From an uncultured Holophagaceae bacterium (GTDB taxonomy: Bacteria > Acidobacteriota > Holophagae > Holophagales > Holophagaceae), in the NCBI GenBank assembly GCA_903857495.1, contig CAIOFF010000035.1, positions 62,001 to 126,000 of the forward strand: a stretch of 64,000 nt of DNA, in the 5' to 3' direction. Made by a program: the position numbers and the translations under genes. Each line of letters starts with the position of its first letter. Position 1 is the first letter of the stretch. Below are positions 1-64,000 of the stretch, one piece after another. Under the pieces are notes generated by a model. That model ran no database searches. It had not been told where the DNA came from and saw nothing but the letters and a program-made list of their open reading frames with translations.

Positions 1-1
1 T

Positions 2-421
2 GGCTGGACAGGCAACACCCTGGACGGCACCTACAACCGGAACGCCACGGTCACCAACCCGGGCAAGCACGCCCTGGCCGTCAGCAGCGCCCCGGAATAC
101 GCGGGCGACCCCGCGCGCTGGAACCCCGAAGACCTGCTGGGCTCGGCCCTCGCCACCTGCCACATGCTCACGTTCCTGGCCCTCTGTGCGAAGACCAAGA
201 TCCAGGTGCTGGCCTACGAGGACCACGCCGAGGCCGTGCTCGACACCGTGGACAAGGTCACGCGCATCACCAAGGTCCACCTGCGGCCCGTGATCCGGGT
301 GGCCCGGGGCACCAGCATGGCCAAGGTCATCGAGCTGTTCGAGAAGGCCCACAAATACTGCTTCGTGGCGAACTCCGTCACCTGCGAGGCCGTCATGGCT
401 CCCCGCGTGGTCGAGGTCTAG
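2..421 (+). CDS. OsmC-family peroxiredoxin, 5' end missing
   Basis: The first 139 codons visible encode the C-terminal part of an OsmC/Ohr-type protein, a family that reduces organic hydroperoxides with a pair of cysteines. The stretch WNPEDLLGSALATCHMLTFLALC carries the family's first redox cysteine (in ATCH). The second is in the helix ending NSVTCEAVM, near the C-terminus. The reading frame is open from base 2, so the true start lies upstream of the window. The nrdR GTG follows 11 bases after the stop. Family assignment is firm from the motif order. The substrate is not predictable from this fragment. Confidence 0.8.
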   Translation, partial: GWTGNTLDGTYNRNATVTNPGKHALAVSSAPEYAGDPARWNPEDLLGSALATCHMLTFLALCAKTKIQVLAYEDHAEAVLDTVDKVTRITKVHLRPVIRVARGTSMAKVIELFEKAHKYCFVANSVTCEAVMAPRVVEV

Positions 422-432
422 GGGGACGTCCG

Positions 433-1002
433 GTGCACTGTCCCTTCTGTGGACACCTCGAGGACAAGGTGGTGGACTCCCGTGAGTCCCGCGAGGGGGA
501 CTCCATCCGCCGCCGGCGGGAGTGCCTCTCCTGCAGCCGCCGCTTCACCAGCTACGAGCGGGTGGAAGAGGTCCCTCTTGTCATCATTAAGAAGGACGGT
601 CGCCGCGAGCCCTTCGACCGCCAGAAGCTCATGAAGGGCCTGCTGCTGGCCTGCCAGAAGCGCTCTGTCTCTCTGGCCCGCATCGAGGAACTGGTGCAGG
701 ACCTCCACGCCCGGCTCATGGAGCGGCCCGACCGCGAGATCCGCAGCCGCGAGCTGGGCGAGCTGATCATGGACGAGCTGAAGGGCCTCGACCAGGTGGC
801 CTACGTGCGCTTCGCCAGCGTCTACCGGGACTTCAAGGACCTGCCGGACTTCGTGAAGGCCCTGGAGGGCCTCATGCACAAGGAGGCCGCCACGGGCCGC
901 GTGGGGGCTCCTCCCGTGCAGGAACCTCCCAAGCCCCTGCCTCAGGCCCTGTTCCCGGTGGAAGGGCTGGAGGCCCCGCCGCTGAAGGGTCGCCGGAAGT
1001 AG
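433..1002 (+). CDS. nrdR: Transcriptional repressor NrdR
   Basis: NrdR is a nucleotide-sensing repressor of ribonucleotide reductase genes. The N-terminus (MHCPFCG, then ECLSC about 25 residues later) forms the zinc ribbon. It is followed by RRFTSYERVE and the ATP-cone domain (VIIKKDGRREPFDRQKL). The core ends near residue 150 (YRDFKDLPDF), where most NrdR proteins stop. This one continues to 189 residues with a Pro/Gly-rich tail of no known function. The start is GTG at 433, giving the expected Met-His-Cys-Pro N-terminus. It lies just upstream of lon, and no nrd reductase gene is in the window. Confidence 0.93.
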   Translation: MHCPFCGHLEDKVVDSRESREGDSIRRRRECLSCSRRFTSYERVEEVPLVIIKKDGRREPFDRQKLMKGLLLACQKRSVSLARIEELVQDLHARLMERPDREIRSRELGELIMDELKGLDQVAYVRFASVYRDFKDLPDFVKALEGLMHKEAATGRVGAPPVQEPPKPLPQALFPVEGLEAPPLKGRRK

Positions 1003-1029
1003 GGCTACACTGGACGACCGAGGTTTTCC

Positions 1030-3435
<2,406 letters not shown>

Positions 3436-3444
3436 TCCTTGCCT

Positions 3445-3485
3445 TGGGGCGCCTCCGGGCCGATGTTGCTTCCAGAGGCGCCCCA
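3445..3485 (+). terminator. Inverted repeat after lon (possible terminator or mRNA 3' stabiliser)
   Basis: Bases 3445-3455 and 3475-3485 are a perfect 11-bp inverted repeat (TGGGGCGCCTC / GAGGCGCCCCA) with a 19-base loop, 9 bases after the lon stop. There is no downstream T-run, so it is not a typical intrinsic terminator. The 3' arm runs into the ATG at 3485, so the hairpin would also mask the start of the small reading frame that follows. Confidence 0.45.
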
Positions 3486-3856
3486 TGCTGATCGCCCCGC
3501 TTGTGCTGGTCCTCGAGCTACCCCCGCTGGCCTTTGGTCCCCGTCTGCCCGTGCAGGCGCTGGCGCCGCCCCGGGAGCTCACCTGCGAGGTGGGAGAGCT
3601 GGGCAGGCCCCCGGTGCTGAAGCTGCCGCCCCATCCGGGGCCAAGATCCTATGCGGTGGATCCGGCCGCCCTCCACCCCGGCGCCCCCCTGCGCCACCTG
3701 GTGAACCCCGTGGTGGATGGCCTGCTGGTGCTGGGCGCCCTCGCCGCCACCCACGGCGGCTGGGATGAGCGCTCCTGGGGCCTGCGGACCTGGGGCAACG
3801 TCGGCGGCGTCACGCCCGTGCTGATCCCACCCATGGCGCCGCCGCCAAATCGCTAG
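3485..3856 (+). CDS. Hypothetical short protein, doubtful
   Basis: A 123-residue reading frame lies between lon and ftsY. Its N-terminus is hydrophobic (MLIAPLVLVLELPPLAF) and could be an uncleaved signal. The rest is rich in Pro, Gly and Leu and matches no family I recognise. The ATG abuts the 3' arm of the stem-loop behind lon and has no clear ribosome binding site. It may be a small exported protein, or only an open frame in GC-rich intergenic DNA. Confidence 0.3.
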   Translation: MLIAPLVLVLELPPLAFGPRLPVQALAPPRELTCEVGELGRPPVLKLPPHPGPRSYAVDPAALHPGAPLRHLVNPVVDGLLVLGALAATHGGWDERSWGLRTWGNVGGVTPVLIPPMAPPPNR

Positions 3857-3901
3857 ATTCTGCATTCAAGCGGGTTGCATGTTTTTCTGGACTCCCGGGC
3901 T

Positions 3902-3917
3902 TGTTCCACGTGGAACA
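3902..3917. other. parS-like site 1 (perfect palindrome)
   Basis: TGTTCCACGTGGAACA is a perfect 16-bp palindrome. It matches the Myxococcus-type variant of the ParB binding site parS (the Bacillus form is TGTTTCACGTGAAACA). It lies in non-coding DNA 95 bases upstream of the ftsY start, about 10 kb from dnaA. Three further near-copies lie within the first 25 kb. Confidence 0.78.
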
Positions 3918-4012
3918 CCCGGGCGCGACGCCTCGCCTCTCAACCCCGGCTCTGCGGCCCCTCCTGCGGATTCCCGCAGGGCTTCGGTAGACTGGGGGTT
4001 CGCGAGGTGGGC

Positions 4013-4924
4013 GTGGGTCTTCTGGGTGGTCTCTTCAGCAAGTTCAAGCAGGGGCTCAAGCGCACCCAGGAGCTGGTGCTAGCGCCCCTGGGCCGCCTGC
4101 TGGGCCTCCGTCGGCTGGACGCGGCCCAGCTGGAGGAGCTGGAGGACCTGCTGCTCCAGGCCGACCTGGGCGTGACCGCCGTGGAGCAGCTCATGGCCCG
4201 GCTGCGCGGCGAGCTCAAGAGCGGCTCCGAGATCGACGCCAAGGCGATCCTGAAGGACGAGCTGCTGCGGATCCTGCGGCAGCGACCCGCCCAGCCCTTT
4301 GTCGCCCAAGGCACGCAGGTGGTGCTGCTGGTGGGCGTCAACGGCGTCGGCAAGACCACCACCCTGGGCAAGCTGGCCGCCCTCCTGAAGACCCGGGGCG
4401 AGTCCGTGCTCGTGGTGGCCGGCGACACCTTCCGCGCCGCCGCCATCGACCAGCTGGAGCTCTGGGGTCAGCGGGCCGGGGTGCCTGTCATCCGCAACCA
4501 GATGGGCGGCGATCCTGCGGCCATCGCCTTCGACGGCGCCACCAGCGCCCTGGCCAAGGGTACCTCCTGGGTGCTCATCGACACCGCGGGCCGGCTGCAC
4601 ACGAAGGACCACCTGATGAAGGAGCTCGATAAGATCCACCGCAGCCTCCAGAAGGTGATCCCGGCCGCGCCCCACCGGGTGCTGCTGGTGCTGGACGCCA
4701 CCACGGGCCAGAACGGCCTGCACCAGGCCGAGACCTTCGCCCGGGTCGCCGGCGTCACGGACCTGGTCCTCACCAAGCTCGACGGCAGCGCCAAGGGCGG
4801 CGTGGTGGTGCCCATCCTGGATCGACTGAAGCTGCCCATCGCCTTCGTGGGTGTGGGGGAGGGCGTGGATGACCTCATCCCCTTCGAGGCGGAGGCCTTC
4901 GTAGACGGCCTGCTCGATGGCTGA
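4013..4924 (+). CDS. ftsY: Signal recognition particle receptor FtsY
   Basis: FtsY is the membrane-associated GTPase that docks SRP-ribosome complexes at the Sec translocon. The helical N domain is followed by the G domain with P-loop GVNGVGKTTT, the DTFRAAAIDQL motif, DTAGR, and the guanine-specificity motif TKLDG. I place the start at GTG 4013, with GAGG about 5 bases upstream. This gives 303 residues, a complete NG core without the long acidic A domain of E. coli. The frame is open further upstream to 3875, but that stretch does not look like FtsY and contains the parS palindrome. The 3' end overlaps ribD by 8 bases. Confidence 0.94.
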   Translation: MGLLGGLFSKFKQGLKRTQELVLAPLGRLLGLRRLDAAQLEELEDLLLQADLGVTAVEQLMARLRGELKSGSEIDAKAILKDELLRILRQRPAQPFVAQGTQVVLLVGVNGVGKTTTLGKLAALLKTRGESVLVVAGDTFRAAAIDQLELWGQRAGVPVIRNQMGGDPAAIAFDGATSALAKGTSWVLIDTAGRLHTKDHLMKELDKIHRSLQKVIPAAPHRVLLVLDATTGQNGLHQAETFARVAGVTDLVLTKLDGSAKGGVVVPILDRLKLPIAFVGVGEGVDDLIPFEAEAFVDGLLDG

Positions 4925-6044
4925 GCTGGCCCTGACGCCCGCGGTCGCCTGGGCCCTGGCCACGGGCGGTCCCTGGCCGGACCCCGCCGAACTGACGGGA
5001 GATGATCACTTCATGGCCCTGGCCCTCCAGGAGGGCCTCAAAGGCGTGGGCCTGGCCAGCCCCAACCCGCCCGTGGGCTGCGTCCTGGTGCGGGAGGGCC
5101 GGGTCCTGGGCGCGGGTGTCCACACCCGCGCCGGGGACCCCCACGGCGAGATCATGGCCCTGCGGGACGCGGAAGCCCGCGGCCTGGACCCCCGGGGCGC
5201 GACGGCCTACGTGACCCTGGAGCCCTGCTGCCACCAGGGCCGCACGGGCCCCTGCACCCAGGCCCTGCTCCAGGCCGGCCTGGCGCGGGTGGTGGTGGGG
5301 GTGCGCGACCCCAACCCCCGGGTGGACGGCGGCGGCCTCGCGATCCTGCGCGCCCAGGGCCTCGAGGTCGACGAAGGCGTGCTGGGCGAGGCCTGTGCGC
5401 GCTTCCACGCCCCCTTCTTCAAGCTCATCCGCACGGGCCTGCCCTGGGTGGCCCTCAAGCTGGCCCTGGGCTCCGATGGCTCCCTGGGGCCCGCTGGCCA
5501 GACCACCCAGGTGACGCCCCCCGAGGTGCAGCACCTGGCCCACGCCCTCCGGCGTGCTTCTGAAGCCATCCTGGTGGGCCGCGGCACCATCAGTGTGGAT
5601 GACCCGCAGCTCACGGACCGCTGGCCCGGCCCCAGTGCCCCTCACCGCGCCTTTGCGCGGGTGGTGCTGGATCCCCAGGGCCGGCTGCCCGCCACCGCCC
5701 GGGTCTGGACGCCCGTGGCGGGCCAGCCGGCCTTCCGCGCCGTCACAGGGGATCGGGTTCCCCTCCGGGGCGTCGAGGACCTGAGCCTGCCCCCCGAGGG
5801 CCAGGGCTGCAGCCTGCGCCATCTCCTGCATGAGCTGGCGGCGCAAGGGGTTGGCCGGCTCCTGGTGGAAGGAGGCGGCTCCCTGGTGCAGGCCTTCTTG
5901 AACCAAGGCTTGGCCGACGAGTTCCACCGCTTCCAGGCGGATCGGCCCGCCGGAGGCTCGCCTCTGGACTTGGCCTTCCGGGGCAACTGGTATCGGGTGG
6001 CTGCGGCCCGCTGGCCCGGCGGGGTATGGGAAGTCTGGCGCTAG
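4917..6044 (+). CDS. ribD: Riboflavin biosynthesis deaminase/reductase RibD
   Basis: RibD is a bifunctional enzyme carrying out the second and third steps of riboflavin synthesis. The N-terminal cytidine-deaminase-like domain has the zinc motif HGE (in GDPHGEIMAL) and PCCHQGRTGPC. The C-terminal half is the NADPH-dependent reductase (LKLALGSDGSLG, AILVGRGTISVDDPQLT, LLVEGGGSLVQAFL). At 375 residues the length is normal. The ATG at 4917 overlaps the end of ftsY by 8 bases, suggesting translational coupling. No other rib genes are nearby. It converges on thiS and shares a CTAG at the stop codons. Confidence 0.94.
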   Translation: MAELALTPAVAWALATGGPWPDPAELTGDDHFMALALQEGLKGVGLASPNPPVGCVLVREGRVLGAGVHTRAGDPHGEIMALRDAEARGLDPRGATAYVTLEPCCHQGRTGPCTQALLQAGLARVVVGVRDPNPRVDGGGLAILRAQGLEVDEGVLGEACARFHAPFFKLIRTGLPWVALKLALGSDGSLGPAGQTTQVTPPEVQHLAHALRRASEAILVGRGTISVDDPQLTDRWPGPSAPHRAFARVVLDPQGRLPATARVWTPVAGQPAFRAVTGDRVPLRGVEDLSLPPEGQGCSLRHLLHELAAQGVGRLLVEGGGSLVQAFLNQGLADEFHRFQADRPAGGSPLDLAFRGNWYRVAAARWPGGVWEVWR

Positions 6045-6241
6045 CCGCCGCCCACCAGCCGCACCACCTCCAGGCGATCCCCCTCCCGCAGGGGGGTGTT
6101 GGCGTGGTCCGCGCGGCGGATGACCTCGCCGTTCAGCTCGATGGCACTGCCGTAGGCCGGCAGGCCCAGCCACGCCGCCAGCTCGGCCAGGGTGGCCAGC
6201 TCGGGGGCCTCGCGGGCCTCGCCGTTGAGGGTGAGCCTCAC
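6041..6241 (-). CDS. thiS: Sulfur carrier protein ThiS
   Basis: This is a 66-residue beta-grasp ubiquitin-like protein ending in Val-Gly-Gly-Gly, the tail that is adenylated and converted to a thiocarboxylate to donate sulfur. The features LTLNGE at the start and AIELNGEVI plus LREGDRLEVVRLVGGG at the end are ThiS-like. The GTG start overlaps the TGA of the preceding PLP enzyme gene (GTGA), so the two are probably translated together. ThiS partners ThiG in thiazole synthesis, and a thiG lies at 40.1-40.9 kb. The coupling to a trans-sulfuration enzyme leaves open a role in sulfur amino acid synthesis. No thiF-type activating enzyme is in the window. Confidence 0.87.
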   Translation of the reverse strand: MRLTLNGEAREAPELATLAELAAWLGLPAYGSAIELNGEVIRRADHANTPLREGDRLEVVRLVGGG

Positions 6242-7431
6242 CGGGCCTCCGCGGCGGCCTCGAAGCCCTTTTCGAGGTCGGCGACCAGGTCCGGCTCATC
6301 CTCGATGCCCACAGAGAAGCGCAGCAGGCCGTCGGTGATGCCCAGGCGGGCCTTCACCTCGGGCGCGGTCCGCAGGTGGCTCATGCTGGCCGGGTGCTGG
6401 ATGAGGCTCTCGACGCCCCCCAGGCTCACGCCCCGGGTGATGACCTCCAGCGCCTCACAGAAGCGCTGGCCCGCCAGCAGCCCGGCCCGCAGCTCGATCC
6501 CGACCATGGCGCCGAAGCCCTTCTCCATCTGCCGGGCGGCGACCGCGTGGCCGGGATGGGTGGGCAGACCCGGGTAGTCCACCCGCGCCACCTGGGGCTG
6601 CCAGAGCAGCCACTGGGCCAGGGCCTGGGCGTTGTCCGAGGCCCGGCGCATGCGCAGGGCGAGGGTCTTGAGGCCCCGGTGCAGCAGCCAGGCGGCCATG
6701 GGATCCAGCGTCGGCCCCAGGAGCTTGGTCAGGTGCCAGCAGGCCACGATGTCAGCGTCCCGGCCGGCGATGACGCCCGCCATCACGTCCGAGTGGCCCG
6801 CCAGGTACTTTGTGGCGGAGGCGACGCTCAGGTCGAACCCGAAGGCCAGGGGCCGGGTGTGGATGGGGCTCGGGAAGGTGTTATCGGCCACGGTGCGGAT
6901 GCCGTGCCGCTGGCCCAGGGCCGCCACTCCCGCCAGGTCCGTCAGGGCCAGGGTGGGGTTGGAGGGGGTCTCCACCCAGAGCATCCGGGTTTCGGGGCGG
7001 ATTGCGGCCTCCCACTCCCCGAGGTCCAGGGTGTTCTGCACCCAGGTCACCTGCAGCCCGCGCTCGGCCTCCCAGCGGCGGATGAGCTGTTCGGTGCCCA
7101 GGTAGATGGCGCAGGGCGCCACCAGGTGGTCCCCGCGCTTCAGGAAGGCCTCGAAGACCAGGGCGAAGGCGGCCATGCCCGACGCCGTCACCAGGGCCCG
7201 CTCGGCCCCCTCGAGCTGTGCCAGCACCGCCTCGACCTCGCTGCTGTTGGGGTTGCCCCAGCGGGTGTAGAAGGCCGGGGGCTCGACGCTGGCCGAGAAC
7301 GTGGCTCCCTCCTGGTTCTCCATCAGCTGGAAGACCGAGGTCTGGAAGATTGGCGTGGTCACGGCCCGGGTGGTGTTGAAGTGCTTCCCGGCGTGAATGG
7401 CGGTGGTGGTGGGTCCCCAGGCTTTGGACAT
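6238..7431 (-). CDS. Cys/Met-metabolism PLP enzyme (cystathionine gamma-synthase / homoserine sulfhydrylase family)
   Basis: This is a 397-residue fold-I PLP enzyme of the MetB/MetC/MetY/MetZ family. The PLP lysine is in SATKYLAGHSDVMAGV, preceded by VETPSNPTL and the VADNTF segment. The N-terminal AIHAGKHFNTTRAVTTPIFQTS is typical. Enzymes of this group join a sulfur source or cysteine to an activated homoserine, or cleave cystathionine. The exact reaction cannot be settled from sequence. The start codon is preceded by a good CTGGAGG. It is translationally coupled to the downstream thiS gene, which hints at a protein-thiocarboxylate sulfur donor but does not prove it. Confidence 0.85.
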   Translation of the reverse strand: MSKAWGPTTTAIHAGKHFNTTRAVTTPIFQTSVFQLMENQEGATFSASVEPPAFYTRWGNPNSSEVEAVLAQLEGAERALVTASGMAAFALVFEAFLKRGDHLVAPCAIYLGTEQLIRRWEAERGLQVTWVQNTLDLGEWEAAIRPETRMLWVETPSNPTLALTDLAGVAALGQRHGIRTVADNTFPSPIHTRPLAFGFDLSVASATKYLAGHSDVMAGVIAGRDADIVACWHLTKLLGPTLDPMAAWLLHRGLKTLALRMRRASDNAQALAQWLLWQPQVARVDYPGLPTHPGHAVAARQMEKGFGAMVGIELRAGLLAGQRFCEALEVITRGVSLGGVESLIQHPASMSHLRTAPEVKARLGITDGLLRFSVGIEDEPDLVADLEKGFEAAAEAR

Positions 7432-7493
7432 CTTTGGCTCCGAACCTCCAGCATAGGGCCGGGACGGGTTCAGGTCATGGGCCAGGGCACCTG

Positions 7494-7781
7494 CTACCGC
7501 TTCCAGAACACGATGGCCAGGGCGACCACCGCGAAGACGACGACCGTGATGAGCCGCCAGAAGGTGGGCTTGTCGTCGGGCATGTCGTAGGGACCGCGGT
7601 CTTCCAGGGCTGCCCGGGTTAATTCATCCTCCGGGGGCGGGATCAGGTGCCGACAGTCCAGGCAGTGGAAGGGCTCGCCCGGCGTCTCCACGGCATCCAC
7701 CACCGAGCAGCCGCACTGCTGGCAGATGTGGACCACGCCGGGGTGGTAGGCCTGGAGGGCGGGGGGGATCTCGTTGCTCAT
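7494..7781 (-). CDS. Small zinc-ribbon protein with C-terminal membrane anchor
   Basis: This 95-residue protein has two CxxC pairs (CQQC near residue 20 and CLDC near residue 40) that look like a zinc ribbon. A polar linker follows, then one hydrophobic helix (FWRLITVVVFAVVALAIVFW) and a KR tail at the extreme C-terminus. It is probably tail-anchored, with the ribbon in the cytoplasm. It sits in the leftward run between gatB and the PLP enzyme. I do not recognise a named family. Confidence 0.6.
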   Translation of the reverse strand: MSNEIPPALQAYHPGVVHICQQCGCSVVDAVETPGEPFHCLDCRHLIPPPEDELTRAALEDRGPYDMPDDKPTFWRLITVVVFAVVALAIVFWKR

Positions 7782-7802
7782 GGACCCAGCATGGGGCGGC
7801 GG

Positions 7803-9260
7803 CTAGTCCTTGGCCAGGACTTCAGCGAGGATCTCATTCACGGCCTTGGCGTCGAGCTGACCCCGGCCCGCCTTGAGGACCTGACCCACCAGGAACCCCT
7901 TCAGGCTGGCCTTGCCGGCCCTGATCTGAGCCACGGGCCCCGGGTGTTCCACAACCACCTGGGCCACTAGGGCCTCGATGGCCCCGCGGTCGCTGACCTG
8001 GGCCAGGCCCTTCTGGGCCACGATGGCCTCGGCGCTGCCCTCGCCGGCCAGTAGGGCCGGGAAGACCTGCTCCTTGGCTGCGCCGAAAGACACCACGCGG
8101 CTCTCCACCAGCCGCACGAGGCCGGCCAGGACCTCGGGAGCCACCGGGAAAGCCTCGATGCCGGTCCCGCGCTCGTTGAGGACGCGGCTCACCTCGCCCA
8201 GCAGCCAGGCCGCGGCGCCCTTGCCGCTGCCGCTCGCCAGCGCCAGGGCCTCGAAGTAGGCCGCGAAGGCGGGACTCTGGGCCAGGGTCTGGGTCTCCCC
8301 GACCCCCAGCCCGTAGGCCTCCTGCCAGCGGCGGACCTGCCGGTCGGGCCGCTCGGGCAGGGTGGCCCGCACCGCCTCGATCTCCGCGGGGTCCACAGTC
8401 AGGACAGGCAGGTCCGGCTCAGGGAAGTAGCGGTAGTCCATGGCGGCTTCCTTGGTGCGCTGGCCCCGGGTCTCACCCGCGGCGGCATCCCAGCCCCGGG
8501 TCTCCATCGCCACCGGCTCGCCCCGCTCCAGCAGGGCCGCCTGGCGACCGAGCTCGTGGTCCAGGGCCTGCCGGACGAAGCGGAAGGAGTTCAGGTTCTT
8601 GACCTCGACCCGGGTGCCGAAGGCCGCGTCTCCCCTCGGCCGGAGGCTGACGTTGGCGTCACAGCGGAAGCTGCCCTCCTCCAGGTTGCCATCGCAGATG
8701 CCCAGGGCCACCACCAGGCGGTGCAGGGCCTTGAGGTAGTCCGAAGCCTCCTGGGCGCTGCGCAGATCCGGGGCGCCGACGATCTCCAGCAGGGGCACAC
8801 CGGCCCGGTTCAGGTCCACGTGGCTGCTCGTGTCGTCGAGGTCGTGGTGGCTCTTGCCCGCGTCCTCCTCCAGGTGCGCCCGCTCCAGGCGGATCCGCAC
8901 GGGCCCCTCGCTGCCGCGGACGGCGGGGTCGCCGGGAATCTCCAGGTGCCCCTCCTCGACGATCGCCACGGGGCCCTGGGTGATCTGGTAGCCCTTGGGC
9001 AGGTCAGGATAGAAATACTGCTTCCGGTAGAAGCTGCTGTGGGGCTGGATCCGGGCGTCCACAGACAGGCCCAGCGCCAGGGCCATGCGGACCGCCTCCT
9101 GGTTCAGCGCGGGCAGGGCCCCGGGTAGCCCCAGGCACACGGGGCAGGTCTGGGTATTCGGCGGAGCGCCATAGCGGTTGGCACAGCCGCAGAACATCTT
9201 GGTCCGCGTCCTCAGCTGGACGTGGACCTCCAGACCGATCACCGCTTCGTAAGCGCCCAT
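7803..9260 (-). CDS. gatB: Asp-tRNA(Asn)/Glu-tRNA(Gln) amidotransferase subunit B
   Basis: GatB binds and activates misacylated tRNA so that ammonia from GatA can convert Glu-tRNA(Gln) or Asp-tRNA(Asn). At 485 residues it is full length. It begins with the hallmark GLEVHVQL and TKMFCGCANRYG, then CPVCLGLPGALP (zinc-binding cysteines). FYRKQYFYPDLPKGYQITQ is the catalytic cradle region, and the C-terminal YqeY-like tail domain ends in VNEILAEVL. gatA and gatC are not in the window, so the complex is encoded at separate loci. It is in the leftward run beginning at rpmH. Confidence 0.95.
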   Translation of the reverse strand: MGAYEAVIGLEVHVQLRTRTKMFCGCANRYGAPPNTQTCPVCLGLPGALPALNQEAVRMALALGLSVDARIQPHSSFYRKQYFYPDLPKGYQITQGPVAIVEEGHLEIPGDPAVRGSEGPVRIRLERAHLEEDAGKSHHDLDDTSSHVDLNRAGVPLLEIVGAPDLRSAQEASDYLKALHRLVVALGICDGNLEEGSFRCDANVSLRPRGDAAFGTRVEVKNLNSFRFVRQALDHELGRQAALLERGEPVAMETRGWDAAAGETRGQRTKEAAMDYRYFPEPDLPVLTVDPAEIEAVRATLPERPDRQVRRWQEAYGLGVGETQTLAQSPAFAAYFEALALASGSGKGAAAWLLGEVSRVLNERGTGIEAFPVAPEVLAGLVRLVESRVVSFGAAKEQVFPALLAGEGSAEAIVAQKGLAQVSDRGAIEALVAQVVVEHPGPVAQIRAGKASLKGFLVGQVLKAGRGQLDAKAVNEILAEVLAKD

Positions 9261-9298
9261 GCCTTCCCCCAGGGCCAGTGTAGCCGGGGGCGCCGCTC

Positions 9299-10042
9299 CT
9301 ACTGGACCGCGAAGGTGGTCACGTTGTGGGTCTTCCCCTTCTCGCCGGCCCCGCTGCCGGAGGAGGTCAGCTCCGTGCGCACGCAGACCAGCCGGTCCCC
9401 CACCTTCTGGTAGGCCGCGGACTCCTCCTGCTCCTGGTTGAAGGAGACGACCAGGAAGGCCCGCCCCTTCAGGCTCACCTTGGTGGTGGAAGCGAGGGGC
9501 GTCCCATCCTCGTCGATCCAGATCTGGGCAGTACCGGAGAAGTCCTTCACGTATTTTCGGTCTCGATCACTAAGCCCCTTTACTGTCAATGCAAACATCA
9601 AAAGGCGTGCGGGCCGCCCCTGCCAGATTTCGCGGGTCTCCGCTTGAAAACTGGCATGTTCGAGCTGTCCGGCGACGGCCTCAGCCGCATTGATCTGCTC
9701 GGTCACCAGCTTCGGAGACAGGGCCCCCAGGCCGGTGGTGGCGGGGTTTTTTGCGTTCGGATCCTTCCGGATCGCCCGGGCCTCCTGGCCCACCTGCCCC
9801 AGCAGGGTCCGGTCCCAGAACATCCGCAGCCCCTGCGGCCCGTCCTCCACCCAGGCCGTCGCGTGGCCCGAGCGCTCGATGGCCTCCTTGCCCTCGCCAT
9901 TGCGGTTCCAGCGCTTCACCTCCAGGGTGCCCTTGAGGGCCGTGGTGCCCTGCAGTCGGCCTAGGGCCGCCCGCAGGTCCGCCACGCCATCGGCCCGCAG
10001 CCCGAGGGCCGAGATCAGCAGCAAGAGAAGAGAGGGCTTCAT
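9299..10042 (-). CDS. Exported hypothetical protein
   Basis: This 247-residue protein has a clear signal peptide (MKPSLLLLLISALGLRA) and is otherwise hydrophilic and rich in beta-strand-like segments (ATAWVEDGPQGLRMFWDR, IWIDEDGTPLASTTKVSLKG). The general look resembles periplasmic proteins of the LolA/LolB beta-barrel type, but I see no family signature. About 60 bases inside the gene (roughly 9550-9610) use rare AT-rich codons (TTT, ACA, GTA, AAA, AGT, CGA) unlike the rest. It lies 38 bases upstream of gatB and 75 bases downstream of mnmE. Confidence 0.55.
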   Translation of the reverse strand: MKPSLLLLLISALGLRADGVADLRAALGRLQGTTALKGTLEVKRWNRNGEGKEAIERSGHATAWVEDGPQGLRMFWDRTLLGQVGQEARAIRKDPNAKNPATTGLGALSPKLVTEQINAAEAVAGQLEHASFQAETREIWQGRPARLLMFALTVKGLSDRDRKYVKDFSGTAQIWIDEDGTPLASTTKVSLKGRAFLVVSFNQEQEESAAYQKVGDRLVCVRTELTSSGSGAGEKGKTHNVTTFAVQ

Positions 10043-10117
10043 GGGTGACTCCAGAACGGTCGGGATGGAGGGTTGCTCGGCAGATGCGCCGGGGTGGGCC
10101 GGGCGTTCCCGGGGGGG

Positions 10118-11425
10118 CTACTTGCCCAGGCAGAAGCCGCTGAACAGGGCATCGAGGGCCGTGTCGGCCCGGTCCTCGCCGGTGAGGCGGGCCAGCAGGC
10201 CCCAGGCGCCCTGGAGCAGCGAGGCCACCAGCTCTGGGGGGTCCTCGGCGGTCAGCGCGAGCAGCAGTTCCAGCTGCCGGACCAGGTCATCCAGCAGTGC
10301 GCTCTGGCGGTCCGTGGCCAGCGCCCCGAAGCAGGCATCCGGGGCCAGCCCCCCCAGCAGGCGTGCCTTCAGGATGGCCTCCAGGGGGTCCAGGTCCCCA
10401 TACATAGCTGAGATGGCGGGTCCCGCCTTCGGGGCCTGGTCCCCGAAGGTCCGCACCTCGGCCACCTTGCCCTGGAAGGGCCCCAGGGCCAGGGTCAGGG
10501 CCCCGTCAGGACCTTCATCAAGTGCAGGGATCAGGTGGAGGATCAGGTCCGCGGTCTCCAGCACGGGACGCACCCGGGCGACCCCCAGACGCTCCAGGGG
10601 ATCCTCGGTCTCCCGCACGCCCGCGGTGTCGAACAGGCGCAGCGGCAGGCCCCGCCACTCGCAGCGGACTTCCAGCACGTCCCGGGTGGTGCCGGGAATG
10701 TCGGTGACGATGGCCCGGTCCTCCCCGGCCAGGGCGTTGAACAGGGTACTCTTCCCGGCATTCGGCCGTCCCACCAGGGCCAGGCGGAGCCCCTCCCGCA
10801 GGTGCCGAGCCGCCCCGCAGCGGACCTGTTCCACGTGGAACCGTGCCAACAGCGGCTCAAGCCATGTGGCCAAGTCTTTTAGATTTAATATAATGCCCTC
10901 TTCCTCGCCGTAGTCCACGACCGCCTCGGCCCGGGCCATCCAGGGCGCCAGGTGCCCCCGGGCCTCCCGGAGCCACTCCGGCTGGGCCCCCGCCCGGGCC
11001 TGGGCGAGGCGCACCTGGGTATCCGTCTCCGCCGCCACCAGATCCCGCAGAGCCTCGGCCTCAAGCAGCCCCTGCTTGCCGTTCAGCAGGGCCCGCCGGG
11101 TGAACTCGCCGGGCTCGGCCAGCCGCACCCCCAGGGTGCCGAGGTGCCCCAGCAGCCGGCGCACCAGCAGGGGATTGCCGTGGACCTGGAGCTCGACCAC
11201 ATCTTCGCCGGTGTAGCTGGCGGGGCCCGGGAAGAACAGCACCAGGGCCTTCTCCTGAAAACCATCCCAGCGAAGTTTGCGGAGCTCGGCCCGGCGCGGC
11301 TGCGGCAACTCCAGCAGGGGCGCGAGGACTCCCGGAAGGCCCTGCCCAGAGAGGCGCACCACGGCCACGGCCGCGGGAAACAGCGGGGTAGCGGGGGCGC
11401 AGATGGGATCCGGAGCGGCGGTCAC
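10118..11425 (-). CDS. mnmE: tRNA uridine-5-carboxymethylaminomethyl modification GTPase MnmE
   Basis: MnmE works with MnmG to modify U34 of certain tRNAs. The N-terminal folate-binding domain is followed by helices with an inserted G domain. Visible motifs are GRPNAGKS (219-226), TTRD (246-249), DTAG (266-269) and the C-terminal FCLGK with the functional cysteine. At the place of the guanine-specificity motif NKxD the protein reads TFGD (326-329), so only the Asp is kept. The gene contains an embedded parS-like palindrome that is read as FHVE. It belongs to the conserved rpmH-rnpA-yidC-jag-mnmE order; mnmG is not in the window. Confidence 0.94.
   Translation of the reverse strand: MTAAPDPICAPATPLFPAAVAVVRLSGQGLPGVLAPLLELPQPRRAELRKLRWDGFQEKALVLFFPGPASYTGEDVVELQVHGNPLLVRRLLGHLGTLGVRLAEPGEFTRRALLNGKQGLLEAEALRDLVAAETDTQVRLAQARAGAQPEWLREARGHLAPWMARAEAVVDYGEEEGIILNLKDLATWLEPLLARFHVEQVRCGAARHLREGLRLALVGRPNAGKSTLFNALAGEDRAIVTDIPGTTRDVLEVRCEWRGLPLRLFDTAGVRETEDPLERLGVARVRPVLETADLILHLIPALDEGPDGALTLALGPFQGKVAEVRTFGDQAPKAGPAISAMYGDLDPLEAILKARLLGGLAPDACFGALATDRQSALLDDLVRQLELLLALTAEDPPELVASLLQGAWGLLARLTGEDRADTALDALFSGFCLGK
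10827..10842. other. parS-like site 2, inside mnmE
   Basis: TGTTCCACGTGGAACC matches 15 of 16 bases of the perfect palindrome at 3902. It falls inside mnmE, where the minus strand reads it as Phe-His-Val-Glu, about 3.4 kb from dnaA. About 30 bases away the gene has an AT-rich patch (10872-10893) with rare codons. Confidence 0.7.
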
Positions 11426-11434
11426 CTGCCCAGT

Positions 11435-11899
11435 CTACTTCCGGAAGACCCTCACGGGCTTGAAGGTGCCCACCCCTTCGCTCTCGGTGCCCAGACCCTC
11501 CTCGCGGCTGATCACCAGGTGCACCCAGCGGCGCTCCCGGGCGCTCAGGGCGCCCAGCGTATGGGTGCCCAACTCCCGGGCCTTCTCGGCGGCATAGAGG
11601 CCCATGGCCATGACCTCCTGCATGCGGAAGAGCCGGGCGCCCTTCACGTCCAGGTAGGCCAGCTTCGAGTCCTCGCGCTCGCCCTGGGCCTCGTGGACCA
11701 GGAACTGCAAGGCATCCAGGGCCGCGCCCCGGTTGGCGGCCAGGTGGGCGGCGTCGGGTCCCGAGAGCGCCACGCGGTTGGGGAAGGCCTCCTCGTCCCC
11801 CGAGGGGGCGAACTTGGCCTCGACCGTGAAGCCGAGGTGAGCGGCCCAGCGGGCAATGACTTCAGGCACGGACTCCAGGCTGGCGCCGCTCTTGCGCAT
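11435..11899 (-). CDS. jag: Jag/KhpB-like RNA-binding protein (KH and R3H domains)
   Basis: This 154-residue protein is encoded between yidC and mnmE, the usual place of jag. The middle part resembles the KH-II RNA-binding domain (ALSGPDAAHLAANRGAALDALQFLVHE; the usual GxxG loop is not obvious). The C-terminus is a clear R3H domain (LSARERRWVHLVISREEGLGTESEG). The N-terminal Jag domain of Firmicutes proteins is reduced. Family members bind RNA and influence cell elongation and envelope synthesis in other bacteria. The role here is inferred from family and context. Confidence 0.85.
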   Translation of the reverse strand: MRKSGASLESVPEVIARWAAHLGFTVEAKFAPSGDEEAFPNRVALSGPDAAHLAANRGAALDALQFLVHEAQGEREDSKLAYLDVKGARLFRMQEVMAMGLYAAEKARELGTHTLGALSARERRWVHLVISREEGLGTESEGVGTFKPVRVFRK

Positions 11900-11908
11900 G
11901 GCGAACTC

Positions 11909-13453
11909 CTACAGCGTGATGGACTGGGGCTGATAGGACCGCATGATCCACCAGGTCTGGCCCAGGCCGATCATGTTGAAGACAAAGTAGTAGATCGTGA
12001 GGCCCGCAGGGCTCTGCGCGAACATGAAGGTCATCATGGCGGGCATGAGCACCAGCATCATCTTGCGCTGGGCGGGATCGCCCACGGCCGGGGTCATGTA
12101 CTGCTGGGCGAACATGGAGCCGCCCATCAGCACCGGGTAGATGAAGTAGGGGTCCCGGGAGGAGAGGTCAACGATCCAGCCGAAGAAGGGCGCGTTGCGC
12201 AGCTCGAAGACCGCGTTGAGCATGGACCAGAGGGCCAGGAAGATGGGCATCTGCAGCAGCATGGGCAGGCAGCCGCCCATGGGGTTGTGGCCGTTCTTCT
12301 TGTAGAGCTCCATGAGCTCCTTCTGCATCTCGGCCTTCTTGGTCATGTCGCTGCCGAACTTCTCGTACTTGGCCTGGATGGCCTTCTGGTGGGGCTCGAA
12401 GTCCTTCATGCGCAGCATGGAGATGGTCTGCTTGGTGTTCAGGTGCCAGGTGGTGAGGCGGATGACCACCGTGAACAGCACGATGGACCAGCCCCAGTTG
12501 CCCACCATGGCGTGGATCTTCTTGAGGATCCAGAACAGCAGGTGGGCGACGGCGCCGAAGAAGCCGTAGTCGATGACCTGGGTGAAGGGCTTCTCGAAGG
12601 CCAGCAGTGGCTCATCCTGCTTGGGCCCCAGATACAGCGAGGCCTCCAGGCGGCCCTGTTCGGGCAGCAGGGTGTAGCCCACGGCGTTGTCCCGGGCCGC
12701 CGGTCGCGGCAGCTTCCAGAGGGCGGCGAAGTAGTGGTTGCGCTGGTTCTTTTCGTCCTTCTCGAGCCCCGCGTCCACACCCAGGCGCTCCGCGGTGGGC
12801 GGCAGCAGCTTGCGCTTGGAGCCCAGGAAGCTGAAGAACGGGTCGTGCAGCATGTCGGTCCAGGCGACCGCCTCGATGCCCTTGTCGCTGAGCGTGAAGA
12901 CGCGGCCCAGGTGCTTGACGGGCTCCTCTGTGGCGGGGTTCGGGATCAGCAGGGCCGCGGCCCCGCTGGAGGACGCGCCCTCCAGCTGCAGGACGTGGCC
13001 GAGGGGCGGAACCAGGTAGCCCAGGCGCTCGCCGGCGGTGTTCTCGAAGATCACGGCTGTGCCCTTGGCGCCCCGCTCTTCCTGGCGGACCACCTCGAAG
13101 CCGGCGCCCCGGGAGGCCCCCAGGCCGGGGAAACCCGCCGGGAAGAACTTCGTGCCGTCCTGCCGCCAGACCACCTGCTTGAGCGCGCCGGTGGAGACCT
13201 GCCAGGTGAGGGTCAGCTCCGCGTTGGAGAAGGTGTGGGTGATGGCCGCGTCAGCGACCTTCACCCCTTCGGCCGACTTGGTGGCGGTCGGGGCCACCGC
13301 GGGGGTGACCGGCTCCACCTTGGCGGGAACGGGTGCAGCCTGGGCGGTCTCGGCCTTGGCAACAGGCTTGGCATAGCGCGAGGACAGCCAGAACTGGCCG
13401 CCCAGCAGGATCATGCTGCCAATGACGAAGATGATGACGTTGCGATTTTTCAT
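11909..13453 (-). CDS. yidC: Membrane protein insertase YidC
   Basis: YidC inserts inner membrane proteins alone or with SecYEG. At 514 residues it is the Gram-negative form. It has an N-terminal signal-anchor helix (VIIFVIGSMILLGGQFWL), an Ala/Pro-rich linker, a large periplasmic beta-domain (about residues 60-320) and the conserved five-helix insertase core (GNWGWSIVLFTVVIRLTTW, MGGCLPMLLQMPIFLALW, MMLVLMPAMMTFMFAQSPAGLTIYYFVFN). The start overlaps the rnpA stop by 4 bases (ATGA). No yidD frame is found between rnpA and yidC. Confidence 0.96.
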   Translation of the reverse strand: MKNRNVIIFVIGSMILLGGQFWLSSRYAKPVAKAETAQAAPVPAKVEPVTPAVAPTATKSAEGVKVADAAITHTFSNAELTLTWQVSTGALKQVVWRQDGTKFFPAGFPGLGASRGAGFEVVRQEERGAKGTAVIFENTAGERLGYLVPPLGHVLQLEGASSSGAAALLIPNPATEEPVKHLGRVFTLSDKGIEAVAWTDMLHDPFFSFLGSKRKLLPPTAERLGVDAGLEKDEKNQRNHYFAALWKLPRPAARDNAVGYTLLPEQGRLEASLYLGPKQDEPLLAFEKPFTQVIDYGFFGAVAHLLFWILKKIHAMVGNWGWSIVLFTVVIRLTTWHLNTKQTISMLRMKDFEPHQKAIQAKYEKFGSDMTKKAEMQKELMELYKKNGHNPMGGCLPMLLQMPIFLALWSMLNAVFELRNAPFFGWIVDLSSRDPYFIYPVLMGGSMFAQQYMTPAVGDPAQRKMMLVLMPAMMTFMFAQSPAGLTIYYFVFNMIGLGQTWWIMRSYQPQSITL

Positions 13454-13818
13454 GGGGTTTCCCGGGGGGAAAGACGACGCAGGGCCAGCCGAAGCTGGCT
13501 TTCAATGTCCTGGAAGCTGAGGCTGCTGAGGGCCGGAGCCGAGCGGCTGGGGCGCACCCAGATCACCCAGGGAGCGCCCGCCAGTGACTCGGCACTGGCC
13601 AGGAAGGCCATGCGCACCTGTCGGCGGAAGCGGTTCCGCTGGACCGCGCCTCCAGTCTTCCGGGGCGAGGTCACCAGCAGCAGTGGCTGATCCGCCCCCG
13701 CGTGCTGCCAGGCCCGGATGTCCAGGAACGAGGAATGCCCCAGCAGGGGCCGGGGCGGGGGTGCGGGAACCGCGTGGTCCTTGTGTCGGACCGTGCGGAA
13801 TCGGTCCTTGAAGATCAC
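13450..13818 (-). CDS. rnpA: Ribonuclease P protein component
   Basis: RnpA is the small protein cofactor of RNase P, which matures tRNA 5' ends. The 122-residue protein has the family signature RKTGGAVQRNRFRRQVR (the RNR motif contacting the RNA) preceded by the LLVTSP strand. It is very basic. The N-terminus (FRTVRHKDHAV) is shorter and more Pro-rich than usual. It lies between rpmH and yidC, as in most bacteria, and overlaps the yidC start by 4 bases. The RNA component gene is not in the window. Confidence 0.93.
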   Translation of the reverse strand: MIFKDRFRTVRHKDHAVPAPPPRPLLGHSSFLDIRAWQHAGADQPLLLVTSPRKTGGAVQRNRFRRQVRMAFLASAESLAGAPWVIWVRPSRSAPALSSLSFQDIESQLRLALRRLSPRETP

Positions 13819-13839
13819 GGGCCAAGGCCTGGGCGGAGA

Positions 13840-13974
13840 CTAGAGCGCCAGGACGTGACGGCCCTTGGCGCGGCGGCGCTTGAGCACCAGGCGGCCATTC
13901 TTGGTCTTCATCCGGCTCAGGAACCCGTGGGTCTTGGCGCGGCGGCGGTTGTTGGGCTGAAAGGTGCGCTTCAT
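13840..13974 (-). CDS. rpmH: Ribosomal protein bL34
   Basis: The 44-residue protein beginning [18 protein letters not shown] is unmistakably bL34 of the large ribosomal subunit. The ATG at 13974 is preceded by GAGGTGG at good spacing. The open frame extends about 29 codons further upstream, but those residues do not belong to the family. It is the first gene of the leftward operon rpmH-rnpA-yidC-jag-mnmE and has a good promoter 47 bases upstream. Confidence 0.98.
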
Positions 13975-14020
13975 GGTTCCACCTCGGGGGTCCCCTCCCG
14001 GGGAGGAGGACGAACCTTCA

Positions 14021-14049
14021 ACAATACCAGCGAGGTCCGTACAACTCAA
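14021..14049 (-). promoter_or_regulatory. Sigma-70-type promoter for rpmH operon
   Basis: On the minus strand TTGAGT (14049-14044) and TATTGT (14026-14021) are separated by exactly 17 bases. This lies 47 bases upstream of the rpmH start, and the intervening leader contains a short GC-rich palindrome (CTCCCGGGGAG). It would drive rpmH and the genes behind it. Confidence 0.6.
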
Positions 14050-14081
14050 GGGCATTTCCAACGGCGCATCCTCGGCCGGGA

Positions 14082-14090
14082 TGCTAGATT
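14082..14090 (+). promoter_or_regulatory. Possible extended -10 of the dnaA promoter
   Basis: TGCTAGATT resembles an extended -10 element (TGnTAnnnT) about 95 bases upstream of the dnaA ATG. I see no convincing -35 at the proper distance, so this is tentative. The remainder of the 210-base rpmH-dnaA gap holds the rpmH promoter and no clear DnaA boxes. Confidence 0.3.
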
Positions 14091-14184
14091 GATATTTCCC
14101 TCTGCGAGCCCAGTGAGGCCGGAGCGCGCGACGCGCCCTCCGACGACTGTGCGCGCCTGTGTCCGCCTTCCTCCGGTGCTACTC

Positions 14185-15561
14185 ATGCGATCCACCGACC
14201 CCGCCCTTCTCTGGGATACCCTCCGCCAAGGCCTGTCCAAGCAGCTGCCGGAAGCCAGCTTCAAGGAGTGGATCGCGCCCTGTGCCCCACTGGAAGTGAA
14301 GGGCGGCACGCTGTGGATCCAGGTTCCCAGCGCCGCGGCCAAGCTCTGGATCGAGCAGCAGCTCCCCGAAGAGTTCAGCGACGCCCTGGCCATGGGCGGC
14401 CTGGGTGACCTGCGCCTGGAGTTCCGCGTGAACGGCACCCCCCCCGTGGCCGAGGCCAAGCCCGCCCGGCGTGCCCAGGCTGCGGCGGCGGGTCCCGTGG
14501 ATCCCCCGACTGCTTTTCCCTATCTGTTCAATCGCTACACCCTCGACCGCTTCGTGGTGGGTCCCGGCAGCCAGCTCGCCTTCGCTGCGGCCAAGGCCGT
14601 GGTGGACAGTTACGGCAAGGCCGCCACGCCCCTCAGCATGAATCCCCTGTTCATCTACGGCGGCGCAGGCCTGGGCAAGACGCACCTGATGGTGGGCATC
14701 GGGAAGGGCCTGCTGGATCGGGATCCCAAGCTCCGCGTGGCCTACGTCAAGGTCGACAACTTCTTCAACGAGCTCACGGTCGCGATCCGTGCCAAGAACA
14801 CGGAGCCCATGCGCAAGAAGTACCAACAGAACGACGTGCTCCTGCTGGACGATGTACAGACCCTCGGAAAGATGGAGCGGACCCAGGAAGAGATTTTCCA
14901 CGTGCTGGAACACCTGCTTCAGCATGGGAAGCAGATCGTCATCACCTCCGATAAGCCGCCCCAGCGCCTGGAGGGTTGCCACGAGCGGCTCATCACCCGC
15001 TTCAAGTGGGGACTGACCGCCGACATTCAGCCGCCGGACTTCGAGACCCGCATCGCCATCCTGCGCAAGAAGCTGGAAGATGCTGATTTTTCGAACGTTC
15101 CTCCCATCCCCGAGGACGTCCTGACCTTCATTGCCCACAAGGCCAAAGGCAGCGTCCGCGATCTGGAGGGCTTCCTGACCCGGGTGATCTTCCAGGCCAG
15201 CCTCATCGGCGTGCCCCCCAGCCTGGAGGTCGCCCATGCGGCGTTTCAGGGTCAGAGCGGCGAGGAGGCTTCCGCACCGATCCCCCCCGAGCGCATCTTC
15301 CGCATGACCGCAGAGACCTTCAACGTCTCTTTCGCGGACCTGATGAAGAAGCGCTCCCGGCAACAGGCCATCCTGCTGCCGCGCCAGGTCGCCATGTATC
15401 TGGCCCGGGAGATCGCCTCGCTGCCCTTCGCGGACATTGGACGCTCCTTCACCATGCACCACTCAACGGTGATGAATGCCATCGACTCGGTCCGGGAGCG
15501 CATGAAGCGGGATCCGGAATTCCACAGGATGGTCCAGGCTCTCTTGAACAGCATCACTTGA
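14185..15561 (+). CDS. dnaA: Chromosomal replication initiator DnaA
   Basis: DnaA binds origin DnaA boxes and opens the duplex. From the ATG at 14185 it has 458 residues: N-terminal domain I (LWDTLRQGLSKQLPEASFKEWI), a short Ala-rich linker, the AAA+ domain with Walker A GGAGLGKTH and Walker B LLLDDVQTL, the KGSVRDLEG sensor-2 region, and the C-terminal helix-turn-helix with the signature MHHSTVMNAI. The frame is open for about 480 bases upstream, but that part is non-homologous and overlaps rpmH. It is divergent from rpmH and followed by a probable origin and dnaN. Confidence 0.97.
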   Translation: MRSTDPALLWDTLRQGLSKQLPEASFKEWIAPCAPLEVKGGTLWIQVPSAAAKLWIEQQLPEEFSDALAMGGLGDLRLEFRVNGTPPVAEAKPARRAQAAAAGPVDPPTAFPYLFNRYTLDRFVVGPGSQLAFAAAKAVVDSYGKAATPLSMNPLFIYGGAGLGKTHLMVGIGKGLLDRDPKLRVAYVKVDNFFNELTVAIRAKNTEPMRKKYQQNDVLLLDDVQTLGKMERTQEEIFHVLEHLLQHGKQIVITSDKPPQRLEGCHERLITRFKWGLTADIQPPDFETRIAILRKKLEDADFSNVPPIPEDVLTFIAHKAKGSVRDLEGFLTRVIFQASLIGVPPSLEVAHAAFQGQSGEEASAPIPPERIFRMTAETFNVSFADLMKKRSRQQAILLPRQVAMYLAREIASLPFADIGRSFTMHHSTVMNAIDSVRERMKRDPEFHRMVQALLNSIT

Positions 15562-15775
15562 TTACAAAGTGTTTATTTACTTTTCCACAGGGTCAGTCCC
15601 TGCGGACTCCACAGTCGTCCGCGAAGGATGGCTTCCGGGATGCCGAAAGGCCGACTTGCACCACGTACCAGGGGGTTTCCACAGCCTGTCCCAGGCGAGG
15701 AAACTCCGGTAGGATAGGGCTTTGACGCGACTTTCCACAGGCTGCCCCGGTCTTCAGCATCATCAAGGGTGATAT
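15562..15775. other. Candidate replication origin (oriC) between dnaA and dnaN
   Basis: This 214-base gap contains three direct copies of TTTCCACAG at 15582-15590, 15676-15684 and 15732-15740, plus a weaker ACTCCACAG at 15606-15614. The copy at 15581 (TTTTCCACA) differs from the classical DnaA box TTATCCACA by one base. An AT-rich tract at about 15559-15585 immediately precedes it and could be the unwinding element. The leftward rpmH block and rightward dnaA block meet close by, and parS-like sites flank the region. I cannot compute strand skew, so the call is from motifs and context. Confidence 0.55.
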
Positions 15776-16909
15776 ATGAATCTTAATTTACAGGTTTCTA
15801 AAGACCGTCTGGACCGAACCCTGGGTCTGCTGAAGCATGCCCTGGATCGCCGGGTCACCCTTCCGATTCTCCAGCACATCCTCGTGGATGTCCGTCCCAA
15901 GGAAGTTGTCCTCAAGGCCACGGACATGGAACTGGCCTTTGAGGCCACCGTCCCGGGTGAGGGCCAGGGCCAGTGGACGATGGCCGTTCCCGGCAAGAAG
16001 TTCATCGAGACCGTGCGGGTCTTCCCCGAGGGCATTCTCAGCCTCGAGTGCCCGGATGCGGGTGGTCGCCTCTGGCTACGCGCCAAGGGCATGAACTCCG
16101 AACACAACATCCAGCCCGGCGAAGGCTTCCCCGAGCTGCCTGCTCCCGGCAAGGATCTTCCCATCGTCAAGATTCCCGTGTTGCGCTTCAAGCGGGCCAT
16201 CCAGCTCGGCTCCATCGCCGTGAGCCGGGATGCCACCAAGCCCACGCTCTCTGCGGTCCTGGTGCACCTCTCCAAGAACCACGTGCGGGTTGTTTCCACG
16301 GACGGTTTCCGCCTCGCCGTGGCCGAGGTCCCCTGCGACACGCGTCTCAAGGACGACGTCCGCCTCATCGTGCCCAAGCGGGCCCTGGACCTGATCCCCA
16401 CCCTGCTGGGCGACGAAGGCGAAGTGGAGCTCTGCTGGGATGGCACCACGCTGTTCCTGGACCAGCCCGGCCTCAAGTTCAGCACCCGCCTGGTGACCGG
16501 GAACTACCCCGCCTACGAGAAGGTCCTGCCGGCCGAGCTGCCCAAGCGCGTGATCATGGACCGCGAGGTCTTCCTGCGCACCCTGCGGTTCGTGGGGCTG
16601 AAGAAGGACGACTACAACAAGAATGTCCGCCTGTTCTATGAATTCCCCAGCCTGCGCACGGTCTTCCAGCACCCGGACGAGGGTGTGAACCAGGCGACCC
16701 TCCCCTTCACCGGGGAAGAGAATCCCTTCGAGCTGGCCTTCAACATCGACTACCTCACGGAGCTGCTGGAGCGGCTCCCCGGCGAGGAAGTGGTCTACCA
16801 GTTCAAGGATGAGGTCGGACAGGGCGTCTTCATGTCCCCCAGCCTCGAGGACTTCAGCTTCCGCTACGTCCTCATGCCCGTCCGCTTTGCCAACAGTGCG
16901 TCCGCCTGA
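15776..16909 (+). CDS. dnaN: DNA polymerase III beta sliding clamp
   Basis: DnaN forms the dimeric ring that tethers DNA polymerase III to template. The 377 residues show the three repeated clamp folds. Clear segments are NLQVSKDRLDRTLGLLKHALDRRVTLPILQHILVDV in domain 1, LRFKRAIQLGSIAVSRDATKPTLSAVLVHL in domain 2, and the conserved C-terminal YVLMPVR. The ATG at 15776 follows the candidate origin. recF, often next to dnaN, is missing here, and gyrB follows directly after 58 bases. Confidence 0.96.
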   Translation: MNLNLQVSKDRLDRTLGLLKHALDRRVTLPILQHILVDVRPKEVVLKATDMELAFEATVPGEGQGQWTMAVPGKKFIETVRVFPEGILSLECPDAGGRLWLRAKGMNSEHNIQPGEGFPELPAPGKDLPIVKIPVLRFKRAIQLGSIAVSRDATKPTLSAVLVHLSKNHVRVVSTDGFRLAVAEVPCDTRLKDDVRLIVPKRALDLIPTLLGDEGEVELCWDGTTLFLDQPGLKFSTRLVTGNYPAYEKVLPAELPKRVIMDREVFLRTLRFVGLKKDDYNKNVRLFYEFPSLRTVFQHPDEGVNQATLPFTGEENPFELAFNIDYLTELLERLPGEEVVYQFKDEVGQGVFMSPSLEDFSFRYVLMPVRFANSASA

Positions 16910-16919
16910 TCGGCGTTGA

Positions 16920-19526
<2,607 letters not shown>

Positions 19527-19554
19527 GTTCCTTTATTGCAGATATGTCGAGCCG

Positions 19555-19570
19555 CGTTCCACGTAGAACA
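19555..19570. other. parS-like site 3 between gyrB and gyrA
   Basis: CGTTCCACGTAGAACA matches the perfect site at 3902 at 14 of 16 positions, with one change breaking the palindrome. It sits in the short gyrB-gyrA gap, 12 bases before the gyrA ATG, so ParB binding here could also affect gyrA expression. Confidence 0.5.
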
Positions 19571-19581
19571 CTGGAAGACCC

Positions 19582-22188
19582 ATGAACCTGAACCGAATAG
19601 AACCCCTGGAAATCGAAAAGGAAATGCGGAAGTCCTACCTGGACTACGCCATGAGCGTCATCGTGGGCCGGGCCCTGCCCGATGTCCGGGATGGCCTCAA
19701 GCCTGTGCATCGCCGCGTCATGTTCGCCATGAAGGAATCCGGCAACGAGTGGAACCGGGCCTACAAGAAGTCCGCCCGCACCGTCGGTGATGTGATGGGT
19801 AAGTACCATCCGCATGGCGACTCCGCCATCTACGACACCCTCGTGCGCATGGCCCAGCCCTTCTCCATGCGCCACGTGCTGGTGGATGGCCAGGGCAACT
19901 TTGGCTCCATCGACGGGGACTCCGCGGCGGCCATGCGCTACACCGAGGCCCGCCTGTCCCGGCTGGCCAACGAGCTGATGGGCGACATCGACCAGGACAC
20001 GGTGGACTTCGGCCCCAACTACGACGGCAGCATGGAGGAGCCCCTCGTCCTGCCCTCGCGCTTCCCCAACCTGCTGGTGAACGGCTCCCAGGGCATTGCC
20101 GTGGGCATGGCCACCAGCATCCCGCCGCACAACCTGCGCGAGTGCTGCGCCGCGCTGGTCGACCTCATCGACAATCCGGCGCTGGGCTTCGAGGGCCTGA
20201 TGGCCCACATCAAGGGCCCCGACTTCCCGGGCGGGGGCATCATGCTCGGCACCGAGGGCGTGGTGGACGCCTACCGCACCGGCCGTGGCCGCTGCGTGGT
20301 GCGCGCCAAGTCCCACGTGGAGCAGATCCGACGGGCCGGCGACCGCGAGCAGATCGTCTTCACCGAGCTGCCCTACCAGGTCAACAAGGCCACCCTCACG
20401 GAGAAGATCGCCGAGCTGGTGCGCGAGAAGAAGATCGACGGCATCAGCGACCTGCGGGACGAGAGCGATCGCGAGGGCATCCGCCTGGTGGTCGAGCTGA
20501 AGAAGAACGAGCCCAGCGACATCGTGCTCAACCAGCTCTACCAGCAGACCCAGCTCCAGAACAGCTTCCCCATCACCATGCTGGCCATCGTGAACGGCCA
20601 GCCCCGGGTGTGCACCCTCCGGGAGGTGCTGCAGGAGTTCATCGGCTTCCGCCGCGAGGTGGTCACCCGCCGGACCCTTTTCCAGCTGCGGAAGGCCGAA
20701 GAGCGCCACCACATCCTTATGGGCCTGAAGATCGCCCTGGACCACCTGGACGCGGTCATCAAGCTGATCCGCGCAGCCAAGAGCCCCGAGGAGGCCAAGG
20801 CCGGCCTCATGGCCGGTGCCTTCGCCACCGCCGCGGCCCTCAAGAAGGATCCCTGGCTCTGCCTGTCCGCCCTGCAGGCCCAGGCCATCCTGGACATGCG
20901 CCTCCAGCGCCTCACGGGCCTGGAGCGGGAGAAGATCCTCGACGAGCTGGCCGAGCTGGAGAAGACCATTGCGCGCCTCAAGGCCATCCTGGCCGACGAG
21001 AGCCTGCTGCTGAAGGTCATCAAGGAAGAGCTGCAGGCTGTGGCCGAGCAGTTCGGCAACGACCGCCGCACCGAGATCGTGGGCTACTCCGGCGAGATCC
21101 GCATGGAGGATGTGGTCCCCGATGACCCGATGGTCGTCACCATGTCCAAGGCCGGCTACATCAAGCGGACCGACCTGAACGCCTACCGCCGCCAGCGGCG
21201 CGGGGGCCGGGGCAAGGTGGGCATGAAGACCAAGGACGAGGACTTCGTCGAGCAGCTCTTCATGACCAAGGCCCACGACACCCTCATGGCCTTCACCGAC
21301 AAGGGTATTGTTTATGCCCTCAAGGTTTATGACCTACCCGAAGCCGCAGCCTCCACCCGCGGCAAGCACATCCGGAACCTCATCTCCCTCAAGGATGGCG
21401 AGAGCGTCGTCACCCTCATGGCCCTGCGGGACTTCCCGGAAGGGGAGTATCTGGTCTTCGCCACCGCCGACGGCACCGTCAAGAAGAGCAGCCTGGCGGC
21501 CTATGCGAACATCCGCGCGAACGGCCTCATCGCCCTCAACATCGATGATGACAACAGCCTGGTGACTGTCCGCCGCTCCACGGGAACCCAGCAGATCGTG
21601 CTGGCCACCGCCCAGGGCAAGGCCATCCGCTTCCCCGAGGAGGACATCCGCGCCACGGGCCGCGCCACCACCGGTGTGCGGGGCATGAAGCTGGCAAAGG
21701 CCGACCACATCGTGGACATGGAAGTGGCGGACGCCCTGCCGGATCTGCCGGAAGGCGTCGAGCCCGACCTGAGCACCGAGGGCCACGGCATGCTGCTGAC
21801 TGTCTGCGAAAAGGGCTATGGCAAGCGCAGCATGCTCCAGGACTACCGGCTCCAGGGCCGCGGCGGCACGGGCGTCATCAACATCCGCGCCGGGGTCCGC
21901 AATGGCCGCGTGGTGGGCTTCAAGCTCGTCAAGCCCGGGGAAGGGTGTCTCCTCATCAGCCAGGAGGGCATGGTCATCCGCTTCCTCATCGACGAGGTCC
22001 GGAAGACGGGTCGCGCCGCTCAGGGGGTGGGCCTGCTCAAGCTTGCCAGTCCTGCAGATCGGGTGGTGGGTCTGGCCAAGATCGACGCCAGCGCCATGGC
22101 CCTGGACGAGGAAGAAGACCTGGTGGACGTCGACCTGGCCCATCCGGGCCCCGATGAAAGCGGCGAGCAGCCCAAGCTGGGCCTGTAG
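19582..22188 (+). CDS. gyrA: DNA gyrase subunit A
   Basis: GyrA is the DNA cleavage and wrapping subunit. The 868 residues carry the catalytic tyrosine Tyr120 in AAMRYTEAR. The quinolone-determining segment [17 protein letters not shown] has Ser81 and Asp85, equivalent to the drug-sensitive E. coli S83 and D87. The GyrA box is present (QRRGGRGK) at the start of the C-terminal wrapping domain. The C-terminus ends in an acidic tail ([16 protein letters not shown]). It follows gyrB after 55 bases and ends at a strong terminator. Confidence 0.97.
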
Positions 22189-22200
22189 CCACCACGGATT

Positions 22201-22252
22201 GACCCAGGCGGACGACGCGAAGACTCGCGGTGTCCGCCTGGGTCTTTTTCTT
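22201..22252 (+). terminator. Intrinsic terminator of gyrA
   Basis: GACCCAGGCGGAC (22201-22213) pairs perfectly with GTCCGCCTGGGTC (22232-22244), a 13-bp stem with an 18-base loop. It is followed at once by TTTTTCTTT, and lies 13 bases after the gyrA stop codon. Confidence 0.93.
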
Positions 22253-22258
22253 TACCCC

Positions 22259-22303
22259 TTGACGGGCCGCGTGTCTGGATTAGTGTATTAGTTCAGTGAT
22301 ACA
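22259..22303 (+). promoter_or_regulatory. Promoter/operator region of the GntR-ABC operon
   Basis: TTGACG at 22259-22264 is a good -35; a weak -10 (TAGTGT, 22281-22286) follows at 16 bases. Over and after it lies an inverted repeat TGTAT (22284-22288) and ATACA (22299-22303) with a 10-base centre, the type of operator used by YtrA-class GntR regulators. The operon's first gene is such a regulator, so autoregulation is likely by inference. Confidence 0.45.
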
Positions 22304-22326
22304 GTGATTCGTTCGGGAGGCGCAGC

Positions 22327-22734
22327 ATGAAGGCCATCCTTCAGGTGGATCCAGCAGAAGCAGCGCCCCTGTGGCGGCAGATTGAGGACGGCGTGCGGCG
22401 CCTGGTGGCCACGGGCGGTCTGGCGGCGGGGGCCCCGATGCCCTCGGTGCGGGAGCTCGCCCGGGAGCTGGGGGTGAACCCCAACACCGTGGTGCGGGCC
22501 TACCAGCACCTGGTGGAGGCGGGGATCCTTACGGTGCGCCGGGGGGACGGCACCTACGTGGCCGAGACGCCGCCCGGTTTCAGCCCCGCCGAGCGTCTGG
22601 GCCTGCTCCGGGAGGGGGCCCTGCGCTTCGCCACCACCGCGCTCTCGGTGGGCGCGGACCTGCCGGAGGCCACCGGCACTCTGGGCACAGCCTGGAAGAC
22701 CCTCAACCCAGTCCAGACGGGAGGCAAGTCATGA
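22327..22734 (+). CDS. GntR-family (YtrA subfamily) transcriptional regulator
   Basis: This is a short 135-residue regulator with an N-terminal winged helix (PLWRQIEDGVRRLVATGGLAAGAPMPSVRELARELGVNPNTVVRAYQHLVEAGILTVRRGDGTYV). It has only a small C-terminal helical tail instead of a ligand domain, which is the YtrA pattern. Such regulators usually control the ABC transporter genes in the same operon. The end overlaps the ATPase gene by 4 bases. The ATG is preceded by GGGAGG, and an inverted repeat in the promoter is the probable operator. The inducing signal is unknown. Confidence 0.87.
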   Translation: MKAILQVDPAEAAPLWRQIEDGVRRLVATGGLAAGAPMPSVRELARELGVNPNTVVRAYQHLVEAGILTVRRGDGTYVAETPPGFSPAERLGLLREGALRFATTALSVGADLPEATGTLGTAWKTLNPVQTGGKS

Positions 22735-23621
22735 CCAGCCAAGTGGAGATCCTGCCCGTGGCCTGCTGCCAGGTGGGAGTGCGCTACGGCCGCACCCAGG
22801 CCGTGGAAGAGGCCACCTTCCAGGTGGAGCCAGGGCAGGTCTATGCCCTGCTGGGGCGCAATGGCTCGGGCAAGACGTCCCTGGTGCGCTGTCTGCTGGG
22901 CCACCAGAAGCCCACCGCCGGCCGGGTGGAGCTCTATGGCCAGGAGGTGTGGAGCTCCCGCCAGGTCCTCATGCACCGGGTGGGCGTGGTGGCCGAGGAA
23001 CCGGACGCGCCGCCGCTCATGACCACCCGGCAGCTGGTCCGCTTCTGCGGGGGCCTCTACCCCACCTGGGACCAGGCCGGCGTGGACGGGCGGCTGAGCC
23101 GCTTCCGGGTGCCCCTGGACCTGCCCTTCGGCCGCCTTTCGCGAGGCCAGAAGGGCCAGGTCTCCCTGGCCCTGGCTCTGGGCCCAAAGCCAGACCTGCT
23201 GGTGCTGGACGACCCGACCCTGGGCCTGGACGCCGTGGCCCGGCGCGAGGTCTACGACGAGCTGCTGGGGGAGTTGGCGGAGCGGGGCACCACGGTGTTC
23301 ATCACCACCCACGACCTGGCGGGCATCGAGGGTCTGGCGGACCGCATCGGCATCCTGCACCAGGGCCGGCTCCTGGTGGACGCCAGCCTGGAGGACCTCA
23401 AGGCCAGGCATCAGAAGGTGAGCTGGGCGCCCACCCAGGCGGTGGACCCCGGGGACCTCGCGCCCTTTGCGCCCCTCTGGAGCCGCGCGGGCAGCCTTGG
23501 CGGAGAGGCCATTCTCACCCAGGGCGATCCGAGCCAAGTACCGGGCATGCAGGTCCATGCCCTCTCCCTGGAAGAGCTGTTTGTCGCCCTGGTGGGCGCC
23601 GAAACCGAGGTGGCCTCATGA
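22731..23621 (+). CDS. ABC transporter ATP-binding protein
   Basis: This is a 296-residue ATPase of an exporter-type ABC system. Walker A is LLGRNGSGKTS, the signature is LSRGQKGQVSLAL, Walker B is LLVLDDPTLGLD, and the H-loop is TTHDL. A C-terminal extension of about 90 residues follows the ATPase core. It overlaps the GntR gene upstream and the permease gene downstream by 4 bases each, so the three are one translationally coupled operon. In YtrA-type operons the transporters often respond to cell-wall stress or antibiotics. The substrate here is unknown. Confidence 0.9.
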   Translation: MTSQVEILPVACCQVGVRYGRTQAVEEATFQVEPGQVYALLGRNGSGKTSLVRCLLGHQKPTAGRVELYGQEVWSSRQVLMHRVGVVAEEPDAPPLMTTRQLVRFCGGLYPTWDQAGVDGRLSRFRVPLDLPFGRLSRGQKGQVSLALALGPKPDLLVLDDPTLGLDAVARREVYDELLGELAERGTTVFITTHDLAGIEGLADRIGILHQGRLLVDASLEDLKARHQKVSWAPTQAVDPGDLAPFAPLWSRAGSLGGEAILTQGDPSQVPGMQVHALSLEELFVALVGAETEVAS

Positions 23622-24424
23622 GCATCCTTGCCGTCACCCGCCGGGAGTGGACCGGTCGCCGAAATGTCCTCCTGCTGGCCCTGGGCATCGGCGTCATCAT
23701 GGTCTTGGGGCTCTACTTCGAGCCGGATCTCAAGACCGCCCACGAGAAGGCCTCCTTCATGGGCGTGTTCTCGGGGACCATGCTCGCCTGGGTGATTGCC
23801 CTCATGTTCGGAGCCACCATGGTGAGCCGGGACCTGGAGGAGCGGCGCTTCGGGTTTCTGCTGAACCAGCCCCTCCATCCAGCCCAGATCTTCCTGGGGA
23901 AGGTGCTGGCGGGCCTGGGCCTGGCCCTGGCCTCGGGCGCCCTCGCCAGCCTGCCAGCGGTGCTGCTGAGCGGCCTCTGGCGACAGGTCGGGCTCCGGGA
24001 CGTGGGGTCCGTCCTCGGGGTCGGCTTGGCTGGGAGTCTGAGCCTGCTCCTGCTCTTTCATGCGGTGTCCATCCAGGTGCGCTCACGGTCCCTGTGGCTG
24101 CTGCTGGACTTGGCGGCCTGGGTGCTTTTCTTTGGCGTGGTGCGGTGGCTGAGCCTGCGGCTCATCGAGGCCGGGGCCTTTCCCGAGATGCTCCACCTGT
24201 GGCTGGTCCTGCTGGCGGGCGTGACCCTGGGGCTCGGCCTCGCGGGCTACCTGCAGGTGGCCCAGGGCCGGACCGACCTCCAGTGGAGCCACCGCTGGGT
24301 GTCGGTCACCCTGGCCAGCACCCTGGGGCTGATGCTGCTGGTCGGGGCGGTGGACGTGGCCTGGGTGCTCAAGCATCGCCCCCCGGCGGTCAAGGCTCAG
24401 CCCCGGAGCAGCCGGATTCACTAG
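23618..24424 (+). CDS. ABC transporter permease (ABC-2 type)
   Basis: This is a 268-residue membrane protein with about six hydrophobic helices (for example NVLLLALGIGVIMVLGLYF, TMLAWVIALMFGATMV, VLAGLGLALASGALASLPAVLL). It begins with a cytoplasmic RREWTGRR. The MVSRDLEERRFGFLLNQPL segment after the second helix is typical of ABC-2 permeases that pair with a single ATPase. The ATG at 23618 overlaps the ATPase stop (ATGA). Its TAG shares CTAG with the stop of the convergent gene. Confidence 0.85.
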   Translation: MSILAVTRREWTGRRNVLLLALGIGVIMVLGLYFEPDLKTAHEKASFMGVFSGTMLAWVIALMFGATMVSRDLEERRFGFLLNQPLHPAQIFLGKVLAGLGLALASGALASLPAVLLSGLWRQVGLRDVGSVLGVGLAGSLSLLLLFHAVSIQVRSRSLWLLLDLAAWVLFFGVVRWLSLRLIEAGAFPEMLHLWLVLLAGVTLGLGLAGYLQVAQGRTDLQWSHRWVSVTLASTLGLMLLVGAVDVAWVLKHRPPAVKAQPRSSRIH

Positions 24425-24849
24425 AGGTAGGGCAACCAGTCCCCGGTCGTCAGCTCCACGGCCTCTCGCAGCAGGCGGGGCAGGCGTTCCACGTGGAACA
24501 CGTAGACCCAGGCTCGGTAGTGCTGGCCGCCCTCAAGGGTCACCGGCAGGATCTCGCGGCTGAAGAGGCCCTCTTCAACACCCTCCAGGGGGTCGAGGTC
24601 CGCCAGGGCCGAGTCAAGGTCCGCCTCGTCCTCGTAGCCCACGAAGTCGCCGAAGACCCAGCCGGGGCAGGGTGGTGGCGCCTCGGGTTCGGGGCCCGGC
24701 ACCAGGGCGGGGTAACCCGCCGGCAGCTGGAAGAGCCGTCCCGCGACCCGGGCCCGGGTCAGCCCCTCGGGCTGGGTCCGCAGCAGCCAGGCATGGTTGG
24801 AGCCGCCCACCCGCAGCGTCCCATACACAAAAAGCCCATCCGCCGCCAT
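24421..24849 (-). CDS. Gamma-glutamylcyclotransferase (AIG2)-like protein
   Basis: This 142-residue protein has the family hallmark FVYGTLRVGG near the N-terminus. DLDPLEGVEEGLFSREILPVTLEGG follows, which corresponds to the LDxxEG region of the GGCT/AIG2 fold. Relatives make 5-oxoproline from gamma-glutamyl amino acids or act on gamma-glutamylamines; the substrate is not known here. I start at ATG 24849, behind a G-run ribosome site, although the frame is open further upstream towards glyA. A parS-like palindrome lies inside it, read as FHVE. Confidence 0.78.
   Translation of the reverse strand: MAADGLFVYGTLRVGGSNHAWLLRTQPEGLTRARVAGRLFQLPAGYPALVPGPEPEAPPPCPGWVFGDFVGYEDEADLDSALADLDPLEGVEEGLFSREILPVTLEGGQHYRAWVYVFHVERLPRLLREAVELTTGDWLPYL
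24485..24500. other. parS-like site 4, inside the cyclotransferase-like gene
   Basis: CGTTCCACGTGGAACA matches 15 of 16 bases of the perfect site at 3902 and lies about 10 kb to the right of dnaA, almost symmetric with site 1. It is read as Phe-His-Val-Glu by the minus-strand gene, exactly as in mnmE. Confidence 0.7.
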
Positions 24850-24868
24850 GATCCCCCCGTACAAACAT

Positions 24869-24897
24869 ACCGCCAAAACGCGGTGCGTTTTGGCGGT
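24869..24897. terminator. Hairpin between glyA and the cyclotransferase-like gene
   Basis: ACCGCCAAAACG and CGTTTTGGCGGT form a perfect 12-bp stem with a 5-base loop (CGGTG). It lies 20 bases beyond the glyA stop on the minus strand. Only a few Ts follow (ATGTTTGT), so it may attenuate rather than fully terminate transcription into the next gene. Confidence 0.55.
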
Positions 24898-24917
24898 GGC
24901 CTGGTCCGAAAGCGGGA

Positions 24918-26156
24918 CTACTCCGGAATCGGGAACTGATCGGTCAGATGGAAGACCTCCTGGCGGACCCGGGCGAAGGTGCTCTCGTCGGCCCGGTGGC
25001 GCAGGGTCAGGTCGAAGAAGCGGGCGATGTGGTCCATCTCCTCTTCCTTCATGCCCCGGGTGGTGAGGGCGGGGCTGCCGAGGCGCACGCCAGAGGGCTT
25101 GAGGGGCGGGTTCGGGTCGAAGGGGATGCCGTTCTTGTTGGTGGTCATGCCGGCCCGGTGGAGACACTCCTCGGCCTCGTGGCCCAGCAGCCCGTGGTCT
25201 CGCAAATCAACCAAGAACAGGTGGTTATCCGTGCCACCGCTGACGATGCGCCAGCCGCGCTCCTGCAGGCCCTTGGCGAGGGCGTGGGCGTTCCGGATGA
25301 CCTGGCCGCTGTAGGCCTTGAACTCCGGCTGCATGATCTCGTGCAGCGCCACAGCCTTGGCAGCGATGACGTGCATGAGGGGGCCGCCCTGGACGCCCGG
25401 GAAGACGGCCCGGTCGATATCCTTGGCATAGTGGGACTTACAAAGAATCATGCCGCCCCGGGGGCCGCGCATGGTCTTGTGGGTGGTCGTGGTTACATAA
25501 TCCGCATGCGGCACGGGGCTCGGGTGGTGCCCGGTGGCGACCAGGCCCGCGATGTGGGCCATGTCCACCATGAGCAGGGCGCCCACTTCGTCGCAGATCT
25601 CGCGGAAGAGGGGGAAGTTCCAGGTGCGGCTGTAGGCGGAGGCGCCAACGACAATCATCTTGGGCCGGTGCTCGCGGGCCAGGGCGCGGACCTCGTCCAT
25701 GTCCACGCGCTCGTCCTCCTGGCGCACGTGGTAGGGCACGAACTTGTAGAGGATGCCCGAGCTGTTCAGGGGGTGGCCGTGGGTGAGGTGGCCGCCGTGG
25801 GACAGGTCCAGGCCCAGGACGGTGTCGCCGGGCTTCAGCGCCGCGAGGTAGACGGCCATGTTGGCCTGGGCGCCGCTGTGGGGCTGGACGTTGGCGTGCT
25901 CGGCCCCGAAGATGTGCCGGGCCCGATCCCGCGCGAGGTTCTCGATGATGTCCACCTGGCTGCAACCGCCGTAGTAGCGCTTGCCCGGGTAGCCCTCGGC
26001 GTACTTGTTCGTGAAGTGCGAGCCCATGCTCTGCATGACGGCCCGGGAGGCGTAGTTCTCCGACGCGATGAGCTCCAGGTGGTGCCGCTGGCGCTGGACC
26101 TCCAGTTCCAGGGCCTGGAACACTGCGGGGTCAACGGTTCGGATCACTTCATACAT
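24918..26156 (-). CDS. glyA: Serine hydroxymethyltransferase
   Basis: GlyA interconverts serine and glycine while charging tetrahydrofolate with a one-carbon unit. At 412 residues it is standard length. Motifs seen are [11 protein letters not shown] near the N-terminus, [27 protein letters not shown], and the PLP lysine in [14 protein letters not shown]. The [11 protein letters not shown] and C-terminal [10 protein letters not shown] regions are as expected. It is transcribed leftward, divergent from purB across a 118-base gap in which I see no clear operator or riboswitch. Confidence 0.97.
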
Positions 26157-26274
26157 GGGGGGGGCTCCGTGGTGATGCCCCTATCCTAGCCCTGCTGGGG
26201 CGGCCCAATCAGGCCCTCTTCGTGAGCGGGATCACAGTCTCGCGGCCATGCGACACTGGAAGCCCGGAGTTCCC

Positions 26275-27726
26275 ATGTCCTTCCTTCCCCCCCACGAGGG
26301 CCCCGAGCTGGAGCGCTTCGAGCATCCCCTGGCCAGCCGCTACGCCAGCAGGGCCATGGTGCGCCTGCTCTCGCCCCTCTACCGCCAGCGCGTGTGGCGG
26401 CGGCTCTGGATCGCCCTGGCCGAGGCCGAGGCGGAGCTGGGACTGCCTGTCACCGAGGCCCAGCTCGTCGAGCTGCGCGCCACCCAGGATGCCGTGGACC
26501 TCGACGTCATCGCCGGGCACGAAGCCGCGCTGCGCCACGACGTCATGGCCGCCATCCACGCCTGGGGCGAGCAGGCGCCCGGCGCCCGGCCCATCATCCA
26601 CCTGGGCGCTACCAGCTGCTTCGTCACCGACAACGGCGACCTGCTCATCGTGCACGAGGCCCTGGCCCTGCTGCGGCGGCGCCTGCAGGACGTCCTCGCC
26701 GCGCTGGCGACTTTTTCGGCCCAGTGGCAGGACCAGCCGACCTTGGGCTTCACCCACTTCCAGCCAGCCCAGCCCACCACCGTGGGCAAGCGCGCCACCC
26801 TCTGGATCCAGGACCTGCTGCTGGACCTGGAGGACCTGGACCACCTCATGCGCACCACTCCCGTGCGCGGCGTGAAGGGCACCACGGGTACCCAGGCCAG
26901 CTTCCTGGAGCTGTTCGATGGGGACGGCGCCAAGGTGGAGGCGCTGGAGGCGCGGTTCTGCGCCAAAGTCGGCTTTCCGGCCATTCCCGTCTCGGGACAG
27001 ACCGCCACCCGCAAGCTGGAGGACCGCATCGGCCAGGTGCTCTGTGGGATCGCGGCCTCGGCTTCCAAGTTCGCCAGCGACCTGCGCCTGCTCCAGCACC
27101 TCAAGGAGGTCGAAGAGCCCTTCGAGACCAAGCAGATCGGGTCCAGCGCCATGCCCTACAAGCGCAACCCCATGCGGTCCGAGCGCATCAACAGCCTCGC
27201 CCGCTTCGTGCTGGGCCTGATGCCCTCCAGCTACCAGACCAGCGCCAGCCAGTGGATGGAGCGCACCCTCGACGACAGCGCCCACCGCCGCCTCACCATC
27301 AGCCAGGGCCTCCTGGCAGCGGACGCCATCCTGGTGTTGCTGCGCAACGTGGCTTCGGGCCTGGTCGTGTATCCGAAGATGATCGAGGCCCGCCTCGCCC
27401 AGGAGCTGCCCTTCATGGCTGCCGAGGTGCTGCTCATGGAGGCGGTGAAGCGCGGCGGGGACCGTCAGGACCTGCACGAGCGGTTCCGCCTATCGGCCCT
27501 GGAGGCCGGCCGCCGCATCAAGGCCGAGGGCCGTCCCAACGAGCTGCTGCAGCTCCTGGCCGCGGACCCCGCCTGGGCCATGACCGAGGGCGAACTGGCC
27601 GCCCTGCTGGATGCCCGGCGCTTCACGGGCCGGGCCGGAGATCAGGTCCGCCAGTTCCTTGCGGGTCCCGTGGCCCAGGCCCTCCGGGACCACGTCCCCG
27701 CCGACTCGGCCGCCGTGCGGGTCTGA
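26275..27726 (+). CDS. purB: Adenylosuccinate lyase, eukaryote-like long form
   Basis: PurB cleaves SAICAR and adenylosuccinate in purine synthesis. The 483-residue protein has IHLGATSCFVTDN, PTLGFTHFQPAQPTTVGKR, GVKGTTGTQASF and the superfamily signature GSSAMPYKRNPMRSER. The stretches LASRYASRAM, TLDDSAHRRL, GLVVYPKMIEARLAQELPFMA and GGDRQDLHERFR recall the animal enzyme rather than the shorter E. coli or Bacillus forms, and the length equals the human protein. I choose ATG 26275 with CGGAG upstream; an upstream ATG at 26248 lacks a good site. Confidence 0.94.
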   Translation: MSFLPPHEGPELERFEHPLASRYASRAMVRLLSPLYRQRVWRRLWIALAEAEAELGLPVTEAQLVELRATQDAVDLDVIAGHEAALRHDVMAAIHAWGEQAPGARPIIHLGATSCFVTDNGDLLIVHEALALLRRRLQDVLAALATFSAQWQDQPTLGFTHFQPAQPTTVGKRATLWIQDLLLDLEDLDHLMRTTPVRGVKGTTGTQASFLELFDGDGAKVEALEARFCAKVGFPAIPVSGQTATRKLEDRIGQVLCGIAASASKFASDLRLLQHLKEVEEPFETKQIGSSAMPYKRNPMRSERINSLARFVLGLMPSSYQTSASQWMERTLDDSAHRRLTISQGLLAADAILVLLRNVASGLVVYPKMIEARLAQELPFMAAEVLLMEAVKRGGDRQDLHERFRLSALEAGRRIKAEGRPNELLQLLAADPAWAMTEGELAALLDARRFTGRAGDQVRQFLAGPVAQALRDHVPADSAAVRV

Positions 27727-27782
27727 TCCCTGCCGGGGGGAGTCCCCCCGAGCTTTGAATGCACCACCCGAGAGGAATCCGC

Positions 27783-28610
27783 ATGCTGAAACTTGCCGTC
27801 ATTGGTGCCCAGACCCTGGTGGGCCGCGAGCTGGTGAGCGCCCTGGAGGCCTGCGAGGCGTCCGTGGTGCCCCTCTCCATCGGGGCCCTCACGGTGGATG
27901 AAGAGGTGGGCGACCTCGTGGTCTTCGCCCCCAGCCAGCTGCTGCTCGAGGGGCTGGATGCCGTGATCCTCGTGGGCACGCCGGACTTCGCGCTCTTGGA
28001 AGGATTTCCTGGCCGCATCCTAGACCTGCGCGCCGAACCCGAGGCGCGGATCGACCCCATGCCCCTGGCCGGAGCCTGGCCCCAGGGCACCAAGAGCCTC
28101 CGGGGGCGCCCGGCCCTCGAGCAGGTCCTCGCCCTCATCCCCTCGCTGCTGGACGGGGTCGGCGAGGTCGGGGGCACACACCTGCGCTCCGTAGCCTGGT
28201 TGGGGGATAAGGGTCTTGATGGGCTCGTGGAGCAGACCCTGGCCGTGCTCAACGGTGAGGATCCTGATCCCGCCAAGCTGGGGTATCGCCAGGCCTTCGA
28301 GCTGGTCCCCGTGCCGCCAGTGGCGGGCAAGGGGCGCCTCATGGAGATCCGGGTGCCCTCCTTCCACGGCGACCTGCTCGTCCTGCAGGTGCGCGCCCAG
28401 GAGGGCCACACCCTGGTCAAGAAGGAGGCCCCGGCGGGTGTGCAGTGGGTGGACGCCGCCCCCAGCTCCCGAGACGTGGCCGTCAGCGCCGACCTGCTGG
28501 CCCACTTTGACCTCGCCACGGACGGCAAGGCCGCTGTGCTGACCCTGGGCTTTGACCCCGTGCTCTGGGGCGTGCTGAGGCCGACGCTGCGGCTGTTGGG
28601 ACTGATGTAG
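27783..28610 (+). CDS. USG-1-like aspartate-semialdehyde dehydrogenase homologue
   Basis: This 275-residue protein begins with an ASD-like nucleotide-binding fold (LKLAVIGAQTLVGRELVSALEA). It ends like the USG-1 relatives of aspartate-semialdehyde dehydrogenase (LGDKGLDGLVEQTLAVLNGEDPD, then VPSFHGDLLVLQV). The catalytic cysteine motif of true ASD (NCT/NCS) is absent; the only cysteine is near residue 21. A genuine asd is present at 44.2 kb. So this is probably a non-catalytic or repurposed paralogue of unknown role. ATG 27783 has GAGAGGA upstream. It is 6 bases from the polyferredoxin gene. Confidence 0.7.
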   Translation: MLKLAVIGAQTLVGRELVSALEACEASVVPLSIGALTVDEEVGDLVVFAPSQLLLEGLDAVILVGTPDFALLEGFPGRILDLRAEPEARIDPMPLAGAWPQGTKSLRGRPALEQVLALIPSLLDGVGEVGGTHLRSVAWLGDKGLDGLVEQTLAVLNGEDPDPAKLGYRQAFELVPVPPVAGKGRLMEIRVPSFHGDLLVLQVRAQEGHTLVKKEAPAGVQWVDAAPSSRDVAVSADLLAHFDLATDGKAAVLTLGFDPVLWGVLRPTLRLLGLM

Positions 28611-28616
28611 GAAGTC

Positions 28617-29264
28617 ATGGCGAAAAAGCTCGACGAACCCCAGGAGCGGGGGGACTTTTTCAAGTCCCTGGGGACGCTCTTTGCCGGGTTCGTGGCGAAC
28701 CGCATCGAGGACACGGTGACGGGCCTGGGACCCACGCTGCTGCGGCCGCCCGGCGCGCTGGATGAGTTCGAGTTCCTGGTCAAGTGCACCCGCTGCGACA
28801 AGTGCGTCCGGGCCTGTCCCGAGAATGCCGTGATCAAGGCGCCGCCCACCATGGGCCTCGCCCTGAAGACGCCCTACCTCGATCCCCGCAGCATCCCCTG
28901 CTTCCTCTGCACCACCCTGCCCTGCGTGGCGGAGTGCGAGGACGAGGCCCTGGTCTGGCCCCGGCTTACCCGCGCGGACGGCACGGTGCTCGAGGGCGCC
29001 AAGGCCGTGCGCATGGGCACCGCCCGGGTCAAGCCGGGGCTCTGTGTCACCTGGGGCACCCTGGAGCGGGAGCCCCGGGCCTGCCGCATCTGTGTGGACC
29101 GGTGTCCCTATCCCGAAGAGGCCATCTGGATCTCGGCCCCTGCCGAGGGCGCGTCCATCGGCCATCCCGTGGTGTCAGCGGACGTCTGCACAGGCTGCGG
29201 CATCTGCGTCTTCTCCTGTCCCTCCGAGCCCTCCGCGATCATCGTGGAGCCCCGCCGGGACTAG
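28617..29264 (+). CDS. NapG/MauM-like 4Fe-4S polyferredoxin
   Basis: This 215-residue protein has several cysteine clusters: CTRCDKCVRACP near residue 57, CFLCTTLPCVAEC near 95, CRICVDRCPYP near 155, and CTGCGICVFSCP near 185. This pattern of four 4Fe-4S centres is that of NapG/MauM ferredoxin-type proteins, which pass electrons from the membrane to periplasmic partners. There is no obvious Tat or Sec signal; the N-terminus (GDFFKSLGTLFAGFVANR) has only a weakly hydrophobic stretch. Partner genes are not adjacent. It is closely linked to the USG-1-like gene and converges on lipA at a shared CTAG. Confidence 0.8.
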   Translation: MAKKLDEPQERGDFFKSLGTLFAGFVANRIEDTVTGLGPTLLRPPGALDEFEFLVKCTRCDKCVRACPENAVIKAPPTMGLALKTPYLDPRSIPCFLCTTLPCVAECEDEALVWPRLTRADGTVLEGAKAVRMGTARVKPGLCVTWGTLEREPRACRICVDRCPYPEEAIWISAPAEGASIGHPVVSADVCTGCGICVFSCPSEPSAIIVEPRRD

Positions 29265-30187
29265 AGGATGCTGATGCCGCTGGTCTCGGCCACTTCGTGG
29301 GCGTTGAAGCTGGAGCGGACGAGGGGACCCGCATAGACGGTCTTGAAGCCGAAGGTCTTGGCCAGCTCGCCCAGGGCGGTGAATTCCTCCGGCGGCACGT
29401 AGCGCTTCACGGGCAGCTGGTGGCGCGTGGGGCGCAGATACTGGCCCAGGGTGAGGATGTCCACGCCGGCACCCGCCAGGGCCGCGAAGGTGGTGCGGAG
29501 CTCCGCCTCGGTCTCGCCGAGGCCCAGCATGAGCCCGCTCTTGGTGCGGAAGACCGGGCCGTAGAGGGCCGAGCCCAGGGCCTTGGCGTGGGCGAGGACA
29601 CCCAGGGTCCGGTCGAAGCGCCCCGCGGGCCGCACCACCGTGTAGAGGCTGGGCACGGTCTCGGCGTTGTGGTTGAACACGGCTGGTCCCGCGGCCACCA
29701 CCCGGGCCACGGCGTCGTGGTCGCCCAGGAAGTCCGGCACCAGCACCTCCACGCCCACCCCGGGGTTGCGCCGCCGGATGGCCAGGATGGTCTCCGCGAA
29801 GTGCCCTGCCCCGCCATCCGGCAGGTCGTCGCGGTTGACGCTGGTGAGTACGGCAAAACGCAGGGCCATGGCGGCCACGCGCTCGGCGGTCTCCTGGGGC
29901 TCCCGGGGATCCAGCGCCAGGGGCCTGCCGCTCTGGATGCTGCAGAACCCGCAGGCCCGGGTGCAGATCCCGCCCATGAGCAGGAACGTGGCCGTGCCCT
30001 GGGTGAAGCAGTGGCTGCGGTTGGGGCAGCGGGCCTCTTCGCAGACCGTGTGCAGGTGGGAGTCGCGCAGATCCTTCTTCATGCCGTGGAGGTCGCGCAG
30101 CTTCACCCGCTCCTTGGTGATCCACTCGGGCAGCCGGGGATGGCCCTCAAGGACTTCCCGGCCAGCGCGCTTCGAGAATCGGGGCAT
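29261..30187 (-). CDS. lipA: Lipoyl synthase
   Basis: LipA is a radical SAM enzyme that inserts two sulfurs into protein-bound octanoyl chains. The auxiliary cluster motif is CEEARCPNRSHC and the radical SAM motif is CTRACGFC. The GLGET and C-terminal R-S-S-F tail (VRSSFNAHE) are typical. I start at ATG 30187, giving 308 residues. The open frame continues far upstream, but that is antisense to another gene and unrelated to LipA. lipB is not in the window. Confidence 0.95.
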   Translation of the reverse strand: MPRFSKRAGREVLEGHPRLPEWITKERVKLRDLHGMKKDLRDSHLHTVCEEARCPNRSHCFTQGTATFLLMGGICTRACGFCSIQSGRPLALDPREPQETAERVAAMALRFAVLTSVNRDDLPDGGAGHFAETILAIRRRNPGVGVEVLVPDFLGDHDAVARVVAAGPAVFNHNAETVPSLYTVVRPAGRFDRTLGVLAHAKALGSALYGPVFRTKSGLMLGLGETEAELRTTFAALAGAGVDILTLGQYLRPTRHQLPVKRYVPPEEFTALGELAKTFGFKTVYAGPLVRSSFNAHEVAETSGISIL

Positions 30188-30253
30188 GTAGACTCCAGAT
30201 CCTCCAGTCTCCCGCAGGCTGCCCGCCAAGGACAGGGCCGGTAAGATGACGGG

Positions 30254-31165
30254 ATGTCCACGCCCCTCGCCCGGCTGCTGCGCCAGGAGCAGCTTGCCTT
30301 TCTCACCCGGGACCACTCGGCCTGGGGCGGGCACCTGGACCAGGTCCGGGCCTTCCTGGGCGAAGGCCTCCAGGCGGCGGATCCTGCCCGCCCCGTGCTG
30401 GTGCTGGGCGCGGGCTCGGGCCTGGAGGTGCCCTGGGCCCTGGCGCCTCCGGACACCACCGGCTGGGACGCGGATCCCTGGAGCCGCTGCTGGACCGCGC
30501 TGCGGCACCGGCGCTGGGCGCCCTGGGTGTTCGCGGACCTCACGGGGGGGCTGTCGGAGCTGGAGGCGGCCGTGCGCCGGACCGTGGCCGAGCCCTGGTC
30601 CGGCCGCCGCCGCGGCCGGGAGCAGGCGATCCTCCGCCTCGCGGGGCTGCTGCCTTCGCTGCACCCGGACCCCACCGCCCTGCGGGCCTGGATCACGGCG
30701 CGGCGCCCGGGGACGATCCTGTCCGCCAATGTGATGGGCCAGTTCGGCGTCGTGGCCGAGCGGCTGGTGGAGACGCTCTTTGGAGGCTCTCCCTGGACTC
30801 GGGATCCCGAGGTGGCGGATCCCCTGGCGGAGGCCATGGATGCCTGGACCCACCGGGCCGCGGCGGCCTTCCTGGTGATCCTGCGGGAGAGTGGGGCCGA
30901 CCTGTGGCTGGTGCATGACCGCGCGGTGGTGTTCACAGAGGCTCCCCTGGGCCTGGGCTCCTGGGAGAACCGCTGGCCCCAGCAGCTGCAGGGCGCGGAG
31001 GGCCTCGAGGTGAGTGACCCGCTTTCGGGCCTGGATGTCATGACCCTGCTGGGCGGGACCGAGAGAATTCCGTTCCGTACCCAGCGCTGGCTCTGGCCCG
31101 TGGCGCCCGGCCAGCAGCACCTGGTGGAGGCCGTGGCCTTCCGGGCGCCACGGCTGGGCGCCTGA
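30254..31165 (+). CDS. Hypothetical protein with a methyltransferase-like motif
   Basis: This 303-residue soluble protein contains VLVLGAGSGLEVPWAL near residue 48, resembling motif I of SAM-dependent methyltransferases, followed by GWDADPW where an acidic ribose-binding residue would lie. The rest (for example GTILSANVMGQFGVVAERLVETLF) is consistent with a class I Rossmann fold, but I do not recognise a family or substrate. It has its own promoter region, divergent from lipA. Confidence 0.6.
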   Translation: MSTPLARLLRQEQLAFLTRDHSAWGGHLDQVRAFLGEGLQAADPARPVLVLGAGSGLEVPWALAPPDTTGWDADPWSRCWTALRHRRWAPWVFADLTGGLSELEAAVRRTVAEPWSGRRRGREQAILRLAGLLPSLHPDPTALRAWITARRPGTILSANVMGQFGVVAERLVETLFGGSPWTRDPEVADPLAEAMDAWTHRAAAAFLVILRESGADLWLVHDRAVVFTEAPLGLGSWENRWPQQLQGAEGLEVSDPLSGLDVMTLLGGTERIPFRTQRWLWPVAPGQQHLVEAVAFRAPRLGA

Positions 31166-31371
31166 ACCGCCTGTGGCGAAGGTCAACCCTTGTCCCCGCT
31201 CCTTGTATTCACGGCCATAATGGTTGGCTTATGGATGCTCCCCTCTGGCTGGTGTCGCGCCCGCCCCGCCCCTTTCTTTCAAGAGCCGCCCGGGTCATCC
31301 AAGCCGGTGGGTCTTGCCATGACCTTCTCCAGCCTCTGGTCAAGGCAGCCATGCTCCGGGAACCCTGAACC
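31166..31371 (+). other. Leader region upstream of the KimA-like genes
   Basis: This 206-base gap has a CATAAT (31216-31221) with TTGTCC 20 bases upstream, a poor promoter by spacing. It leaves a leader of about 145 bases. I looked for the conserved blocks of the c-di-AMP (ydaO) riboswitch that often precedes kimA and did not find them. A small open frame here is not convincing. Confidence 0.3.
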
Positions 31372-33315
31372 ATGACCAACGTCAGACGAATGCTTCTAGG
31401 GCGGCGGCTGTCCAGCGTCGAGAGCCATCACAACAAGGTCAGCAACGTCATCGGCCTGTCCGTGTTCAGCTCGGACGCCCTCTCCTCCGTGGCCTACGCC
31501 ACCCAGGAGATCATGGCCAGCCTGTCCAGCAACCTCCACGGTGTCGCGGCCGCCGCGACGGTGGCCGTGGTGCACCCGCTCTTCGGCCTGTCGGTACCGG
31601 TGGCCCTGGGCATCATCGGGCTGCTGGCCATCCTGGGCATCAGCTACCGGCAGACCATCCTGGCCTACCCCACCGGCGGCGGCGCCTACATCGTCGCCAA
31701 GGAGAACCTGGGCGAGATCGCGGCCCTGGTTGCCGGCGCTAGCCTGCTCATCGACTACATCCTGACGGTGGCGGCCTCGGTGTCGTCAGGCGTCGCCGCC
31801 ATCACCGCGGCCATGCCCAGCCTCGACGGCCACAACGTCTTCATCACCATCGTCTGCATCGTCCTCATTGCCATGGCGAACCTGCGCGGCGTGAAGGAGA
31901 GCGGCGCCCTCTTCGCGGTGCCTACCTATGGTTTTGTGGCCCTGATGCTGGTGATGATCGGCTACGGGACCCTCAAGACCTTCCTGAGCGGCGGCCCCAC
32001 CCAGGTGCAGGTGCAGACCGCCGTGGAGCACACCCAGCGCTTCGGTGGCCTGGCAATGATCTGGATCTTCATGCGCGCCTATTCCGCCGGCTGCACCGCC
32101 CTGACGGGGGTGGAGGCCATCTCCAACGGCGTGCAGGCCTTCAAGGATCCGCCGGAACGGAACGCCTCCAAGACCATGATCTGGATGGTCCTCCTGCTGG
32201 GTGTCATGTTCCTGGGCATCACCCTGCTGGCGAACCGCCTGGGTGTGGTCTACCAGCACAGCCTTGACCCCAGCGTCGTGCCGGAGACCCTGCTCTCCAA
32301 GCTGGCCAAGGCCATCTACGGCGACGTCACCCACGGCCTGCCCAAGCTGATGTACTACCTCACCCAGGGCTTCACCTTCGCCATCCTGGTGGTGGCCGCG
32401 AACACAGCCTACGCTGACTTCCCGCGCCTGGCGGCGCTCATGGGCCGGGACAACTACCTGCCCCGCCAGTTCGCCAGCCAGGGCGACCGCCTGGTCTTCT
32501 CCAACGGCATCCTGATCCTGACCTCGGTCAGCTGCTTCCTGGTCTTCGTCCTCCACGCCAACACGGACCTCCTGCTGCCGCTCTACGCCCTGGGCGTGTT
32601 CACGGGCTTCACCATCTCCCAGGCGGGCATGGTCATGCACTGGACCAAGCTCAAGCGGGAAGAGCCCCGCTGGCTCGCCAAGGCCATTACCAACGGCCTC
32701 GGCATGGTGGCCTCGGGCGTGGTCATGCTCGATATCGCCGTCACCAAGTTCTCCCACGGCGCCTGGCTGGTGGTGGTGCTGATCCCCCTGATGGTGTGGC
32801 TCTTCCTCAAGATCCACCGGCACTACATCCGGGTGAAGTCGATCCTGGCGGGCAGCCGCACCGAGTTCCTGCCCCACCGCCGGAACCGCGTGGTGGTGCT
32901 GGTCTCGGGCATCCACTCCGGTGTGGTGCAGTCCCTCAACTACGCGAAGGTCATCGCCGCCCACGGCGAGGTGGAGGCCCTCACGGTGGACTTCCCGGAT
33001 GAGAATGGCCGGGAGAGCGCCGCCCTGGAGAAGCTCCGCTCCGACTGGCCCCACTACTGCGAAGGCATCCCCCTGCGGTCCATCGAGAGTCCCTACCGGA
33101 AGATCGTCGAGCCCATCGTCGAGGAGCTCGACCGCATGCGCCGGGCTGAGCCGGAGTACACCATCACCGTGATCCTGCCCGAGTTCGTGACCGGCCACTG
33201 GTGGGCGAACGTGCTGCACAACCAGACCGCCTGGCGCATCAAGGGCACCCTGCTGTTGAAGCCCAAGACGGTGGTCATCTCGATTCCCTACCACCTGGAG
33301 CCATTGGTGGAGTAG
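31372..33315 (+). CDS. KimA-like APC-superfamily potassium transporter, copy 1
   Basis: This 647-residue protein has about 12 membrane helices and a cytoplasmic C-terminal domain of about 170 residues. The N-terminal LSVFSSDALSSVAYATQEIM, SYRQTILAYPTGGGAYIVAKENLGE and SLLIDYILTVAASVSSGVAAI closely resemble Bacillus subtilis KimA, a high-affinity potassium/proton symporter controlled by c-di-AMP. The C-terminal domain (VVVLVSGIHSGVVQSLNYAKVI) resembles the USP-like regulatory part. Direct potassium transport here is inferred. A paralogue follows after 21 bases. Confidence 0.83.
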   Translation: MTNVRRMLLGRRLSSVESHHNKVSNVIGLSVFSSDALSSVAYATQEIMASLSSNLHGVAAAATVAVVHPLFGLSVPVALGIIGLLAILGISYRQTILAYPTGGGAYIVAKENLGEIAALVAGASLLIDYILTVAASVSSGVAAITAAMPSLDGHNVFITIVCIVLIAMANLRGVKESGALFAVPTYGFVALMLVMIGYGTLKTFLSGGPTQVQVQTAVEHTQRFGGLAMIWIFMRAYSAGCTALTGVEAISNGVQAFKDPPERNASKTMIWMVLLLGVMFLGITLLANRLGVVYQHSLDPSVVPETLLSKLAKAIYGDVTHGLPKLMYYLTQGFTFAILVVAANTAYADFPRLAALMGRDNYLPRQFASQGDRLVFSNGILILTSVSCFLVFVLHANTDLLLPLYALGVFTGFTISQAGMVMHWTKLKREEPRWLAKAITNGLGMVASGVVMLDIAVTKFSHGAWLVVVLIPLMVWLFLKIHRHYIRVKSILAGSRTEFLPHRRNRVVVLVSGIHSGVVQSLNYAKVIAAHGEVEALTVDFPDENGRESAALEKLRSDWPHYCEGIPLRSIESPYRKIVEPIVEELDRMRRAEPEYTITVILPEFVTGHWWANVLHNQTAWRIKGTLLLKPKTVVISIPYHLEPLVE

Positions 33316-33336
33316 CCTCCCTCCTGGGGTGGCCGA

Positions 33337-35265
33337 ATGCAGAGCCTGAGACGGATCCTCCTGGGCAGGCGGCTGGCAAGCCAGGAGACCCCCCACACCA
33401 AGATCAGCAATCCCATCGGGCTGGCGGTGTTCAGCTCGGACGCGCTCTCCTCGGTGGCCTACGCCACCCAGGAGATCATGGCCTCGCTGTCCGGGGCCCT
33501 GCTCCCCGCCGCGGGCGCGGGGCTGCTCGCAGGGGTGGCTGGCCAGGCAATCTACGGCTGGTCCATCCCGGTGGCCCTGGGCATCGTGGCCCTGCTGGTG
33601 ATCCTGGCCATCAGCTACCGGCAGACGATCCTGGCCTATCCCGGTGGGGGTGGCGCCTACATCGTGGCCAAGGAGAACCTGGGGGACCTGCCGGCACTGA
33701 CGGCCGGGGCTTCCCTGCTCATCGACTACCTGCTGACGGTGGCGGTCTCCGTCTCCTCGGGAGTGGCGGCCATCACGGCGGCGGTGCCTGTCCTGGCGGG
33801 CCACAACGTCTTCCTGACAATCCTGGCCATCGGGTTCATCGCCCTCATGAACCTCCGGGGCATCCGGGAGAGCGGGACTCTGTTTGCCATCCCCACCTAC
33901 GGCTTTGTCCTCAGCATCCTCCTGGTGCTGGGCTACGGGTTGGTGCAGCTCTTCCTGGGGCGGGGACCCGCGATGCCGGAGGTCCAGCAGGCGGTGGCGC
34001 ACGGTGTCCCCCTGGCGGGCCTGTCCATGGTGTGGATCTTCATGCGGGCCTACAGCGCGGGCTGCACCGCCCTCACCGGCGTCGAAGCCATCAGCAACGG
34101 CGCCACGGCCTTCCGCGACCCTGCCGGACCGAACGCGGCCAAGACCATGGTCTGGATGGTGGTGCTGCTGGGCACCATGTTCCTGGGCATCACCTTCCTC
34201 GCCCATCGCTTCGGCGTCACCTACCAGCACAGCGCGGACCCCAGCGTGGTGGCCGAGACCCTGCTGTCCAAGCTGAACAAGGCCATCCTGGGGGACGTCA
34301 GCCAGGGGCTGCCCAAGCTGATCTACTACGGGGTCCAGGGCTTCACCTTCGCCATCCTGGTGGTGGCCGCGAACACCGCCTTCGCCGACTTCCCCCGGCT
34401 GGCGGCGCTGCAGGCGCGGGATGGGTTCCTGCCCCGGCAGTTCGCCTCTCAGGGGGACCGTCTGGTCTTTTCGAATGGCATCCTGCTGCTGTTCTTCTTC
34501 TCAGCCCTGCTGGTGTGGCTGTTCCACGCGAACACGGACGTTCTGCTGCCCCTCTATGCCGCCGGCGTCTTCATCGGCTTCACCCTCAGCCAGACGGGCA
34601 TGGTGGTCCACTGGCGGAAGGTGCGGGGTCGCCACTGGCACCTGAAGGCCTTCGTGAACGGCCTGGGCGCCGTCACGGCCCTGATCGTGCTGCTGGACAT
34701 TGCCATCACCAAGTTCGTCCATGGCGCCTGGATCGTCCTCCTACTGGTGCCCCTGCTGGTGGCCCTGCACGTCAGCATCCGGCGCCACTACGTCGGGGTG
34801 CGCTCCCGGCTGGCCGCCAGCCGCACGGATGCGGTGCTGCCCCCCAAGCATCATGCACTGGTGCTGGTGAACAGCATCCATGGGGGCGTGGTGCAGTCGC
34901 TCCTCTACGCCCGGCTCATCGCCGGCGACCGGGTGGAGGCCATCACCGTGGACCTGGGCTCGGACGGGGGCAGGGACAGCAGCGCCATCGAGAAGCTCCG
35001 GGAGGACTGGACCAGCTACGGCATGGGCATCCCCCTGCGGGTGCTGCCCAGTCCCTACCGCCGCATGGTGGAGCCGATCCTGGAAGAGGTGGAGCGCATC
35101 CTGTTCGCGGAGCCCGAGCTGGCCCTCACGGTCATCCTGCCGGAGTTCATCACCTCGCACTGGTGGCAGCAGCTCCTCCACAACCAGAGTGCCCTGCGCA
35201 TCAAGGCGGCGCTGCTGCTGCGGACGGGCGTGATCGTGACCTCGGTGCCGGTGCACCTGCCCTGA
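33337..35265 (+). CDS. KimA-like APC-superfamily potassium transporter, copy 2
   Basis: This 642-residue protein is clearly paralogous to the preceding gene along its whole length. Identical or near-identical blocks include FSSDALSSVAYATQEIMASLS, AYIVAKENLG, IFMRAYSAGCTALTGVEAISNG and FASQGDRLVFSNGI. It differs mainly in the first periplasmic loop, which is longer and Ala/Gly-rich (LLPAAGAGLLAGVAGQAIYG), and in the final tail. The tandem arrangement suggests a duplication, possibly with different affinity or a heteromeric partner. It ends 11 bases before the stop of the convergent RDD gene. Confidence 0.83.
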   Translation: MQSLRRILLGRRLASQETPHTKISNPIGLAVFSSDALSSVAYATQEIMASLSGALLPAAGAGLLAGVAGQAIYGWSIPVALGIVALLVILAISYRQTILAYPGGGGAYIVAKENLGDLPALTAGASLLIDYLLTVAVSVSSGVAAITAAVPVLAGHNVFLTILAIGFIALMNLRGIRESGTLFAIPTYGFVLSILLVLGYGLVQLFLGRGPAMPEVQQAVAHGVPLAGLSMVWIFMRAYSAGCTALTGVEAISNGATAFRDPAGPNAAKTMVWMVVLLGTMFLGITFLAHRFGVTYQHSADPSVVAETLLSKLNKAILGDVSQGLPKLIYYGVQGFTFAILVVAANTAFADFPRLAALQARDGFLPRQFASQGDRLVFSNGILLLFFFSALLVWLFHANTDVLLPLYAAGVFIGFTLSQTGMVVHWRKVRGRHWHLKAFVNGLGAVTALIVLLDIAITKFVHGAWIVLLLVPLLVALHVSIRRHYVGVRSRLAASRTDAVLPPKHHALVLVNSIHGGVVQSLLYARLIAGDRVEAITVDLGSDGGRDSSAIEKLREDWTSYGMGIPLRVLPSPYRRMVEPILEEVERILFAEPELALTVILPEFITSHWWQQLLHNQSALRIKAALLLRTGVIVTSVPVHLP

Positions 35266-35275
35266 GCGGGTGCTC

Positions 35276-36007
35276 CTAGCGCAGCCTGGGCATGGGCCGG
35301 GCCAGCAGCTCCTGACCGCTGAGCAGCTCGGCCAGGGTCTGGTGCCGGGGGCTCAGCACCATGCAGAGAAAGCTCAGGGGGAAGCAGGCCACGGAGACCA
35401 TGTGCACCAGGCTGAAGGCGATGCGGCGCTCGGGGGTGTTCTCGGGCAGGGTGACGCCGAAATACCCCATCATCGGCGACTGCCCGGTCAGGCCAAGGGG
35501 TGCCAGGAAGAGCACCCAGGACAGGGTGAACAGGTAGGGCACCACGAAGAACCAGGCCCCCAGGAAGAGCCGGGTGGGGGAGATGCCCAGCACCCAGGCC
35601 GGCAGCAGCAGGGCCACTCCCTGCAGGGCGGCCAGCAGGAGCGCCTCGGAGGCCTCCACCTTCACCAGGGGCCAGAAGCTGGTGGATGGCTCGGCGCTGA
35701 GGGTCGGCTGCGGGGGCAGCTCGGGGAGGGCTTCGGGCGTGGGGCTTGCGGGGTCCAGGGAGGGTGCCTGCAGGAGCTCGTCTGGGCTCACCTCGACGGC
35801 GATGGGCGCCACGCGGCCCAGGGCGGGGGCGGTGAGGGTCCGGGGCGGCGGGGTGAACGCCACCTGGGCCAGGGCCGAGGCCTGGAACAGCAGGGGGCGG
35901 CTTTGTCGGGGCGGCGCCAGGCCCAGCCCGCACTCGGGACACTCCGCGGCCAGAGGCGACAGGCGCGTCTGGCAGCTGGGGCAGGTCCTGCGGGCGGGGG
36001 CGGTCAT
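35276..36007 (-). CDS. Zinc-ribbon and RDD-like membrane protein
   Basis: This 243-residue protein has an N-terminal zinc ribbon (CPSCQTRL, CPECGLGL). A Pro-rich linker to about residue 105 follows, then four hydrophobic segments. The C-terminal SPRHQTLAELLSGQEL fits the end of an RDD domain. Proteins of this build are common in Gram-negative genomes but have no general assigned function. It is divergent from the MFS gene across a 140-base gap that shows no strong motif. Confidence 0.65.
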   Translation of the reverse strand: MTAPARRTCPSCQTRLSPLAAECPECGLGLAPPRQSRPLLFQASALAQVAFTPPPRTLTAPALGRVAPIAVEVSPDELLQAPSLDPASPTPEALPELPPQPTLSAEPSTSFWPLVKVEASEALLLAALQGVALLLPAWVLGISPTRLFLGAWFFVVPYLFTLSWVLFLAPLGLTGQSPMMGYFGVTLPENTPERRIAFSLVHMVSVACFPLSFLCMVLSPRHQTLAELLSGQELLARPMPRLR

Positions 36008-36147
36008 GACTTCTAACTATCGGACAACCACGGGCCAAGGGGAATGCCACTGACCGAAATTCGGGCCATCCTGCCTCCAGAGCCATGGGACCATCGGGGC
36101 TCGGGTGCCGCTCCCTGGAACCCAGACCCTGGCCCACAAGGACCCCC

Positions 36148-37470
36148 ATGGCTGCCGACACCATCAGTGTTTTCCACCCCAGCACACGGCTCTACCGGTT
36201 CACCATCCTGCTCTTCATCAGCCTGCTGGTCTTTGGCAGCTACTTCGCCTACGACAGCATCGGGGCGCTCGAGACCACGCTGATGAAGGAATTGAACCTC
36301 GGCCGTAGCGACATCGGGAACCTCTATACCGCCTATTCCGTGGCGGCCATCGCCATCGTCTTCTTCGGCGGCATGCTCTACGACCTGCTCGGTCCCCGCC
36401 GGGCGAGCCTCCTCTTCAGCCTCCTGGTCCTCCTGGGAGCCGTCATGGTGGCCATGGCCAAGACCAAGGCCATGCTCTTTACTGGTCGCTTGGTCTTCGG
36501 GGCGGGCTCCGAGTCGCTGATCGTGGTGCAGAGCGCCATCATCAGCCGCTGGTTCAAGGGCAAGGAAATAGCGATGGCCTTCGGCATCACCCTCACCATC
36601 AGCCGGGTGGGAACCCTCTTCAGCTTCAACATCGAGGAGCTCATCGCGACCTACTTCGGCAGCTTCCGGGTTGCGCTCTGGGCTGCGGCCGGCTTCTGCC
36701 TGTTCTCGGTGCTGTGCAACCTGGTCTTCAACCTCATGGACCGGCACGGCGAGCAGGTGCTGGAGCTATCGAAGCCCGGCGCCGGCGACCGTATTGTCTT
36801 CTCGGACATCAAGAAGTTCACCTCGTCCTACTGGCTCGTGGTACTGCTCTGTGTGACCTTCTACAGTGCCATCTTCCCCTTCACCGCCCTGGCCACGGAC
36901 ATGTTCCACGACAAGTGGCACCTGCCCCTGGTGAGCGCCAGCTCCGGCAGCTTCCTCTCCCAGGTGTTCTTCAACTTCACCCACATGTTCAGCACGGCGC
37001 CCGGCGTCACCAGCATCGTCATCGCCGCCTCCATGATCTTCGCGCCCTTCGCCGGGGACCTGGTGGACCGCATCGGGCGGCGGGCCTCACTCATGGTGCT
37101 GGGCTCGCTCATCCTCGTCCCGGCCCACCTGCTCATGGGCATCACCCACTGGAACCCCATCCCCATGATGATCCTGCTGGGTGCGGCCTTCGTGCTGGTA
37201 CCCGCAGCCATGTGGCCCTCGGTGCCCCTGGTGGTGGAGGAGAAGCGGGTGGGCACGGCTTTCGGGTTGATGACAGCCATCCAGAACCTCGGCCTCGGCC
37301 TCTTCCCCTTCCTGAACGGCAGGCTCCGGGATGCCACCGGAACCTACACGGCCACCCAGGTGATGTTCGCGGGTCTCGGCTTGGCGGGGCTTGTCTTCGC
37401 CTTCCTCCTGTTGCGCTCCGACCGGCGCCATGGGGGTGTCCTGGAGGCGGGGCGACCGGCGGAGCCCTGA
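36148..37470 (+). CDS. MFS transporter, MFSD1-like
   Basis: This is a 440-residue major facilitator with about 12 helices. The loop DLLGPRRASLLFSLLVLLGA after the second helix is the MFS signature. GRLVFGAGSESLIVVQSAIISRWFKGKEIAMAFGI recalls eukaryotic MFSD1, a lysosomal dipeptide exporter. ATG 36148 is preceded by AAGGA; the frame is open about 20 codons further up without a site. A peptide or organic-anion substrate is possible but only inferred. Confidence 0.78.
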   Translation: MAADTISVFHPSTRLYRFTILLFISLLVFGSYFAYDSIGALETTLMKELNLGRSDIGNLYTAYSVAAIAIVFFGGMLYDLLGPRRASLLFSLLVLLGAVMVAMAKTKAMLFTGRLVFGAGSESLIVVQSAIISRWFKGKEIAMAFGITLTISRVGTLFSFNIEELIATYFGSFRVALWAAAGFCLFSVLCNLVFNLMDRHGEQVLELSKPGAGDRIVFSDIKKFTSSYWLVVLLCVTFYSAIFPFTALATDMFHDKWHLPLVSASSGSFLSQVFFNFTHMFSTAPGVTSIVIAASMIFAPFAGDLVDRIGRRASLMVLGSLILVPAHLLMGITHWNPIPMMILLGAAFVLVPAAMWPSVPLVVEEKRVGTAFGLMTAIQNLGLGLFPFLNGRLRDATGTYTATQVMFAGLGLAGLVFAFLLLRSDRRHGGVLEAGRPAEP

Positions 37471-37502
37471 GGCGGTAGACTCACCCCAACCCCGGAGGCC
37501 CC

Positions 37503-37928
37503 ATGACCCGCTGGCGAAGGACCCTGGCATTCCTGGCCGCAGGCCTGGTCTGCCTAGCGGTCCTGGTGCCACTGTGCGCCTGCGGCCCGGCCACCCCCCC
37601 ACCGCCTCCAGCCCCGGCCCCGGCGCAGGTCCAGGTGCAGGTCGCGCCCCCGGTGGCCGCCCTCCCGGCCTACGTGCGCCAGACCCTTGCCTACGTCCGC
37701 CAGCACGGCTACGCTCCCCCGGGCTATGTGGGCGGTCGGATCTATGGGAACTACGAGGGCCAGCTGCCCCGCTACAACGCCCGGCGCAAGCGCATCGAGT
37801 ACCGCGAGTGGGATGTCCGGCCCCGGGCCGAGGGCCGCAACCGGGGTGCAGAGCGCCTGGTCACGGGCAACGACGGCCGCGCCTGGTATACCGCCGACCA
37901 CTACAAGACCTTTCTCGAGGTGAAATGA
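37503..37928 (+). CDS. Exported barnase-like (RNase N1/T1 family) ribonuclease
   Basis: This 141-residue protein has a signal peptide with a possible lipobox (LCAC, Cys27). A Pro/Gln-rich linker (about 30-52) follows, then a barnase-type domain: GGRIYGNYEGQLP, YREWDV, GRNRGAERL and ADHYKTF. Residues equivalent to barnase Glu73, Arg83, Arg87 and His102 are present as Glu102, Arg112, Arg118 and His133, so it should be an active guanyl-preferring RNase outside the cytoplasm. The overlapping next gene encodes a barstar-like protein. It could be a weapon or a nucleic-acid scavenging enzyme. Confidence 0.88.
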   Translation: MTRWRRTLAFLAAGLVCLAVLVPLCACGPATPPPPPAPAPAQVQVQVAPPVAALPAYVRQTLAYVRQHGYAPPGYVGGRIYGNYEGQLPRYNARRKRIEYREWDVRPRAEGRNRGAERLVTGNDGRAWYTADHYKTFLEVK

Positions 37929-38371
37929 CCGGTCTCGCCTACCCCGCCCCCGGAGACCCCCTGCTCCAGGTCTGGCGTGGCTCGGCGGCCACCCTTGTGG
38001 ACGCCACGGCGGACAAGGGCCCCGTCTGGTGGCTGCGGGGCGCCCGCATGCGGACCCGGCGCGGGCTCATGGATGAGTGGGCCGCCGCCGCCCAGTTCCC
38101 ACCCTACTTCGGGGGCACCTGGGACGCCCTGCGCGATGCGCTCGCGGACCTGCCCGAGGGGGGCACCTTCCTGATCCTCGACGCGGAGCAGCTCTTCCAG
38201 GAGGCTCCACCCGTCGATGGCATCACCTGGCTGGCGGTGCTGCGGGCGGCGGCCGAGGAACTGGCACCCAAGCCCTTCCGGGTGATCCTCCAGGCGGAAC
38301 CGGCGCGGTTCCGGGACCTGGAGAAGGGGGTCCAGGCACTACTGGTAGAGGGGGCCGAGGGGCCGACTTAA
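37925..38371 (+). CDS. Barstar-family RNase inhibitor
   Basis: This 148-residue cytoplasmic protein has the barstar core FPPYFGGTWDALRDAL. Asp67 and Asp71 correspond to barstar Asp35 and Asp39, which plug the barnase active site. The ATG overlaps the stop of the RNase gene (ATGA), so the inhibitor is made in step with the enzyme and protects the cell before export. It is longer than classic barstar (about 90 residues), with an N-terminal extension of about 35 residues. The pairing is supported by sequence and position. Confidence 0.87.
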   Translation: MTGLAYPAPGDPLLQVWRGSAATLVDATADKGPVWWLRGARMRTRRGLMDEWAAAAQFPPYFGGTWDALRDALADLPEGGTFLILDAEQLFQEAPPVDGITWLAVLRAAAEELAPKPFRVILQAEPARFRDLEKGVQALLVEGAEGPT

Positions 38372-38433
38372 ATGTCCCAACATGTGATTTGGATTTAACA
38401 CTATCCTGGGGCTCTTCTGGAAAGGAGATCCCC

Positions 38434-39516
38434 ATGAGCCGCGACCTCTTCAGCCCCGCCACCCTCGGCGTCCTCACCCTCTCGAATCGCGTGGTCATGG
38501 CCCCCATGACCCGCAACCGCTCGCTCGGCAACGTCCCCGGGGAGCTGGTGGCGACCTACTATGGGCAGCGCGCCAGCGCGGGGCTCATCATCACCGAGGG
38601 GACCTCGCCTTCGCCCAATGGCCTGGGTTACCCCCGTATTCCCGGCATCTTCTCCGAGGCCCAGGTGGCGGGCTGGAAGGCCGTGGCGGCGGCCGTTCAC
38701 GCTAAGGGTGGGAAGCTCTTCCTCCAGCTGATGCACACGGGCCGCATCGGCCACGCGGCCAACCTGCCTGTTGGGGCAGAGGTCCTGGCGCCCTCGGCCG
38801 TGGCAGCGGCGGGGGAGATCTGGACCGACGCCCAGGGCCTGCAGCCGCATCCCGTGCCCCGGGCCATGACCGAGCAGGACATCCGGCAGGCCGTGGCGGA
38901 GTTCGCCCAGGGCTGTGTCAACGCCGTGGAGGCGGGCTTCGACGGGGTGGAGCTCCACTCGGCCAACGGCTACCTGCTGGAGCAGTTCCTCAACCCAGGC
39001 TCCAACACCCGCACGGACGCCTATGGCGGCTCTATCGAGAACCGCAGCCGCTTCACCCTGGAGGTGGCGGCCGCGGCGGTGGCCACCATCGGCAAGGACC
39101 GCGTGGGTATCCGCCTGTCTCCCCACGGCGTGTTCAACGACATCGCGCCCTTCGACGAGACCGAGGCGGCCTACACCTATCTGGCCCAGCAGATCGACGA
39201 GCTGGGACTCGTCTACCTGCACCTGGTGGACCACAGCGCCATGGGTGCGCCCGCCGTGGCGCCGGCGACGGTCCAGAAGATGCGGGAGGCTTACCGGGGC
39301 ACCCTGATCCTGAGCGGCGGCTACGACCGGGCCAGGGCCGAGGTGGATCTGGCTGCGGGCCGGGCGGACATGATTGCCTTCGGCCGCCCGTTCATCTCGA
39401 ACCCGGACCTGCCCGCCCGCCTGCAGGCGGGAGCACCTCTGGCCGACTACGACATGGCCGCCTTCTACACCCCCGGAGCGAAGAGCTACACGGACTACCC
39501 AGCCCTGAACGCCTAG
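38434..39516 (+). CDS. Old Yellow Enzyme family alkene reductase
   Basis: This is a 360-residue FMN-dependent oxidoreductase of the NemA/xenobiotic reductase type, reducing activated C=C bonds or nitro compounds. It begins with LFSPATLGVLTLSNRVVMAPMTRNRS. The ELHSANGYLLEQFLNPGSNTRTDAYGGSIENRSRF block has the His and Asn that bind the substrate carbonyl. The FMN phosphate site is GRPFISNPDL near the end. The ATG has a strong AAAGGAGA site. It converges on yceH with a shared CTAG. Confidence 0.92.
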   Translation: MSRDLFSPATLGVLTLSNRVVMAPMTRNRSLGNVPGELVATYYGQRASAGLIITEGTSPSPNGLGYPRIPGIFSEAQVAGWKAVAAAVHAKGGKLFLQLMHTGRIGHAANLPVGAEVLAPSAVAAAGEIWTDAQGLQPHPVPRAMTEQDIRQAVAEFAQGCVNAVEAGFDGVELHSANGYLLEQFLNPGSNTRTDAYGGSIENRSRFTLEVAAAAVATIGKDRVGIRLSPHGVFNDIAPFDETEAAYTYLAQQIDELGLVYLHLVDHSAMGAPAVAPATVQKMREAYRGTLILSGGYDRARAEVDLAAGRADMIAFGRPFISNPDLPARLQAGAPLADYDMAAFYTPGAKSYTDYPALNA

Positions 39517-40136
39517 AACTGGTCCCGGAAGGCTTCGAAGGCCTGGCGCAGCTCCGCCAGCTCGGCGCGGAGGGCGGTCATCTCGGCTTCAAGCTGCTCC
39601 ACACGGCCCGTGCGGGCGGGGGTGGCTTCCGCGGCGGGCCCGGTCTCCACGGGACCCGCCAGCAACTGCGCGACGCGGGCTTCCCGGGCGCCGGGGGCCC
39701 TTGGCAGGCGCTGGACCAGGGGCGGCTCAGCCTCCATCAGCACGGCCAGGCAGCCTTCGACCTCGGCGAGGTCCGGGAAGGCGTACATGCGCCGGGTGTT
39801 GGTGCGCAGCTCGCCGGAGGTCTGGGGGCCCCGGAGCAGCAGCTCCGCCAGGAGGGCCGCCTCCTGCACAGACAGGTTCCAGGTGGGCTTGGCGGTGTGG
39901 GCGATCTTGACCACCCGGCCCGGCCAGTGCTCCGCGAGCCCCCGCTCGATCAGGGTGTTCACGGCGGCCTGGACCTCGTCCTCGCTGACGGAGAGCACCG
40001 GGTCCCGGTTGCTGGACTGGTTGCAGGCGTTCAGCAGGCTGTTGAGGGACAGGGGGTAGATGTCCGGGGTGCTGAGCTGCTTCTCCAGGAGGCAGCCGAG
40101 GACGCGGCATTCCAGGGGGTCGAGGTCGAAGTCCAT
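39513..40136 (-). CDS. yceH: YceH family (DUF480) protein
   Basis: This 207-residue protein has the DUF480 start LDPLECRVLGCLLEKQLSTPDIYPLSLNSLLNACNQSSNRDPV and two winged-helix-like repeats (VQAAVNTLIERGLAEH, TSGELRTNTRRMYAFPDLAEVEGCL). A C-terminal coiled coil follows (VEQLEAEMTALRAELAELRQAF). The family is widespread and its function is unresolved; the fold suggests nucleic acid binding. It lies 8 bases upstream of thiG's stop in the same leftward direction as thiG. Confidence 0.9.
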   Translation of the reverse strand: MDFDLDPLECRVLGCLLEKQLSTPDIYPLSLNSLLNACNQSSNRDPVLSVSEDEVQAAVNTLIERGLAEHWPGRVVKIAHTAKPTWNLSVQEAALLAELLLRGPQTSGELRTNTRRMYAFPDLAEVEGCLAVLMEAEPPLVQRLPRAPGAREARVAQLLAGPVETGPAAEATPARTGRVEQLEAEMTALRAELAELRQAFEAFRDQF

Positions 40137-40144
40137 CCCGCGGC

Positions 40145-40921
40145 CTATTTGCCGATCAGGCCGGTGGTGGGACTGCTGGCACTGGCGTAGAGGCGCTTGG
40201 GCATGCGGCCGCTCTCGAAGGCCAGGCGGCCCGCCTTGACGGCCAGGTCCATGGCCTGGGCCATCTTGGTGGGCTCGCCCGCTTCGGCCACGGCTGTGTT
40301 GAGCAGCACGCCATCGGCGCCCAGCTCCATGGCCAGGGCGGCGTCCGAGGCAGTGCCCACACCCGCGTCCACGATCATGGGCAGGTGGTAGGCCTCCAGC
40401 ACTTCCCTGATGAGCAGCAGGGTCATGGGGTTCTGCACGCCCAGGCCGGAGCCGATGGCGCTGCCCAGGGGCATGACCGCCGCGCAGCCGATGTCACAGA
40501 GCTTCTTGGCCAGGATCGGGTCCGCATTCACGTAGGGCAGCACCACGAAGCCCTCTTTCACAAGGATCTTGGCGGCCTCCAGGGTCTCCTCGTTGTCGGG
40601 GTAGAGGCTCTTGGGGTCGCCGATGACCTCGAGCTTCATCCAGTTGGTCTCCAGGGCCTCCCGAGCCAGGCGCGCCACCCGCAGGGCGTCTTCCCGGGTG
40701 TAGCAGCCGGCGGTGTTGGGGAGCAGGGCGATGTCCTTGGGGATCCAGTTGAGGATGTTGTCCTCGCCCTTGGCTTTCAGGTCGAAGCGGCGCACGGCCA
40801 GGGTCACCATCTCCACCCGCGCGGCCCGGTAGCAGGCCTGCATGGTGGCGAAGTCCTTGTATTTGCCCGTGCCGAGGACGAGGCGGTTGCTGAAACTCTT
40901 GCCGGCGATGACGAGGGACAT
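40145..40921 (-). CDS. thiG: Thiazole synthase ThiG
   Basis: ThiG condenses deoxyxylulose phosphate, dehydroglycine and ThiS thiocarboxylate sulfur into the thiamin thiazole. The 258-residue TIM barrel shows [12 protein letters not shown] at the start, the Schiff-base lysine in [20 protein letters not shown] and [27 protein letters not shown]. The sulfur carrier gene thiS is 34 kb away at 6.0 kb. I looked for a TPP riboswitch in the 123-base upstream gap and found no CTGAGA/ACCC or GATCTGG blocks. Confidence 0.95.
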
Positions 40922-41044
40922 GGGCGCTCCGAAGCACCAGTCTAGCCCCGCTGGGCCCGGGATCAGAGGGGTGTGGCTCCTGGAGAGGTCAATTCGAGGG
41001 CCCGTTCTGCCGACCCGCGACGGGTGATACGCGCAGCGGGTGGT

Positions 41045-41857
41045 CTACTTGCGGGTTGGATCATAGCTTGGGCTGCCCAGCAGGTTGCCATCCTTGTCCA
41101 CCAGCTGCACGTCCTTCCGAGCCCCCTTGACCAGGTCCTGCTTGAAGCCCGCGACCCCCTGGTCCAGCGAGGTGGAGAGGTTCCCCATGGCGAGCTTCAG
41201 GCTCTCCTGGGCCTGCTGGCGGAAGGCGTCCTCCCGGTTGGACCAGGAGGAGCTGCCCTTGACCGTGCCGACGGCCCCAGCCCGGAAGAGGAAGGTGCGG
41301 GAGGGCACGTGGTAGACCGCGGCGTCCACCAGGGTGGTGGTGTCGTTCTTGTCGCCCTGCACCATGTAGGCGCCCACCAGCGTCCAGTAGGTCCACGCAT
41401 ACCAGCGGGGGCTGCTGAACTGCACCTGGTCCACCGAGACCAGGGCCACCACGTCCACGCCGAAGCTGCGAGCGACCTGGGTCAGGTCCTCGAAGCCACC
41501 CTCCCGGGTGAGGTAGAGGGCGGGGATGATCTTGAAGCTCAGGGTCCAGGGCTTCTGCCCGAACAGATCCGCCACCTGCTGGTGCAGCGCCTGCTCCTGC
41601 CCGGCGGCGAGCAGGTGGGTGGCCGTGTTGCCCACCAGAGAGCCCTGTCGCTGGCCGGTCTCGGCGGGCACGAAGGCGATGCCCAGGCGCAGGGGCAGCT
41701 GGAGCTGAACGGGGCCCGCGGGCGCTTCGGCGGCCGGGGCGGTCTTGGCGCCCAGGTAGGAGGCCAGGCTGCTGCGCCGCTGGATGGTCTCGGGGGTGGC
41801 GCAGCCGGTCCCCAGGAGGAGCAGCGCGGCAAGGCTGAGCAGGAGAGGGTTTCGCAT
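41045..41857 (-). CDS. Lipoprotein resembling rhombotarget lipoproteins
   Basis: This 270-residue protein has a lipoprotein signal (LLLGTGC, Cys19). It then continues RRSSLASYL and has an ordered core with DVVALVSVDQVQF, WTYWTLVGAYMVQGDKNDTTTLVDAAVYHVPSRTFLFRA. From memory this pattern resembles the rhombotarget lipoprotein family. I do not see the C-terminal Gly-Gly sorting tail of rhombosortase substrates, so the function is uncertain. It is divergent from a TetR gene, and the gap carries a good inverted repeat. Confidence 0.62.
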   Translation of the reverse strand: MRNPLLLSLAALLLLGTGCATPETIQRRSSLASYLGAKTAPAAEAPAGPVQLQLPLRLGIAFVPAETGQRQGSLVGNTATHLLAAGQEQALHQQVADLFGQKPWTLSFKIIPALYLTREGGFEDLTQVARSFGVDVVALVSVDQVQFSSPRWYAWTYWTLVGAYMVQGDKNDTTTLVDAAVYHVPSRTFLFRAGAVGTVKGSSSWSNREDAFRQQAQESLKLAMGNLSTSLDQGVAGFKQDLVKGARKDVQLVDKDGNLLGSPSYDPTRK

Positions 41858-41889
41858 GGGGGTGGCTCCAGTTCAATACGGTTGCGTAT

Positions 41890-41917
41890 GTTTGCCATAC
41901 GGTATAGTATGGTAAAC
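41890..41917. promoter_or_regulatory. Operator-like inverted repeat between the lipoprotein and TetR genes
   Basis: GTTTGCCATAC (41890-41900) and GTATGGTAAAC (41907-41917) form an 11-bp inverted repeat with one mismatch and a 6-base spacer (GGTATA). The 86-base intergenic region contains no other strong feature. A TetR dimer encoded next door is the likely ligand and could control both divergent genes. Confidence 0.65.
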
Positions 41918-41943
41918 AGAGCCCGAAGCCTGTCAAGGACCCC

Positions 41944-42537
41944 ATGTCGCCCACCCCGAAAAAGCCCCGCCCCAGCCCCACCCTCTCCCGGGAGGCCTGG
42001 GTGCTGGCGGCGACGAACCTCCTGGCCCGGGAGGGCCTGCAGGCTGTGGCCGTGGAGCCGCTGGCTGTCGCGCTAGGCGTGACCAAGGGCAGCTTCTACT
42101 GGCACTTCAAGAGCCGGAACGAGCTGATCCAGGCCGTGCTGGAAGCCTGGGAGCAGGACCAGAGCGCGGACGTGGCCACCCGCTACGGCGGCATTCCGGA
42201 CCCGCGCCGCCGCCTGCGCGTGCTGCTGTTCGCCGCCTTCGAGGATGTGGAGAACGGCAAGCTCTTCGCCGCCCTGACGGTATCGGCCCAGGACCCGCGG
42301 GTCGAACCCACCCTGCGGCGCGCCACCGAGCGCCGCCTGGCCCTGGGCCTGGAGGCCTTCCAGGCGCTCGGGCTCTCCGAGGAGGAGGCCCGGCAGCGCG
42401 CCCTCCTTGCCTACGCGGCCTACACGGGCTACTTCCAGCTGCTCAGAACCACGCCGGAGGCGGTGGAGGCCGTCACGGACCTCAGCGGCTACGTGCACCG
42501 CCTGGCCGATGCTCTGGTGCCCGAACGGCCGACTTGA
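41944..42537 (+). CDS. TetR-family transcriptional regulator
   Basis: This 197-residue protein has an N-terminal TetR helix-turn-helix (AVEPLAVALGVTKGSFYWHFKSRNELIQAVLEAW). The C-terminal all-helical ligand domain has many Ala/Leu. Its ligand is unknown. The palindrome in the divergent promoter gap probably is its operator. The likely target is the lipoprotein gene on the other strand, and possibly itself. The downstream truncated hydrolase gene is 54 bases away. Confidence 0.88.
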   Translation: MSPTPKKPRPSPTLSREAWVLAATNLLAREGLQAVAVEPLAVALGVTKGSFYWHFKSRNELIQAVLEAWEQDQSADVATRYGGIPDPRRRLRVLLFAAFEDVENGKLFAALTVSAQDPRVEPTLRRATERRLALGLEAFQALGLSEEEARQRALLAYAAYTGYFQLLRTTPEAVEAVTDLSGYVHRLADALVPERPT

Positions 42538-42590
42538 AACGCGGCCCCGGCGGCGCTTTGATGGAGGCCGTCGCGGCGAAAGGAGCTCCC

Positions 42591-42866
42591 ATGACGCCGA
42601 TCCTCCTCATCCCGGGTTACCAGAACTCCGGCGAGGGACACTGGCAGAGCCTCTGGGAAGCGGACCTGCCAGGCTGCCAGCTGCTTTTTCCTTCGATTCT
42701 GGCGGCCTCCAGCAACGACCCCTTCCTGGCCCTGGACCGGGCCCGCGGCCTGGCCGCGGACTGGGGCTCCCGGCTCGTCGAGCTTGGCCCCTGCGGCCAT
42801 CTGAACACCGCCTCAGGCTACGGCCCGTGGCTCCGGGGCGAGGCCCTGCTCGAGGAGTTGAGGTAG
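42591..42866 (+). pseudogene. Internally deleted RBBP9/YdeN-like hydrolase remnant
   Basis: This 91-residue frame matches the two ends of the RBBP9/YdeN serine hydrolase fold. The N-terminus is ILLIPGYQNSGEGHWQSLWEADLPG; the C-terminus is LAASSNDPFLALDRARGLAADWGSRLVELGPCGHLNTASGYGPW. The middle of about 90 residues, including the strand and nucleophile elbow with the catalytic Ser (normally HSLG), is missing. The join at LPGCQLLFPSILAASS keeps the frame. The Asp and His of the triad remain. It has a good AAAGGAG start site, so a short product may still be made. Confidence 0.72.
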
Positions 42867-42904
42867 CTGGCGGTTGCAGAAAAGGGTCTCGGCGTGGGAA
42901 ACTC

Positions 42905-43080
42905 GACGTTCCGATGGAGGAGCGGTTCCCATCAGTAGCCACGGCGAGGGTGATGAACCCACTGACCCGGTGTGAAAGGGGAGAATCGCCGAAGGGTTCG
43001 CGGCTCATCGACGCGCCCCCTGGACGTTGAGGCGAAAGCCCGGCGGCTGTCGTGCTGGTCACCCGGCGCGGAGGGCCTGA
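42905..43080 (+). promoter_or_regulatory. Lysine riboswitch (L box)
   Basis: The leader of the lysine operon contains the conserved L-box blocks in order. They are GGAGGAGCGG (42916-42925), CAGTAGCC (42933-42940), GATGAACCC (42952-42960), GAAAGGGG (42974-42981) directly followed by the highly conserved AATCGCCGAAG (42984-42994), GGCTGTC (43045-43051), a hairpin GTGCTGG/CCGGCGC (43052-43058/43063-43069), and GGAGGGC (43070-43076). The block order matches the B. subtilis lysC leader. I could not resolve the P1 closing stem. No terminator with a U-tract follows. A small hairpin (TCGG 43125-43128 with CCGA 43133-43136) overlaps the dapE ribosome site, so control may be at translation. Confidence 0.9.
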
Positions 43081-43143
43081 GGCGCGGCGGCGGGAATCCT
43101 CCCACTGCGTTCCTGAAGGCACCGTCGGCACGCCGAGGTAGCT

Positions 43144-44178
43144 ATGAACGCCATCCCCGCAGACTTCCAATCCTGGCTGAGCACTCGGCTGGTGGAGCTC
43201 TGCGCGGCCGAGACCACCTCGGGCCAGGAGGATGCGGGCCTGCCTGGACTCCGGGCGCTGCTCCAGGAGCTGGGCGCCACCTTGGTGGAGCAGCCCGTGG
43301 GGCCTGGGCGCACCAACCTGCTGGCCCTGTGGGGACGGCCTCGGGTGCTGTTCTCCACCCACCTGGACACGGTGCCCCCCTACCTGCCGCCCCGCCTCCA
43401 GGACGGGGCGATCTGGGGCCGCGGCGCCTGCGACGCCAAAGGCCAGATCATGGCCCAACTGGGCGCGGTGAAGACCCTGCTGGCGGAAGGTCGCGAGGGC
43501 TTCGCCTGGCTGGGCGTGGTGAGCGAGGAGACGGACAGCACCGGCGCTGCCGCGGCCCTGGGTCTGGCGGACCGCCTCCAGGATCTGAAGGCGCTGATCA
43601 ATGGCGAGCCGACGGAGCTGAAGCTGGCCACGGGCCAGCGCGGCGCCATGCACCTCTGTCTCCACTGCAGCGGCCGGGCCGCCCACAGCGGCAGCCCCCA
43701 GCTGGGGGAGAACGCCACTTGGCCCCTGCTGGACTGGCTCCAGCGCCTGCGCGAGCAGCCCCGGGCCGTGGACCCCCAGCTGGGGCCCGAGGTCTGGAAC
43801 CTGGGCCTCCTGCGGGCCGGGGAAGCCCTCAACTCGGTGCCGGCCTCGGCGGAGGCGCACCTCATGGCGCGGCTGGTGCCCGGCAGCGCCTTCCTGGATG
43901 ACGTCCGCCGCCTGGCGCCGCCCAACAGCCAGGTCGACCTTCGGATGGACGAGCCGCCGGACCTGTATCCCGTCCTGCCCGCCTTCGAGCACGCGGCCAT
44001 GCCCTTCGGCTCGGATGCCCCGGCGCTGCGGGTGCTGGTGCCCGACCGCACCGTGGTGTTGGCGGGGCCTGGCAGCATCACCGTCGCGCACACCCTCAAC
44101 GAGCACCTCCCCTTGGCCGAGCTCGAGGCCGGGGTCGAACTCAACCGCCGACTGGCACTGCACTTCCTAGGAGACTGA
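43144..44178 (+). CDS. dapE: M20-family amidohydrolase, probable succinyl-diaminopimelate desuccinylase
   Basis: This is a 344-residue dinuclear zinc peptidase of the M20 family. Metal and catalytic residues are visible in FSTHLDTVPP, GRGACDAKGQ, VVSEETDSTG and the C-terminal AHTLNEHLP. GRAAHSGSP starts the dimerisation lid. M20 enzymes include DapE, ArgE and carboxypeptidases. The setting as first gene of a lysine operon that includes dapD makes DapE the best call. It is directly behind the L-box and is 3 bases from asd. Confidence 0.82.
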   Translation: MNAIPADFQSWLSTRLVELCAAETTSGQEDAGLPGLRALLQELGATLVEQPVGPGRTNLLALWGRPRVLFSTHLDTVPPYLPPRLQDGAIWGRGACDAKGQIMAQLGAVKTLLAEGREGFAWLGVVSEETDSTGAAAALGLADRLQDLKALINGEPTELKLATGQRGAMHLCLHCSGRAAHSGSPQLGENATWPLLDWLQRLREQPRAVDPQLGPEVWNLGLLRAGEALNSVPASAEAHLMARLVPGSAFLDDVRRLAPPNSQVDLRMDEPPDLYPVLPAFEHAAMPFGSDAPALRVLVPDRTVVLAGPGSITVAHTLNEHLPLAELEAGVELNRRLALHFLGD

Positions 44179-44181
44179 ACC

Positions 44182-45237
44182 ATGACCACGAAAATCCCCG
44201 TCACCGTCCTCGGCGCTACTGGCGTCGTCGGGCAGCGCTTCGTCCGCCGCCTGGCCAACCATCCCCTCTTCCGGGTCGAGCACCTCGCGGCAAGTGAGCG
44301 CAGCGCGGGCAAGCGCTACCGCGACGCCTGCGCCTGGCGGCTGGACGGCGAGCCCTACGGCGGGCTGGGCGACCAGATCATGGCCGACGGCACGCCGGAG
44401 TTCGCCCTGTCCCCCGTGGTGTTCAGCGCCCTCGACACGGGTCCGGCCCAGGAGCTTGAGCCCCAGTTCGCCAAGGCCGGATCCATGGTGTTCTCGAATG
44501 CGGGGGCTTTCCGCATGTCCCCGGAGGTTCCCCTCTTGGTGCCGGAAGTGAACGCCAGCCACCTGGGCCTGTTGGACATCCAGCGCCACCACCACGGCTG
44601 GACCGGCGGCATCGTCACCAACGCCAACTGCACCGCCACGGTGCTGGTCATGGCCCTGGCGCCCCTGCACGAAGCCTTCGGCATCGAGGCCGTGATGATG
44701 ACCTCCATGCAGGCCATCAGCGGCGCGGGCTACCCCGGCGTGCCCAGCCTCGACATCCTGGGCAACGTCATCCCCTTCATCCGGAACGAGGAGCCGAAGG
44801 TGGAGGAGGAGACCCCGAAGATGCTGGGCCACTTCAATGGCAAGGTCGTGGTGATGGCCCCCATGCTGGTGAGTGCCCTGTGCCACCGCGTGCCCGTCAT
44901 TGAGGGCCACACCGAGGCTGTCAGCGTGCGACTCAAGGGCAACCCCTCCCTGGACGCCGTGCGCGAGGCCTGGCTGGCCTGGAAGCCCGAGCCCCAGCAG
45001 CTGGGTCTCTTCTCGGCGCCTGCGACGCCCATCCATGTCCACACCCTGGACGACCGTCCCCAGGTGCGCCGGGATGTGGACCGCGACGAGGGCATGAGTG
45101 TCCACGTCGGCCGTCTCCGCGCCTGCCCCATCCTCGGCGTGAAGTTCGCCCTGCTGGGCCACAACACCGAGCGCGGCGCCGCCGGCGGCAGCATCCTGAA
45201 CGCCGAGCTGGCCCACGCGAAGGGATACCTCCGATGA
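44182..45237 (+). CDS. asd: Aspartate-semialdehyde dehydrogenase
   Basis: Asd makes the branch-point semialdehyde for lysine, threonine and methionine. The 351-residue protein has the nucleotide site VTVLGATGVVGQRFVRRL, the catalytic cysteine in NANCTAT and the MQAISGAGYPGVPSLDI block. It is of the archaeal/fungal-type subgroup rather than the E. coli type. It overlaps lysC by 4 bases (ATGA). A degenerate homologue without the cysteine lies at 27.8 kb. Confidence 0.95.
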   Translation: MTTKIPVTVLGATGVVGQRFVRRLANHPLFRVEHLAASERSAGKRYRDACAWRLDGEPYGGLGDQIMADGTPEFALSPVVFSALDTGPAQELEPQFAKAGSMVFSNAGAFRMSPEVPLLVPEVNASHLGLLDIQRHHHGWTGGIVTNANCTATVLVMALAPLHEAFGIEAVMMTSMQAISGAGYPGVPSLDILGNVIPFIRNEEPKVEEETPKMLGHFNGKVVVMAPMLVSALCHRVPVIEGHTEAVSVRLKGNPSLDAVREAWLAWKPEPQQLGLFSAPATPIHVHTLDDRPQVRRDVDRDEGMSVHVGRLRACPILGVKFALLGHNTERGAAGGSILNAELAHAKGYLR

Positions 45238-46574
45238 TCGTCCTCAAGTTCGGTGGCAGCAGCGTCGCGGACGCCGCCTGCATGCGGCAGGTGGCCAGCC
45301 TCGTGGACGCGGCCCGGCCGCGCTCTCCGCTGGTGGTGCTGTCGGCCATGGGCAAGACCACGAACGGCCTCTTCGATGCCGCGAAAGCTGCGGAGCGGGG
45401 GGACCTGACCGCGGCCATGGACGGCCAGCGGAAGCTCATGGCCGCCCACCACAAGGCCGCGGAGGACCTCTTCGCAGACGGCGTGCCCGAGGCCCTGGAC
45501 GCGGCCCTGACCGACCTGTTCGGCGAGCTGGAGCTGCTGCTCCGTGGTGTGGCCATGCTGCGGGAGCTGAGTCCCCGGAGCATGGACGCCGTCGCCTCCC
45601 TGGGCGAGCGGCTCTCCACCCGGATCTTCGCGGCCTACGTCGAGGGTGCCTGGGTGGATGCCCGGACCGTCATGCAGACGGACGCGGTGTTCGGCGAAGC
45701 CGCACCCCAGGTAGAGGCTGTCCATGATCTGGCCGGCAAGCACCTGGGCCCCCACCTGGGTGCGGGCCGGGTCGTGGTGACCCAGGGCTACATCGGCGCC
45801 ACCGAGGATGGCCTCACCACCACCCTGGGCCGGGGCGGCAGCGACTACTCCGCCGCCCTGTTCGGCGCAGCCCTGCGTGCCGAGGAAGTGCAGATCTGGA
45901 CCGATGTGGAGGGGGTGCTCACCTGCGACCCCCGCATCGTGCCCGAGGCCCTGCCCATCTCTGACCTCAGCTTCGCCGAGGCCGCAGAGCTCGCGGCCTT
46001 TGGCGCGAAGGTGCTCCACCCCGCCACCATCCAGCCCGCGGTGGAGGCCGGCATTCCCGTGACGGTCCGCCACACCCAGAAGCCCCAGGGCCGCTTCACC
46101 ACCATCTCCGCCGAGGTCCAGACGGGGCGTCCCATCACGGCCCTGGCCAGCCGGGGACCGGTCACGGTGCTCACCGTGAGCAGCTCCCGCATGCTGGCCC
46201 AGAGCGGCTTCCTGGCCCGCCTCTTCGAGGTGTTCGGTCGTCGCGAAGTGAGTGTCGACCTGGTGGCCACCGCCGAGGTGAGTGTCTCGCTCACCGTCGA
46301 GGCTGATGTCCCCCTGAAGGCCCTGCTCCAGGATCTGTCTGTCTTCGCCAAGGTGGAGGTCCACGAGGGTCGGGCCATCATCGCTGCTGTGGGCGAGCGC
46401 CTGAAGTCCACACCGGGCGTCGGGGCGCAGCTGCTCAGCTCCCTGGGCGACATCAACGTCGAGATGATCAGCATGGGCGCCAACGAGATCAACCTGAGCC
46501 TCGTGGTGAAGCAGGAGAGCACCGCCGAGGCGCTGCGGCGCCTGCACCGCGTGCTGGTCGGGGGCGCCTCTTGA
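45234..46574 (+). CDS. lysC: Aspartate kinase
   Basis: LysC phosphorylates aspartate, the committed step. The 446-residue monofunctional enzyme begins MIVLKFGGSSVADA. It has the catalytic GRGGSDYSAALFGAAL and WTDVEGVLTCDP motifs, and two C-terminal ACT domains (SSRMLAQSGFLARLFEVF and LGDINVEMISMGANEINLSLVV) for feedback by lysine. The layout resembles E. coli LysC. It overlaps asd before it and dapB after it by 4 bases. Regulation is therefore probably double: riboswitch on the mRNA and lysine on the enzyme. Confidence 0.95.
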   Translation: MIVLKFGGSSVADAACMRQVASLVDAARPRSPLVVLSAMGKTTNGLFDAAKAAERGDLTAAMDGQRKLMAAHHKAAEDLFADGVPEALDAALTDLFGELELLLRGVAMLRELSPRSMDAVASLGERLSTRIFAAYVEGAWVDARTVMQTDAVFGEAAPQVEAVHDLAGKHLGPHLGAGRVVVTQGYIGATEDGLTTTLGRGGSDYSAALFGAALRAEEVQIWTDVEGVLTCDPRIVPEALPISDLSFAEAAELAAFGAKVLHPATIQPAVEAGIPVTVRHTQKPQGRFTTISAEVQTGRPITALASRGPVTVLTVSSSRMLAQSGFLARLFEVFGRREVSVDLVATAEVSVSLTVEADVPLKALLQDLSVFAKVEVHEGRAIIAAVGERLKSTPGVGAQLLSSLGDINVEMISMGANEINLSLVVKQESTAEALRRLHRVLVGGAS

Positions 46575-47293
46575 GCGCCCTGCGCATCGGCCTCTTCGGG
46601 CGGGGGCGCCTGGGTTCGGCGATCACGGCCGAGGCCACAGAGCCCCTGGCCTGGACCGTGGACATGGGGGAGGCCCCCTCGGGTCCAGCCGATGTGGCCA
46701 TCGACGCCAGCGTGGCGGAGGCCGTGGCGGGCCACCTGGACTGGGCCCTGGCCACCGGTACGGATCTGGTGATCGGCGCCACCGGCTGGTCCCTGCCGGA
46801 TCTGGAGCAACGGGTGGCGGGCCGCATCGGCGTGCTGGCGGCCTCCAACTTCTCGCTCACCGTCGCCCTCATGGCCCGGCTGGCCACGGTCATGGGGCGC
46901 TACGCGGCCCTGGACCCGGCCCGGGATCCCTACCTGCTGGAGCACCACCACCGGCTGAAGGCCGATGCCCCCTCGGGCACCGCCAAGACGCTGGCGGCCG
47001 CCGTGCTGGCGGGCTGTCCGCGCAAGACCGAGTGGACCCAGGGCACCCCGGCGCTCCATCAGCTGAACATCGGCGTGGTGCGGGCGGGCGTCGAGTTCGG
47101 CACCCACACCGTGGGGCTCGACTCCCCGTCCGAGGTGCTGGAGCTGACCCACACCGCCCGCTCCCGGGCGCCCTTCGCCCAGGGCGCACTGACGGCCGCC
47201 CGCTGGCTCCACGGCCGCAAGGGCGTCTTCAGCATGGACGACCTGGCCGCTGACCTGCTGGAGCCGCTCTTCACCTTTGGAGGCAAGCCATGA
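46571..47293 (+). CDS. dapB: 4-hydroxy-tetrahydrodipicolinate reductase
   Basis: DapB reduces hydroxy-tetrahydrodipicolinate with NAD(P)H. The 240-residue protein has the N-terminal RIGLFGRGRLG nucleotide loop and the family signature EHHHRLKADAPSGTAK. A TTG start overlaps the lysC stop (TTGA), and the end overlaps dapA by 4 bases. The residues between the nucleotide loop and catalytic region are shorter than in E. coli DapB (273 residues), as in other compact bacterial forms. Confidence 0.93.
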   Translation: MSALRIGLFGRGRLGSAITAEATEPLAWTVDMGEAPSGPADVAIDASVAEAVAGHLDWALATGTDLVIGATGWSLPDLEQRVAGRIGVLAASNFSLTVALMARLATVMGRYAALDPARDPYLLEHHHRLKADAPSGTAKTLAAAVLAGCPRKTEWTQGTPALHQLNIGVVRAGVEFGTHTVGLDSPSEVLELTHTARSRAPFAQGALTAARWLHGRKGVFSMDDLAADLLEPLFTFGGKP

Positions 47294-48189
47294 CCTTGAA
47301 CCTCACAGGCCTGGCCGTCGCGCTGGCCACTCCCTTCACCCCCACGGGTGAGGTGGACTTCCCCGCCTTCCGCCGTCTGGTGCGCCACGTGGTCGCCGGC
47401 GGAGTCGATACGCTGGTGCCCCTCGGCACCACCGGCGAAGCGCCGACACTGGTGGACTCCGAGCGGGATGCGATCATCGTGGCCACGCTCGAAGAATGTG
47501 GTGGTCGCCCGGTGGTTGTGGGCACCGGCTCCAACGCCACTCACCGGGCGGTGGCCATGACCCGCCGCGCCCAGGAGCTGGGCGCCGCCGGGGCCCTGGT
47601 GGTGACGCCCTACTACAACAAGCCCAGCGCCGACGGACTGGTGGCCCACTTCGCCGCCATCGCCGCCGCCGCGCCGGGCCTGCCCCTCATCGCCTACAAC
47701 GTGCCGGGCCGCACGGGCCAGAACATCACCCCCGCGGTCCTCGACCGCCTCTGGGAGAACCCCCAGGTGGTGGCCGTGAAGGAGTGCAGCGGCAGCCTCG
47801 CCCAGGTCGCGGAGATCGCCCGCACCCTGCCCGCGGGCAAGACCCTGCTGGCCGGGGACGACATCCTGGCCGTGGCCGCCATCGCCGTGGGCGCGTCCGG
47901 CCTGATCTCGGTGCTGGGCAATGTGCTCCCGCGGGAGACCGCCGCCATGGTCGCGGCCGCACTCCGGGGCGACCGGGCCGAGGCCGTCCGCCTGAACCTG
48001 CGGCTGCTGCCTCTCATCGACGCGCTCTTCCTGGAGAGCAACCCCAGCCCCGTGAAAGCCCTCCTGGCCCAGCTCGGCTTCGGCGGGGACGGCCTGCGCC
48101 TGCCCCTGACGCCCGCTTCCGCCGCCACCCGCGCCCGCCTGACCGAGGCCCTGGCCCTGGCCACCGGCGCCCTGCCTGGAGTCTCCTGA
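47290..48189 (+). CDS. dapA: 4-hydroxy-tetrahydrodipicolinate synthase
   Basis: DapA condenses pyruvate with aspartate semialdehyde. The 299-residue TIM barrel has PLGTTGEAPTL, the YYNKPSADGLVAHF region, YNVPGRTGQNI with the catalytic Tyr, and the pyruvate-binding lysine in VAVKECSG. It overlaps dapB by 4 bases and dapD by 1 base (TGATG), so the cluster is translated as one unit. Confidence 0.95.
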   Translation: MTLNLTGLAVALATPFTPTGEVDFPAFRRLVRHVVAGGVDTLVPLGTTGEAPTLVDSERDAIIVATLEECGGRPVVVGTGSNATHRAVAMTRRAQELGAAGALVVTPYYNKPSADGLVAHFAAIAAAAPGLPLIAYNVPGRTGQNITPAVLDRLWENPQVVAVKECSGSLAQVAEIARTLPAGKTLLAGDDILAVAAIAVGASGLISVLGNVLPRETAAMVAAALRGDRAEAVRLNLRLLPLIDALFLESNPSPVKALLAQLGFGGDGLRLPLTPASAATRARLTEALALATGALPGVS

Positions 48190-49010
48190 TGGTCGTCGAC
48201 CTCAACGCCATTCGTGCCTTCTTCTCCCGACCCGCCGACGAGGTCATGGCGGACCCCGAGGCTCCGGCCATGCATCAGGTGCTGCTCGTGGCTCTGGAGA
48301 CCGGCGTCATCCGGGCCGCCGAGCGGCTGGAGGACGGCACCTGGGAGACCAACACCTGGGTGAAGCAGGCCATCCTCTTCGGCTTCCGCCGCACCAGCCT
48401 GGCAGAGATGCCGGGCCCCGGCTTCCCCATGTTCGACAAGACTGCCTACCCGCCCCGGCACTTCGGGCTGGAGGACGCGGTGCGTCTGGTGCCCGGCGGC
48501 ACCGCCGTGCGCCGCGGGGCCCACATCGCTCGCAGCGTGGTGCTCATGCCGCCCGCCTACGTGAACGTGGGTGCCTTCGTGGATGAGGGCACCATGGTGG
48601 ACAGCCACGCGCTGGTGGGCAGCTGCGCCCAGATCGGCAAGCGGGTGCACCTCTCCGCCGCCGCCCAGATCGGCGGCGTCCTGGAGCCCGCGGGTGCCCG
48701 GCCCGTGGTGGTGGAGGATGACGCCTTCGTGGGCGGCCTCGTCGGTCTCTTCGAGGGCATCGTGGTGCGGAAGCGCGCCGTGCTGGCCTCCGGGGTGGTC
48801 ATCACCGGCAGCAGCGTGATCTACGACCTGGTCCATGGCCGGGAGCTGCGCCGCGAGGTGCCCGAGGGCGCCGTGGTGGTGCCGGGCTCGCGGCCCGCTT
48901 CCGGGGACTATGCCCGGAGCCAGGGCCTGCAGCTGGCGGCGCCCTGCATCGTGAAGTACCGCGACGACAAGACCGACGCCGCCACCGCGCTGGAGCAGGC
49001 CCTGCGGTAG
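48189..49010 (+). CDS. dapD: Tetrahydrodipicolinate N-succinyltransferase
   Basis: DapD succinylates tetrahydrodipicolinate, showing that the succinylase branch is used. The 273-residue protein has an N-terminal helical part and a left-handed beta-helix of hexapeptide repeats (PPAYVNVGAFVDEGTMVDSHALVGSCAQIGKRVHLSAAAQIGGVLEP). The C-terminal GSRPASGDYA region fits the E. coli enzyme (274 residues). The ATG at 48189 shares its A with the dapA stop (TGATG). Confidence 0.95.
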   Translation: MVVDLNAIRAFFSRPADEVMADPEAPAMHQVLLVALETGVIRAAERLEDGTWETNTWVKQAILFGFRRTSLAEMPGPGFPMFDKTAYPPRHFGLEDAVRLVPGGTAVRRGAHIARSVVLMPPAYVNVGAFVDEGTMVDSHALVGSCAQIGKRVHLSAAAQIGGVLEPAGARPVVVEDDAFVGGLVGLFEGIVVRKRAVLASGVVITGSSVIYDLVHGRELRREVPEGAVVVPGSRPASGDYARSQGLQLAAPCIVKYRDDKTDAATALEQALR

Positions 49011-49029
49011 CGGGACCCAGGAACCACAC

Positions 49030-50145
49030 ATGAAAACAGCCACCCGCCTCTCCCTGTTGAAGCCCTCCCCCATCCGGGCGATCACGGACGGCACGCCGCC
49101 CGGGGCCATCCCGCTGGGGCTGGGCGAGCCCACCTGGGACCTGCCGGAGCCCGCGCGCCGGGCCCTGCTCCGCGCCCCGGGGCCCTGCGGCTACGTGCCC
49201 CACGCGGGCCTCACGGACCTGCGCAAGGCTGTGGCGGCCTTCCATGGCGCCACCGTGGACGAGGTGCTCATCACCACGGGCTCCCAGGGAGCGCTCTTCG
49301 CGCTGTTCCAGGCCTGGGTGGAGCCCGGCACCAAGGTGCTGGTGCCCGATCCCGGCTTCGTGGCCTACCCGGCCCTGGCCCGTATGGCCGGGGCCGAACC
49401 GGTGCCCTACGCGCTGTCGCCGGACCGCTTCCGCCTGGACGCTGACGCGCTGCTGCAGGTGCTGGCGGCCACGCCGGACGCCTCGGCGGTGATCCTCAAC
49501 CTGCCCTCCAATCCCACCGGCGGCGGCGGGGACCTGGAAGCCCTGCGCCGGGTGGCCGAGGCCTGTGTGGCCCGGGGCCTGCTGTTGATCTCGGACGAGG
49601 TCTACCGGGACCTGCACTTCGGCGTGCGCCCCCCCGGCCTTCGCGACGTCACGGACCGGGGCGTGGTGGTGAGCTCGGTCAGCAAGGGCTGGGGCGCACC
49701 GGGCCTGCGCGTGGGCTGGGCCATCGGCGATCCCGCCTGGCTGACCCCGGCGCGGGTGGTGCACGGCTATGCGGTGACCGGCACGGCCACGCCCGCCCAG
49801 TGGGCGGCCCTGGCCCTGCTCGAGCACTCGGAGGCAATCCTCGCCGAGGCCCGGGCCGCCATCTGCGGGCGCTGGGAGTCTCTGGCCGAGGCCCTGCACG
49901 AGCACCTGGGCCAGACCGTGTCCCCTCCCGACGGCACCTTCTACCACTTCATGCCCCTGCCGTTGTCCGCCCACGCCGATCCTCTCGCCTTCGCCCTGCG
50001 ACTGCGGGACGAGGCCAAGGTGGTGGTCATCCCGGGCCTGGCCTTCGGCGAAGGCGGCCGCCGCCACGCCCGCCTCAGCTTCGCCGCCACCCCCGAGCAG
50101 CTGCGCGAAGGCGTCACGCGGCTCGCCCCCTACTGGCGCGGATAA
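49030..50145 (+). CDS. dapC: Class I/II aminotransferase, probable succinyl-DAP aminotransferase
   Basis: This is a 371-residue fold-I PLP aminotransferase. The pyridine-ring Asp is in ISDEVYRDL, the PLP lysine in SVSKGWGAPGLRVGW, the LNLPSNPTGG motif is upstream, and the substrate carboxylate Arg is in ARLSFA near the end. Class I/II enzymes cannot be assigned from sequence alone. The position between dapD and a decarboxylase in a lysine-riboswitch operon points to N-succinyl-L,L-DAP aminotransferase (DapC). Confidence 0.82.
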   Translation: MKTATRLSLLKPSPIRAITDGTPPGAIPLGLGEPTWDLPEPARRALLRAPGPCGYVPHAGLTDLRKAVAAFHGATVDEVLITTGSQGALFALFQAWVEPGTKVLVPDPGFVAYPALARMAGAEPVPYALSPDRFRLDADALLQVLAATPDASAVILNLPSNPTGGGGDLEALRRVAEACVARGLLLISDEVYRDLHFGVRPPGLRDVTDRGVVVSSVSKGWGAPGLRVGWAIGDPAWLTPARVVHGYAVTGTATPAQWAALALLEHSEAILAEARAAICGRWESLAEALHEHLGQTVSPPDGTFYHFMPLPLSAHADPLAFALRLRDEAKVVVIPGLAFGEGGRRHARLSFAATPEQLREGVTRLAPYWRG

Positions 50146-50155
50146 AGGTTTTTCC

Positions 50156-51310
50156 ATGGACCCCCTCTTTGCTTTCGATGACGCGCAGTGCCAGGCCCTG
50201 GCGGAGGCGCATGGCACGCCCTGCTTTGCTTATTCGGGGCGGGTGGCGGAGGGACAGCTCCTGGCCCTGCGCGCGGTGCTGCCGGCCCGGGTGCGGCTGG
50301 CCTTCGCGGTGAAGGCGAACTCGCACCCCGCCCTGCTGCGTCGCTTCGCGACCCTGGGCGCCAGCTTCGACTGCGCCTCCATCGGCGAGCTGGAGAAAGT
50401 GGAGGCCTTGGCGCTGCCGCCCGGGCGCACCTTCTTCGCGGGGCCGGGCAAGCGGGCACCGGAGCTGCAGAGGGCGCTGGCCCTGGGGGTCCGCATCCAG
50501 GCCGAGGGCTGGGAGGATCTCGCCCGCATCGACGCGCTGGCCGGGGGTGAGGTGGCGGTGAACCTGCGGGTGCACCCGGCCTTCGACATCGCCGAAGGCA
50601 ACCGCATCATCGGGGGCAGCGGCCCCTCGGCTTTCGGGGTGGACGAGGAAGATGTCCCAGAGCTGCTGGCCCGGGCGGCCACGCTGCGCCACGTCCGCAT
50701 CCGCGGCCTGCACGTCTTCGCGGCCAGCAACCAGCGGGACGCGGCCAAGCTGCTGGCCATCCACGGGGCCGTGCTGGACCTGGCCCGGCGCCTCTGCGAA
50801 ACCCACGGCCTCGTCTTCGAGCAGATCGACCTGGGCGGGGGCCTCGGCGTGCCCTATGCCGCGGAGGAGGCTCCCCTGGATCTTGTGGCCCTTGGACAGG
50901 GACTGTCGAATCTGCTGGAGCGCCACTCCTGGTTCACGGGCGAGCTGATCCTGGAGCCCGGCCGCTTCCTCGCGGGTCCCTGCGGCGTCTACCTGGCGCG
51001 CGTGGTGCGGGTCAAGGAGAGCCGGGGCACCCGCTTTGTCATCTTGGAAGGGGGCATCAACCACCTGCTCCGGCCCCTGCTCACGGGTCAGCCCTTCCCG
51101 GTGAAGGCCGTGGGGAAGACCGAGGGCCAGGTCCCCGTCACCCTGGCGGGACCCCTGTGCACCAGCCTGGACCGTCTGGGTGACGTGCGGCTGCCCGAGC
51201 TGGCGCCCGGGGATCTTCTGGCCTTCGGCACCACCGGGGCCTACGGCCTCAGCGAGGGGATGACCCACTTCCTGAGCCACCCGGTGCCCCCGGAGGCCTG
51301 GGTGGATTGA
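50156..51310 (+). CDS. Fold-III PLP decarboxylase, diaminopimelate decarboxylase position but BtrK-like
   Basis: This 384-residue alanine-racemase-fold decarboxylase has the PLP lysine Lys53 in FAVKANS, the PLP-phosphate glycines in DLGGGLG (226-231) and EPGRFL (267-272). Classical LysA has CESGD at the dimer-interface substrate site. Here it is CTSLD (335-339), and the tail reads GAYGLSEGMTHFLSHPVPPE. This is the pattern of BtrK-type decarboxylases (which act on carrier-bound or other amino acids), from memory. It is the last gene of the lysine operon, 10 bases after dapC, so meso-DAP is still the likeliest substrate, but this is unsettled. Confidence 0.75.
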   Translation: MDPLFAFDDAQCQALAEAHGTPCFAYSGRVAEGQLLALRAVLPARVRLAFAVKANSHPALLRRFATLGASFDCASIGELEKVEALALPPGRTFFAGPGKRAPELQRALALGVRIQAEGWEDLARIDALAGGEVAVNLRVHPAFDIAEGNRIIGGSGPSAFGVDEEDVPELLARAATLRHVRIRGLHVFAASNQRDAAKLLAIHGAVLDLARRLCETHGLVFEQIDLGGGLGVPYAAEEAPLDLVALGQGLSNLLERHSWFTGELILEPGRFLAGPCGVYLARVVRVKESRGTRFVILEGGINHLLRPLLTGQPFPVKAVGKTEGQVPVTLAGPLCTSLDRLGDVRLPELAPGDLLAFGTTGAYGLSEGMTHFLSHPVPPEAWVD

Positions 51311-51367
51311 AAGCAATATTATGCTTAATGGGCAGGCGCCTGTTCTACTTCACCCGACACCCAAGAG
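51311..51367 (+). promoter_or_regulatory. AT-rich gap with two palindromes before the HD-GYP gene
   Basis: This gap contains AAGCA-(ATATTA)-TGCTT (51311-51326) with a TATTAT inside, and the 10-bp palindrome CAGGCGCCTG (51333-51342). It marks the boundary between the lysine operon and the response regulator gene. It could hold the latter's promoter, but I see no good -35 at proper spacing. Confidence 0.25.
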
Positions 51368-52495
51368 ATGACTCCGATGCGCACCCTCGTGTTTGTGGAT
51401 GATGAGCCTCATGTGCTGAGCGGCTACCGCCGCTCGCTGCAGGATCTGCGCGAGGACTGGGAGCTGCGCTTCTTTGATTCGGCAGAGGCGGTCCTGGAGC
51501 ACCTCCAGGCCCATCCGGTGGACGTGGTCATCAGTGATGTGAAGATGCCCGAGATGGACGGCCTGGAGCTGCTCGCCCGGATTCACGCCCTGGAGGGCGG
51601 GGGGCCGCCGGTCATCATCGTCACGGGGATGCAGGACCGGACCCTCAAGCGGCGCGCCCTGGACCTCGGCGCGGCGGACCTTATGGACAAGCCCGTGGAT
51701 CCCGAGGACCTCGTGGCCCGGCTGCGGAGCGTCCTCCGGATCCGGCACTACCAGGAAGAGCTCCAGAACCAGAACGACCTCCTGGAGAGCAAGGTCAGGG
51801 AGCGGACCAGCGCCCTCGAAAAATCCAACAAGGAGATCGTGCTGAGCCTGGCCCGGGCCGCAGAATACCGCGACGAGGACACCGGCGGCCACGTCTTCCG
51901 CGTGAGTCACTACTGCCCTCCGCTCGCCACCAAGCTGGGTATGAGCGAGGACGAGTGCGAGCTGATCTTCATCGCCAGCGCGCTGCACGACCTCGGCAAG
52001 ATCGGGATCCCTGACCGCGTGCTGCTGAAGCCCGGGAAGCTCACCAGCGAAGAGTGGGCCATCGTCAAGCAGCACTGCACCATCGGGGCTGGGATTCTGC
52101 GCCGGGACCACCCGGTCAACCGCCTGGTCTCGGGGTTGGAAGGGCCACTGCCTTCCGGAGAGCCGATCAGCGGCAACCCCCTGCTGCACACCGCGGCCCA
52201 GATCGCCCTGTCCCACCACGAGAAGTGGAACGGCAGCGGCTATCCCCATGGCTTGTCCGGGGAACAGATTCCCCTGGAGGCGCGGATTGTGGCCCTGGTG
52301 GACGTCTTCGACGCCCTGTCCACCCGGCGTCCCTACCGGGAGGCGCTGAGCGAGGAGGAGGCCATCCGGATCATCCGGTCCAGCGTCGGGACCCACTTCG
52401 ACCCTGATGTGCACCTCGCCTTCCAGGAGTCCCTGGAGGAGATCCGGCAGATCCACGCTGACTTCGACGCCCAGCAGGGGCCGCTCAGCTTGTAG
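51368..52495 (+). CDS. Response regulator with HD-GYP domain
   Basis: This 375-residue protein has a receiver domain at the N-terminus (acidic pair Asp11-Asp12, phosphoacceptor Asp57 in ISDVKM, and the KPVDPEDL lysine). A coiled coil (about 128-158) and an HD-GYP domain follow. The metal-binding HD is in ALHDLGKIGIPD. The GYP motif is in HHEKWNGSGYPHGLSG. Such proteins hydrolyse cyclic di-GMP when phosphorylated. No sensor kinase is adjacent, so it is an orphan regulator. A second ATG 9 bases downstream is also possible. Confidence 0.92.
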   Translation: MTPMRTLVFVDDEPHVLSGYRRSLQDLREDWELRFFDSAEAVLEHLQAHPVDVVISDVKMPEMDGLELLARIHALEGGGPPVIIVTGMQDRTLKRRALDLGAADLMDKPVDPEDLVARLRSVLRIRHYQEELQNQNDLLESKVRERTSALEKSNKEIVLSLARAAEYRDEDTGGHVFRVSHYCPPLATKLGMSEDECELIFIASALHDLGKIGIPDRVLLKPGKLTSEEWAIVKQHCTIGAGILRRDHPVNRLVSGLEGPLPSGEPISGNPLLHTAAQIALSHHEKWNGSGYPHGLSGEQIPLEARIVALVDVFDALSTRRPYREALSEEEAIRIIRSSVGTHFDPDVHLAFQESLEEIRQIHADFDAQQGPLSL

Positions 52496-52497
52496 GC

Positions 52498-54144
52498 CTA
52501 GCCCAGCAGCGGAATCCACCCTGCCTGCTGGGCCTTGGGCAGAGCCTTCACCCGCTCCAGCAGCTGCAGGCGGATCTGCCAGCTCTTGTCGCCGGGCTGG
52601 AGGGCCCGGCCGCGGAGGAGGTCTTCCTGGGCCGCATCCCACTTGGCCTGGGCCGCATGGATGGTGCAGAGCACCCGCTGCAGCCGGCAGGCGCGGAGGC
52701 GCAGGTCGGCATCATCCGGCTGGGCCCGGAGCAGGGCCTCGATCACCTTGGCCGCCTCTTCCAGGTTGCCGCTCTGGAGGTGCTTCTCGAACTCGCCCAG
52801 GCTGGCCCCTGAGACGCCCCCCGGCAGACCCGCGCGGGCCTTCTCGAGGAGGATCCCCGCCGACGCGTCCGCAGGATCCCGCGCCAGGAGGGCCTGAGCT
52901 CGCAGGTAGGCGCGCAGGGGATCGGTGACCAGCGTGGTCTCCGCCTCCTGCCGGATGGCGGCTGGGGTCTCCACCAGATCCACCGCCAGGGCCTCCTGAG
53001 CCAGGGGCGCGGCGGCGGCGGCCCGGGCGGCCCGCACCTCTTCCTTCAGGGTCAGGTCCTTGCGGTAGTTGTGGACCAGGGCGACGCAGGCGGTGACCAC
53101 CAGCAGGCCGCCACCCAGGGCTGCGAGCCGACGGGGCTCCTTCAGCCAGGGCAAGCGGTCCGCGGTCTCGCGGAGGCCTTCGGGCAGGTAGAGGCCTTCC
53201 CGGAGGGCCGGGGTGGCCTTCAACAGCAGCGCCGGAGGTTCAACGCCCCGGCCTTCGCTGACCTCGGTCGTGTCTTCGTGCCCCAGGACCAAGGGTCCCT
53301 TCGCGGGGCCGGAGTCTGGTGTCTGCTGCGGGGCGCCGTGGTCGTCAGGGCTCGGCCTCTGGCAGCGCGCCAGCCCCTGGAGGGCCCGGACGTTCCCCGG
53401 GGCGAGGCTGAGGGCCTGCTGGAAGGTGAAGGCGGCCTCCTCGTGGCGCTGCAGGATGAGGAGGTGCTCGGCCTGGCGCAGCTTGAGGTTCAGGGACTCA
53501 CTGTCCGGAACGGTTGGGATGATGAGGCTGGCCCGTCCCACCTCGGCCCGCGCCTGAAGCAGGTAGGCCTGGATCTCCTGCCGGTGGGGTTCCAGGGCGA
53601 GGAGGCGCTCCCACTTGGAGATGGCCTCCTCCACGAGACCCATGTCGTAGAGCTGGGCCGCCTCCCGGTGGAGCCTGTCGGTGTCCTCCCCTTCGGGAGG
53701 GGCCAGGCTCACGGGAGAGGGGGTGGGTTCGGCGGCCGGGGCCGGCGGACGACCCAGCTCCCGGCGGGCGCCGTTGGCGTAGCCCTGGGCCAGGGCGTGG
53801 TTCGGCTCCAGGCGCAGCAGTTCGTCCCACTTCAGGAGGGCATCCTCAAGCTGGCCCATGTCGTACAGGGTGCAGCCATCGGCGAGGAGCCGCTCGGTGT
53901 CCGGGGGCACGGGGTGACCCTGGCTGGGGCTGGCCGGCGGCGGCTCGGGAGCGGGCTCCTGGACCTCGGTCTCATGGATGGCCTGCAGTCGCGCCCGCAC
54001 GGCCATGAGCCGCTCGCGGGCCCCCGCGTGGGTGGGCTGCTGCTTGAGGATGGCCTGCCAGATCTGGCCCGCCTTGACGACCTCCCCCTCGGCGAAGAGC
54101 GCTTCCGCCTGGAGCAGGTAGGACTCGTAGGGGTCGGGCGTCAT
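52498..54144 (-). CDS. TPR-repeat membrane protein
   Basis: This 548-residue protein starts with TPR-like repeats (YLLQAEALFAEGEVVKAGQIWQAIL; LYDMGQLEDALLKWDELLRLEPNH; LYDMGLVEEAISKWERLLALEPH; EAAFTFQQALSLAPGN). A single membrane helix (LAALGGGLLVVTACVALVHNY, about 338-358) follows, then a second helical repeat domain. It is the last gene of a leftward cluster behind a zinc-ribbon/FHA protein, a LolA-like protein and a WalJ-like hydrolase. It may scaffold an envelope complex; the role is unknown. Confidence 0.62.
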   Translation of the reverse strand: MTPDPYESYLLQAEALFAEGEVVKAGQIWQAILKQQPTHAGARERLMAVRARLQAIHETEVQEPAPEPPPASPSQGHPVPPDTERLLADGCTLYDMGQLEDALLKWDELLRLEPNHALAQGYANGARRELGRPPAPAAEPTPSPVSLAPPEGEDTDRLHREAAQLYDMGLVEEAISKWERLLALEPHRQEIQAYLLQARAEVGRASLIIPTVPDSESLNLKLRQAEHLLILQRHEEAAFTFQQALSLAPGNVRALQGLARCQRPSPDDHGAPQQTPDSGPAKGPLVLGHEDTTEVSEGRGVEPPALLLKATPALREGLYLPEGLRETADRLPWLKEPRRLAALGGGLLVVTACVALVHNYRKDLTLKEEVRAARAAAAAPLAQEALAVDLVETPAAIRQEAETTLVTDPLRAYLRAQALLARDPADASAGILLEKARAGLPGGVSGASLGEFEKHLQSGNLEEAAKVIEALLRAQPDDADLRLRACRLQRVLCTIHAAQAKWDAAQEDLLRGRALQPGDKSWQIRLQLLERVKALPKAQQAGWIPLLG

Positions 54145-54155
54145 GGCATCAGATC

Positions 54156-54767
54156 TCAGTTCAGAGGAAATTCTTCGGTATTGCGCACCAGCAGCATGAA
54201 CGTGCTGTTCCCGCAGGTGAACTCCTGCTGGCTGCTGAGCTGGACCGGGGCTGTGATGCGCTCGCCGTTGACCAGGGTGCCGTTGGTGGACTGCAGGTCG
54301 CTGATCCAGACCGTGCCGTCCGGGTGGATCTCCAGCAGGGCGTGGCGGCGGGAGGTCTCGGGGTCCTGGGTGATCACGGCCCCCTCCTCACGGCCGATGA
54401 CCGTCTCGGGGCCCTGGAGCACGTGGACCATGCTGGCCTGGGGGCCCGTCAGGAAGGCGAGGCTGAAGCGGAGGCCCGCCGGGATGCCGATGCCCTGGAT
54501 GCCCGCCGCGGACAGCATGGAGTCCCGGTCACGCTTGGCCGTGGTTCGGGCCGCGGGCACCGGAGGGGGCGCCGGCGTGTCTTCGGGCATGGCGCTGGTG
54601 ATGGGTCGGGAGAGGGTCTCTTCCGGGGGGGGTGGAGCCATGGCCGGGTTGATGACCTCAAAGACGTGGCTGCACTTGGGACACTTGAACCGCTTAGAGG
54701 CAGCCGCGCCGAAGCGACTGTCGTCGTACTGGAAGCGGGCCTGGCAGGCAGGGCACATCACAATCAT
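54156..54767 (-). CDS. Zinc-ribbon and FHA domain protein
   Basis: This 203-residue protein has an N-terminal MJ0042-type zinc finger (MIVMCPACQARFQYDDSRF...FKCPKCSHVFEV). A Pro-rich linker follows, then a C-terminal FHA domain (ETVIGREEGAVITQDPETSRRHALLEIH...GTVWISDLQSTNGTLVNGERI). FHA domains bind phosphothreonine; the conserved GRE, SRRHA and NGT positions are intact. No Ser/Thr kinase gene is in the window. The TPR gene is 11 bases downstream. It may be the phospho-dependent adaptor of the cluster. Confidence 0.8.
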   Translation of the reverse strand: MIVMCPACQARFQYDDSRFGAAASKRFKCPKCSHVFEVINPAMAPPPPEETLSRPITSAMPEDTPAPPPVPAARTTAKRDRDSMLSAAGIQGIGIPAGLRFSLAFLTGPQASMVHVLQGPETVIGREEGAVITQDPETSRRHALLEIHPDGTVWISDLQSTNGTLVNGERITAPVQLSSQQEFTCGNSTFMLLVRNTEEFPLN

Positions 54768-54796
54768 CGGGCCCTCGGGAAGCTAGCAGTGTAGCT

Positions 54797-55474
54797 CTAC
54801 TTTTTCCGTGTGGCGAAGAAGCTGAACTCGCTGCGCAGGGGAATGCCCTCGGGCAGCTTGAAGCCGGTGACGGCGGCGGGCAGGGGTTGGTTGACCCGCA
54901 GGGCGCCCAGCTCCAGCAGCCAGGAGTCGCCACTCCGCTCGACCCACTGGATCTGCCGGGGCAGCCAGGTCTCCTTGTCCACCCAGAGGTTCACGGCCTG
55001 CATCCGCTTGCGAAGCGAGAGGGTGCGCGGCGTCAGGGCCAGCAGCCAGGTGGGGGCACCGACCTTGGCCTCGCCCACCTCGATCTGGAAGTAGTCGGAG
55101 AGGTAGCTCAATTTCTGCCCCAGGCCCAGGAACTTCCGGTCGGAGTTCTTGATGATCCCGATCTTCATGAGCTCCCCCTCCTTGGCCTCAGGGCTGTAGG
55201 AGATGAGTGCCTTAGGGGTCAGGTGCAAGATCAGGTCGTCCGGGGGCTGGAAGGCGAAGTGGGCGAACTCGGAGCCCTGGAGGGAGAGCGTCCCCCGGGT
55301 CACCGAGGGCGTCTTGAGCAGGGCCCGCCGCAGGGTCAGGGTGAAGGGGCACTGGAGGGTCTGGACCTGGGCCTGAGCCGCGTCGAAGCGCTCCACCACC
55401 TCGCGCAGGGGGGGCGGCGCCTGGGCCAGGGTGGGCAGGACGAGGAGGAGCAGGGCGGCGGCATACCGGAGCAT
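54797..55474 (-). CDS. LolA-like periplasmic protein
   Basis: This 225-residue protein has a signal peptide (MLRYAAALLLLVLPTLAQA). A LolA-type start (LREVVERFDAAQAQVQTLQCPFTLTLRR) follows, along with GTLSLQGSEFAHFAFQPPDDLILHLTPKALISYSPEAKEG. LolA carries lipoproteins across the periplasm; family members with variable sequence also have other sorting roles. The conserved hydrophobic pocket cannot be checked by eye. It is 10 bases from the MBL hydrolase gene upstream. Confidence 0.68.
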   Translation of the reverse strand: MLRYAAALLLLVLPTLAQAPPPLREVVERFDAAQAQVQTLQCPFTLTLRRALLKTPSVTRGTLSLQGSEFAHFAFQPPDDLILHLTPKALISYSPEAKEGELMKIGIIKNSDRKFLGLGQKLSYLSDYFQIEVGEAKVGAPTWLLALTPRTLSLRKRMQAVNLWVDKETWLPRQIQWVERSGDSWLLELGALRVNQPLPAAVTGFKLPEGIPLRSEFSFFATRKK

Positions 55475-55484
55475 CGGGGGATCC

Positions 55485-56264
55485 TCAGACAGAGGGGAGG
55501 GCGAGGGCCAGGGGCGTCCGCTGGTGGGCCACGTGCAGCGCCACCGAGGTGCCCTGGAGGATCTCTTCCGCCGCGAACCGGGCCAGGTCCGGGTGGTTGT
55601 TGGACTCGCTCAGGTGGGCCAGGATGAGCAGCCGCAGGCGGGGCGAGCAGACCCGGGCCAGCAGCTCCGCCATGGAGGCATTGCTGAGGTGGCCGACCCG
55701 GCTCAGGATTCGGGCCTTGAGGTGGGGCGGGTAGTCGCCCTCCCGCAGCATGTCCACGTCGTGGTTGGCCTCCAGCGCGAGCAGGTCCAGGTCCCGGAGG
55801 TGGTCCGCCACCAGGGCCGTGGGGTGGCCCAGGTCCGTGACCACGGCGCAGGCCAAGCCCCTGGCCTCCAGGCGGTAGGCCACGGGATCTGCCGCGTCGT
55901 GGGGGATGGCGAAGGGCAGCACCCGCCAGCCCTCCCAGTCCAGGGCATGGCCAGCTTCCACCTCGATCCAGCGCTCGGCGGGCAGCTCCAGGTGCTGGCC
56001 CTGCTCCACGGCCCGGCGGGTGTCCGCCGTGGCCAGGATGGCCCAGGAGGTGCGTCGGAGGATGACCCCCAGGGCGCTGACGTGGTCGGAGTGCTCGTGG
56101 GTCAGGGCCAGGGCCTGGATGGTGCCGAAGTCGCCCCCCACCGCCTCCAGCCGCTCCCGGATCTGCCGCAACGAGATGCCCGCGTCGATGAGCAGGGTCC
56201 GCTCGCCATCCGACAGGGCATGGCAATTACCCTTGGACCCGGATGAAAGTGCTGAATAGTGCAT
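55485..56264 (-). CDS. MBL-fold hydrolase, WalJ/YycJ-like
   Basis: This 259-residue protein is a metallo-beta-lactamase-fold enzyme of the WalJ/YycJ group. It begins SALSSGSKGNCHAL. The metal site is THEHSDH, with further ligands at VVTDLGH, LEANHD, and GHLSN near the C-terminus. These proteins are often linked to cell wall or DNA exonuclease functions. It heads the leftward cluster and diverges from the GNAT gene with starts only 29 bases apart. Confidence 0.82.
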   Translation of the reverse strand: MHYSALSSGSKGNCHALSDGERTLLIDAGISLRQIRERLEAVGGDFGTIQALALTHEHSDHVSALGVILRRTSWAILATADTRRAVEQGQHLELPAERWIEVEAGHALDWEGWRVLPFAIPHDAADPVAYRLEARGLACAVVTDLGHPTALVADHLRDLDLLALEANHDVDMLREGDYPPHLKARILSRVGHLSNASMAELLARVCSPRLRLLILAHLSESNNHPDLARFAAEEILQGTSVALHVAHQRTPLALALPSV

Positions 56265-56292
56265 GGCCCAGGATACCGCCTACACTGTTTGC

Positions 56293-56793
56293 ATGAGTCC
56301 GACACTGCGCCCCTCCACCCTCGCTGACCTCGAAACCCACGTGGCCCACCGCGTTGCCATGTTCTGCGACATGGAAATGGGTACCGAGGAAGGATTGAAG
56401 CGCATGGCCGAGGCCTTCCGCACCCAGCTCCGCAGCTGGCTGGTGACCGGCCAGTGCCGCGGCCTGCTCCTCGAGGAGGACGGCCGCGCGGTGGTCAGCG
56501 TCCTGTTGCTGCTGAAGGACACGCTGCCCACGCCGGTGACGCCGCTCTCTGTGCGCGGCTATCTCTTCAACCTCTACACGCTGCCGACCCACCGCCGGAA
56601 GGGCCTGGCGGGGCACATCACGGATGCGGCGCTGGACCTGGCCCGCGGCATGGGCATCGAGATCATGGAGCTCCACGCCAGCCTGGAAGCCGAAGGCATG
56701 TATCAGCGCATGGGCTTCGTGCCCACCAGTGAGATGCGCCTGGTGATGGGCGCCGGGATCAAGACCCCGAAGCAGTGGAAGCACCGCCGGTAG
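56293..56793 (+). CDS. GNAT-family acetyltransferase
   Basis: This 166-residue protein ends in a GNAT fold. The acetyl-CoA loop is in LPTHRRKGLAGHITDAAL, followed by GIEIMELHASLEAEGMYQRMGFVPT. The N-terminal half is variable and presumably binds substrate, which I cannot name. I use ATG 56293; an in-frame ATG at 56263 would overlap the start of the divergent gene. The 3' end overlaps the convergent CPBP protease by 35 bases. Confidence 0.82.
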   Translation: MSPTLRPSTLADLETHVAHRVAMFCDMEMGTEEGLKRMAEAFRTQLRSWLVTGQCRGLLLEEDGRAVVSVLLLLKDTLPTPVTPLSVRGYLFNLYTLPTHRRKGLAGHITDAALDLARGMGIEIMELHASLEAEGMYQRMGFVPTSEMRLVMGAGIKTPKQWKHRR

Positions 56794-57637
56794 AGCCCTT
56801 CCAGGCCCCCAGTGCCAGTACCGCCGCTCCGCACACCAGGACACCAGGAAGGCTCGCTTCCAGGCCGAAGCTGCCGCCCGTCAGCCACTCGGGCCGGCCG
56901 TGGAAGACGGGCGTCCACCAGCCCTGGCTGGCGGTGCCGCTGACGCCGAAGCCCAGCAGGCTGCCCTGGGTCCAGTTCCAGCCGAGGTGTACGCCAATGG
57001 GGAGGGCGAGGCTCCCGGTGCGGCGCCAGCAAAAGCCCAGCAGCAGCGCCGCCAGGGCGATGTTCACCGTGGCCCAGGCCCTGGTCGCGCCAGCCATGCC
57101 CGGATTCCGCCAGTGCATCAGGGCGAAGATCAGCGCGAAGGCCGTCTGGGCACCCGTGAAACCGAGGCCCCGGGCGGCCCGCTGGAAGGCGTAGCCCCGG
57201 AAGAGCAGCTCCTCGAAGAGGGCGACAGCAAGGAAGAGCCACGCGGCACTGGAGAGGGCGGCAAGGCCCACCCCGGGCGTGCGGGTCCAGTGCAGACCCC
57301 CCAGGGACCAGGCCAGGCCGGCCGAGGCCCCCATGAGCGCGCAGCCACCCAGGGTGCCGAGGACCAGGTGGCCCAGGAAGCGCCCGTTGAGCCGGAGGCC
57401 CAGGGCGCTCAGGGGGGCGGCCTCGGTGCGGAGGAAGGCCCAGGCCGCGGCGAGGCAGGCCAGGACCCCGGTCCCCTGGGGTGGGAACACGGTCCGGAGG
57501 GCGCGCGGCAGCAGGCGGTAGAGGGGCGAGAGGAGCAGGCTGATGGCCACCACCAGCAGGAAGTAGCCCAGGGCCTTCCAGCCATTCCGGAGGGCGCCTT
57601 CGGGATCCAGGAAGACCTTGCGCAGATAGGCCGGCAT
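56759..57637 (-). CDS. CPBP (CAAX-type) intramembrane protease
   Basis: This 292-residue membrane protein has about eight helices and the CPBP/Rce1-like motifs in order: EELLFRGYAFQ (metal-binding Glu pair), FALMHWRNPG and GVHLGWNW. Such proteins process or modify membrane peptides; substrates are unknown. It overlaps the GNAT gene tail-to-tail by 35 bases. Its start overlaps the stop of the upstream TPR gene by one base, so it is likely cotranscribed with the TPR pair. Confidence 0.88.
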   Translation of the reverse strand: MPAYLRKVFLDPEGALRNGWKALGYFLLVVAISLLLSPLYRLLPRALRTVFPPQGTGVLACLAAAWAFLRTEAAPLSALGLRLNGRFLGHLVLGTLGGCALMGASAGLAWSLGGLHWTRTPGVGLAALSSAAWLFLAVALFEELLFRGYAFQRAARGLGFTGAQTAFALIFALMHWRNPGMAGATRAWATVNIALAALLLGFCWRRTGSLALPIGVHLGWNWTQGSLLGFGVSGTASQGWWTPVFHGRPEWLTGGSFGLEASLPGVLVCGAAVLALGAWKGSTGGASTASGS

Positions 57638-58263
57638 TACATGACGCTCTGGGTCTCGGCAAAGATGCGGGAGAGTTCCAGGAACAGCTTCTCCTCGTTG
57701 GGCTTCAGGGCGGTGGCCCGGGCGAACCAGGTCGCCGCCTTCTTGCGCTGGCCGGCGACCAGGAGGGCGCGACCGAACTGCAGGAAGCGCTCCCAGGCGT
57801 CCTTGTCCAGCATCGTCATGGCGCCCATGTATCGCTCGGCTTCATTGACCAGGCCCACCTCGGCCAGGTCCACGCCGGCCAGGCTGACCGCCTCTTTGTT
57901 CTTGGGATCGCGCTGGAGGATCTTGCCGTAGCCCTCCAGAGCCTCGCTCTTGTAGCCATGCTTGAGCCAGGCCTGGGCGATGAGGCGCAGCACCAGGCCA
58001 TCCTTGGGCTCCCGCAGTTCTGCCTCCCGGAAGGCAGCCTCGGCCTTGGGTTTGTCCAGGGCCGCCAGATAGGCCCGGCCGCACTCCGCCAGATACTTCG
58101 CGTCCTTGGGCTTGAGGGAGCGGGCCTTGTCCGCGCAGGCCTCGAGGATGGCGCGCCGGTCGCCTGCGAAGAAGGCCTCGTCGAAGGAGGCGAGGCCTGG
58201 CAGGGGGGCAACCCCCTGGCCGGCGAGGCTGAGGGTTGCGAAGAGCAGCAAGGCAGCGCGCAT
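57637..58263 (-). CDS. Exported TPR-like protein, copy A
   Basis: This 208-residue protein has a signal peptide (MRAALLLFATLSLAGQGVA) and TPR-like helical pairs (ACADKARSLKPKDAKYLAECGRAYLAALDKPKAEAAFREAELREPKD, AWLKHGYKSEALEGYGKILQRDPKNKEA). It is clearly paralogous to the next gene upstream. The absence of other domains suggests a periplasmic protein-interaction role. Confidence 0.65.
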   Translation of the reverse strand: MRAALLLFATLSLAGQGVAPLPGLASFDEAFFAGDRRAILEACADKARSLKPKDAKYLAECGRAYLAALDKPKAEAAFREAELREPKDGLVLRLIAQAWLKHGYKSEALEGYGKILQRDPKNKEAVSLAGVDLAEVGLVNEAERYMGAMTMLDKDAWERFLQFGRALLVAGQRKKAATWFARATALKPNEEKLFLELSRIFAETQSVM

Positions 58264-58284
58264 GGGACTCCCAGGGGTGGAAAC

Positions 58285-58887
58285 CTAGTTGGGTTCGGCG
58301 CCGTGGTCGGCGTAGGCGAGGGCGACGGCGTTCCACATGCGCTCCTCCGAGGGCTTGGCCTGGGTCGCGCGGGAGAACCACTTGGCGGCCGCGTCCCGCC
58401 GGGTCTTCCGCAGGGCGGAGCGGCCAAAGAGGATGCAGTTCTGCCAGTCCGAGGGATCCAGGATCCAAGCCCGCTCCATGAGGGTGTCGGCTTCCTTGGT
58501 GAGGCCGAAGTCCTGCAGGTTCACGGCGGCGCGGGTGAAGGCGTTCTTGGCCTTGGGATCCAGGGTCTGCATGTCGGCGATGGCCTTCAGGGCCTCGGTG
58601 CGCTGGCCGCCCCGCAGCCAGGCGACGGCGATGAGGCGGTGGACGTCGGCGTCCTTGGGGCTCTCGAGGCGGGCCGCCTGAAAGCACTCCTCAGCCTTGG
58701 CCCGCTCGCCCGCCACCAGGAAGGACCGCCCATACTCGGCGAGCATCTTGGCGTCCTTGGGGCGCAGCAGCCGGGCCCGGTCCGCACAGGCTGCAGCGAG
58801 GTGCTTGGCGTCGCCCCGGAAGGCGGCCTCGTCCAGGGCCTGAGAGAAGAGGGGGAGGGCCAGCAGGCAGCAGGCGAGCAAGCGCAT
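58285..58887 (-). CDS. Exported TPR-like protein, copy B
   Basis: This 200-residue protein has a signal peptide (MRLLACCLLALPLFSQA) and the same repeat plan as copy A. Shared blocks include ACADRARLLRPKDAKMLAEYGR and KWFSRATQAKPSEERM (copy A has ACADKARSLKPKDAKYLAECGR and WFARATALKPNEEKL). I start at ATG 58887 with GGAG upstream, rather than an in-frame upstream codon at 58914. It lies 21 bases from copy A. Confidence 0.65.
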   Translation of the reverse strand: MRLLACCLLALPLFSQALDEAAFRGDAKHLAAACADRARLLRPKDAKMLAEYGRSFLVAGERAKAEECFQAARLESPKDADVHRLIAVAWLRGGQRTEALKAIADMQTLDPKAKNAFTRAAVNLQDFGLTKEADTLMERAWILDPSDWQNCILFGRSALRKTRRDAAAKWFSRATQAKPSEERMWNAVALAYADHGAEPN

Positions 58888-58936
58888 GGAAACTCCAGAA
58901 AGGGGTTCCCGCATCCTACCGCTTGTGCCACAAGGC

Positions 58937-60475
58937 CTAAAGGGGGATATTCCCGTGCTTCTTGGGCGGCATGCTGTCGCGCTTGGTCTCCAGGAAAGCC
59001 AGGGCCTTCACCAGCTTCATGCGGGTCTCGCGGGGGAGGATGACCTCATCCACGAAGCCGAACTCAGCGGCGATGTAGGGATTGGCGAACTTCTCGTTGT
59101 AGTCCGCCACCAGCTCCGCCTTCTTGGCCAGGGGATCCGGCGCGCTGGCGATGGCCTTGCCGTGGAGGACGTTCATCGCCCCCTCGGCGCCCATGACGGC
59201 GATCTCGGCGGTGGGGTAGGCGAAGTTGAAGTCCGTCCGGATGTGTTTGCTGGCCATGACGCAGTAGGCTCCGCCGTAGGCCTTGCGGGTGATGACGGTG
59301 ATCTTGGGCACCGTGGCCTCGCAGAAGGCGAAGAGCAGCTTGGCCCCGTGGCGGATGATGCCGCCGTGCTCCTGGGTGACGCCCGGCAGGAAGCCCGGCA
59401 CATCCTCGAAGGTGATGAGCGGGATGTTGAAGGCGTCGCAGAAGCGCACGAAGCGGGCGCCCTTCTCGCTGGAGGCGATGTCCAGCACGCCGGCGTAGAA
59501 GGCCGGCTGGTTGGCGACGATGCCGATGCTGCGGCCCTCGATGCGGGCGAAGCCCACCACCAGGTTGGGCGCGAAGGCCTCATGCACCTCGAAGAAGTGG
59601 GCATCGTCCACCACACCGCGGATGATGTCGCGGATGTCGTAGGGCTTGCTGGGATCATCCGGCACGATCTTGTCGAGCTCGGGGTTCTCCAGGGGCATCT
59701 GGGCCTTGGAGGCCCGGCGGGGGGCCTCGCCCAGGTTGTTGCTGGGCAGGAAGGAGAGCAGCTCCCGGGTGTGGGCCAGAGCCGCCAGATCGCTGGCAGT
59801 GACAAAGTGGGCCACGCCGCTCTTGGCAGAGTGGGTGTGGGCGCCGCCCAGCTCCTCCTTGGTGACCTCTTCATGGGTGACGGCCTTGATGACGTCCGGG
59901 CCGGTCACGAACATGTAGCTGGTCCCCTTCACCATGGTGATGAAGTCGGTGATGGCGGGGCTGTAGACCGCGCCGCCGGCGCAGGGGCCCATGATGAGGC
60001 TGATCTGGGGGATCACGCCGCTGGCCAGGGTGTTGCGCAGGAAGATGTCCGCGTAGCCGCCCAGGGAGACTACGCCCTCCTGGATGCGGGCGCCGCCGCT
60101 GTCGTTGAGGCCCACCACGGGGCAGCCCACCTTCATGGCCAGGTCCATGACCTTGCAGATCTTCTTGGCGTAGGCCTCGCTGAGGGAGCCGCCGAACACC
60201 GTGAAGTCCTGGGCGAAGAGGGCCACGGGGCGGCCGTCGACGCGGCCGAAGCCCGTGATCACGCCGTCACCGGGGATCTTCTCCACGCCTTCGGTGCGGT
60301 GCACCATCAGGGCGTCCATCTCTTCGAAGGAGCCCTCGTCGAGGAAGGCCGCCACCCGCTCGCGCGCCGTCAGCTTGCCACCCTCGTGCTGCTTCTTGAT
60401 CCGGGCTTCGCCGCCGCCGGCCAAGGCCTGGGCGTGCTTGGCTTTCAAGGTCTCGATCTTTTTCTCGAGCGTCAT
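58937..60475 (-). CDS. Acyl-CoA carboxylase carboxyltransferase subunit
   Basis: This 512-residue protein of the PccB/MmdA family has two crotonase-like halves. The segments [43 protein letters not shown], and [26 protein letters not shown] are characteristic. [20 protein letters not shown] completes the second oxyanion hole. Likely substrates are propionyl- or methylmalonyl-CoA. Biotin carboxylase and carrier subunits are not in the window, so carboxylase and decarboxylase roles cannot be separated. Confidence 0.9.
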
Positions 60476-60594
60476 GAGGGGGCTCCCGATGGTGAAAAAG
60501 GCTGTCGAATAAAGGGGTTCGCCAACCAGTTTAACCAGACCTCCGGCGGGCCGGGCATCGGAGTGTGACGGGGGACCCTCTGGGGGCCGGCGAC

Positions 60595-62454
<1,860 letters not shown>

Positions 62455-62478
62455 GGACAGCACCTCGGAGCCCGGCAC

Positions 62479-62569
62479 CGGGCAGGGGCCATGGTACTGA
62501 GATCACCAGAGAACCCGGTCACGAATGAACCTGGGGGGCGGTTGCCTTTACGATTCGTATACCAGGGGG
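62479..62569. other. Gap between aldolase and aspartase genes
   Basis: The gap carries TACGATTCGTA (62549-62559), a perfect short palindrome, close to the aldolase stop. This could be part of an aspartase promoter region, but no convincing -35/-10 pair is visible. No terminator with a U-tract is visible behind the aldolase gene. Confidence 0.25.
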
Positions 62570-63217
62570 CTATCGCCCGCTCTTCTTCCAATCCGCCAGG
62601 AAGCCCTCGACGCCCTTGTCGGTGAGGGGGTGCTTGAGCATCTGGTCGAAGACCTTGGTGGGGATGGTGGCCACGTGGGCCCCGGCCAGGGCGGACTCGG
62701 TGACGTGCCGCGGGCTGCGGATGCTGGCGGCCAGACACTGGGTGTCGAAGCCGTAGTTCTCGAAGATGGCGCAGATCTCGCGGATCAGCTCCATGCCGTC
62801 GAGGTTGATGTCATCCAGGCGGCCCACGAAGGGCGACACGTAGGTGGCGCCGGCCTTGGCGGCCATGAGGGCCTGGGTGGAGCTGAAGCAGAGGGTGACG
62901 TTGGTGTGGATGCCTTCGGCCGTGAGGGCCTTGCAGGCCTTGAGCCCCTCGGCGATGAGGGGCAGCTTCACCACCACGTTCTTGTGGATCTTGGCCAGCC
63001 GTCGGCCCTCCTCGATCATGCCGGGAGCCTCCAGGCCGATGACCTCGGCGCTGATGGGGCCGTCCACGATGGCGCAGATCTCCGCGATGATCTGCTCGAA
63101 GGGCTTGCCCGTTTCCTTGGCGATGAGGCTGGGGTTCGTGGTGACGCCGTCCAGGATCCCGAGCGCGTTGATGCGCTTGATCTCGTCGATGTTGGCGGTA
63201 TCGATAAAAAAGCGCAT
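62570..63217 (-). CDS. Fructose-6-phosphate aldolase / TalC-type transaldolase
   Basis: This 215-residue short TIM barrel starts [16 protein letters not shown] and has [13 protein letters not shown], the Schiff-base lysine in [13 protein letters not shown], and the [29 protein letters not shown] block. The short form may be a transaldolase or fructose-6-phosphate aldolase; residue-level evidence does not separate them. It is 91 bases from the cNMP-aspartase stop-start gap and in the same direction. An 11-base palindrome (TACGATTCGTA) sits in that gap. Confidence 0.9.
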
Positions 63218-63312
63218 GGGGACTCCAGTCGGGAATCAGGATACCAGGGGGCGTCGGCCTGGAAGGGGACGGGGCCCTTCCGCCGCGATACCCTGGGACC
63301 CGGAGCCCGCCC

Positions 63313-63993
63313 ATGACGAACCCCGAGATCAAGGTCCTGGACAAAGGCTTTGTGCGCCTCATCGACCACATGGGGTCCGACCTCAGTGTGGTCAACGCGG
63401 CCCGGGTCTCCTTCGGCAAGACCAAGGAGGCCTTCGAGGACTCGGACGCCAAGCTGGTGGACTACCTGGCGGAGCACGAGCACACCTCCCCCTTCCGGCA
63501 CACGGCGCTGACCCTCCACGTGAAGGCGCCGATCTTTGTGTTCCGCCAGTGGATGAAGCACCGGATCGGCAGCGAGTTCAACGAGATCTCCGGGCGGTAC
63601 GTGGAGTTCCCCGAGGACGAATACTTCGTGCCCGCGGCCTTCCGCCGTCAGGCGAAGGTGAACAAGCAGGGCAGCGAGGGCAGCATCGACGAGGCGCACC
63701 GCGAGCGGGCCATGGCCAGCTACCTGGAGAGCTGCCGCGGCGCCGTGGCCCACTACAAGGAGCTGCTGGCCCTGGGGGTCTGCCGCGAGCAGGCCCGCTG
63801 CGTGCTGCCCCTGGGCCTCTACTCGGAGGTCTACTGGACCGTGAGCCTCCAGGCGGTGGCCCACTTCATCCGCCTGCGGGCCGACGGCCATGCCCAGTGG
63901 GAGATCCAGCAGTATGCCGCCGCCGTGCGCCAGCTGGTGGAGCCGCTCTTCCCCGTGGGTCTCAAGGCCCTGCTGGCCTCCGGCAAGGGCTGA
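63313..63993 (+). CDS. thyX: Flavin-dependent thymidylate synthase ThyX
   Basis: ThyX makes dTMP using FAD and methylenetetrahydrofolate. The 226-residue protein contains FRHTALTLHVKAPIFVFRQWMKHRIG, NEISGRYVEFPEDEYFVP, and the C-terminal CREQARCVLPLGLYSEVYWTVSLQAVAHFIRLR. The signature RHRx7S reads KHRIGSEFNEIS, with Lys for the first Arg and one additional residue, a variant I believe occurs in some bacterial ThyX. It is complete in the window, stopping 7 bases from the end. Confidence 0.93.
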   Translation: MTNPEIKVLDKGFVRLIDHMGSDLSVVNAARVSFGKTKEAFEDSDAKLVDYLAEHEHTSPFRHTALTLHVKAPIFVFRQWMKHRIGSEFNEISGRYVEFPEDEYFVPAAFRRQAKVNKQGSEGSIDEAHRERAMASYLESCRGAVAHYKELLALGVCREQARCVLPLGLYSEVYWTVSLQAVAHFIRLRADGHAQWEIQQYAAAVRQLVEPLFPVGLKALLASGKG

Positions 63994-64000
63994 GCTGGTC

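Follow-up and report, generated by a model that had tools for sequence, protein, structure and literature searches.

A barnase/RNase Sa-type RNase with a probable lipid anchor and an overlapping barstar gene in a Geothrix-like Holophagaceae bacterium

The gene pair and its protein families

The stretch of DNA analysed here (the window: 64,000 nucleotides, positions 62,001 to 126,000 of contig CAIOFF010000035.1, assembly GCA_903857495.1) carries on its forward strand an RNase gene and a barstar-family inhibitor gene that overlap by 4 nt (ATGA), together with the neighbours listed in Table 1. The host is a Geothrix-like member of the Holophagaceae, a soil and sediment bacterium, the nearest named records in sequence searches coming from uncultured Holophagaceae at 96% identity and from Geothrix species at 67–74%. 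Its genome holds a single copy of each gene, and a scan for promoters and terminators found nothing.

Table 1. Features of the RNase–barstar locus, in window coordinates.
Feature	Coordinates	Strand	Basis
MFS transporter, 32 nt upstream of the RNase; syntenic marker	36085..37470	+	PF07690; adjoins DUF480 at sites without the pair
RNase (141 aa; RNase Sa/barnase family, PF00545) bearing a signal and tether at its N-terminus	37503..37928	+	PF00545 at 2.6e-15, AlphaFold2 model, catalytic residues
Signal sequence, residues 1–27, the last being Cys27, presumed lipidated	37503..37583	+	Model helix 3–26; Cys27 in 36/39 of the genus; box non-canonical
Pro/Ala/Gln/Val-rich linker (tether), residues 28–53	37584..37661	+	Low confidence in model; orthologues vary in length and composition
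Catalytic domain, residues 54–141, with E102, R114, R118 and H133	37662..37925	+	Median dN/dS 0.139; alignments to solved RNases
Barstar-family inhibitor, 148 aa, ATG within the RNase stop (ATGA)	37925..38371	+	PF01337 at 1.4e-14; model against barstar 1bgs_E; D67, D71
Old-yellow-enzyme-type flavin oxidoreductase, downstream, only in some relatives	38434..39516	+	PF00724
DUF480 protein, right-hand syntenic marker	39513..40136	-	PF04337

A preliminary description of this DNA had named the two genes a barnase–barstar pair, and this identification is borne out: both genes lie where they had been placed, and their families, folds and key residues agree with solved structures. The RNase matches PF00545 (E 2.6e-15; 57.1 bits, cut-off 24), its sole Pfam domain, and thus belongs with RNase Sa, Sa2 and Sa3 of Streptomyces and barnase and binase of Bacillus, whose family, fold and catalytic residues it shares. 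With a profile built from 38 relatives, E was 2e-22 for RNase Sa3 and ~1e-10 for barnase chains; judged from this profile, the protein is closer in sequence to RNase Sa than to barnase, and RNase Sa3 is nearest. Its AlphaFold2 model (pLDDT 82.6) is predicted to have the barnase/RNase Sa fold: the best PDB matches are barnase and RNase Sa2, and the best 50 of the 66 matches at E ≤ 0.001 are barnase, binase and RNase Sa2/Sa3. The four barnase catalytic residues that had been claimed for it are likewise present in alignments to solved RNases, as E102, R114, R118 and H133, which we take to be Glu73, Arg83, Arg87 and His102 of barnase, and they are invariant in all 47 Holophagaceae RNases.

The inhibitor matches PF01337 (E 1.4e-14; 54.3 bits, cut-off 23.4), and a profile of 36 relatives matches barstar chains at E ~1e-8; a single-sequence search with the window inhibitor alone found no barstar chain. 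Its model (pLDDT 85.3) again finds barstar chains as best PDB matches (1bgs_E, TM-score by target ~0.8). One PDB entry, 1ay7, contains an RNase Sa chain with a barstar chain. The inhibitor has the barstar fold and DxxxD segment, and the two Asp that had been noted in it, D67 and D71, align with those of the barstar DALWD segment; D67 is Asp in 46 of the 47 family members, while position 71 is Asp throughout the genus (39/39) and Glu in the other family genera (8/8). It differs from barstar in having ~35 extra N-terminal residues, predicted to form a strand and a helix, and in carrying Arg at what we take to be the Trp38 position and Trp at that of Leu34.

Export and anchoring of the RNase

The RNase runs from a signal sequence, ending at Cys27-Gly28, through ~25–26 residues rich in Pro, Ala, Gln and Val into the catalytic domain. 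RNase Sa, barnase and their kin are freely secreted; in contrast, the Cys-ended signal and linker of the window RNase suggest a tether. All 39 genus RNases have, as read by eye, a basic start and a long hydrophobic stretch, that is, an export-type N-terminus. The signal contains WRRTLAF, and export by the Tat pathway was considered and rejected, as residue 5 is Arg in only 31/39 and residue 6 in 37/39; with a twin Arg that is not strictly conserved, Sec export is preferred.

This N-terminus also bears on whether the pair might be an intracellular toxin–antitoxin module, or simply a chance pair of decayed genes. Overlapping toxin and inhibitor genes and a patchy presence (8 of 47 genus genomes lack both) would fit such a reading. 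However, the export-type N-terminus occurs in every genus member, the frames are intact and under purifying selection, and the inhibitor is the second gene of the operon, so that we give it hardly any credence.

The possible lipobox and Pro-rich stretch of the preliminary description are both present, the former as L24-C25-A26-C27-G28, a non-canonical box. We scored the 39 genus orthologues with a strict and a short lipobox pattern, both drawn from general knowledge, and with a Pro-tolerant pattern, also allowing Asn at −1, that was made for this analysis; these fitted 5, 8 and 34 of the 39, respectively. Pro occupies −4 or −3 in 29 of the 35 genus RNases whose index-27 residue is Cys; a set of 15 other lipoprotein-like N-termini, collected with a crude filter from 724 kb of two Geothrix-group genomes, has no such Pro. 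Cys27 and Gly28 are kept in 36/39 orthologues, amid variable residues 23–25 and a variable linker; the other three form a single clade (SH-aLRT 100) in which Arg-Ala replaces Cys-Gly. The genome encodes Lgt, LspA and LolA, and by the E. coli rule Gly at +2 gives no inner-membrane retention signal. The eight RNases of other family genera include one with a lipobox by our pattern (L078) and seven without (L079–L085). In each of these seven, one Cys precedes the domain and another lies in DHYC, a possible disulphide instead of a lipobox; RNase Sa has such a disulphide.

Lipid anchoring, as first proposed, thus stands in part. The conserved Cys-Gly, the presence of Lgt, LspA and LolA, and homologues with orthodox lipoboxes argue for it, whereas Pro at −4/−3, the poor fit to the strict and short patterns, the three-genome Arg clade and the seven RNases of other family genera without a lipobox argue against; on these sequence features, anchoring through a lipid on Cys27 is likely rather than settled. 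Two other arrangements were weighed against it. In one, an uncleaved N-terminal transmembrane helix holds the RNase and Cys27 is kept for some other reason, as might be suggested by the Pro-containing non-canonical box, by helix 3–26 of the AlphaFold2 model, and by Bacteroidota relatives (L031–L035, L145, L151) whose hydrophobic N-termini have no evident lipobox. This is unlikely, given that Cys27-Gly28 persists in 36 of 39 orthologues while its surroundings vary, that the mature RNase has no partner Cys for Cys27, and that a relative with an orthodox lipobox (from Tsukamurella, described below) aligns at the same Cys. In the other, signal peptidase I would release the RNase into the periplasm or medium, as with RNase Sa and barnase. 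The Arg clade and most RNases of the other family genera fit free release; we consider it quite unlikely for the window protein itself, whose residues before Cys27 would poorly suit signal peptidase I and whose Cys is strongly kept within its own lineage.

Distribution, locus history and selection

Among 77 Holophagaceae genomes, 47 have the RNase and 49 a barstar, and a barstar adjoins the RNase in all 47; no RNase without barstar was found in these 77 genomes. Such adjacency, as a sequence pattern, supports binding and inhibition of the cognate RNase by the barstar. Within the genus (47 genomes, including the window's own), 39 have both genes and eight have neither, and in all 39 pairs the barstar gene starts 4 or 1 nt short of where the RNase stop codon ends. 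A barstar without a detected RNase occurs in two genomes, both of other family genera. In one of them (G053, locus L086, G053:C4:252000-257000), the frame preceding the barstar closes with DHYRTFTEVRP, the C-terminus of an RNase whose remainder is gone, showing that the inhibitor can outlive its RNase; in the other (G063), no RNase remnant was seen beside the barstar. Second, weaker barstars lie away from the pair in two genus genomes (G015:C135:4950-5198 and G047:C476:555-809).

The surroundings of the pair are nearly fixed. All 27 genus-like loci (L003–L029) have an MFS match on the upstream side, and 25 have DUF480 downstream, the exceptions (L008, L024) being loci that end early; in genera g4 and g6, ThiG also lies close to the pair. 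Among the eight genus genomes lacking the pair, three gave a DUF480 match and five did not, some of these five assemblies being incomplete. In all three readable empty sites, the MFS gene (84–87% identical) lies ~18, 34 or 83 bp from DUF480 with nothing between them, and the pair and what follows it are therefore acquired or lost as one unit. Functional linkage to the upstream MFS transporter was considered and rejected, as MFS remains where the pair is missing and is either ~40% or ~78–87% identical between genomes; the MFS protein beside the Tsukamurella pair is no clear relative either. An origin in mobile elements or phages was also discarded, since a search of 50,697 phage records gave no match and the nine plasmid matches are mostly Rhs toxins, plus the Tsukamurella pair. 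A PADLOC search for defence systems gave no match.

We estimated dN/dS from 702 of the 741 genus pairs (39 dropped for saturation), with 572 pairs for the linker and 700 for the signal. Median values were 0.139 for the catalytic domain, 0.347 for barstar, 0.361 for the linker and 0.45 for the signal. The pair is under purifying selection and does not have the look of diversifying toxin evolution. The Mantel correlation of RNase with barstar distances (0.704) was not above those of the control pairs (barstar with DUF480, 0.701; RNase with ThiG, 0.723), and therefore reflects shared descent, not co-evolution. We conclude that the pair is an old, vertically kept locus and not a polymorphic weapon cassette.

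These results bear most directly on the suggestion, made in the preliminary description, of a contact-dependent weapon. In such a reading, the tethered RNase would be passed to neighbours, perhaps with outer-membrane lipoproteins in the manner of SitA, and the barstar would confer immunity. The overlapping toxin-then-immunity gene order is in keeping with it, as is the use of the same RNase domain as the C-terminal toxin of plasmid Rhs proteins (barnase-type, hits H2–H5; 46% identical), although there the domain sits, as annotated, within a large Rhs protein whereas here it stands alone. The closest parallel in layout is SitA/SitI of myxobacteria, where the excerpted account describes a lipobox-bearing nuclease followed by its immunity gene, as in the window (PMC5562445). 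However, SitA as described there is polymorphic, is delivered by outer membrane exchange, and has orthologues reported solely in traAB-bearing species of Myxococcales (PMC5562445), whereas the window encodes one conserved RNase, with the same domain in 47/47 and no sign of delivery. Further, the protein is a single short domain with no carrier or translocation domains, present as one copy at one locus in fixed synteny and without polymorphism; purifying selection is stronger on its catalytic domain than on the inhibitor (0.139 versus 0.347); no additional immunity genes lie alongside; the neighbours (MFS, old-yellow-enzyme type, DUF480) include no delivery genes; and the T6SS sheath protein VipB was not found in the genome. 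We thus regard delivery to neighbours as distinctly improbable.

Proposed role and relatives beyond the family

Our preferred reading, which we hold to be somewhat better than an even bet, is that the RNase is tethered to a membrane of the envelope and scavenges or clears RNA, while the barstar guards the cytoplasm. The two genes would form an operon in which the RNase is translated first and the inhibitor second. The RNase would be exported, probably via Sec, and probably held at a membrane by the lipid on Cys27, with the catalytic domain standing off on the Pro-rich linker, and it would cut RNA in the periplasm or at the cell surface, probably after G as do RNase Sa and barnase. Cytoplasmic barstar would bind RNase not yet exported, plugging its active site with D67 and D71, and this neutralization would make the RNase gene tolerable. 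Zhang and colleagues have similarly argued, in the excerpted text, that departure of the toxin from the cytoplasm is what makes it bearable for the toxin gene to come first (Zhang et al., 2012; PMC3482391).

As to purpose, a likely housekeeping role would be the degradation of RNA reaching the envelope, whether for phosphate and nucleosides or for clearance. A nutrient RNase, which had been the other suggestion, or a clearance RNase likely fits the sequence evidence better than a weapon; the case for scavenging follows from the absence of weapon features, and the genes adjoining the pair include no RNA-uptake or phosphate gene. To our knowledge, the natural use of barnase-type RNases to the cell is still unclear. 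Among the secreted proteins surveyed in wastewater genomes, as excerpted, RNases were confined to the extracellular and unassigned exported groups, with none in other predicted compartments (PMC11495043).

Simple barnase–barstar pairs are widely distributed according to the excerpted text of Zhang and colleagues (2012; PMC3482391), which names Acidobacteria among the barstar carriers. The simple pairs described there resemble that of the window in their toxin–immunity order and in showing no notable polymorphism; the excerpt mentions no lipobox on them (PMC3482391), whereas the window RNase has a possible, non-canonical one. Our search for literature on lipid-anchored barnase-type RNases found none describing one by title or abstract. 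The pair is thus a textbook system in variant form, ordinary as such pairs go, with its probable anchor as the unusual feature.

A sample of 396 Acidobacteriota genomes contained the RNase in 32, six of them outside the Holophagaceae. Two genomes of another acidobacterial family (G200, G251) encode RNases with a canonical LSAC lipobox, followed by a downstream barstar motif, and a third genome outside the Holophagaceae (G118) an RNase with a hydrophobic N-terminus and no Cys nearby. One RNase match in another acidobacterial family (L098, G420:C29:307181-307459) has an in-frame TGA. The Bacteroidota had the RNase in nine of 395 genomes; the five N-termini read comprised three that are membrane-anchor-like, one with a Cys after the hydrophobic stretch and one that is toxin-like. 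Locus L030 has an orthodox lipobox, VIGC, and the N-termini of L031–L035 are hydrophobic; in L032 and L033, both from Bacteroidota, a methyltransferase gene rather than a barstar adjoins the membrane-anchored RNase, and each genome has one barstar elsewhere. Finally, on a Tsukamurella plasmid (L144; NZ_LR134467.1, 16798-20058), genes for MFS, RNase, barstar and exodeoxyribonuclease III follow one another, the last three joined by 4-nt overlaps, and the plasmid RNase, 42% identical to that of the window over nearly the full length, has an LVAC lipobox with the Cys aligned.

Tethering of PF00545 RNases thus appears from these N-termini to recur, in a sample that is small and chosen by similarity. 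It is tempting, if rather doubtful, to see in this a recurrent design of the Acidobacteriota, Bacteroidota and Actinomycetota, in which a lipid- or membrane-tethered RNase of the RNase Sa/barnase type is paired with a linked or unlinked cytoplasmic barstar; this might constitute an unrecognized class of cell-surface RNases that gained and lost their anchor several times and possibly travel with lipoproteins to neighbouring cells. Here a conserved, probably tethered RNase occurs in a culturable genus, and its Cys-less clade and clean empty sites form a natural series that would allow testing whether, and why, the RNase acts at the cell's own surface.

Elsewhere in the window, a Lysine riboswitch (42907-43086, + strand; 64.3 bits, gathering threshold 30) directly precedes an open frame at 43144-44178. 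By eye from the translations, this frame resembles a peptidase-type deacylase and the one following (44182-45237) an aspartate-semialdehyde dehydrogenase.
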